Below are positions 1 through 34,581 of a stretch of 34,581 bases of DNA, in pieces. The notes beneath the pieces are model-generated. The model searched no databases and was not told the DNA's origin. It saw only the letters and a program-made list of their open reading frames with translations. Position 1 is the first letter of the stretch, and each line of letters opens with the position of its first letter. Source of the DNA: Longimicrobium sp. (GTDB taxonomy: Bacteria > Gemmatimonadota > Gemmatimonadetes > Longimicrobiales > Longimicrobiaceae); assembly GCF_035474595.1 (NCBI RefSeq), contig NZ_DATIND010000115.1:1-34581 (forward strand). Reading direction: 5' to 3'. A program made the translations under genes and the position numbers.

Positions 1-14
1 GCTCAAGACTAGGG

Positions 15-82
15 AGACGTCATCCTGAGGCCGGCCACAGTGCAAGCTGAATCTGCACAGGTATTTGCAGGCCGAAGGATCT
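15..82. repeat. dispersed intergenic repeat, copy 1
   Basis: Two blocks in this stretch, 15-38 (GACGTCATCCTGAGGCCGGC core) and 66-82 (TGCAGGCCGAAGGATCT), recur as reverse complement at 8388-8454 in the same relative order and at similar spacing. The sequence between the blocks is not conserved. Only two clear copies are in the window, so the family is inferred to be genome-wide. A weaker trace (CTCAGCATGACGTC) is at about 14437-14450. No open frame fits it. Confidence 0.6.
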
Positions 83-196
83 ATAGCCGGTGCCGCACGT
101 TCGCTGAGGAAATGCACAGCCGATCCTCGAAATCGGTATCAGTGGAGACGCGGGTGCCCAGCTTCCCCGCTCTTCACCCACACCCGCGGGAGCACG

Positions 197-1459
197 ATGT
201 CCGATTCTACCTTCGCCGAGCGCATCCGCGCCGACTTTCCCGTGTTCGAGCGGCGGATCGCCGGCCGCCCGATCGCGTTCTTCGACGGCCCCGGCGGAAG
301 CCAGGTGCCGCGGCAGGTCGCGGACGCGGTGTCCGGCTACCTGACGCTGCACAACGCCAACACGCACGGCCGCTTCGCCACCAGCAAGGAGACCGACGCC
401 GTGATCCTCGAGGCGCGGCGGGCGGCGGCCGACTTCGTGAACGGCGCGCCGGACGAGATCGTGTTCGGGCACAACATGACCACGCTCACCTTCCACCTCT
501 CGCGCTCGCTGGGCCGCGCGTGGGGGCCGGGCGACGAGGTGGTCGTGACCGAGCTGGACCACCAGGCCAACGTGGCCCCGTGGCGGAAGATGGCCGCCGA
601 CGCGGGGATGATCGTGCGCGTGCTGCCGGTCGACGTTGAGCGGATGCAGCTGGACTACGACGCGCTCCCCTCGCTGCTGTCGGAGCGCACGCGGCTGGTC
701 GCCATCGGCGCCGCGTCCAACGCGGTGGGAACGATCAACGACGTGCGCCGCGTGGCGGAGATGGCGCACGCGGCGGGCGCGCTCGTCTTCGTCGACGCGG
801 TGCACTACGCGCCGCACCGGCTGCCCGACGTGCGGGAGATGGGGTGCGACTTCCTGGCCTGCAGCAGCTACAAGTTCTTCGGCCCGCACCAGGGGATCCT
901 CTGGGGACGCCGCGAGCTGCTGGAGCGCTTCGACCCGTACAAGGTGCCGCCCGCCTCCGACGAGGCGCCCGAGCGCTGGGAGACGGGGACGCAGAACCAC
1001 GAGGCCATCGCCGGGATCCGCGCGGCCATCGACTGGATCGCCTCGATCGCGGGCGAGGGCGCGGGCGGCCGCCGCGACGCGCTCCGCCGCTCGTTCGAGC
1101 ACCTGGACGCGCACGAGCAGCCGCTCTTCCAGCTGCTGGAAGACGGGCTGCGCGCCACGCCCGGCGTGCGCTTCTACGGCGTGGCGCGCGGCCAGCCGCG
1201 GACGCCCACCGCCGCCTTCACCGTGGAGGGGTGCACGCCCGACGACCTGGCGCGGCGGCTGGGCGAGGAAGGCGTCTTCGTCTGGAACGGAGACTTCTAC
1301 GCGACCACCGTCTGCGACGCGCTCGGCCTCTCGGACTGCGGCGGCCTGGTCCGCGCCGGCATCGCCCGTATTGCACGGAGGACGACGTGCGGCGGCTGGT
1401 GGAGGGCGTGGAGCGGATCGCGGAGGAGAGCGGCGCGGCCGGAGCCGGGGCCGCGTTGA
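197..1459 (+). CDS. cysteine desulfurase-like class V aminotransferase, frameshifted near the 3' end
   Basis: PLP-dependent class V aminotransferase of the cysteine-desulfurase-like group that I recall as the VC1184 subfamily. The start is the ATG at 197 (product MSDSTFAERI) with GGGAG just upstream; the open frame extends further upstream but that part does not look like family sequence. FFDGPGGSQ, HNANTHGRF and the PLP lysine in SSYKFFGPH (Lys226) are present, as is the WETGTQNHE segment. After GGLVRAGIA the reading frame becomes R/A-rich, whereas the next frame gives PYCTEDDVRRLVEGVERIAEE, the expected family C-terminus, with a stop at 1471-1473. One C missing at 1365-1367 explains this. 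As written the last 30 or so residues are wrong; the core and the active site are intact. It may be a sequencing error or a recent mutation. Substrate unknown. Confidence 0.85.
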   Translation: MSDSTFAERIRADFPVFERRIAGRPIAFFDGPGGSQVPRQVADAVSGYLTLHNANTHGRFATSKETDAVILEARRAAADFVNGAPDEIVFGHNMTTLTFHLSRSLGRAWGPGDEVVVTELDHQANVAPWRKMAADAGMIVRVLPVDVERMQLDYDALPSLLSERTRLVAIGAASNAVGTINDVRRVAEMAHAAGALVFVDAVHYAPHRLPDVREMGCDFLACSSYKFFGPHQGILWGRRELLERFDPYKVPPASDEAPERWETGTQNHEAIAGIRAAIDWIASIAGEGAGGRRDALRRSFEHLDAHEQPLFQLLEDGLRATPGVRFYGVARGQPRTPTAAFTVEGCTPDDLARRLGEEGVFVWNGDFYATTVCDALGLSDCGGLVRAGIARIARRTTCGGWWRAWSGSRRRAARPEPGPR

Positions 1460-1528
1460 CATCCGCATCGTAATCCGCCACTTTCGGTGAACGGTGATGC
1501 TTCTCCCTATCACTCACTGGAGGGACCG

Positions 1529-1726
1529 ATGATCCGTACCCGCGTCATCCGCGCGCTCTCGGCCGCCGCCGTAGTCGCGGCGCTGGGCTTCGGGGGCACC
1601 CAGGCGGTCGCCAGGCCCGGCCCGTTCAAGGACACGCGCATCATCTGCCCCTTCGGGCAGCAGCCGTGCACCTGCCCCGACGGCACCAAACACTGCACCT
1701 TCACCGACCCCTGCGCCTGCGGCTGA
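1529..1726 (+). CDS. small exported Cys-rich peptide
   Basis: A 65-residue protein of no family I recognise. ATG 1529 is preceded by GGAGGGA at 1519-1525, a good ribosome binding site, which decides the start over an in-frame ATG 42 bases upstream. Residues 1-28 are a typical signal peptide (two Arg, hydrophobic stretch, AVA before the predicted cut). The mature part of about 37 residues holds six Cys (40, 47, 49, 56, 62, 64), with the pattern C-x6-C-x-C-x6-C-x5-C-x-C, suggesting three disulfides or a metal site. It has its own terminator at 1747-1784. It lacks the RL.....L.VESF leader of the peptide genes at 4-5.4 kb, so it goes out by Sec and is a separate kind of peptide. Confidence 0.75.
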   Translation: MIRTRVIRALSAAAVVAALGFGGTQAVARPGPFKDTRIICPFGQQPCTCPDGTKHCTFTDPCACG

Positions 1727-1746
1727 CGCGTCTCCGCAGGGCGTGA

Positions 1747-1784
1747 AGAAGCCCCTCTCCCGGCGTGCGGGAGAGGGGCTTCTT
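1747..1784. terminator. bidirectional rho-independent terminator
   Basis: Perfect 16-bp stem (AGAAGCCCCTCTCCCG at 1747-1762 with its complement at 1768-1783) closing a 5-base GCGTG loop, with A- and T-rich ends. It sits between the convergent stops of the small Cys-rich peptide (1726) and the M1 peptidase (1813) and can serve both. Confidence 0.85.
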
Positions 1785-1812
1785 CGTATCGTCCAGCGGC
1801 AGGCTTACGGCC

Positions 1813-3780
1813 CTATCGCGTCCACACGTTGTTGGTGCGGTCCGCGTCGGGGAAGGCGCGCTCGGGGTCGATCTCCACGCGCACCACGGGCGAGCCGCCG
1901 GCGGGGAGGGTGACCGTCGCGGTGCGGGTGCCGGCGAGCCACGCCTCCACCGGCACCTCGCGGCGCTCCGTCCGGCCGTCCTGGCGCGTGATCACCAGCC
2001 GCGCGGGCATCGGCGCGTTGCCGCGGTCGGCGATGGTGATGGTCGTCCCCCCATCTTCCGCCGTCACCCCCTGCACCGCCTGGTCCAGCGACCACGCGTG
2101 GTCGTACCACGCCGACCAGAACCACCCCAGGTCGCGCCCCGCCGCGGTGTTGAAGGCGTTGAAGAAGTCGTACGGCTGGGGATGCCGGAAGGCCCACGCC
2201 CGTGCGTACGCCTGGTACCCGCGCGTGAACGCCGCCTCGCCGATCAGGTTGCGCAGCGTCTGCAGGAGGGTGGCGGGCTTGGGATACGTCGCGAAGCCGC
2301 CGGCGGCGGGCGGGGTGATGTAGTCCGTCCACGTCAGCTCGCGCACGTCGATGCCGCGCTGCACGAACTGCAGGTACTGCTGCTGCTCCTCCAGGTGCGC
2401 GCCCGGCGCGGCGATGTGGAAGAAGGCGTTGCGCGCCTCGTTCTCGTTGAAGTCGGTCGTCCCCTCGTCCATCCACCCGTAGCGGCGCTCGTCCACCCCG
2501 ATGACCATGGGGAACCACATGTGCCCCAGCTCGTGCGACACCACGCTGTAGAAGGTGGTGTCGCTGCGCCCGTTGTACGCGCCGATGAGCGTCATCATCG
2601 GGTACTCCATCCCCCCGCCGATGATGTTCTCGCCCTCGACCGCGGTCATGTGCGGGTACGGGTACTTCACCCCCGTGAACTGCGAGTGGTGGGTGATGGA
2701 CTGCTGCTCGAAGCGCACCGCGTTGCGCCAGGCGGGCGCGCTCTGGCGGTAGAAGGCGTTGATGGTGACGAAGTCGGGCCGCCCGTCGCCGTTGCGGTCG
2801 CCCACGGAGGTGCGCGCCGCGTCCCACAGGCTCTCGCGGGTGACGGAGAAGGCCACGTCGCGCACGCTGTCGGCGCGGAAGGTCCAGGCCACGCGGCCGT
2901 TGGCGCCGGCGGCGGTGGCCTTCCCCGCCCCGAAGTCGGCGGCGGTCAGCACGTGCACGGTGGTGTCGCTCTGCATCGCCCGGCGCCAGCGGGCCAGCAC
3001 CGGCGCGGGAAGCGCCTGCGCGGCGTTGGCCAGCTCGCCCGTTCCCATCACCACCCACCCGGCGGGGGCGTCGATGGTGTACTCGTAGTTCCCGTAGCCC
3101 ATGTAGTACTCGGCGGTGCCCAGGAACGGGTCGGTCTGCCACCCGTTCACGTCGTCGTACACCGCCATCTGGGGATACCAGTACGCCATGAACACCAGGT
3201 TGTCGGCGTCGTACCCCATCCGCCCGCTGGCGCCGGCCTGCGGGATCCTGAAGCTCCACTCGAAGTCCAGCCGGATCGAGTCGCCCGGAAGGAGCGGCGC
3301 GCCGGGGCGGATGGCCAGGTTGGTGCCCTGCACCGCGTAGCCGGCCTGCCCGCGCTGGCGCGCCTCGCCCAGGTTCTGCCCGCGCGCGGCCACGCGGGTG
3401 AGGTTCACGCCGCCGGTGGCCTCGTTCTCCTCGTCGCGCTGCGCTTCGGGGCGGTGGACGTTCAGGATCAGCTGCACGTTCAGCGTCTGCAGCGTGTCGG
3501 GCGAGCGGTTGTGGTAGACGATGGTCTCGCCGCCGGTGACGGTCTTCGCCGCCGGGTCCACGCTGGCGTGGATGCGGTAGTTGGCCCACTGCTGCCAGTA
3601 GCGCGGCCCGGGAACGCCCGTGGTGGTGCGCGTGCCCCGCTGCACGGCGCGCTGGAAGCCGCGCGGCACCTCCACGGGGTTGGGGAACGGGCGCGCGGGC
3701 GGCCACGCCCCGGCCTGCTGCGCAGTTAGCACCGACGGGAGCGCGAGCAGCGCCAGGAGCGCCGGGGTCCAGCGTTTCAT
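1813..3780 (-). CDS. exported M1 family zinc metallopeptidase
   Basis: Aminopeptidase-N-type (M1, gluzincin) metallopeptidase of 655 residues. The zinc site is HELGH at residues 416-420 with the third ligand Glu439 in WMDEGTTDF, exactly the M1 spacing of 18 residues. GGGMEYPMM just before it stands where the substrate-binding GAMEN motif lies, so the motif is altered. YPKPATLLQTL downstream may carry the transition-state Tyr. A signal peptide occupies about residues 1-20 (ALLALLALPSVLTAQ). Start: ATG 3780 lies 6 bases after GGAGG, while the alternative ATG at 3786 abuts the GGAGG and is unlikely. Probably acts in the periplasm or on the surface in peptide scavenging; substrate unknown. Convergent with the small peptide gene and upstream of no co-directional partner. 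Confidence 0.93.
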   Translation of the reverse strand: MKRWTPALLALLALPSVLTAQQAGAWPPARPFPNPVEVPRGFQRAVQRGTRTTTGVPGPRYWQQWANYRIHASVDPAAKTVTGGETIVYHNRSPDTLQTLNVQLILNVHRPEAQRDEENEATGGVNLTRVAARGQNLGEARQRGQAGYAVQGTNLAIRPGAPLLPGDSIRLDFEWSFRIPQAGASGRMGYDADNLVFMAYWYPQMAVYDDVNGWQTDPFLGTAEYYMGYGNYEYTIDAPAGWVVMGTGELANAAQALPAPVLARWRRAMQSDTTVHVLTAADFGAGKATAAGANGRVAWTFRADSVRDVAFSVTRESLWDAARTSVGDRNGDGRPDFVTINAFYRQSAPAWRNAVRFEQQSITHHSQFTGVKYPYPHMTAVEGENIIGGGMEYPMMTLIGAYNGRSDTTFYSVVSHELGHMWFPMVIGVDERRYGWMDEGTTDFNENEARNAFFHIAAPGAHLEEQQQYLQFVQRGIDVRELTWTDYITPPAAGGFATYPKPATLLQTLRNLIGEAAFTRGYQAYARAWAFRHPQPYDFFNAFNTAAGRDLGWFWSAWYDHAWSLDQAVQGVTAEDGGTTITIADRGNAPMPARLVITRQDGRTERREVPVEAWLAGTRTATVTLPAGGSPVVRVEIDPERAFPDADRTNNVWTR

Positions 3781-3892
3781 CGACATCCTCCGGGGACGCG
3801 TTCTTTCGTGGGACGAGTGTGCGGGAAGCTACGTCGCGCGGGAGACGGGCCGCAAGCAAGGGGTTCGGGGACGATGCGGGGGATGATCATCT

Positions 3893-3962
3893 CTCACGCG
3901 GAGACGCGGAGACGCGGAGGCGTGGGGCATGCGCCTTCGCGACTCCGCGTCTTCCGCGTGAG
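3893..3962. repeat. hairpin of the CACGCGGAGACGCGGAG family
   Basis: CTCACGCGGAGACGCGGAG (3893-3911) pairs with 3943-3962 with one bulged base; the left arm continues as a short tandem of GGAGACGC units. It lies downstream of the minus-strand peptide stop (3990) and upstream of the M1 gene, so it may end the peptide transcript. Related words occur at 4793-4833, 5703-5722 and in the last 20 bases of the window. Confidence 0.6.
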
Positions 3963-3989
3963 GTCCGGCATCGCCGGGGACGCGGCGGA

Positions 3990-4235
3990 TCAGCAGTTGG
4001 GATCGATGCAGGGCCAGCCCTGGTCGGTGTAGGCGCGGCAGCTGCCGAAGCAGGTCTGCGACTCCTGCGGGCAGATTTCCAGGCACGACGCACAGTTGGA
4101 GTAGTAGGAAACGCAGCCGTCGTAGTCCGTCCCCGAGTCGTGCCCGCGGATCGTGCCGACCCTCTTCATCTCGCTCCCGGCCGTGGTGAACGACTCTACC
4201 GTCAGCTTCTCGACATCGAGGCGGATCTTTCGCAT
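3990..4235 (-). CDS. Cys-rich RiPP-like precursor peptide 1 (pinensin-type leader)
   Basis: An 81-residue peptide. ATG 4235 follows a GGAG with 7-base spacing and begins MRKIRLDVEKLTVESF, the same leader as at 5103 and 5414; an in-frame ATG further upstream is rejected because its extension is unlike the paralogues. The leader (1-16) resembles the LxLxxLxVESF leaders I remember from Bacteroidota class I lanthipeptide (pinensin-type) precursors. A second shared block, VGTIRGH (26-32), precedes the core, which has eight Cys (41, 48, 51, 55, 62, 66, 76, 81) and nine Ser/Thr. No Sec signal. No lanthipeptide dehydratase, cyclase, radical SAM or ABC exporter is in the window, so modification is inference. 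Alternative: an unmodified disulfide or metal-binding peptide. Confidence 0.82.
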   Translation of the reverse strand: MRKIRLDVEKLTVESFTTAGSEMKRVGTIRGHDSGTDYDGCVSYYSNCASCLEICPQESQTCFGSCRAYTDQGWPCIDPNC

Positions 4236-4494
4236 GCGTGCTCCAGGGATGAGGATGTGGATGGGAACTGCGGACCCGCGGATCGAGACACAATCCTGTC
4301 CGCTGCCGTTACGTGCGCTGCATGCCGGATGCCGAAACACGCCGCCGATTCATTTCACTGTGATGTCCGTCAGGGCGTGAAAGATGCGTTTGTGTCGGCC
4401 GCTCACATCCGTTTGCCGGCGCCCGCTCGTTCTCCCGCGCTGATGCGCCCGGCGAGGTGCGTGCGCCGCTCACCTTTGTCGCGGCGAGGACCCG

Positions 4495-4767
4495 ATGAAG
4501 AAGCTGAGGCTGGAGCTGGAGGGGCTGCGGGTGGACACGTTCCAGACCGCGCCGGCGGATCCGGACGGGAAGTCGGTGGACGCTTACGAGGCGGTGGGAA
4601 CGTACGGCACCACGGACATCTGCTACTGCGCGTACCCGTCCACCAGCTGCGCGAACGGCGAGACGGGAAGCGGGTCGACCTGCTACTGCATGTATCCCAA
4701 GTCCGGCGAGCAGGTGTGCTGCTCCGACATCCAGCGCGGCTGCAGCGCCGCGGGTTCGATGTGCTGA
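4495..4767 (+). CDS. Cys-rich RiPP-like precursor peptide 2 (CYCxYP type)
   Basis: A 90-residue peptide with the leader MKKLRLELEGLRVDTF, matching the neighbouring family with Asp-Thr for Glu-Ser. ATG 4495 has GCGAGGA upstream. The link VGTYGT (34-39) takes the place of VGTVxGH. The core differs from the 8-Cys group: nine Cys (43, 45, 52, 63, 65, 75, 76, 83, 90), including an internal duplication, ICYCAYP at 42-48 and TCYCMYP at 62-68, and an adjacent Cys pair. It reads opposite to the three neighbours: divergent from peptide 1 across 259 bp and convergent with peptide 3 over a strong hairpin. Function unknown; a precursor processed by enzymes encoded elsewhere is the favoured reading. Confidence 0.8.
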   Translation: MKKLRLELEGLRVDTFQTAPADPDGKSVDAYEAVGTYGTTDICYCAYPSTSCANGETGSGSTCYCMYPKSGEQVCCSDIQRGCSAAGSMC

Positions 4768-4796
4768 TCCCCGGATCGCGCTGATCCCGAACGCGG

Positions 4797-4832
4797 GAGA
4801 CGCGGAGGTGCCCGGGTGCACCTCCGCGTCTC
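4797..4832. terminator. strong hairpin between convergent peptide genes
   Basis: GAGACGCGGAGGTGC (4797-4811) pairs perfectly over 15 bp with 4818-4832 around a 6-base loop. It lies between the stop of the plus-strand peptide (4767) and the stop of the minus-strand peptide (4861). There is no long T-run, but the position fits a bidirectional terminator. The stem contains the GAGACGCGGAG word of the hairpin family at 3893. Confidence 0.7.
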
Positions 4833-4860
4833 GTCATCACCGGCCCGCCGTTCCGACGGG

Positions 4861-5103
4861 TCAGCAGTAGGGCTCCTTGCAGATCGCGTAGCCGTCGGTG
4901 TTCAGGCAGCTGGCCTGGCAGGTCTGCGTTTCGTGCGGGCATCCGTCCAGGCAGCTGGCGCAGTTCGAGGCTTCCGAAACCCCACCGCAGCCCAGGCGAA
5001 GGGTGACGTGCCCGCGGACCGTGCCGGCGCCCTTCACCGGGCCGGCGTCCGGGTTGAACGACTCCACCGTCAGGGCATCGATGTCGAGGCGGATCTTGCG
5101 CAT
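4861..5103 (-). CDS. Cys-rich RiPP-like precursor peptide 3
   Basis: An 80-residue paralogue of the peptides at 3990 and 5172. It starts at ATG 5103 (MRKIRLDIDALTVESF) after a GAGGAA ribosome site; the open frame runs far upstream without a stop but that part is not family sequence. The link block GTVRGH covers 27-32. Eight Cys at 39, 48, 51, 55, 62, 66, 75 and 80; the segment SNCASC is identical to peptide 1. It is co-directional with and 68 bp downstream of peptide 4, so the two are probably co-transcribed. A GC hairpin (5131-5159) between them could tune their ratio. The same uncertainty about modification applies. Confidence 0.82.
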   Translation of the reverse strand: MRKIRLDIDALTVESFNPDAGPVKGAGTVRGHVTLRLGCGGVSEASNCASCLDGCPHETQTCQASCLNTDGYAICKEPYC

Positions 5104-5130
5104 GGGCGTATTCCTCGTGGCGTGGGTGGA

Positions 5131-5159
5131 GCGGAGGCGGCCGGGGTGGCGGCCTCCGC
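5131..5159. other. GC hairpin between peptide genes 4 and 3
   Basis: GCGGAGGC (5131-5138) can pair with GCCTCCGC (5152-5159). It lies in the 68-bp gap between two co-directional peptide genes. No T-run follows on the minus strand, so it may be a processing or stability element or a leaky terminator. Confidence 0.35.
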
Positions 5160-5171
5160 CTCGGCGTCCGG

Positions 5172-5414
5172 TCAGCAGTACGGGTCGATGCACGCCTGGT
5201 AGCCGTTGGTCATCCGGCAGCTGGCGAAGCACGTCATGGTGTCGCGCGGACACCCGCCGTCGCAGGTTGCGCAGTTGGACATGTCCGACACCACGCACCC
5301 CGCCAGCTGGGTGAACGCGTGCCCCTGGACCGTGCCGACCTTCTTCTCTTCCCCGCTGTCCGTGCCGAACGACTCCACTGCCAGCTCTTCGACGTCGAGG
5401 CGGATCTTGCGCAT
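5172..5414 (-). CDS. Cys-rich RiPP-like precursor peptide 4
   Basis: An 80-residue paralogue with the leader MRKIRLDVEELAVESF, the link VGTVQGH (26-32) and eight Cys (40, 48, 51, 55, 62, 66, 75, 80). Two in-frame ATGs exist: 5420 sits only one base after GGAGAGGAA, whereas 5414 has the normal spacing of about 7 and matches the paralogues exactly, so 5414 is chosen. C-terminus CIDPYC parallels CIDPNC and CKEPYC of the others. First gene of a two-gene minus-strand unit with peptide 3, with a candidate promoter at 5570-5598. Confidence 0.82.
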   Translation of the reverse strand: MRKIRLDVEELAVESFGTDSGEEKKVGTVQGHAFTQLAGCVVSDMSNCATCDGGCPRDTMTCFASCRMTNGYQACIDPYC

Positions 5415-5810
5415 GGCCATTTCCTCTCCAGAGTGGGTGATCCGGCGAGTGCCCGACCGGGTGGCGAGCAGCGCCGGGAGAGAGTGCGCGGCAACCGTCG
5501 CGCACCAGACGCATCGTGCTCAAGTACGAGGCAACTCTGTCCGGGTAGGCTTGATAGGATCGGGGTAGGAGCGTAGCCGTTTTCGCCCTTACCGTCAATC
5601 AGACACCCTGCGGCCGCAATCCGTTTCTCTCCCTTCTCTTCGGATATCGTCGTCTTCTACATCGGCGTGAAGTCGCGAAGATGCTTCCCCACGCACCGCC
5701 GCGGCTCCGCGTCTCCGCGTGAGATCCTGCGATGCACGGCTTGCGCGCACTGGCGGCCGCGCGCACACTCCGCCGGGGCTCACGATCGCAACGGGCGGAG
5801 AGGCGGGCGC
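5415..5810. other. divergent intergenic region
   Basis: This 396-bp gap separates the minus-strand peptide unit from the plus-strand TRIC gene. It holds the candidate minus-strand promoter at 5570-5598, one half of the CTCCGCGTCTCCGCGTGAG repeat family at 5703-5722, and the ribosome site of the TRIC gene. I see no further gene. Confidence 0.5.
5570..5598 (-). promoter_or_regulatory. candidate sigma70-type promoter for peptides 4 and 3
   Basis: On the minus strand TTGACG (5598-5593) is separated by exactly 17 bases from TACGCT (5575-5570). The -35 box is good and the -10 box is weak but keeps TA...T. Transcription would start near 5563, leaving a leader of about 150 bases before the ATG at 5414. 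Not tested. Confidence 0.4.
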
Positions 5811-6440
5811 GTGTCGTTTCTGCGGATCCTGGAGATGCTGGGCGTGGCGGTGTTCGCCATCAGCGGCGCGCTGGCCGCCGGGCGCAAGAGCCTGGACCTG
5901 GTCGGCGTGGTCATCACCGCCACGGTCACGGCCATCGGCGGCGGCACGCTCCGCGACGTGCTGCTGGACCGCCACCCGGTGTTCTGGATCGCCGACACCG
6001 CGAACCTGTGGGTGATCTTCGCCGCCGCGCTGGGGACGGTCATCTACTCGCGGCGGTGGCCCCCGCCGGCGCGCAGCCTGGCCGTGGCCGACGCGCTGGG
6101 GCTGGCGCTCTTCACCATCAGCGGCGCGCAGATCGCCCAGGCGGCGGGGCTCGGCGGCGTGGTGGTGGTGATCATGGGCACGCTCACGGGCGTGGCCGGC
6201 GGCGTCATCCGCGACGTGCTGACCGCCGAGATCCCCATGATCATGCGCCGCGGGCCCATCTACGCCACGGCCTGCATCGCCGGCGCCGCCCTCTACCTGC
6301 TGCTGGAGATGGTGATCCCGCGCGACGTGGCCGCGGTCGTCGGCATGGCCTGCATCGCCGCGCTCCGCCTGGCCGCCATTCTGTGGGAGCTGACCATCCC
6401 CGTGTTCACGCTCGGCGAGCCGCGGAATCGGGAGAGATGA
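5811..6440 (+). CDS. TRIC-type cation channel family membrane protein (YadS-like)
   Basis: A 209-residue integral membrane protein of the former UPF0126 / trimeric intracellular cation channel family. Two homologous repeats are visible, each with a Gly-rich turn: [11 protein letters not shown] near residues 43-52 and [11 protein letters not shown] near 129-138, with about seven hydrophobic helices in all. Known bacterial members form trimeric cation (K+) channels in the inner membrane. The start is GTG 5811, 7 bases after GGAGAGG (5797-5803); the open frame continues upstream but begins with Arg-rich sequence. A perfect hairpin terminator follows at 6504-6531. Physiological role here unknown. 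Confidence 0.9.
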
Positions 6441-6503
6441 ATCGACGCGCGACCTGATCGTTCCGATGGCGGCTTGATCGGACCGGTAGCGTGATGACGA
6501 AGC

Positions 6504-6531
6504 GGCGCCGCGGCGAAAACGCCGCGGCGCC
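6504..6531. terminator. hairpin terminator, GGCGCCGCGGCG stem
   Basis: GGCGCCGCGGCG (6504-6515) and its exact complement (6520-6531) flank an AAAA loop and are followed by CTCTCTTCT. It lies between the convergent stops at 6440 and 6587. Nearly the same 28 bases recur at 8516-8543. Confidence 0.8.
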
Positions 6532-6586
6532 TCTCTTCTACCATGCTGTCGAGCGGACTTCTCCTATGGAAGAGCCCGCGTCCGGC

Positions 6587-8056
<1,470 letters not shown>

Positions 8057-8148
8057 GTGCGACCTCCGGGGTGGGCGGGCGGGGCGAGAGCTCGGAGGCT
8101 CTCCGATCGGGATCAACGCGCCCCAATGTGCAATCGACAGACCTTCGT

Positions 8149-8177
8149 TTGTTTATCAGCCAACCTCTTCCTAATAA
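8149..8177 (+). promoter_or_regulatory. candidate sigma70-type promoter
   Basis: TTGTTT (8149-8154), a 17-base spacer, then TAATAA (8172-8177). It is one of the best -10 boxes in the window and stands in an AT-rich patch. A start near 8184 would give a 25-base leader carrying CGGAGG before ATG 8209. It could also be fortuitous and part of the regulatory DNA of the minus-strand S8 gene. Confidence 0.35.
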
Positions 8178-8208
8178 ATGACTTAACTACATGTTTACGG
8201 AGGTTTCG

Positions 8209-8298
8209 ATGAATCGTATCGGTGCAGCATGTCACACCTTTGCACTAATAATGTCATCGCGCTCCTTCCGTGGCCGGTCGCGAATTCGGCAGCGCTGA
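8209..8298 (+). CDS. possible 29-residue mini-ORF
   Basis: ATG 8209 lies 5 bases after CGGAGG (8198-8203), a near-ideal ribosome site, and behind a promoter-like pair at 8149-8177. The product, MNRIGAACHT onward, has 29 residues, is Arg/Ser-rich towards the end and has no recognisable domain or signal. Only the upstream signals argue for it; the coding part itself has no supporting feature and no relative in the window. A small peptide or a chance ORF downstream of an unannotated RNA are both possible. Confidence 0.25.
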   Translation: MNRIGAACHTFALIMSSRSFRGRSRIRQR

Positions 8299-8387
8299 TG
8301 ATCCGAACCGGGGATGCGGCGCAGTGAAATCGGACGTCCTGGGCGAAGGATGGTGCATCCGACCAGCTCACGTGCTGCCGCGCCCAC

Positions 8388-8454
8388 AGATCCTTCGGCC
8401 TGCATGGCGTTATGGTGATGCGAGTTGCAGCGTGGCCGGCCTCAGGATGACGTC
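8388..8454. repeat. dispersed intergenic repeat, copy 2 (inverted)
   Basis: AGATCCTTCGGCCTGCA (8388-8404) and a block ending GGCCTCAGGATGACGTC (8432-8454) are the reverse complement of the blocks at 66-82 and 15-38, in the matching order. The intervening bases differ. This makes the interval 82-8388 flanked by inverted copies. Confidence 0.6.
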
Positions 8455-8510
8455 GGGTGGGTGCGGTGCGGATGCAGAAGCTGATCTCTCGGATATGGTA
8501 TGAGGACATG

Positions 8511-8548
8511 AAGAAGGCGCCGCGGCGAAATCGCCGCGGCGCCTTCTT
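8511..8548. terminator. hairpin terminator, GGCGCCGCGGCG stem
   Basis: AAGAAGGCGCCGCGGCGA (8511-8528) pairs with its complement (8531-8548) and the ends supply A- and T-runs on both strands (TTCTTCTTTTC follows on plus). It lies just beyond the stop of the minus-strand APC permease (8573). Its core matches the terminator at 6504-6531. Confidence 0.85.
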
Positions 8549-8572
8549 CTTTTCGGTGCGTCGAGAGACGGC

Positions 8573-9985
8573 TTACGAATCCGATGGCACTGCCCGGCTG
8601 CCGCCCTTCCACACCAGGAACACGGGGATGCCGGCCAGGATCACGCCGAAGCAGATGAGCGTGACGACCGGATCGCTGATGAGCGCGTTCAGCAGCATGC
8701 CGACGGAGGCGATCAGGAAGATGGCGGGGACGACGGGGTAGCCCCAGGTGCGGTACGGGCGCGGGAAGTCCGGGCGGCGGCGCCGGAGGATGTAGACCGC
8801 GCCCACCGCCAGCGCGTAGAACGGCCAGATGCCGAGGATGAACGCGTCGGCCAGCTGCTCGAAGGTGCGGAACGAGACGTACGCGATCCCCAGCGCGGTG
8901 GCCAGCAGGATGGCGGCGTACGGCGTCCGGTAGCGCGGGTGCACCGCGGCGATGGGGCGGAAGAAGTTGCCGTCGTCGGCCATCGCGAAGAAGATGCGCG
9001 GGCCGGTCATCATCGAGCCGTTCAGCGCGCCGAACGCGCTCACCATCACCATCGCGGCCACCACCGACGAGCCGACGGCGCCGAACACCTTCGTCGCCGT
9101 GTCGGCGGCCACGAGCTTGGAGCCGACCATCTCCGGCACCGTCAGCACGTACAGGTAGGCGGCGTTCACGGCGATGTAGATGGCCACGATCCCCAGCACG
9201 CCGCCGATGATGGCGCGCGGCAGCGTCCGCGCGGGGTCTTTCACCTCGCCGGAGATGAAGGTGAGGTCGGCCCACCCGTCGTACGCCCACATCACCGACA
9301 CCAGCGCCAGCCCGAAGCCCGTCCACGTGGTGGGCGACCAGTCGATCGGGCCCGCGAAGGCGCCCTGCCCCGGCCGCGCAAAGAGGAAGGCGGCCACGGC
9401 GAGGCCGGCGATCGCCAGCACCTTGGCCAGCGTGCTCAGGTCCTGCACCGCCGCCGCCCACCGCACCGAGCGCAGGTTGGCCAGCCCCAGCAGGAGGATG
9501 GCCGCCGCCGCAACAAGCCGCATCCCCAGGTCGCCGTAGTGGAAGAAGCGCCCCGCGTACTCGGCGAAGAGCACGGCGATGGCGCCCAGCGCGCTGGGGC
9601 GGATCACCAGCAGCTCCGTCCACCCGAAGAGGAAGGCGGGGAGCGGGCCGTACCCCTCGCGGATGAAGACGTAGATGCCGCCCGAGCGCGGGAACATGGT
9701 GGCCAGCTCGGCGATGGCCAGCGCGCCGGTGAGCGCCACCAGCGCGCCCACGATCCAGAGCAGCGACATGGCGCCCACGGTGCCCACGCGCGCCGCCACG
9801 CCGTTCTCGCCGCCCACGATGCGGAAGATGCCGCTGCCGATGGTGGACCCGACGAGCACCGCGGCGGCGCTCCACACGCCCAGGCTGCGCGGCAGCCGGT
9901 CGGCCGCGGCTGCGCGCGCCTCGCTGGCGGTGGCGGCGGCAGTGCGCTCGTCGCGGACGTCGCGCGCGATGGGGGGCTGCGGCAT
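8573..9985 (-). CDS. APC superfamily amino acid permease
   Basis: A 470-residue inner-membrane transporter with about 12 hydrophobic helices. The first helix carries the amino-acid-permease signature GSTIGSGIF (residues 46-54), the unwound substrate-binding segment of this superfamily. A hydrophilic Ala/Arg-rich tail of about 35 residues precedes it. Start ATG 9985 is chosen because upstream codons give low-complexity sequence; no Shine-Dalgarno site is visible, so the true start could differ. The substrate cannot be told from sequence; the overall look is of LAT-type or general amino acid permeases. It is divergent from the S9 peptidase gene, whose peptide products it might import, which is inference from position only. 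Confidence 0.9.
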   Translation of the reverse strand: MPQPPIARDVRDERTAAATASEARAAAADRLPRSLGVWSAAAVLVGSTIGSGIFRIVGGENGVAARVGTVGAMSLLWIVGALVALTGALAIAELATMFPRSGGIYVFIREGYGPLPAFLFGWTELLVIRPSALGAIAVLFAEYAGRFFHYGDLGMRLVAAAAILLLGLANLRSVRWAAAVQDLSTLAKVLAIAGLAVAAFLFARPGQGAFAGPIDWSPTTWTGFGLALVSVMWAYDGWADLTFISGEVKDPARTLPRAIIGGVLGIVAIYIAVNAAYLYVLTVPEMVGSKLVAADTATKVFGAVGSSVVAAMVMVSAFGALNGSMMTGPRIFFAMADDGNFFRPIAAVHPRYRTPYAAILLATALGIAYVSFRTFEQLADAFILGIWPFYALAVGAVYILRRRRPDFPRPYRTWGYPVVPAIFLIASVGMLLNALISDPVVTLICFGVILAGIPVFLVWKGGSRAVPSDS

Positions 9986-10473
9986 GCGGGGCGTGGGGGC
10001 GCGGGTGGGGTCGCGGAGCTGCTGAGGGCTTGCGTGCGAAGCTAACAGATCCGCCGCGCGAGGGACAAGCACGGCGGATGGACAAGAGCCATCTACGGCG
10101 CGGGAACTCAGCGCGGATACAGATCCGGCTCGCCGGCCCGGCATCGCGCCCTCTCCGGCTCGCTCGCCGCCTCTCCCGTACCGGGAGAGGTAGCTGGACC
10201 GCCATCACCGGCACAACGAAACATCGGGGCGACCACAGGCCGCAGGGAGCGAACATGCCGGGCCGGCCCCCTCGCCCGGAACGGGAGAGGGCGAGCGCTC
10301 TCAGGCGCGGGGAGAGGGCGGGATGCCGCGGGAACGCACCGGTGGTAGTCCCGTGTCGAGGTTTCCCGCATCCCGAAGGGAACGCGGGCTGGCGGTTGGC
10401 CGTACCATGGCGCATCCTGTACGGCCTCTGGCAATCGAACACGCTACCGAAACCCATCTCCCAGGAAACGCGG
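9986..10473. repeat. intergenic region with CTCTCCCG-type inverted repeats
   Basis: This 488-bp divergent gap between the permease and S9 genes has no convincing gene. It contains CCTCTCCCG-TAC-CGGGAGAGG (10170-10190), a perfect 9-bp stem, and related words at about 10268-10318 (CTCGCCCGGAACGGGAGAGG, GGGGAGAGGGCGGGA). These look like degenerate copies of a dispersed repeat. Promoters for both genes should be here but I could not assign boxes with confidence. Confidence 0.45.
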
Positions 10474-12672
10474 ATGCAACTCAGGGCACGCCCGGCCGCG
10501 GCCGGGCTTACCTTTGCGCTCGCCCTGCTGGCCGGCGCCCCGGCGCGCGCCCAGCAGGACCAGCTCACCATCGAGCGCATCTTCTCCGGCGAGTTCCGGC
10601 TGCAGTCGCTCCCCGACTCGCGCTGGATGGCGGGCGGCCAGCGCTACTCGTACGTCACCGCCGACGGCGGCGTCACCAGCCTGGTGGCCGAGGATGCGCA
10701 GACGGGGAACAAGACGACGCTCGTAGACGGGCGGCGCCTGGTCCCCGCCGGGCAGACCAAGCCGATCGACATCGAGGACTACGAGTGGAGCGCGGACGAG
10801 AAGAAGCTCCTCATCTTCACCAACAGCCAGCCGGTGTGGCGGCAGAACACCAAGGGGCAGTTCTACGTCTACGACCTGGCGTCCCAGCGCCTGACGCCCG
10901 CGTCGACCGCCGCGGGGTGGCAGCAGTTCGCCAAGCTGTCGCCCGACGGGTCGAAGGTGGGCTTCGTGCGCGATAACAACCTGTGGGTGGCGGACCTGGC
11001 CACGGGGCGCGAGACGCAGCTCACGCGCGACGGCAGCGAGACCATCATCAACGGCACCTTCGACTGGGTGTACGAGGAGGAACTGGACCTGCGCGACGGG
11101 TGGCGGTGGAGCCCCGACGGGCAGCGCATCGCCTTCTGGCGCATCGACGACAATCCGGTGAAGCCGTTCTTCTGGATGCGCGACACCGGCGACCAGTACT
11201 CCGCCCCCATCTCCCTCCGTTACCCCAAGGCCGGCGCGCCGAACCCCACCGCCAGGCTCGGCGTGGTGGAGGTCGCCAGCGGGCGAACGACGTGGCTGCA
11301 GACGGGGGATGACAGCAGCGTCTACCTGGCGCGGATGGAGTGGGCCGATTCGCCGACGGAGATCGTCGTCCAGCGGCTGAACCGGCACCAGAACCGGCTG
11401 GACGTGATGATGGCGAACGCGGCCACCGGCGCCACGCGCACGCTCTTCACCGACGCCGACAGCGCGTGGGTGGAGGTGGACGACGACCTGGCGTTCATCA
11501 ACGGCGGCCGGCAGTTCATCTTCAGCAGCGAGCGCGACGGCTATAACCACCTGTACCTGTACAACCGCGACGGCAGCGTGGCCCGGCAGCTCACGCGCGG
11601 GCAGTGGGACGTGACGCAGGTGTTCGGGGTGGACGAGAAGAACGGCTGGGTCTACTTCTCCGCGACCGAGCAGGGGCCGCAGCAGCGCCACCTGTACCGC
11701 GTGCGGCTGGACGGCACCGGCTTCGCGCGGCTGACGAAGGAGCCGGGGACGCACGGGATCCAGCTTTCGCCCGAGACGCCGTACTACCTGGACACCTGGT
11801 CGCGCGCGGCCGCGCCGCCCGTGATCACCCTGCACCGCACCGACGGCAGCGTGGTGCGCACGCTGGTGGAGAACGCGGGGGCGCGGCAGCGGCTGGGCGC
11901 GCTGGCCATCCGCGAGCCGGAGTTCTTCACCTTCCGCACGAGCGACGGGACGCAGCTGAACGGGTCGATGATCAAGCCCGCCAACTTCGACCCGGCGAAG
12001 AAGTACCCGGTGCTGATGTACGTGTACGGCGGCCCGGGGTCGCAGACGGTGACCGACGCGTGGGGCGGCAGCCGCTACCTGTGGCACCAGCTGCTGGCGC
12101 AGCGCGGCTACATCGTGGTCTCGGTCGACAACCGGGGGACCGGCGGCCGCGGGAGCGCGTTCAAGAAGTCGACGTACCTGGACCTGGGCACGCGCGAGGC
12201 GGCCGACCAGATCGAGGCGGCGCGGTGGCTGGCGCAGCAGCCGTACGTGGACCCGCAGCGGCTGGGGATCTGGGGATGGAGCTACGGCGGGTACATGACC
12301 GCGTTCACGCTGGAGCAGCCGGGAAGCCCGTTCAAGGCGGGGATCTCGGTGGCGCCGGTGGCGGACTGGGGATTGTACGACAGCATCTACACCGAGCGCT
12401 TCATGCGCACGCCGCAGGAGAACCCCGAGGGGTACCGCCGCAGCTCGGCGGTGCGGAACGCCGCGGGGCTGCGCGCCAGGCTGCTGCTCATTCACGGCAG
12501 CGGCGACGACAACGTGCACTTCCAGAACAGCGTGCAGCTGGTGGACGCGCTGCAGGGCGCCGGGAAGCAGTTCAGCTTCATGATGTACCCGGACCGCAAC
12601 CACGCCATCGCCGGCGGGCGCACGATCCATCTCTACACGATGATGACGGACTGGATCACGCAGAATCTCTGA
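10474..12672 (+). CDS. exported S9 family dipeptidyl peptidase IV-type peptidase
   Basis: A 732-residue serine peptidase of the DPP IV subfamily, which releases Xaa-Pro/Ala dipeptides. ATG 10474 follows AGGAA; a signal peptide covers about residues 1-25 (ALALLAGAPARAQ). The N-terminal beta-propeller (about 60-450) includes the EE substrate-binding motif in DWVYEEELD. The alpha/beta-hydrolase domain has the nucleophile Ser603 in GWSYGGYM, Asp678 in HGSGDDNVHF and His710 in DRNHAI, the family order and spacing. Full length for the family. Likely periplasmic. An in-frame upstream ATG would add over 140 residues of low-complexity sequence and was rejected. Confidence 0.96.
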   Translation: MQLRARPAAAGLTFALALLAGAPARAQQDQLTIERIFSGEFRLQSLPDSRWMAGGQRYSYVTADGGVTSLVAEDAQTGNKTTLVDGRRLVPAGQTKPIDIEDYEWSADEKKLLIFTNSQPVWRQNTKGQFYVYDLASQRLTPASTAAGWQQFAKLSPDGSKVGFVRDNNLWVADLATGRETQLTRDGSETIINGTFDWVYEEELDLRDGWRWSPDGQRIAFWRIDDNPVKPFFWMRDTGDQYSAPISLRYPKAGAPNPTARLGVVEVASGRTTWLQTGDDSSVYLARMEWADSPTEIVVQRLNRHQNRLDVMMANAATGATRTLFTDADSAWVEVDDDLAFINGGRQFIFSSERDGYNHLYLYNRDGSVARQLTRGQWDVTQVFGVDEKNGWVYFSATEQGPQQRHLYRVRLDGTGFARLTKEPGTHGIQLSPETPYYLDTWSRAAAPPVITLHRTDGSVVRTLVENAGARQRLGALAIREPEFFTFRTSDGTQLNGSMIKPANFDPAKKYPVLMYVYGGPGSQTVTDAWGGSRYLWHQLLAQRGYIVVSVDNRGTGGRGSAFKKSTYLDLGTREAADQIEAARWLAQQPYVDPQRLGIWGWSYGGYMTAFTLEQPGSPFKAGISVAPVADWGLYDSIYTERFMRTPQENPEGYRRSSAVRNAAGLRARLLLIHGSGDDNVHFQNSVQLVDALQGAGKQFSFMMYPDRNHAIAGGRTIHLYTMMTDWITQNL

Positions 12673-12676
12673 ACCT

Positions 12677-12716
12677 GAAGTGCGGAAGTACGAGAGTACG
12701 GAAGTGCGTGAGTGCG
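12677..12716. repeat. 8-bp tandem repeat track (NNAGTGCG)
   Basis: Five consecutive 8-base units, GAAGTGCG, GAAGTACG, AGAGTACG, GAAGTGCG and TGAGTGCG, begin four bases after the S9 stop codon. The reverse complement of the same unit makes up the track at 14494-14564. Confidence 0.7.
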
Positions 12717-12846
12717 CTGGATCTGCGTGATCCGGCGCACTTCGCATTTCCGCGGATCGGGGTTGATGCGGCAACGCGTCCGGATCCTGCGGAGTCGAAC
12801 TCTTCATCTCGCGGCTTTCCTTCCCCCTTCGCCGAGCGAGCCTTCC

Positions 12847-13893
12847 ATGCGCGCCACGAACCGCATCGTCATCGTCTCCCTCCTGCTGGTCGCCGGGGTT
12901 GCGACGGACGCGCGGGCGCAGCAGGGGCCGGACACGGCGTGGGTGCCGAACGTGGCGCGGCCGGCGTACGCGGGGGGCGGGCCGCGGGTGGGGATCGACG
13001 AGGCGCATCACAACTTCCACACGGCGTCGGGGAACTATCGCCCGTTCGCCACGCTGCTGGCGCGCGACGGATACCGGGTCGCGGCGAGCACCCAGCCGTT
13101 CACGCGCGCGTCGCTGTTCGCGTTCGACGTGCTGGTGATCGCCAACGCGCGCGGCGGCGCCACGCTGGAGACGGTCGCCGAGCCGGCCTTCACCGCGGCC
13201 GAGCGGGCCGCGCTGCGCGACTGGGTGCGCGGCGGCGGCTCGCTGCTGCTGGTCGCCGACCACTTCCCGTTCGGGGCCGCGACCGAGGCGCTGTCGCTGG
13301 AGTTCGGGGTGGGGATGAGCAAGGGATACACGTTCGATTCGACCGCGACGGCGCGCGACCAGAACCCGAGCTTCCTTCGCTTCACGCGCGAGAACGGGCT
13401 GCTGGGCCGGCACGCGATCATGGACGGGCGCGACGCGGCGGAGCGCGTCTCCATCGTGCAGACGTTCACCGGGCAGTCGCTCACCGTCCCCGCGGGCGCG
13501 GCGGCGCTGCTGCGGCTCTCGCCCACGGCGCGGGACCGCGAGCCGCCCACCCGCGAGGAGCTGCAGGCGCAGGCCGCCGCCCGCCAGCGGATGGTGGACA
13601 GCCTGCGAGCCGCCCTGCGCGCCGGCGGCGGCCGTGACAGCACCCTGGTGCGCGCCGCGCCGATGCAGCTGACGGGGCCTCAGCGGTTCACGTCTGCGGC
13701 CGGACGCGCGCAGGGCGTGGCGCTCGCGTTCGGCGCCGGCCGCGTCGTCGTGCTCGGCGAGGCGGCGATGCTCAGCGCGCAGGTGGTGGACCTCCCCGGC
13801 CAGCCGACCATCCACATGGGGATGAACATCCCCGGCACCGACGACCAGCAGTTCGCGCTGAACGTGATGCACTGGCTGTCGCGGCTCTACTGA
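12847..13893 (+). CDS. exported protein with amidotransferase-like / DUF4350-type fold
   Basis: A 348-residue protein with a signal peptide (about 1-24, IVIVSLLLVAGVATDARAQ). The body resembles class I glutamine-amidotransferase-like exported proteins (DUF4350-type): VGIDEAHHNFHT, then FDVLVIANARGG, LRDWVRGGGSLLLVADHFPF and, near the end, GRVVVLGEAAMLSAQ and NVMHWLSRLY. No nucleophilic Cys elbow is seen, so a catalytic amidotransferase role is unlikely. A His-rich N-terminal loop is notable. Only a weak ribosome site (GAGCGAG) precedes ATG 12847. It lies 174 bp after the S9 gene with repeats in between, so an operon is uncertain. Function unknown. Confidence 0.8.
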   Translation: MRATNRIVIVSLLLVAGVATDARAQQGPDTAWVPNVARPAYAGGGPRVGIDEAHHNFHTASGNYRPFATLLARDGYRVAASTQPFTRASLFAFDVLVIANARGGATLETVAEPAFTAAERAALRDWVRGGGSLLLVADHFPFGAATEALSLEFGVGMSKGYTFDSTATARDQNPSFLRFTRENGLLGRHAIMDGRDAAERVSIVQTFTGQSLTVPAGAAALLRLSPTARDREPPTREELQAQAAARQRMVDSLRAALRAGGGRDSTLVRAAPMQLTGPQRFTSAAGRAQGVALAFGAGRVVVLGEAAMLSAQVVDLPGQPTIHMGMNIPGTDDQQFALNVMHWLSRLY

Positions 13894-14003
13894 TGCCGGA
13901 TCCCTGAACGACCTGGACCCGTCCTTCTCCGCCGCGGCACGAGACTGGCCGTCGTGGGCGCGCTCCCCGGAATCGCGTCTACATCTCACGGAGGCTGATC
14001 GCG

Positions 14004-14183
14004 ATGAAGAAGCTGCGACTGGAAACCGAGGACCTCAGGGTCGAGTCGTTCCCCACCGCCGCCGTGGCCGGCGAGCCGGGGACGGTGCACGCGCACGTCG
14101 GCACGCTGGCGCCGCCGTCGTGCCCCGCGCAGGTCTGCCAGACGTACGACGACACCGTCTGCGGCCTGACCTGGCGCTGCTAG
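14004..14183 (+). CDS. Cys-rich RiPP-like precursor peptide 5 (orphan)
   Basis: A 59-residue peptide with the leader MKKLRLETEDLRVESF, closely matching the peptide at 4495. ATG 14004 follows CGGAGG (13989-13994). The link GTVHAH (26-31) corresponds to GTVRGH in the cluster. The short core has only four Cys (40, 45, 53, 59), pattern C-x4-C-x7-C-x5-C with a C-terminal Cys as in the other members. It has its own terminator and no partner gene, 9 kb away from the cluster. It confirms that the leader is a mobile module attached to different cores. Modification is inferred from the leader only. Confidence 0.8.
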   Translation: MKKLRLETEDLRVESFPTAAVAGEPGTVHAHVGTLAPPSCPAQVCQTYDDTVCGLTWRC

Positions 14184-14208
14184 CAGCGACTGACCGATCA
14201 TCCTGGCA

Positions 14209-14240
14209 GCGAAGCCCGCCGGATTCCCGGCGGGCTTCGC
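14209..14240 (+). terminator. rho-independent terminator
   Basis: GCGAAGCCCGCCGG (14209-14222) and its exact complement (14227-14240) enclose an ATTC loop, 26 bases after the peptide stop, followed by TCGTTCG. A strong private terminator for a 180-bp gene suggests a high-output monocistronic transcript. Confidence 0.8.
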
Positions 14241-14633
14241 TCGTTCGCATCCCTCCGCGCGGCGATGCCGCATGCGCCGCGCCTCCGTGATTCCCCCTCA
14301 TCGGCGACTGAAGAAGTCGCAGCAACAACCACGGGAAGCCTCGCAAACTGTGCGAGGCTGATCCGCTCATTCCGTGGCATTGGCGCTCACGACCGATCTC
14401 CTTTCAACCCCCCGGGCGCGCGCAGCGCGGGGACGACTCAGCATGACGTCTCTCTGGGGGTTGGAATGCACAGGTGATTGCCAGATCCGGTATCACTCCC
14501 GCACTCCCGCACTCCCGCACTCCCGCACTCCCGCACTCCCGCACTCCGCACTCCCGCACTTTCGCACCAACAAGTCGGCGGCGGGAGCCGAAGCCCCCGC
14601 CGCCGCCGAACTCCCCGCGTCGCGCCGAAAAGA
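14241..14633. other. intergenic region with repeats
   Basis: Between the peptide terminator and the lysyl-oxidase-like gene there is no convincing gene. It contains a faint third trace of the repeat at 15-82 (CTCAGCATGACGTC, about 14437-14450) and the 8-bp tandem track at 14494-14564. Minus-strand transcription from the lipoprotein genes must end here, but I see no clear terminator. Confidence 0.5.
14494..14564. repeat. 8-bp tandem repeat track (CACTCCCG)
   Basis: Six perfect CACTCCCG units (14494-14541) are followed by a 7-base unit, another perfect unit and a degenerate one. On the minus strand this reads GGAGTGCG, the same NNAGTGCG unit as at 12677-12716. There are no spacers, so it is not CRISPR. 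Unit-number variation between strains would be expected. Confidence 0.85.
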
Positions 14634-15536
14634 TCACTGCGTCGGGCGGTTCTCGTCGTCGATGCCGTCCTCGGCCGTCTTGATGGTGCCGCCGGTCTTC
14701 CCCGTGCGGTCGGGGATGGTGAGGCGGATCTGGCCGACGTTGTCGTCGTAGCTGCTCTCGGGGAAGTTGTGGCAGAGCCCGTGGGTGTCCTTGAACAGGC
14801 AGGGCTCGCCCGCCGTCTGCGGGAAGCCGGGGTTCACGGTGATGCGCAGGATGTACTCGCCCGGCGGCGCCGGCTCGGCCGGGTCGTCGAGCACGAAGTA
14901 CTGCCCGCCCAGCGCCTTCACATAGGTATCGGCGTAGCCCACGCTGATTCCCTGGAAGCCCGCCGACTCGGGAGTGCCGCAGTTGCGGTACACCCACGGC
15001 GTGGTGCCGCCGTTGTTGTTGTTGAACGGCGTCGTGTCGATCATGCAGAAGCCCCGCTTGCGCGCCTTGATGGCAGTGCCCAGCGAGCCGTCGGCCCGCA
15101 CCGGGAACAGCTCGTACTTGGCGTAGTTGCGGAAGTGGAAGTGGTGGTGGCAGGCCGCGAACTCGTACAGCCCGTCGCTGTCGGCGTAGCTGCCGTCGCC
15201 GTTGGGGTCGATGTGCTCCCGCGGGTCGCCGATGAACACGTCGGCGTCGCCGATGTTGGGCGTGGTCACGGTGAAGCGCAGCAGGTAGTGGTCGCCCGGA
15301 GGCACGTCGCCCTCCTGCACCGAGCACAGGTTGGGCGCCAGGTTCTCGTGGGTGATCACCCAGCTGCTGGCCAGCTTGGCCGCGTCGACGACCAGGTTGG
15401 CCATGCCGTCCAGGTCCTGCGCGCGCCCCGCACGGACCGAGCCGGGCGCGGGCGAGGTGAGCGCCGTCCTGGGTCCTTCACAGGCGGCCAGCGCCGCGGC
15501 GGCGAGCAGCGCCGCCACCATCTTCCTTCCGTTCAT
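14634..15536 (-). CDS. lysyl-oxidase-like lipoprotein 1
   Basis: A 300-residue lipoprotein; ATG 15536 follows GGAGGA. The signal ends ALAAC with lipid Cys19. The body matches the lysyl oxidase family: copper-type motif CHHHFHFRNYAKYEL with Cys129 and His130, 132 and 134 in the H-x-H-x-H spacing, KRGFCMIDT with the Lys that supplies the LTQ cofactor in animals, GFQGISVGYADTY, and PGEYILRITVNP followed by YDDNVGQIRL. The residue aligned with the cofactor Tyr of human LOX looks like Ala, with Tyr one place earlier, so amine-oxidase activity is uncertain. Ca-binding-like DPNGDGSYADSDG lies before the His motif. Paralogue of the next gene, 116 bp upstream in transcription. Confidence 0.85.
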   Translation of the reverse strand: MNGRKMVAALLAAAALAACEGPRTALTSPAPGSVRAGRAQDLDGMANLVVDAAKLASSWVITHENLAPNLCSVQEGDVPPGDHYLLRFTVTTPNIGDADVFIGDPREHIDPNGDGSYADSDGLYEFAACHHHFHFRNYAKYELFPVRADGSLGTAIKARKRGFCMIDTTPFNNNNGGTTPWVYRNCGTPESAGFQGISVGYADTYVKALGGQYFVLDDPAEPAPPGEYILRITVNPGFPQTAGEPCLFKDTHGLCHNFPESSYDDNVGQIRLTIPDRTGKTGGTIKTAEDGIDDENRPTQ

Positions 15537-15652
15537 GGCATCCTCCGGATGGTCGGGACGGGGAAGCCGAAGCGGTCCCGGGGTGGGCGGGAAGTGCGCC
15601 CGGCAGGCGGCCGCCGGTCCCGCGGCGGCCGCCCGTACGTCAGGTTGGTGGC

Positions 15653-16588
15653 TCAGTGGCTCCCGTGAGCCTCGGGGTGGTGCGCCGCGTCCAGCTCCTC
15701 CTTGTACTGCCCCGCGCCCGGCCCGTAGCCCGTGCGGCCCACGCGGTCGGGGATCACGATCTGGACCTCGCCCACGTTGTTGTCGTAGCGCTTCTCGGCG
15801 AACATGTGGCACAGGCCCAGCGAATCCGTCACCGGGCACACCTGGCCCTTCACCGGGGCGAACGGCGGGTTGGCGGTCACGCGGATGAGGTACGTCCCCG
15901 GGCCCACCGGCTCGTTGGGGTCGGTGAGCAGGAAGAGCTGCCCGGGAAGCTGCTTCACGTACTCGTCGCCGAAGCCGGTGCTGATCCCCTGGTTGCCGTG
16001 CAGCGTCAGGTTGCCGCAGTTCTGGTAGTAGCCGGCCTTGGGCACGGCCGCGTCGGTCACCGTGGGCGTGGTGTCGAGCATGCAGAAGCCCCGCTTGCGC
16101 GACTGCACCGGCGTGCCCAGCGAGCCGTCGGGGTTCACCCGCAGCAGCTCGTACTTGGCGTAGTTGCGGAAGTGGAAGTGCTTGTGGCAGCTGGCGAACT
16201 CGAACAGGCCGTCCTGGTCGGAGAAGTTGCCGTCGCCGTTGGGGTCCATGTGCTTCAGCGGGTCGCCCACGTACAGGTCGGCGTCGCCCCAGTTCTCGAT
16301 CAGCACCGAAAAGCGCAGCGAGCGGTGCGTGCCGGTGGGGATGTTCCCCTCCTCCACGCTGCACTGGCCCGCGACGAAGTCTTCCTCGCGCACGTTCCAC
16401 GAACTGGCCAGCACGTTCGTGTTCACGACCAGGTCGGGGGTGCCGTCCAGGTCCTGCACCGCCGCGTGGCGGGGCGCGGCGGGCGCCGCCGGCGCGGTGA
16501 TCTGCTGCGACGCGCGCTCGCACGCCGCGAACACGACCGCCGCGGCCGCGGCCGCGATTCCAATCCTGGCTGCCGTCTTCACCTGCAT
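15653..16588 (-). CDS. lysyl-oxidase-like lipoprotein 2
   Basis: A 311-residue paralogue of the gene at 14634. ATG 16588 follows GGAGGA by 6; the open frame upstream is longer but not family-like. Lipobox FAAC with Cys23. Motifs in order: DPNGDGNFSDQDG, copper-type CHKHFHFRNYAKYEL (Cys134, His135, 137, 139), RKRGFCMLDT, GNQGISTGFGDEY, PGTYLIRVTANP and YDNNVGEVQI. At the LTQ Tyr position it appears to have Gly. The C-terminal tail is His-rich (AAHHPEAHGSH), a possible metal-acquisition tail absent from its partner. It is probably first in a two-gene unit. Function unknown; cross-linking of envelope proteins or a non-catalytic copper fold are options. Confidence 0.85.
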   Translation of the reverse strand: MQVKTAARIGIAAAAAAVVFAACERASQQITAPAAPAAPRHAAVQDLDGTPDLVVNTNVLASSWNVREEDFVAGQCSVEEGNIPTGTHRSLRFSVLIENWGDADLYVGDPLKHMDPNGDGNFSDQDGLFEFASCHKHFHFRNYAKYELLRVNPDGSLGTPVQSRKRGFCMLDTTPTVTDAAVPKAGYYQNCGNLTLHGNQGISTGFGDEYVKQLPGQLFLLTDPNEPVGPGTYLIRVTANPPFAPVKGQVCPVTDSLGLCHMFAEKRYDNNVGEVQIVIPDRVGRTGYGPGAGQYKEELDAAHHPEAHGSH

Positions 16589-17222
16589 GTACGTCCTCCG
16601 TGGTGGGGATGGGTGGGGTGGGTACCCCGGGGGCGCGCTCCGGCGTATCCGGGCGCGGTGCAAAGCGGTGCAGCCGGGGCGGAATGGTGCAGCCGCCGGC
16701 GGGGCGTGCGATGGAAGTTCGTCGCTAAACGGGTTGGGCGTGGGGCGGTCTCGCGGCGGCCGCGAGCAAGGGGAAAGCGGCGGTCGCGGGCACGGCGAAA
16801 CCGGGTGATGCAAGCTTTTGTACGGTGTTGCCGGGCGGGAATCTCGGCAATACAGGTGTTTACCCGCGGGAACCGAACGCGGTGTCCGGGACGGCTGGAC
16901 GGTGGCGGTGCGTTGCGGCAGGCGTGAAGAATAGTACAACATCCGTGCCCGGCGCAAGCGACTTGCAACGGCGCCATGCGCGCGGAGGCTGCCGGCGTGC
17001 GATTCCGACGGCCCGGCGACGGGGTCCGCGCCGTCCCACAGCACCGCTCCAGCGTCGCGCGTCCTTTGTGCCGACGCATCCCCGCGGCACCGTCGCCGGA
17101 CGGAGAAAAAGTCCATTGGCGGCGCTCCGGCGCGTGGATATATTCGTCCACGTCCCAACCGCCCCCATGAGCGCGGCCATCCCACGGCCGCCGCCGCTCC
17201 CGAACGCATCCGGAGAACACGC
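16589..17222. other. divergent intergenic region
   Basis: A 634-bp gap between the minus-strand lipoprotein pair and the plus-strand cupredoxin gene. Apart from the plus-strand promoter candidate at 17116-17144 I see no gene, RNA or clear repeat. Its open frames are GC-driven and unlike proteins. A minus-strand promoter for the lysyl-oxidase-like genes must lie here but is not evident. Confidence 0.45.
17116..17144 (+). promoter_or_regulatory. candidate sigma70-type promoter for the cupredoxin gene
   Basis: TTGGCG (17116-17121), 17 bases, then TATATT (17139-17144). Transcription would start near 17151, 70 bases before the GTG at 17223. Confidence 0.45.
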
Positions 17223-17888
17223 GTGCTCCGCTCCCGCTCCGCCGCCCTCTTCGCGGCCGCGATGCTCGTCCCCGCGATCCTGGCCGCGCGCCCGCGCCCG
17301 GAGCTCGCCGCCGCGGGAACCATCGAGGGCCACGTCCGCCTGTCGCCCTCCGCGCCGCGCCGCATCGCCAACCGCTACCCGGGCGAGGGTGCCGCGGCGG
17401 CGCATCAGGTGGGCGCCGTTCCCCCGGTCGCCTTCCTGGTGGGGCGCGTGGGCGGCGCGCCCGAGCGTGCGGAGCGGCCGCGGCTCACGCAGCAGGACAC
17501 CTCGTTCCGGCCGCCGGTGCTGGTGGTGCCGGTGGGAACGCAGGTGGAGTTCCCCAACCGCGACCCCTTCTTCCACAACGTCTTCTCCTACTCCTCCACC
17601 AAGCGCTTCGACCTGGGGCGCTACCCGCGCGGCGAGTCGCGCACGGTGGTCTTCGACCGGCCGGGGATCGTGAAGGTGTACTGCGAGATCCACCAGTGGA
17701 TGCGCTCCGCCGTCCTGGTGGTCGAGAACCCGTACCACGCCCAGGTCTCCCCCGACGGCCGCTTCACCATCCAGGGCGTGCCGCCGGGGCGGTACAGGCT
17801 GGCCGTGTGGGACTTCGACCGCGGCCAGAAGATGGTGGACGTGACGGTCCCCGCGGCGGGAGTCGCGCGGGTGGAAGTAAATCTTTAG
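17223..17888 (+). CDS. exported cupredoxin-like protein with carboxypeptidase-regulatory-like domain
   Basis: A 221-residue exported protein. GTG 17223 follows GGAGAA; the signal peptide covers about residues 1-22. Residues 95-172 form a plastocyanin-like domain: VVPVGTQVEFPNRDPFFHNVFS with His118, then VYCEIHQWM with Cys154, His157 and Met160, the four type 1 copper ligands. A short beta domain follows (SPDGRFTIQGVPPGRYRLAVWD), like carboxypeptidase-regulatory domains. The family is often described as methylamine-utilisation or plastocyanin-like and acts as a periplasmic electron carrier or copper protein. With the two lysyl-oxidase-like genes it gives three predicted copper proteins side by side, divergently arranged. 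No redox partner is next to it. Confidence 0.88.
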   Translation: MLRSRSAALFAAAMLVPAILAARPRPELAAAGTIEGHVRLSPSAPRRIANRYPGEGAAAAHQVGAVPPVAFLVGRVGGAPERAERPRLTQQDTSFRPPVLVVPVGTQVEFPNRDPFFHNVFSYSSTKRFDLGRYPRGESRTVVFDRPGIVKVYCEIHQWMRSAVLVVENPYHAQVSPDGRFTIQGVPPGRYRLAVWDFDRGQKMVDVTVPAAGVARVEVNL

Positions 17889-17896
17889 AAGAAACA

Positions 17897-18051
17897 GAAG
17901 TCCTGAGTCCCAAGTCCCAAGTCCCAAGTGCCAAGTGGGTTGCGATGTGCCTCCCCTGCGCCTCCGAGACCGCTCATCTTTTCACGTAGGACTTGGGACT
18001 CAGGACTTGGGACTCAGGACTTGGGACTTAGGACTTAGGACTTAGGACTTC
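17897..18051. repeat. 7-bp tandem repeats forming a long inverted repeat
   Basis: The left block (17897-17936) is a run of AAGTCCC-type 7-base units; the right block (17987-18051) is a run of the complementary units (GGACTTG, GGACTCA, GGACTTA). The two blocks can pair over about 33 bases around a 50-base loop. The structure fills nearly the whole gap between the cupredoxin stop and the cyclase start, so it may end the first transcript or shield the second start. Confidence 0.75.
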
Positions 18052-18091
18052 CGTTATCCCTATTCATCCCCAACCCCGATCCCCGCGCCCC

Positions 18092-21000
18092 GTGACCCGC
18101 CGCACCTCCTGGCTCGACCGCGTCCGCCACTCCTTCGCCGCGAAGCTGCTGCTCGCGCTGGCGGGGTCGGTGGGCGTGCTGCTGCTGGTGACCATCCTCA
18201 GCGTGCGCGCGCAGACGCGCCGCCAGGTGGCCGTGGCGGTGGAGCGCTCGCTGGCGCAGTCGCGCAACGTGTTCGCGCAGCAGGAGGGCGAGCTGCGGCA
18301 GGGGCTGGAGACCACGGCGGGGCGATGGGTGGGCGGCAACCGCCTGGGCGCGGCGCTCGACGACGCGCTGCAGTCCGGGTCCACCGACATCCTGGCGCAG
18401 ACCGCCAGCTACGAGTTCCAGCTCGCCGCCTCGCGCGACACCGTGCTCGCCGGCTTCACCGACGCCGACGGGCGCCCGGTGGCCTCGGTGATGAACGACC
18501 GGATGCTGGCCGGGCCGGCGTCCGCCATCCCCGGCCCGCTCGTCTCCTGGCTCCTCCCGTCCGACAGCATCGGCGCGTTCGGCTACCACCTGCTGAACGG
18601 CCGCCTCTTCGCCGTCTACGTCACCCGTCTCCCCCTCTTCGACAACCTGGTGGGCACGCTCACGCTGGGGACGATGGTGACGGACTCGGTGGCGCGCGAC
18701 GCGGGGGTGGCACTGGGCGCCGAGGTCTGCTTCGTGGCCGCCGGGCGGTGCGTGGCCTCGTCGCGCGGGGTGCGCGGGGGGATGGCGACGCAGATGGTGG
18801 CGATGGCCGGCGCGCGCGGCACCCGCCGCGTGAATTGGGGCGGGCGCCGCTGGGTGCTGACCGCCGACCGCATCTCCACCGGCGCGGGGATGCAGCAGGC
18901 GTGGCGGGTGACGGCCTTCCCGCTCGACGGCGTGCTGGGGCCCTTCGAGACCATCCAGCGCGCCGAGGTGCTGGCCGGCGCCTTCTCGCTGGCGCTGGCC
19001 ATCCTGGTGGGCCTCTTCCTCTCGCGGCAGTTCGCGCGCCCCGTCCGGGCGCTCGTCGCCGCCACCGAGCGCGTGGCCGCGGGCGACTACGACGTGCGCG
19101 TGGAGGCCACCACCGGCGACGAGCTGGGGACGCTGGCCGACGCCTTCAACGAGATGACGCACGGCCTGCTGCTGAAGGAGCGCTACCGCGGCGTGCTGGA
19201 CAAGGTGGTCTCGCGCGAGATCGCCGACGAGCTGCTGAAGGGCGAGATCACGCTGGGCGGCGAAACGCGGCGCGTGACCACCCTGTTCGCCGACGTGCGC
19301 GGCTTCACGGCCATGACCGAGGGGATGGAGCCGCAGCGCGTGATCGCCCTGCTGAACGAGGTGATGGAGCGCGCCGCCGAGGCCATCCACCACGAGGGCG
19401 GCGTGGTGGACAAGTTCGTGGGCGACGAGGTGATGGCCGTGTTCGGCGCCCCCGTCTCGCGCGGCGACGACGCCGACCGCGCGGTCCGCGCCGCGCTCCG
19501 CATCCGCGCCGGCATCGAGGCGCTGAACGCCGACCGCGCCGCCCGCGGCGAGCCCACGCTGGGGATGGGGATCGGGATCAACTGCGGCCGCGCGGTCGCC
19601 GGGAACATGGGGTCCACCGGCCGCCTGAACTACACCGTCCTCGGCGAGTCGGTGAACGTGGCCTCGCGCCTCTGCGACCAGGCGGGGCCGGGAGAGATCC
19701 TCGTGGTCCAGCCCTTCCTGGCCGAGCTCAAATCCCCCGTCGGCGCCGTCCCCCTCGGCCCGCGCGCCTTCAAGGGGATCTCCGCCCCGCTCGAGGTCTA
19801 CGCCCTCCGCGCCGCGGGGACGGCGGGCGGCGATGCGGCTTCATCGACGACGACCCTCCCCGCCGCCGCGACGGCGGCGATCGCGCTGATGCTGGGGATG
19901 GGCCTGGCCGTGACGCCCGCGCGCGCGCAGGAGCTGCCGACGCTGCAGGAGCTGGGGATCGGGTGGACGTCGCCGGGCGGCTTCCTCCAGGTCACCCCGT
20001 CGGGGCGATTGGAGATCGCGGGCTACGTGCCGGGCAACGTTCCCGCGTGGCTCATCCCCACCACCCACGCGTTCGTGGCGCCGCGCGCCAGCCTGTTCGT
20101 GGACCTGTTCGCCGGGGAGCGCGTGTACGGCACGGTGGAGCTGCGCGCCGACCGCGGCGAGGCGCCGGCCGACCGGCCGCTGCGCGGGCGCATCGAGCAG
20201 GCGTACCTGCGGGTGACACCGCTCGCCGGCGCCAACGTGAGCGTGCAGGCGGGAAAGTTCGTCTCCCCCTTCGGCGGCTGGCCGCAGCGCCCCGCCGTGC
20301 CCGCCGAAGAGCCGTTCATCCGCCCTCCCCTCCCCTACGACTACCGCACGATCATCTCCCCCACCTTCGTCTCCCTCGGCTCCGCCGGGTTCCTCACCTG
20401 GAAGGACCGCCCGCGGGAGTTCCGCGCCACCGGCGCGCCGGTGGTGTGGAACGCGCCGTACCAGCTGGGGGCCATGGTGAGCGGCGCGTGGAAGGCCGTG
20501 GGGTTCCGTGCGGCGGTGATGAACAGCGCGCCCTCCAGCGAGCCCCGCGAGTGGAACCGCCTGGGCGCGGGCGAGCACGGGCCGTCGTGGGTGGCGCACG
20601 CCAGCGTGCAGGTGGTGCCGGAGCTCAGGATCGGCGCGTCGTGGAACCGCGGCAGCTTCCTGCAGGACGAGCTGACCAACGCGCCGCTCCCGTCGGGAAC
20701 GTCGGTGCGCGACTACTTCCAGGAGATCTGGGGGTTCGAGGCGGCGTTCGCGCGCGGGCCGGTGGCGGCGAAGGGCGAGCTGCTGCTGGACCGGTGGGAC
20801 GTGCCGAACGTGGCCGACTACCCGCGCGACGTCTCGTTCTACGGCGAGGCGCGGGTGAAGGTGACGCCGGGCCTGTTCGCCGCCGCGCGCTACAGCGGCA
20901 TCCGCTTCGACCGCATCTCCAACGGCTCGGGCGGCGAGGTGATGTGGGACTACCCCATCGACCGCCTGCAGCTGGCCGCCGGCTACCGCCTGGGCCGCAC

Positions 21001-21097
21001 CACCGAGGTCCGCGCCGAGTACCTGCTCAACTCGACCGACGCGCCGCCGGCGGGGAGCGACGACCTGGTGTCCATCCAATGGAGTTGGACATTCTGA
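18092..21097 (+). CDS. membrane adenylate/guanylate cyclase fused to outer-membrane beta-barrel
   Basis: A 1001-residue single open frame. Residues 15-38 form a membrane helix, about 40-285 an extracytoplasmic sensor region, about 288-311 a second helix, and 310-362 a HAMP domain. The class III cyclase domain (about 390-560) has metal Asp401 (FADVRGF) and Asp445 (VDKFVGDEVMAVFG), purine-contact Lys441 and LNYTVLGESVNVASRL with the Asn and Arg of the transition state. Glu replaces the usual Asp at the second base-contact site, so ATP versus GTP is open. Residues 591-613 (AIALMLGMGLAV...ARAQ) look like a signal peptide; 614-1001 is a porin-like barrel ending in SWTF. GTG 18092 has no clear ribosome site. 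Either a true IM-OM fusion or two proteins made by internal cleavage. Confidence 0.85.
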   Translation: MTRRTSWLDRVRHSFAAKLLLALAGSVGVLLLVTILSVRAQTRRQVAVAVERSLAQSRNVFAQQEGELRQGLETTAGRWVGGNRLGAALDDALQSGSTDILAQTASYEFQLAASRDTVLAGFTDADGRPVASVMNDRMLAGPASAIPGPLVSWLLPSDSIGAFGYHLLNGRLFAVYVTRLPLFDNLVGTLTLGTMVTDSVARDAGVALGAEVCFVAAGRCVASSRGVRGGMATQMVAMAGARGTRRVNWGGRRWVLTADRISTGAGMQQAWRVTAFPLDGVLGPFETIQRAEVLAGAFSLALAILVGLFLSRQFARPVRALVAATERVAAGDYDVRVEATTGDELGTLADAFNEMTHGLLLKERYRGVLDKVVSREIADELLKGEITLGGETRRVTTLFADVRGFTAMTEGMEPQRVIALLNEVMERAAEAIHHEGGVVDKFVGDEVMAVFGAPVSRGDDADRAVRAALRIRAGIEALNADRAARGEPTLGMGIGINCGRAVAGNMGSTGRLNYTVLGESVNVASRLCDQAGPGEILVVQPFLAELKSPVGAVPLGPRAFKGISAPLEVYALRAAGTAGGDAASSTTTLPAAATAAIALMLGMGLAVTPARAQELPTLQELGIGWTSPGGFLQVTPSGRLEIAGYVPGNVPAWLIPTTHAFVAPRASLFVDLFAGERVYGTVELRADRGEAPADRPLRGRIEQAYLRVTPLAGANVSVQAGKFVSPFGGWPQRPAVPAEEPFIRPPLPYDYRTIISPTFVSLGSAGFLTWKDRPREFRATGAPVVWNAPYQLGAMVSGAWKAVGFRAAVMNSAPSSEPREWNRLGAGEHGPSWVAHASVQVVPELRIGASWNRGSFLQDELTNAPLPSGTSVRDYFQEIWGFEAAFARGPVAAKGELLLDRWDVPNVADYPRDVSFYGEARVKVTPGLFAAARYSGIRFDRISNGSGGEVMWDYPIDRLQLAAGYRLGRTTEVRAEYLLNSTDAPPAGSDDLVSIQWSWTF

Positions 21098-21142
21098 GTC
21101 AACTCGGAGGGATGATGCCCACACTCCGTCGAGAGGTCGAAC

Positions 21143-21382
21143 ATGTCCGAGAGAACCGCAATCCGCGCCGCGTTGCTCGCGCTCGCAGTCGTCGCCGTGG
21201 CCGGGTGGTCCTCTTCGGATCCGCCGCCGCAGGTCCGACGGTGGCAGCACTACTGCGCTGAGAAGAGCAGCATCGAACTCGGAATTAGCCTTACCAGAGC
21301 AGGGCAGGAGGGATGGGAACTCGTCGGGTTCGAGCGCCAGGCCAGCGGCCGGATCATGTACTGCATCAAGAAGCCCGGCTGA
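21143..21382 (+). CDS. small exported DUF4177-like protein
   Basis: A 79-residue protein with an N-terminal hydrophobic segment (about 8-22, ALLALAVVAVAGW) acting as a signal or anchor; there is no lipobox Cys. The motif GQEGWELVGFE is the hallmark of small DUF4177-type proteins, in which a GWELV strand ends a compact alpha/beta fold. Two Cys (YCAEK and YCIKK) could form a disulfide. ATG 21143 follows GAGAGG. It starts 46 bp after the cyclase-barrel stop, so co-transcription is possible. Function unknown. Confidence 0.7.
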   Translation: MSERTAIRAALLALAVVAVAGWSSSDPPPQVRRWQHYCAEKSSIELGISLTRAGQEGWELVGFERQASGRIMYCIKKPG

Positions 21383-21427
21383 TACCCGCGTGGGTTGGCG
21401 ACGCCCCGCGCACGAACGCGAACTGAT

Positions 21428-22051
21428 GTGAATCGACCGAATGCGAAAGCTCCGGCGCCCTCGCAGGCGCCGGAGCCCGTCTTCTTCGCCACGCCGGAAG
21501 AGTTCCGCGCGTGGCTGGAGATGCATCACCAGGACGCGGCCGAGCTGCTGGTGGGGTTCTGGAAGAAGGGGACGGGGAAGCCCAGCCTCACCTGGCCCGA
21601 GTCGGTGGACGAGGCGCTGTCGTTCGGGTGGATCGACGGCGTGCGGCGCTCGCTGGGCGGCGAGGCCTACACCATCCGCTTCACCCCGCGCAAGGCGCGC
21701 AGCACCTGGAGCGCGGTGAACGTCCGCCGCGCCGCCGAGCTGATCGCGGAAGGGCGGATGCGCCCCGCCGGCCTGAAGGCGTTCGAGGCGCGCTCGGCCG
21801 ACAAGACCGCCATCTACGCCTACGAGCAGCGCCACGACGACCTGGCCGAGCCGTACGCGGGCGAGCTGCGCGCGAACGCGAAGGCGTGGGAGTTCTGGCG
21901 GTCGCAGCCGCCGTGGTACCGGAAGACGGCCAGCTGGTGGGTCGCCAGCGCGAAGAAGGAGGAGACGCGCCGGAAGCGCCTGGCCGCGCTGATCGAGCAT
22001 TCCGCGAACCATCGCCCCATCCCCCAGCTCGACCGCAACCCGAAGCCGTGA
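21428..22051 (+). CDS. YdeI/OmdA family protein
   Basis: About 207 residues. The sequence FFATPEEFRAWLEMHH, LLVGFWKKGTG, LTWPESVDEALSFGWIDG and IRFTPRKARSTWSAVN is the pattern of the YdeI family (called bacteriocin-protection or OmdA-like in databases). Family members are cytoplasmic, linked by annotation to resistance to bacteriocins or cationic peptides, with little biochemistry. The start is uncertain: GTG 21428 (used here) and TTG 21395 are both in frame and neither has a good ribosome site. No signal peptide. The family label is interesting beside the peptide genes of this window, but they lie 16 kb away. Confidence 0.85.
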   Translation: MNRPNAKAPAPSQAPEPVFFATPEEFRAWLEMHHQDAAELLVGFWKKGTGKPSLTWPESVDEALSFGWIDGVRRSLGGEAYTIRFTPRKARSTWSAVNVRRAAELIAEGRMRPAGLKAFEARSADKTAIYAYEQRHDDLAEPYAGELRANAKAWEFWRSQPPWYRKTASWWVASAKKEETRRKRLAALIEHSANHRPIPQLDRNPKP

Positions 22052-22483
22052 AGGATTCACCCGTGGACGCGGAGGACGTCGTGGGGAGAAATACGCTCCT
22101 TACGAATTCTTACGAGGTGTGGATGATCTTCGGCAACCTCTCCGAATCCATCTGTTTTACGGGGCCTCACGAGGCGTGATCGCAACGTGCTACCGAAATG
22201 CGTTTCAGCCCGGATCCGTTCGATGCGTCCCCGGTCAGCACCAAGATTAGCGTAACGATATTCCGCACAGTACCTTGCAAAACTAATCATCGCCCGCGCG
22301 ATTTGTTTGGCGCGCCGGACTCTTTCCCGTGGTTCGATCGAGCGTAGCGGTGTCCACCCTCTCCAGATTCCCGGAATTTTAAAACGACCATCCCGAAACG
22401 ATTGCGCGACTCACAATTCCGGTACATAATTGAATCGGCAGCCGGGCGGCTGCCACCGCCCATCACTCACCTATGGGGGACAC
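22052..22483. other. intergenic region, AT-rich 3' half
   Basis: This 432-bp gap between the YdeI-family gene and the S1-type peptidase is clearly lower in GC from about 22060 to 22440. It contains the promoter candidate at 22402-22430. I see no convincing gene, repeat or terminator. Confidence 0.45.
22402..22430 (+). promoter_or_regulatory. candidate sigma70-type promoter for the S1-type peptidase
   Basis: TTGCGC (22402-22407), a 17-base spacer and CATAAT (22425-22430) in an AT-rich stretch. A start near 22437 leaves a leader of about 47 bases with GGGGGA before ATG 22484. Confidence 0.55.
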
Positions 22484-23758
22484 ATGAGGAGCACGAGATC
22501 GATTCCCACCGCGGTTCTCGCCCTGCTGTTCACCGCCGCCTGCGACAACTCCGACCAGCCGGTCGGGCCCCAGCCGGGAGCCCCGTCGCTGAACAACGCG
22601 GCGCCGCAGGGAGCCCTGCGCACCCCCGACGACGAGTTCGCGCGCGTGTCGCGGGCCGAGGTTCCCGGCTTCGCCGGGTTCTACCTGCAGACCGACGGCA
22701 CGCCGGTGATCCGCCTGAAGGACCAGACGCAGCGCGGCGCCGCGCAGCGCTACCTGGCCCAGCAGATCGCCGCCGCGCACCGCGGCCGCCTGGCCATGGC
22801 CCGGCAGCAGCCGGTGTTCGTGAGCGCGGAGTACGACTTCGCGCAGCTGAAGGGCTGGGCCGAGCAGCTCACCCCGCTCATGCAGCAGCGCGGCGACGTG
22901 TACCTGGTGGACGTGGATGAGGTGAACAACCGCGTGCTCCTGGGCGTGGCCGACGCCACCGCCACCGGCGCCGTCCGCGCCGAGGCCGCCCGCCTGGGCA
23001 TTCCGGCGAACGCGGTGGCCACGCAGACGCAGCAGAAGCCGCAGGCGCGCGCCTCGCTGCGCGACCGGCAGTCGGTGCTGGGCGGCGGCATCCAGATCGC
23101 GTTCAGCCAGTACCTGTGCACGCTGGGCTTCAACGCCCGCCGCGTGTCCACGCAGGCGAACATCTTCGTCACCAACTCGCACTGCACGGGCACGCAGTAC
23201 GTGAGCGACGGGATCGCGGAGTACCAGAACCTGATCGCGTCCGGCAACCAGATCGGCAACGAGATCGCCGACCGCGGGATGTGGGCGTGCGCCGGGACGG
23301 GCACCTCGTGCCGCCAGGCCGACGCCGCGTACATCAGCAACAACGGGTCGCGCCCCATCAGCCGCGGCGGGATCTACCGGACCAACTGGGCCACGGGCGC
23401 CAACGCCGGCACCACCATCATCGGCGAGTTCGACATCGTGGCCCGCTACACCGGCTCGCTGCCGGTGAACAGCTACCTGGACAAGACGGGCCGCACCAGC
23501 GGCTCCACGTACGGGCTGGTCACCAACTCGTGCGTGACCATCGGCGTGCTGCGCTGCCAGGACATCTCGAAGGTGTGGTCGGAGGGCGGCGACAGCGGCT
23601 CGCCCGTGTACGTGTGGATCACCGACAACGACGTGCAGCTCCACGGCGTGATGTGGGGCGGCCCGGGAAGCGACTTCTCCACCACCTACTCCAGCCGCCT
23701 GGGCGGGATCGAGGCGGACCTGGGCGCGCTGGACAACCTGTGCCGCTCGGGGTGCTGA
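22484..23758 (+). CDS. chymotrypsin-fold (S1-type) serine peptidase lipoprotein
   Basis: A 424-residue protein. ATG 22484 follows GGGGGA. The signal ends LLFTAAC with lipid Cys20. The N-terminal 180 residues look like a propeptide region. The protease domain shows His233 in VTNSHC (family usual TAAHC), Asp280 in RQADAAYI and Ser371 in GGDSGSPVY, a complete triad in the right order; CTLGFNARR precedes the His as in streptogrisin-type enzymes. Several Cys (for example CRQ, NSCV, LRCQD, NLCRSGC) suggest disulfides and an extracytoplasmic location. Monocistronic between its own promoter and a hairpin at 23797. Substrate unknown. Confidence 0.85.
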   Translation: MRSTRSIPTAVLALLFTAACDNSDQPVGPQPGAPSLNNAAPQGALRTPDDEFARVSRAEVPGFAGFYLQTDGTPVIRLKDQTQRGAAQRYLAQQIAAAHRGRLAMARQQPVFVSAEYDFAQLKGWAEQLTPLMQQRGDVYLVDVDEVNNRVLLGVADATATGAVRAEAARLGIPANAVATQTQQKPQARASLRDRQSVLGGGIQIAFSQYLCTLGFNARRVSTQANIFVTNSHCTGTQYVSDGIAEYQNLIASGNQIGNEIADRGMWACAGTGTSCRQADAAYISNNGSRPISRGGIYRTNWATGANAGTTIIGEFDIVARYTGSLPVNSYLDKTGRTSGSTYGLVTNSCVTIGVLRCQDISKVWSEGGDSGSPVYVWITDNDVQLHGVMWGGPGSDFSTTYSSRLGGIEADLGALDNLCRSGC

Positions 23759-23796
23759 GCGGTTCCTGAATCACCGCAGGAGGACGCAGAAAACGG

Positions 23797-23830
23797 AGAA
23801 GCAGAGGGGGAGCGATCCTCCTCTGCTTCT
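23797..23830 (+). terminator. hairpin terminator
   Basis: AGAAGCAGAGG (23797-23807) pairs with CCTCTGCTTCT (23820-23830), followed by TCGCTTCTG, 38 bases after the peptidase stop. Confidence 0.65.
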
Positions 23831-23846
23831 TCGCTTCTGCCGCTTA

Positions 23847-24033
23847 CCCCGAATGGAATTCGGGGGCAACAACCGCACGAAGTCCCTCCGGGACTGCCCC
23901 CTCGCTCTCCGTGCCTCGGGCAATTCTGGTGTGAGGCAGTCGGCCTGACACCATGGGCGCCTTCAGGCTGGATGCCTGGGAGCAGTCCCGCAGGGACTTT
24001 GTGCTGTTGTTGCCCGGGGTTTTCAACCCCGGG
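23847..24033. repeat. MITE-like hairpin element, copy A
   Basis: 187 bp. The left end is the small hairpin CCCCGAATGGAATTCGGGG, then GGCAACAACCGCACGAAGTC; the right end reads the complement (CAGTCCCGCAGGGACTTTGTGCTGTTGTTGCC) and closes with a CCGGGGTTTTCAACCCCGG hairpin. The middle is less conserved. It ends 17 bp from the uvrC stop. Copy B at 26055-26244 is in the same orientation. No open frame belongs to it. Confidence 0.8.
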
Positions 24034-24049
24034 TCATGGAGATAGAGCC

Positions 24050-25957
24050 TCACCCCATCGCCACGCCGCCGCCCGACGCGCCACCGGGCTGCGGCGGCGC
24101 GGCCGATGCCTCCGCCGGCGCCTCGCCGCGGACGTGGGCGAGCACCTTCCTCGCGAGCGCCGCGCCGAAGCCGGGGAGCGCCGCCACCTCCGCCTCGCTG
24201 GCCGCCGCCACGGCCCGCATCGAGCCGAAGCGGTCCAGCAGCGCCCGCTGCCGCGCCGGGCCCACGCCGGGGATCGCCGACAGCTCCGAGCGGATCGTGC
24301 GCTTCGTCCTGAGCTTGCGGTTGTAGGTGATGGCGAAGCGGTGCGCCTCGTCGCGCACGCGCTGCAGCAGGCGCAGCGCCGGGCTCCGCTTCGGCAGCCG
24401 GATCGAGTCGCTCCGCCCGGGGAGGAACACCTCCTCCTCGCGCTTGGCCAGCGAGATGATGGGCTGCTGGGGGATCTCGATCTCGTTCAGCGCCTTCACC
24501 GCCGCCGAAAGCTGCCCCTTCCCGCCGTCGATCATCACCAGGTCGGGGAGCGGCTTCCCCTCCTCCACGCGGCGGCGGAACCAGCGCGTCACCACCTCGT
24601 GCATCGAGGCGAAGTCGTCGTTCCCCCACTCGCCGCGGATGCGGAACTTCTTGTACTCGCCCTTGTTCGGCTCGCCGTTCTCGAAGAACACGCCCGATGC
24701 CACCACCTCGGTCCCCTGCGTGTGCGAGATGTCGAAGCAGAGGATGGTGCGCGGCACGCTCTCCAGCTCCAGCACCTCCTGCAGCTCGTACAGCGCGTCC
24801 GGCGCGCGCCCGGCGGTGGCCTGCGAGACCAGCTTGCGCTCTTCCAGCAGGTGCCGCGCGTTCTGCTCGGCCAGCGTCACCAGCTGCGCCTTCTCGCCGC
24901 GCTGGGGCACGTGCAGCCGCACCGCGCGCCGGGCGTGCTCGCGCAGCAGCTCCTGCAGCACGCCGCGGTCGGCGAAGTCCTCGGGAAAGAAGACCTCGGG
25001 GGGGATGGATTCGTCGTCGCGGATGGCGCGCTCGGTGTAGTGCCGGGTGACGAAGGCGTTGAACGCGCTCTCGTCGCTGTCGTCGGCCGCGTTGGTGAGG
25101 AACGACACCTCGCGCCCCAGCAGCTTTCCCTCGCGGATGAGCAGGACCACGCCGCACGCCTCGGCGCCGTCGCGCGCGAAGCCCACCACGTCGCGGTCGC
25201 TGCCGGAGACGTCCACCACGCGCTGGCGCCGCTCCAGCGCGTCCAGCTGGCCGATGGCGTCGCGCAGCTCGGCGGCGCGCTCGAAGTTCATCTCCACCGC
25301 CGCGGCCTGCATCTCCCGCTTCAGCCGGTCGGCCACGATGCGGGTGTGCCCGTTCAGCACCTCCACGATCTCGTCGACCATCCCGCGGTAGTCCTCTTCC
25401 GGCTGGAAGGCCACGCACGGCGCCTTGCAGCGGCCGATGTGGTAGTCCAGGCACGGCCGCGCGGGCACTTCTTTCGGCAGGTCGTAGTGGCACGAGCGCA
25501 CGGTGTACAGCTTCTTCACCAGCTCCAGCGACTGCCGCATGCGGCGCACGTCGGTGTACGGGCCGAAGTAGCGGCTCCCGTCCTTCACCAGCCGGCGCGT
25601 GACCCACACGCGCGGGAAGCGCTCGTGGACGGTGACCTTGATGTACGGATAGGTCTTGTCGTCCTTGAGGTTGATGTTGAAGCGGGGGCGGTTCTCCTTG
25701 ATCAGGTTGTTCTCGAGGATGAGCGCCTCGGCCTCGGTGTTCACCACGATGGTGTCCACGTCGGCGATGCGCCGCACCAGCTCCTGCGTCTTTAGCCCGT
25801 GCTGCGCGCCCGCGGCGAAGTAGCTGCGCACGCGGCTGCGCAGCGACTTGGCCTTGCCCACGTAGATAACCTCGCCGGACGCGTCCTTCATCAGGTACAC
25901 GCCGGGGCGGGTGGGAAGGTGGCGGAGCTTGCTTTCCAGCGTGGAGTTCTGCGGCAT
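24050..25957 (-). CDS. uvrC: excinuclease ABC subunit C (UvrC)
   Basis: A 635-residue nuclease subunit of nucleotide excision repair that makes both incisions around a lesion with UvrA and UvrB. Domains in order: GIY-YIG nuclease at about 14-92 (RPGVYLMKD, EVIYVGKAKSLRSRVRSYF), a Cys-rich stretch (CLDYHIGRCKAPC), the UVR motif near 205-240, the RNase-H-like 5'-nuclease domain (ILCFDISHTQGTEVVASGVFF, MIDGGKGQL) and a double helix-hairpin-helix end (IPGVGPARQRALLDRFGS, LPGFGAALARKVL). The start ATG 25957 (product MPQNSTLESK) is chosen because the frame upstream runs into repeat copy B. The gene is bracketed by two direct copies of that element. Confidence 0.97.
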   Translation of the reverse strand: MPQNSTLESKLRHLPTRPGVYLMKDASGEVIYVGKAKSLRSRVRSYFAAGAQHGLKTQELVRRIADVDTIVVNTEAEALILENNLIKENRPRFNINLKDDKTYPYIKVTVHERFPRVWVTRRLVKDGSRYFGPYTDVRRMRQSLELVKKLYTVRSCHYDLPKEVPARPCLDYHIGRCKAPCVAFQPEEDYRGMVDEIVEVLNGHTRIVADRLKREMQAAAVEMNFERAAELRDAIGQLDALERRQRVVDVSGSDRDVVGFARDGAEACGVVLLIREGKLLGREVSFLTNAADDSDESAFNAFVTRHYTERAIRDDESIPPEVFFPEDFADRGVLQELLREHARRAVRLHVPQRGEKAQLVTLAEQNARHLLEERKLVSQATAGRAPDALYELQEVLELESVPRTILCFDISHTQGTEVVASGVFFENGEPNKGEYKKFRIRGEWGNDDFASMHEVVTRWFRRRVEEGKPLPDLVMIDGGKGQLSAAVKALNEIEIPQQPIISLAKREEEVFLPGRSDSIRLPKRSPALRLLQRVRDEAHRFAITYNRKLRTKRTIRSELSAIPGVGPARQRALLDRFGSMRAVAAASEAEVAALPGFGAALARKVLAHVRGEAPAEASAAPPQPGGASGGGVAMG

Positions 25958-26054
25958 CGGGCTCAAGGACCGGACGATCGGGTTTCGCGAGAGGGCTGAT
26001 ACACCGGAGAGGGGTGCGGGGTCGCGGAATTTCCCGGCCACGGTGCCCGGCCGG

Positions 26055-26244
26055 CCCCGAATGGAATTCGGGGGCAACAACCGCACAAAGTCCCTGCGGG
26101 ACTGCGGCCGCGGCATCCTACCGCAAGGGCAGCCGCTGTTGCAGGACAGGCTGTCTCACACCCGTGCTGCCTTCAGGGCTGGATGCCGGATAGCAGTCCC
26201 GCAGGGACTTTGTGCTGTTGTTGCCCGGGGTTTCCAACCCCGGG
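26055..26244. repeat. MITE-like hairpin element, copy B
   Basis: 190 bp with the same architecture as copy A. Its two inner arms, 32 bases each (starting at about 26073 and ending at about 26230), are inverted repeats with a single mismatch: GGCAACAACCGCACAAAG versus GGCAACAACAGCACAAAG. Outer hairpins: CCCCGAATGGAATTCGGGG on the left, CCGGGGTTTCCAACCCCGG on the right. It lies between the uvrC start and the AI-2E transporter stop, and could end transcription of the transporter. Confidence 0.82.
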
Positions 26245-26269
26245 AGCCGCATAGAGCTGCTCCGGGGAG

Positions 26270-27487
26270 TCAGATCCCCCGCACCGTCGACCGCCGCTCG
26301 TCCTCGTCGCGCATCCCCAGGAACTCGCCGACGGCCGCGAGCGAGGCGATGTGGTCGCAGAAGATCTTGAAGGTGGCCAGGATGGGGACGGCGATGAAAG
26401 CGCCCGGAATCCCCCAGATCCAGAAGAAGAAGGTGAGGCCCACCAGCAGGGCGACGGGGTTCAGCGCCAGGCGGTGGCCCACGAAGATGGGACTCACGAA
26501 GTTGGCCTGCACCACGTTGATGATCAGGAACACCGCCGGCACCAGCAGCGCGCGCCCCACGCTGTCGAACACGGTGATGGCGGTCACGCCCAGGATCAGC
26601 ACCATCGTCAGCGCGCCCAGGTACGGCATGAACTCGAAGAAGGCCACCAGCGCGCCCCACAGGATGGGGCTCGGCATCCCCAGCAGCCACATCGCCACGG
26701 CCACCACGGCGCCCTCGATCACGTTCACCACCGCCACCGTCAGCAGGTAGGTGCTGACGGACGATTCGATCATCCGCGCGATCTCCACCGCCTTGCGCTT
26801 CTCGCCCGTCGTCGGCAGCACCTTCACCAGCTTCTGCAGGAACAGGTCGCCGCCGGCCAGCAGGAAGTACAGGAGGATGATGACCTCAAGCGCGCTGGCC
26901 GCGAAGCGCTGCGTGGTGCCGAACACGCGCGCGATCAGGCTGGTCTGCCGGACCACCACCTCGCGCGGCCGCTCGCCCGCCGCGCCGTTGCCCACCGCGC
27001 CCGCCGCGCTCTGCACCTGCTCGGCGGTACGGCTGGCACGCTCCAGCGGGCGCAGCAGCTTGCGCAGCTTCACCTGCGCCGCCGAGAGCGTCTGCGGTGC
27101 GTTGGCCGCCCAGCTCTGCACCGGCCCCGAAAGCTCGTACCCGCCCAGCCCCACGATCCCCAGCAGCGCCAGCACCACCAGCCCCGAGCCGAACGGCGGC
27201 GGGATGCGCAGGCGCGCCATCGCCCGCACCACCGGCCCGAACAGGAAGCTGAGCAGGAGCGCGAACACCAGGGGAAGCAGGAAGGGGCGCGCGAAGTACA
27301 GCGTGTAGAGCACCGCCAGCACCGTCAGCGTGGTGACGCCGATCGAGCGCGTGCGCGGGTTGCCGATCGCCCGCCCGGTGCGCTCCAGATTCGGGCGCGG
27401 GGCGTCGGGCTCCACGGGGCGCGCCTGCGCGGTGGGGTCCACGTCGGGCGTCAGCACCGACTTGTCGCGCGGAGAGTCTTCGTTCAT
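26270..27487 (-). CDS. AI-2E family transporter
   Basis: A 405-residue inner-membrane protein of the AI-2E (PerM/TqsA/YdiK-like) family. After a hydrophilic N-terminus of about 50 residues come paired helices (TLTVLAVLYTLYFARPFLLPLVFALLL), a soluble middle (about 130-215) and a C-terminal helix bundle with the family segments LLYFLLAGGD, MPYLGALTMVLILG, FVSPIFVGHRLALNPVALL and FFWIWGIPGAFIAVPILATFK. Members are linked to autoinducer-2 export, or to Na+/H+ antiport in others; the substrate cannot be assigned. No ribosome site is evident before ATG 27487. Co-directional with uvrC, but the element at 26055 lies between them. Confidence 0.9.
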   Translation of the reverse strand: MNEDSPRDKSVLTPDVDPTAQARPVEPDAPRPNLERTGRAIGNPRTRSIGVTTLTVLAVLYTLYFARPFLLPLVFALLLSFLFGPVVRAMARLRIPPPFGSGLVVLALLGIVGLGGYELSGPVQSWAANAPQTLSAAQVKLRKLLRPLERASRTAEQVQSAAGAVGNGAAGERPREVVVRQTSLIARVFGTTQRFAASALEVIILLYFLLAGGDLFLQKLVKVLPTTGEKRKAVEIARMIESSVSTYLLTVAVVNVIEGAVVAVAMWLLGMPSPILWGALVAFFEFMPYLGALTMVLILGVTAITVFDSVGRALLVPAVFLIINVVQANFVSPIFVGHRLALNPVALLVGLTFFFWIWGIPGAFIAVPILATFKIFCDHIASLAAVGEFLGMRDEDERRSTVRGI

Positions 27488-27696
27488 GCGGGGCCATGGT
27501 GGGGATGGAAAGGCCAGCCTTCACCGAACCCTGTGCAGGAGTTGCGCCCCGCGCCGCGAGAGGGCGATGGGCCGGCCTCCGCGCCGCTCCGATGCGCGTC
27601 TCCGGCAGCCCGATCGGGCGCAATCCGCACAGGGGGCACGTTCCGTGCATTCGCGCGCCGCCACGGCTTCCTGTTTTCTTGCACCTTGGAGGATCG

Positions 27697-28002
27697 ATGC
27701 GTCAGCGAGCCCGTTCCAGGTGGTGGCAGGCCGGAGTGATGGCGCTGGGGATGGCGGTGCTGTCTCCGCACGCGCTCCGGGCGCAGACCGACACGACGGT
27801 GACCCAGACGGTGCAGCACGAGGACGAGGACCACGACTTCCCGTGGGGGCTGCTCGGCCTGCTGGGCCTTCTGGGCCTGCTGCCCAAGCGGAAGAAGGAC
27901 GTGCACGTGCACGAGACGCGGGAAACGTACACGGCCCCGCCGCGCGACCCCATCCCGCCGCGCGACCGCGTCGACCCCAACCCGCCGCCGCCGCGGGTCT
28001 GA
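27697..28002 (+). CDS. small exported WGxxGxxG-type protein
   Basis: A 101-residue protein. ATG 27697 follows GGAGGA (27688-27693). A signal peptide (about 1-29, ending SPHALRAQ) is followed by a Thr/Asp/Glu-rich linker (QHEDEDHD), then WGLLGLLGLLGLLPKRKK, the Trp-Gly-Leu hydrophobic stretch plus basic cluster typical of WGxxGxxG-CTERM sorting-type signals. Here the stretch is not terminal: a Pro-rich hydrophilic tail of about 35 residues follows (REPIPPRD-like and PNPPPPRV). The mature protein would be anchored by this single segment. Function unknown. A perfect terminator follows. Confidence 0.8.
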   Translation: MRQRARSRWWQAGVMALGMAVLSPHALRAQTDTTVTQTVQHEDEDHDFPWGLLGLLGLLGLLPKRKKDVHVHETRETYTAPPRDPIPPRDRVDPNPPPPRV

Positions 28003-28017
28003 TCGGCACGACCGGAC

Positions 28018-28057
28018 CGGGAGGGCACGCGCGGCGCGTGCCCTCCCGCTCGTTTTC
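28018..28057 (+). terminator. rho-independent terminator
   Basis: CGGGAGGGCACGCG (28018-28031) pairs perfectly with 28035-28048 and is followed by CTCGTTTTCCCC. It ends the WGxxGxxG gene. Confidence 0.85.
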
Positions 28058-28093
28058 CCCTCTCGTCCATCGGTTTTGCAGGAAGGTATGTGG

Positions 28094-28546
28094 ATGGATC
28101 ACGGTCCCGAGACGAGCGACCTCCGCGCGAACCCGCGGCGGAGCTTCATCCGCCACACCGCCGGCGTGCCCATCGAGGTGCGCGCGGTGGACGGCGGTGC
28201 CCCGCGCACGCAGCAGGGGATCAACGTCAGCAAGGGCGGGCTTTCGTTCATCTCCGACCGGGCGATCCCGCTGGGCAGCACCATCCAGGTCCGCATCGCC
28301 GAGGTGGATCCGCCGTTCGAGGCCGAGGCGCGCGTGGTGTGGTGCGCCAGCGAGGGCGACCGCCACTGCATCGGCGTGCAGTTCCTGAGCGCCAACGACG
28401 CCTTCCGCGCGCGGATGGTGGAGCAGGTCTGCTCGATCGAGCAGTACCGCCGCGAAATCGAGGAGCGCGAAGGCCGCGTCCTCACCTCGCCCGAGGCCGC
28501 GGCGGAGTGGATCGGCCGTTACGCCGGCCGCTTCCCCGACGCCTGA
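28094..28546 (+). CDS. PilZ domain protein
   Basis: A 150-residue cytoplasmic protein. The PilZ domain spans about 12-110: the Arg-rich motif NPRRSFIRH and NVSKGGLSF (the [DN]xSxxG motif) are the two c-di-GMP contact elements, followed by RVVWC and IGVQFLS of the beta barrel. A helical acidic tail (EIEEREGRVL) ends the protein. Three in-frame starts exist: TTG 28076, ATG 28088 (only one base after AGGAAGG) and ATG 28094 (7 bases after it); 28094 is preferred. It is probably a c-di-GMP effector with an unknown partner. It is followed 28 bp later by the barrel protein gene, so the two may form an operon. Confidence 0.88.
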   Translation: MDHGPETSDLRANPRRSFIRHTAGVPIEVRAVDGGAPRTQQGINVSKGGLSFISDRAIPLGSTIQVRIAEVDPPFEAEARVVWCASEGDRHCIGVQFLSANDAFRARMVEQVCSIEQYRREIEEREGRVLTSPEAAAEWIGRYAGRFPDA

Positions 28547-28574
28547 TCCTCAAAGAGGAACGGAGATCCCATCC

Positions 28575-29273
28575 GTGCGACCGAAGTCGGTGCATCTCCT
28601 GCTGCTCGCGGCGTCGGCCGCGCTCTCCATCCCCCGTGCCGCCGCGGGACAGGAGGCGGGTCCGCCACGGCCGCTGCCGCAGCTGGCGCAGGAGCTGTTC
28701 ATGGTGGAGACGGCCTGCACGCAGGACCGGGGCGAGGTGCAGCTGACCGCGCATTCGCGCCTGCAGGACGAGACGAACACGCGGCTGCTGGGCGAGTACG
28801 GCGTGACCGACCGGCTCCAGCTCTCCCTCGTCACCCCCGCTGTGGAAGGGAATGGGGATGACGAGGAAAGCGCGTGGGACCTGGGCGTGCTGTACGCCGT
28901 GATCCCCGGCCAGAGCCCCGTCGCCGTCTCCGCGGGGCTGGAGATCGACCTGTCGCCGGACGAGGCGCCGTCGTGGGAGCCGGAGGTGGTCGCGGCGCGG
29001 CAGTGGGGCCCGGTGCAGGTGCACGCGAGCGTCGCCACCGACCTGCGCTCGCCGGGCGACGGCTTCTCCGGCGGCGTCGCGGCGCTGCTCGACCGGAACA
29101 AGGTGACGCCGACGCTGGAGCTCGCGTGGTCGGCGTCCGAGCACGAGTACCTGGTCCCCGGCGTGTTCGTCCACCCGCTCCACCAGCTCGAGGCGGGGTT
29201 CGGCCTCCCCCTCTGCCTGGGGTGCACCGCGGACCACCGCCAGGGGCGCGTGATGCTCACCGTCGAGTTCTGA
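28575..29273 (+). CDS. exported outer-membrane barrel-like protein
   Basis: A 232-residue protein with a signal peptide (about 1-25, HLLLLAASAALSIPRAAAGQ). The body is alternating beta strands (GEVQLTAHSRLQ, YGVTDRLQLSLVTP, PVAVSAGLEIDLSP, PVQVHASVATDL) and ends VMLTVEF, an outer-membrane-protein C-terminal signature. YGVTDRLQLSLVTP resembles transporter-like barrels of the phenol-degradation MetA group. Cys pair CLGC lies near the end. GTG 28575 has GGAG 9 bases upstream. Followed by the transglycosylase gene after 7 bases, so the two are likely co-transcribed. Substrate unknown. Confidence 0.75.
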   Translation: MRPKSVHLLLLAASAALSIPRAAAGQEAGPPRPLPQLAQELFMVETACTQDRGEVQLTAHSRLQDETNTRLLGEYGVTDRLQLSLVTPAVEGNGDDEESAWDLGVLYAVIPGQSPVAVSAGLEIDLSPDEAPSWEPEVVAARQWGPVQVHASVATDLRSPGDGFSGGVAALLDRNKVTPTLELAWSASEHEYLVPGVFVHPLHQLEAGFGLPLCLGCTADHRQGRVMLTVEF

Positions 29274-29280
29274 CGCCGCG

Positions 29281-30030
29281 ATGAGGTTCCGCCGGCCTCC
29301 GCCGATCGAGCCGGGCGACGACGCGACGCTGCCGTACGAGCCGGCCGAGCCGCGGCCGCGCCGCCGGCGCCTCGCGGTCAGGCTGGCGTTCTGGGTGGGG
29401 AAGGTGCTGGCCGGGTACTACGTGCTCTGCCTGCTGCTGCTGGTGGTCTACCGCTTCGTTCCGCCGCCCGCCACCGGGGTCGGGCTCCAGCGCCGGCTCG
29501 AGGCGTGGGCGGGAGGGCGGGACCTTGCCGAACGCCGCGAATACCGTCCCCTCGCCGAGATCTCGCCGCACCTGCCGCGCGCCGTGGTCGCCGCGGAAGA
29601 CGGGCGCTTCTGGACGCACCACGGCTTCGACTGGGTGGAGATGCGCCGGGCCCGCCGCGACGCCACCGGGGGCGGGCGGGTGCGCGGCGCGTCGACCATC
29701 ACCCAGCAGCTGATGAAGAACCTGTTCGGCTGCGCCTGCCGCAATCCGCTCCGCAAGGTGTACGACCTGGCGCTCACGCCCGCGGCCGAGCTGATCCTGG
29801 GGAAGCGCCGGATACTGGAGCTGTACCTGAACCACGTGGAGTGGGGAGACGGCGTCTTCGGCGCCGAGGCGGCCGCGCGGCATCACTATCACGTGGGCGC
29901 GCGGGAGCTGTCGCGGACGCAGTCGGCCGGGCTGGCGGCGCTCCTCCCCAACCCGCACCAGCGCACCACCGGCAACACTCCCGCCTACCGCCAGCAGATC
30001 CTGGAGCGGATGCGGGCGCGGGGATGGTAG
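29281..30030 (+). CDS. mtgA: monofunctional peptidoglycan glycosyltransferase (GT51)
   Basis: A 249-residue inner-membrane enzyme that polymerises lipid II into glycan strands. After a Pro/Arg-rich cytoplasmic tail comes one membrane helix (about 33-58). The GT51 domain shows VVAAEDGRFWTHHGFD with catalytic Glu106, RGASTITQQLMKNLF, KRRILELYLNHVEWGDGVFG with the second essential Glu, and AARHHYHVGARELS. No transpeptidase domain follows, so it is the MtgA type rather than a PBP1. There is no strong ribosome site in the 7-bp gap after the barrel gene, which suggests translational coupling. Confidence 0.92.
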   Translation: MRFRRPPPIEPGDDATLPYEPAEPRPRRRRLAVRLAFWVGKVLAGYYVLCLLLLVVYRFVPPPATGVGLQRRLEAWAGGRDLAERREYRPLAEISPHLPRAVVAAEDGRFWTHHGFDWVEMRRARRDATGGGRVRGASTITQQLMKNLFGCACRNPLRKVYDLALTPAAELILGKRRILELYLNHVEWGDGVFGAEAAARHHYHVGARELSRTQSAGLAALLPNPHQRTTGNTPAYRQQILERMRARGW

Positions 30031-30170
30031 TGCGCGCTCCGGACGCGCGGCGCATCGCCGTGCGGCGCGCGTGACTCAATCCAGCTCTGACCCACCTTCG
30101 CCGCCCCGGAGATGTCCGGCCCGCGGGCGCGATCAAAATCCCGCTCGCCGTCCCTCTATCTGATCATGCA

Positions 30171-30242
30171 GGAGATTCCGCACCCAACGCGGAATCTCCC
30201 GCTTCCGCTCTTCCTCTCCATCCCGCGCACGAGGAGATTCTG
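30171..30242 (+). promoter_or_regulatory. 5' leader hairpin that can switch with the ribosome site
   Basis: GGAGATTCCGC (30171-30181) and GCGGAATCTCC (30189-30199) form a perfect 11-bp stem. GAATCTCC in its right arm (30192-30199) is also exactly complementary to GGAGATTC (30233-30240), which contains the ribosome binding site of the M15 gene at 30243. The two pairings exclude each other. Regulation is inference. Confidence 0.4.
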
Positions 30243-30779
30243 ATGAGCAAGCTCAGCGACAAGGTGCCGATCCCACCCAAGGACCTGATGAACACCAACC
30301 TTAGCTCGGCCACCGAAGCCACGATGCTGAAGAAGTTCGGCTCGCCGGGAACGCCGAAGCCGGGGTGCGGCCCCGCGTCGGCCGCCATGAAGCCGCGGCT
30401 GGTCACCGCGAACGTGGGGCCGTTCAAGGTCACCGGGCTGGTGTTCGCGGTCGAGTCGCTGAAGCAGATCTTCGCCGAGGTGCAGACGAAACACCCCGAC
30501 GTGTTCAAGGCCGTGAAGACGGCAGGGATGTGGTGCGTGCGGCATCGCAACCACAATTCCTCCAAGCTGTCGAACCACAGCTGGGGAACCACGATCGACC
30601 TGTTCTTCGGAACGGCCGTGGTCGATCAGGGGGTGCACCTGACGCACCGCGGCATGCTCCCGCTCTTCCCCATCTTCAACAAGCACGGATGGTACTGGGG
30701 CGCCGAGTTCTCGGGAGATTCCGTCGACAGCATGCACTTTGAGCTGAGCGAGGAGACGATCCTCAAGCTCGAGCTCTGA
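30243..30779 (+). CDS. M15 family zinc peptidase
   Basis: A 178-residue protein of the M15 (D-Ala-D-Ala / L-Ala-D-Glu peptidase) type. The zinc site is visible: SNHSWGTTIDLFF gives His112 and Asp119 (the SxHxxGxAxD motif) and SMHFEL gives His165. KHGWYWGAEF before the last His is typical. These enzymes cut peptidoglycan stem peptides. No signal peptide or membrane segment is present, so export by another route, cytoplasmic action or a lysis-type role are all possible. ATG 30243 follows GAGGAGA. The gene is alone, preceded by an unusual leader hairpin, and convergent with bshC with only 14 bp between stops. Confidence 0.85.
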   Translation: MSKLSDKVPIPPKDLMNTNLSSATEATMLKKFGSPGTPKPGCGPASAAMKPRLVTANVGPFKVTGLVFAVESLKQIFAEVQTKHPDVFKAVKTAGMWCVRHRNHNSSKLSNHSWGTTIDLFFGTAVVDQGVHLTHRGMLPLFPIFNKHGWYWGAEFSGDSVDSMHFELSEETILKLEL

Positions 30780-30793
30780 TCGGAGACGGAAGC

Positions 30794-32437
30794 TCAGTCC
30801 CCCGCCGCCGCCGGCTCGGCTTCGGGGGCGAGCTCCACGTGCATGCCGTCGGCCAGGCGGCGGAGGAGCGAGGGGTCGCGGGCGAGGTACTGGAAGACGG
30901 TGAGCACGCGCTCCTGCGGCACGCCGTTGGGGCGCAGGTGGTTGCGCACGCGGCGCGCGTCCGCCTCCATCTGCGGATTGCGCTGCTTGAAGTGGCGGAT
31001 GACCGTGCGCTCCGCCTTCGCCGCCTCCAGCAGCGCGCGGTTGCGCCGCCCTCCGACGGCGTCGCGCAGGTTGGCGTCGATCCCCTCGGCGACGTCGATC
31101 ACGCTCCCCCACCCCTCCACCAGCGCGCGGCGGAGCGCGTCCATCCGTGCCCAGAGTTCCGCTGGCATGTGGCGGCGGGCGACGCGGTCCCACAGCTCGT
31201 GCCCGGGAAGGCGCAGCTCGTCGTCGGTGATCGCCAGCCGCTCGCGCGCCTCCGCGATCTCCGTGGGGACGATGCTGGCGCCGAAGCGGGGGAAGACCAC
31301 CGGCGCGCGGATCCCGAACGCGGCGAAGAGCGGCCGCACCTGCGCGAAGTACGCCGTCTCCGCCGGGCCGCCGACGTACGACAGCGTGGGGAAGACGGAA
31401 GATTCGACGACCGGGCGCAGGAAGACGTTGGGGCTGAGCGCCCGCGGATCGGCGGCCACGACGGCGCGCAGGTCGTCGAGCGAGAAGTGCCGCCGCGCGT
31501 CCTTCGCCACGAATCCCCCGCCCTCGCGGTACAGCCGCTCGCGCCCGGCGGGACCGTGCCAGAAGACGTTCGTCGCCTCCTCCACCAGCGTGACCTGCGA
31601 GGGGTAGCCGGCCGCCGCGAGCGCCGCCGTCTGCTCGGCGACCAGCCGCTCGTGCTCGGCGGCGTGCTCCAGCTCGGCCAGCAGCACGTGCGCGGAGGCC
31701 GCCTTCAGCGCCGGATCGGCCGCGTCGGTGACGAAGAGATCGAAATCGGCGAAGAGCGACGCGATCGCGTCCCGGAACGCCGCGCCGATGGTGGCGCCGG
31801 GGCGGTACGCGCCTCGAAGCTGCGCGAGCCAGGGCGACGCATCTCCATCTCCCGAAACGACATCGGCGAACTCGTCCAACCTTGCTTCGACGTCCGCGCC
31901 CAGCCGCATCTCGCTCATCGGCACGGCCACGGGCGCCGTGGCGGCCACGGCCACGCGGCGCAGCTCGCCCGCGGCATCGACCGCGAAGGCGTGGTTCACC
32001 TCGGCGAAGTCGTGGTCTTCCGACGCCGCCCAGAAGACGGGGAGAACGACCACGCCGAGCGCACGCTCCAGCGCCTCGGCCAGGCGCACGGCGGAGAGGA
32101 TCTTGTGGACGGTGTAGAGCGGGCCGGTGAAGAGGCCGGCCTGCTGCCCGGTGGTCACCATCGCCCCGCCTTCCTCGACGAAGCGGCGGAGGCGCCCGGC
32201 GGCGCGCGCGGAGGTCGGCGCCAGCGCGGCGGCGGCGTGCTCGCGCTCGGCGCGGCCGAAGCGGGCCCGCACCTCGGCCAGCTTGGCGCGCCAGGCGGAC
32301 AGGTCGCGGGGGTTGCCCTCGTAGAAGGCGGCGGCCCGCGGGACGCCGGCCAGGAAATCGTCCACCAGCCGGTTGCCGCGGATCTGCGCGACGTGCAGGT
32401 GCAGGCTCAGCGTGCCCTCCGCCGCGGGAGGCCGCAT
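30794..32437 (-). CDS. bshC: putative cysteine ligase BshC (bacillithiol biosynthesis)
   Basis: A 547-residue cytoplasmic protein of the BshC family, which is held to add Cys to glucosaminyl-malate in the last step of bacillithiol synthesis. Family segments: MVTTGQQAGLFTGPLYTVHKILSAVRLA, PVFWAASEDHDFAEVNH, TLVEEATNVFW, LSYVGGPAETAYFAQ and PVVFPRFGASIVPTE, with the coiled-coil region towards the end (about 430-500). ATG 32437 is used; a TTG two codons upstream is the alternative and neither has a clear ribosome site. BshA and BshB are not in the window. Bacillithiol use in this organism is inferred. Confidence 0.93.
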   Translation of the reverse strand: MRPPAAEGTLSLHLHVAQIRGNRLVDDFLAGVPRAAAFYEGNPRDLSAWRAKLAEVRARFGRAEREHAAAALAPTSARAAGRLRRFVEEGGAMVTTGQQAGLFTGPLYTVHKILSAVRLAEALERALGVVVLPVFWAASEDHDFAEVNHAFAVDAAGELRRVAVAATAPVAVPMSEMRLGADVEARLDEFADVVSGDGDASPWLAQLRGAYRPGATIGAAFRDAIASLFADFDLFVTDAADPALKAASAHVLLAELEHAAEHERLVAEQTAALAAAGYPSQVTLVEEATNVFWHGPAGRERLYREGGGFVAKDARRHFSLDDLRAVVAADPRALSPNVFLRPVVESSVFPTLSYVGGPAETAYFAQVRPLFAAFGIRAPVVFPRFGASIVPTEIAEARERLAITDDELRLPGHELWDRVARRHMPAELWARMDALRRALVEGWGSVIDVAEGIDANLRDAVGGRRNRALLEAAKAERTVIRHFKQRNPQMEADARRVRNHLRPNGVPQERVLTVFQYLARDPSLLRRLADGMHVELAPEAEPAAAGD

Positions 32438-32601
32438 CCGCAATCCATGGTCGTCATCCTCATCCGTTCTCCACCCGCAACATCCGCTCGCGCATTCGTT
32501 CGATGCATTTCGTAACGAGATAGGTTACAGACTCGGACGGCGGCGGGCAACCGGTCCCGCTTTCCGTGCGCGTCCCCGGCATCGCGTGAGACCAAGCCGT
32601 G

Positions 32602-33078
32602 TCAGTCCCGCCCCTTGTGGTACGGCTCGCCGCGAAGGATGGTGCCGGCGCGGTAGAGCTGCTCGGCGAGGACCAGGCGCGCGATCTCGTGCGGCAGCGT
32701 CATGGCCGAGAGCGAGAGCCGGTGGCGGGCGCGGGCCAGGATCTCGTCCGACAGCCCGTACGCCCCGCCGACGACGAACGCCGCGCCGGGGCTCCCCCGC
32801 ACCCCCAGCTCGTTCAGCCAGTCGGCCAGCTGCTGCGACGTCCACGGCTTTCCCGTCTCGTGCAGCGCCACGATCTCCACCCCGGCGGGAACGCGCGCCA
32901 GCAGCCGCTTCCCCTCCTCGTCGCGCACGCGCGCCGCGTCGCCCGCGCGGCGGAAGGCCTCCTCCTTCACCTCGCCCACGTCCAGCGGAAAGTACCGCCT
33001 GGCGCGCGACTCGTACTCGGCGATGAGGTCCGCCGCCTCTCCGCGCGGACGGCCGACGGCCAGCAGCAGCAGCTTCAT
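32602..33078 (-). CDS. rlmH: 23S rRNA (pseudouridine1915-N3)-methyltransferase RlmH
   Basis: A 158-residue SPOUT-class methyltransferase that methylates pseudouridine 1915 in helix 69 of 23S rRNA, on assembled 70S ribosomes. Start MKLLLLAVGRP at ATG 33078 is the family N-terminus; the longer upstream frame is rejected. FVVGGAYGLSDEI forms the AdoMet-binding knot, and MTLPHEIARLVLAEQLYRAG and the terminal RGEPYHKGRD are diagnostic. Normal length for the family. It lies 164 bp upstream of bshC on the same strand and may be co-transcribed with it. Confidence 0.97.
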   Translation of the reverse strand: MKLLLLAVGRPRGEAADLIAEYESRARRYFPLDVGEVKEEAFRRAGDAARVRDEEGKRLLARVPAGVEIVALHETGKPWTSQQLADWLNELGVRGSPGAAFVVGGAYGLSDEILARARHRLSLSAMTLPHEIARLVLAEQLYRAGTILRGEPYHKGRD

Positions 33079-33248
33079 CGATCGACGTCGGAGGATGGGG
33101 AGACGAGGATTCGGCCGGGAGCGGCCAACCTCGTTCGCATCCCCCCGCGATGCAAGGAGGGCGACTCGCGAGGCGGCCCGTCTCCCTCTATCTTCCCCCC
33201 GTTCCACGACCCGGCGGAACCTTCCACACTGCACGTTCAGGAGGCACG

Positions 33249-34541
33249 ATGCGGGACCCGCGTGTGTCGGCGATGGCCGACGGGCTGATCGGCTCGGAGA
33301 TCCTGCGGATCGCGGCCGACGTCCGCGCGATGCTCGCGCAGGGCGCGGAGGTGTGCAACCTGACCGTGGGCGACTTCGCGCCGGCCGAGTTCCCCGCCCC
33401 GAAGGAGCTGGTGGACGGGATCGTCGACGCGCTGCGCGCCGGGGAGACGAACTATCCGCCGTCGGACGGGGTGGCGCAGCTGCGCAAGGCCGTGGGCGAC
33501 TTCTACCGCGACTGGCTGGGGCTGGACTACGGCATCGACTCCATCCTGGTCACCGGCGGCTCGCGGCCGGGGCTTTATGCCTCGTATCTCACCGTGATCG
33601 ACCCGGGCGACACCGTGGTCTACCCGGTCCCGTCGTGGAACAACAACCACTACGTGCACCTCTCGGGCGCGCACGGGATCCCCGTCTTCTGCCACGCCGG
33701 CGACGCGTTCCTTCCCACGCGCGCGGCGCTGGAAGAGGCGGTGCGCGGCGCGCGGATGCTGGTGCTGAACTCGCCGCTGAACCCGTCGGGCACCGCGTTC
33801 ACCGCCGGGCAGCTGGGGGAGATCTGCGACCTGGTGCTGGAGGAGAACGCCCGCCGCGGCCCGGACGAGCGGCCGCTGTACCTGCTGTACGATTCCGTCT
33901 ACTGGATGCTGACCTTCGGGGCGACCGAGCACGTGAACCCGGTGTCGCTGCGTCCGGAGATGCGGGATTACACCATCTTCATCGACGGCATCTCCAAGTC
34001 GTTCGCCTCCACCGGCGTGCGCGTGGGGTGGATCGTGGGGCCGGCCGACCTGGTGAAGCGGATGGCCAGCCTGGTGGGCCACGTGGGCGCGTGGGCCCCG
34101 CGCGCCGAGCAGATCGCCGTCGCGCGGCTGCTGGGGGACCGCGCGGCAATCGAATCGTACCACGACACCATGCTCTCCGAGGTGTTCGCGCGGCTGGAGG
34201 CGATCTACGAGGGGCTGCTGGCGCTGCGCGGCCGCGGCTTCCCGGTCGAGGCGGTGATGCCGATGGGCGCCATCTACCTGAGCGCGCGCTTCGAGCTGCA
34301 CGGCGCCGCGACGCCCGAGGGACAGACGCTGCGCACCAACGACGACATCCGCCACTACCTCCTGGGGGCCGCGGGGATGGCCATCGTCCCCTTCCAGGCG
34401 TTCGGGCTCCCCGACGAGAGCGGCTGGTTCCGGCTCTCCGTCGGCGCCGTCTCGCGCGGCGAGATTGCCCCGATGCTGCAGCGGCTGGAGAGCGCCCTCG
34501 CCGCGCTGCACTTCGGCACCGCCTCCGCCGCCGCGGCCTGA
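33249..34541 (+). CDS. PLP-dependent class I/II aminotransferase
   Basis: A 430-residue fold-type I aminotransferase. ATG 33249 has AGGAGGC 5 bases upstream. VCNLTVGDFAP near the start, TNYPPSDGVAQLRKAV, VTGGSRPGLYASYL, LNSPLNPSGTAF (the NP..PTG-type segment) and YDSVYWML define the family. The PLP lysine is Lys250 in DGISKSFASTGVRVGW, with the phosphate-binding Arg in the same segment. Near the end RLSVGAVSRGEI holds the substrate carboxylate Arg. Probably transaminates an amino acid such as aspartate, but substrate and pathway cannot be assigned. Divergent from rlmH. Confidence 0.93.
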   Translation: MRDPRVSAMADGLIGSEILRIAADVRAMLAQGAEVCNLTVGDFAPAEFPAPKELVDGIVDALRAGETNYPPSDGVAQLRKAVGDFYRDWLGLDYGIDSILVTGGSRPGLYASYLTVIDPGDTVVYPVPSWNNNHYVHLSGAHGIPVFCHAGDAFLPTRAALEEAVRGARMLVLNSPLNPSGTAFTAGQLGEICDLVLEENARRGPDERPLYLLYDSVYWMLTFGATEHVNPVSLRPEMRDYTIFIDGISKSFASTGVRVGWIVGPADLVKRMASLVGHVGAWAPRAEQIAVARLLGDRAAIESYHDTMLSEVFARLEAIYEGLLALRGRGFPVEAVMPMGAIYLSARFELHGAATPEGQTLRTNDDIRHYLLGAAGMAIVPFQAFGLPDESGWFRLSVGAVSRGEIAPMLQRLESALAALHFGTASAAAA

Positions 34542-34581
34542 CGGACGTCGCGAACTGCAGGTTGCACGCGGAGAAGCGGGG

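Follow-up and report, generated by a model that had tools for sequence, protein, structure and literature searches.

A predicted adenylate cyclase-porin polyprotein joined through an internal signal sequence in Longimicrobium sp. and its relatives

The window, meaning the whole 34,581-nucleotide stretch of Longimicrobium sp. DNA analyzed here, carries at 18092-21097 (+) a single uninterrupted frame of 1001 aa that encodes both a cyclase and a porin. We consider it very likely that the product is a polyprotein whose internal signal is cut by signal peptidase I, giving an inner-membrane cyclase and an outer-membrane porin in a 1:1 ratio that likely work as one module. Cleavage, outer-membrane insertion and cyclase activity are what we infer from the features described below; gene order points, more weakly, to a function shared by the two parts. 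Genome assemblies, most of them metagenome bins, supply all the evidence on the fusion. The assembly of the host genome comprises 6.57 Mb in 163 contigs, and the hosts of the fusion gene form a group of bacteria from soil and groundwater.

The gene starts with GTG at 18092, as it also does in its closest relative, and stops at 21095-21097. Its product consists, in order, of a first transmembrane segment (TM1), a periplasmic sensor, a second transmembrane segment (TM2), a HAMP domain, a class III adenylate cyclase, a linker, a signal-like helix and a porin barrel. Translation, Pfam searches and AlphaFold models reproduced the coordinates, frame and domain order given by an earlier, sequence-only reading. 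Hydropathy and the AlphaFold model are also consistent with the topology it had claimed, with a cytoplasmic cyclase, a third hydrophobic segment running outward and the barrel beyond it.

TM1 (18140-18211, about residues 17-40) has a hydropathy of 2.55 over residues 20-38 and is a helix in the AlphaFold model, while TM2 (18950-19024, about residues 287-311) has a hydropathy of 2.43 over residues 293-311. The sensor domain predicted to lie between them in the periplasm (18212-18949, about residues 41-286) was modeled as a mixed alpha/beta domain. The dCache_3 family (PF14827) has no match in the window sensor; it does match the homologous sensors of four histidine-kinase relatives (L054, L060, L064 and L059). 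The HAMP domain (PF00672, 59 bits) occupies 19016-19168, residues 309-359. The catalytic domain (19262-19816, residues 391-575) was assigned by Pfam, structure alignment and Foldseek; the Guanylate_cyc match (PF00211) covers residues 392-547 at 74.7 bits against a curated cut-off of 21.9, and the fold ends near residue 575 in the AlphaFold model. When the domain was compared with the structures of CyaB, CyaC and Cya2, all six catalytic residues were present and aligned with those of CyaC, and they are invariant across the 12 aligned fusion sequences. These are D401 and D445, which bind the metals, K441 and T515 of the adenine site, and the transition-state residues N522 and R526. With its catalytic residues intact, the cyclase should produce cAMP, judging from its sequence. 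The sensor-HAMP-catalytic order and the aligned catalytic residues are shared with HAMP-containing class III cyclases such as Pseudomonas CyaB, Spirulina CyaC and cyanobacterial Cya2. In contrast to membrane cyclases of this type, the window protein adds a third hydrophobic segment and a porin after the catalytic domain.

The predicted mature porin (19928-21094, residues 613-1001) has its first strand at residue 632 and ends in a C-terminal Phe. Modeled alone, the barrel reached a pLDDT of 85.2 and a pTM of 0.85. The phosphate porins OprP and OprO were the best matches to this model (Z 27.7-28.1 over 308-311 residues, at 15-16% identity), and general porins matched it less well (Z about 24). 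In Pfam the barrel is recognized only by BBP2, at 15.1 bits, which is below the cut-off of 26.2, and a search of its sequence profile against solved structures gave no convincing match (best E 0.28). The barrel shares its predicted fold with the 16-strand OprP/OprO porins, but it is only 15-16% identical to them, lacks an N-terminal start of its own and is encoded behind a cyclase.

Having searched other genomes, we found the in-frame cyclase-barrel fusion at 13 loci including the window, distributed over three families of the order; the 12 further loci bear out the claim that the fusion is a real gene. A barrel profile search placed three of them in the window's own family (L012, L013 and L014), and nine lie in two further families (L041, L043, L047, L048, L050, L051, L053, L076 and L075). 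The 12 full-length fusion proteins align from end to end and share 37-82% identity with the window protein. The sequence-only reading had proposed, as evidence against itself, relatives in which the two parts are always separate genes with an ATG at the junction. What we found is the opposite: all 13 co-directional cyclase-barrel pairs are fused, and none was seen as separate genes. One fused locus, L075 on the minus strand, is interrupted by an in-frame stop within its cyclase domain, between frames that end at 694 and start at 697, and may be a broken gene copy or an assembly fault.

Histidine-kinase relatives in other families of the phylum suggest how such a fusion could arise. There the order of cupredoxin, sensor and barrel is kept and a histidine kinase output replaces the cyclase; where the genes are unfused, the barrel has an ordinary N-terminal signal peptide at the equivalent place. 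The sensor stop and the barrel start overlap by 4 nt in three of these loci (L057, L058 and L064), and in L060-L063 and L065 the two are no more than about 11 nt apart. Given this overlap or near-contact, the fusion probably arose by loss of a stop and start between coupled genes, as judged from these gene arrangements. One histidine-kinase locus is itself fused: the gene at L059:5325-9011 (-), in genome G268, runs from kinase through receiver to barrel as a single 1229-aa frame, and its junction reads LAAGSRRVHA|Q. It was seen in one assembly only, and other species of its genus keep separate frames. Fusion therefore probably occurred at least twice, once and lastingly in the cyclase form, and once and recently in the kinase form of that one assembly. 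The barrel tree, in which support for the root and for several branch points is weak, would fit one fusion event within the cyclase clade and a later single split or replacement in the L044/L045 group, whose barrel and cyclase are divergently transcribed.

Upstream of the fusion gene, at 17223-17888 (+), lies a gene for a 221-aa exported protein with cupredoxin-like and carboxypeptidase-regulatory-like parts (weak Pfam matches to Copper-bind and CarboxypepD_reg). Its sequence FFHNVF ... CEIHQWM has the ligand pattern of a type 1 copper site, and the ligand motifs are conserved. A cupredoxin gene precedes the fusion in every complete cyclase-type module, and it is kept across both output types.

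Retention of this kind bears on the question of whether cyclase and porin belong together at all. The polyprotein could be cut as proposed and the fusion still be a neutral accident of stop loss, joining a cyclase and a porin that share no function. One small change can join overlapping genes, and some relatives have a barrel without an adjacent cyclase (L074, L020, L049 and L052). However, the fusion has been kept over deep divergence, down to 37% identity and in 13/13 co-directional pairs, and sensor, cupredoxin and barrel stay together even where the output is a histidine kinase. We regard a neutral origin of this sort as unlikely, though it deserves consideration.

The junction itself speaks to how the two parts would be separated. 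After the cyclase comes a disordered linker (19817-19855, residues 576-588; pLDDT <50) that varies in length and sequence among relatives; over the set of junctions compared, linker lengths run from 31 to 115 aa. It is followed by the signal-peptide-like segment (19856-19927, residues 589-612), a predicted third membrane crossing that ends in A-R-A; it forms a helix at 591-606 in the AlphaFold model and has a hydropathy of 1.96 over residues 589-607. The window signal has no positive residue just before its hydrophobic core, the nearest being R573. The predicted signal peptidase I site, ARA|Q (19919-19930, residues 610-613), would be cut between residues 612 and 613. When 14 junctions (13 cyclase-type and one histidine-kinase-type) were aligned at the predicted cut, with the A|Q register set by eye by locating AQ in each junction sequence, all 14 carried Ala at -1 followed by Gln at +1. 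At -3, 12 of the 14 have Ala, Gly, Val or Thr and the other two have Leu, and the remaining positions are variable. Part of the constancy of the +1 Gln may reflect inheritance, not selection.

Comparison with the closest relative, whose protein is 82% identical, shows the same pattern at the codon level. The two differ at the junction by a 2-codon indel that keeps the frame, and over residues 561-613 there are 31 nonsynonymous and 5 synonymous codon changes, with both frame and AQ kept. The HAMP-cyclase part has 32 nonsynonymous and 52 synonymous changes; by this comparison the linker sequence is little constrained, yet its frame is maintained.

Two proteins could also come from this frame by internal translation initiation, that is, by a re-start in the same frame with no cutting. 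GTG codons in the linkers of four relatives (L013, L014, L047 and L048) would yield plausible signal peptides, and coupled starts are the arrangement of the histidine-kinase relatives. The position of such a start is not conserved, however, and three junctions (the window, L012 and L043) lack any ATG, GTG or TTG that would give a signal of at least 17 residues. The only in-frame ATG that would do so is in L075, where it lies inside the conserved end of the cyclase. Internal starts are thus rejected as a general mechanism, and as an account of these genes we find them improbable. Together, the invariant A|Q and the three junctions without a usable start favor a single precursor cut by signal peptidase I, so that of the two fates suggested by the sequence-only reading, cutting at ARAQ fits best.

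The other fate, in which the protein stays uncut, links inner and outer membranes and lets the pore drive the cyclase directly, was not borne out. A single frame with the correct topology would allow it. Yet the segment between signal helix and strand 1 is only about 20-25 residues long and, fully extended, would span at most 7-8 nm. The usual width of the periplasm is about 15-25 nm, and for this reason above all we think a continuous tether very improbable. The variable linker offers no extra reach; since it precedes the helix, on the cytoplasmic side, it cannot bridge the periplasm. Nor would an uncut protein need the A|Q that is invariant at 14/14 junctions. The further idea of the sequence-only reading, that the pore might set cyclic nucleotide levels, is speculative.

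We find it scarcely credible that an error of assembly or sequencing created the open frame, with a base or stop lost near 19830-19890 between what are truly two genes. An out-of-frame ATG at 19833, which opens an arginine-rich stretch (MRLHRRRPSP...), at first resembled a lost porin start, but 12 other loci, assembled separately, carry the fusion in frame, so neither chance nor error accounts for it, and the relatives are fused in frame regardless of that ATG.

As we picture the cut polyprotein, its N-terminal part would insert through TM1 and TM2, placing the sensor in the periplasm and the HAMP and class III adenylate cyclase domains in the cytoplasm. The hydrophobic segment 589-612 would then act as an internal in-to-out signal sequence, with the C-terminal part exported through Sec. 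Signal peptidase I would cleave after A612, and the freed porin chain (613-1001) would be folded into the outer membrane by BAM. The cyclase would remain an inner-membrane protein, the spent signal now serving as its third anchor, and the two products would be made 1:1. The host genome has two signal peptidase I genes and, on the side of cAMP signaling, at least one short CRP-like frame. Together with the upstream cupredoxin, cyclase and porin would most likely constitute one signaling module, in which the sensor may read something that passes in by way of its own porin, or in which that porin takes part, and report it as cAMP. Most porins are made in large excess over sensors. A 1:1 output would be unusual for a porin and suggests a dedicated pore for the sensor rather than a bulk porin; gene order, and the fact that barrel and cupredoxin are kept with both output types, likewise suggest a porin dedicated to its sensor. 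A fuller proposal, which we advance tentatively and with some doubt, is that of a one-gene trans-envelope unit, cut by signal peptidase, which pairs a cAMP sensor 1:1 with its own porin and, with a copper protein, reports on traffic through the pore, such polyproteins having been built on at least two occasions, with a cyclase in one and a histidine kinase in another.

The FbcH cytochrome b/c1 polyprotein of Bradyrhizobium japonicum is reportedly cut during export at an internal signal at its junction. As in the window, one gene would supply two membrane-associated partners by way of an internal junction signal, although cleavage in the window is predicted. The features that define the FbcH type are found here as well: two proteins in one frame without a second start, and an internal hydrophobic segment with a signal peptidase I motif. 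The difference lies in the destinations, as the FbcH products stay in one inner-membrane complex, whereas those of the window would go to different membranes, as a signaling cyclase and an outer-membrane porin. The FbcH paper of Thony-Meyer, James and Hennecke (1991; PNAS 88:5001) is listed among the references of PMC6976685. Autotransporters are also single polypeptides with a C-terminal outer-membrane barrel, but both of their parts are exported behind one N-terminal signal, whereas the window has an internal signal and an N-terminal enzyme. We rejected an autotransporter assignment, as the N-terminal part consists of two TM segments, HAMP and cyclase and is predicted to be cytoplasmic. In the literature searched, neither a cyclase-porin nor a kinase-porin polyprotein is described. 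The sequence-only reading's remark that no such system had been described therefore stands, within that literature, for the cyclase-porin composition; it does not extend to the processing principle, since internal-signal polyprotein processing is known from FbcH.

Bacterial polyproteins cut at an internal signal are rarely described, and here the fusion is conserved across families, its predicted products, which include a signaling enzyme, being bound for two different membranes. If the parts co-operate, this would offer a tractable example of a sensor that gene fusion has paired with an outer-membrane pore of its own, and it would define a cupredoxin-sensor-porin module in which the output domain is swapped between cyclase and histidine kinase. 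A practical consequence is that gene callers can conceal outer-membrane proteins within "adenylate cyclase" annotations.

Several further observations concern the relatives and the neighborhood. The CxxCH haem c motif is absent from the fused barrels; it occurs in five unfused barrel relatives (L020, L044, L045, L049 and L052), in an insert between strands 1 and 2, and the sequence suggests that these are electron-carrying porins. At L074:1-1635 the barrel directly follows a cupredoxin gene and has its own ATG, and no cyclase was found on this 6-kb contig. The sensor-HAMP part of a histidine kinase/receiver protein at L041:745-2988 (+), whose gene immediately precedes the cupredoxin and fusion genes, is a near-duplicate of the cyclase's own (short tree branches), which suggests a recent exchange of output domains. 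A scan of named genomes limited to two peptide patterns returned relatives in Gemmatimonadota and one partial barrel in an Acidobacteria record, a 207-aa frame at L046:5977-6600 that comprises the C-terminal half. Directly before it lies a gene whose product, judged by eye, resembles a cyclic-nucleotide-binding plus GAF protein. The Cys-x2-His-x2-Met motif of the cupredoxin-like protein is present in 25 of the 25 distinct loci listed. Adjoining the cupredoxin gene in the window, and divergent from it, are two tandem genes for lysyl oxidase domain proteins (PF01186; 14637-16540, minus strand); in other organisms, members of this family are copper enzymes. Short repeats of the type ACTTGGGACTCAGG, both direct and inverted, occupy the gap ahead of the fusion gene (17900-18055), and similar repeats precede the L012 copy.
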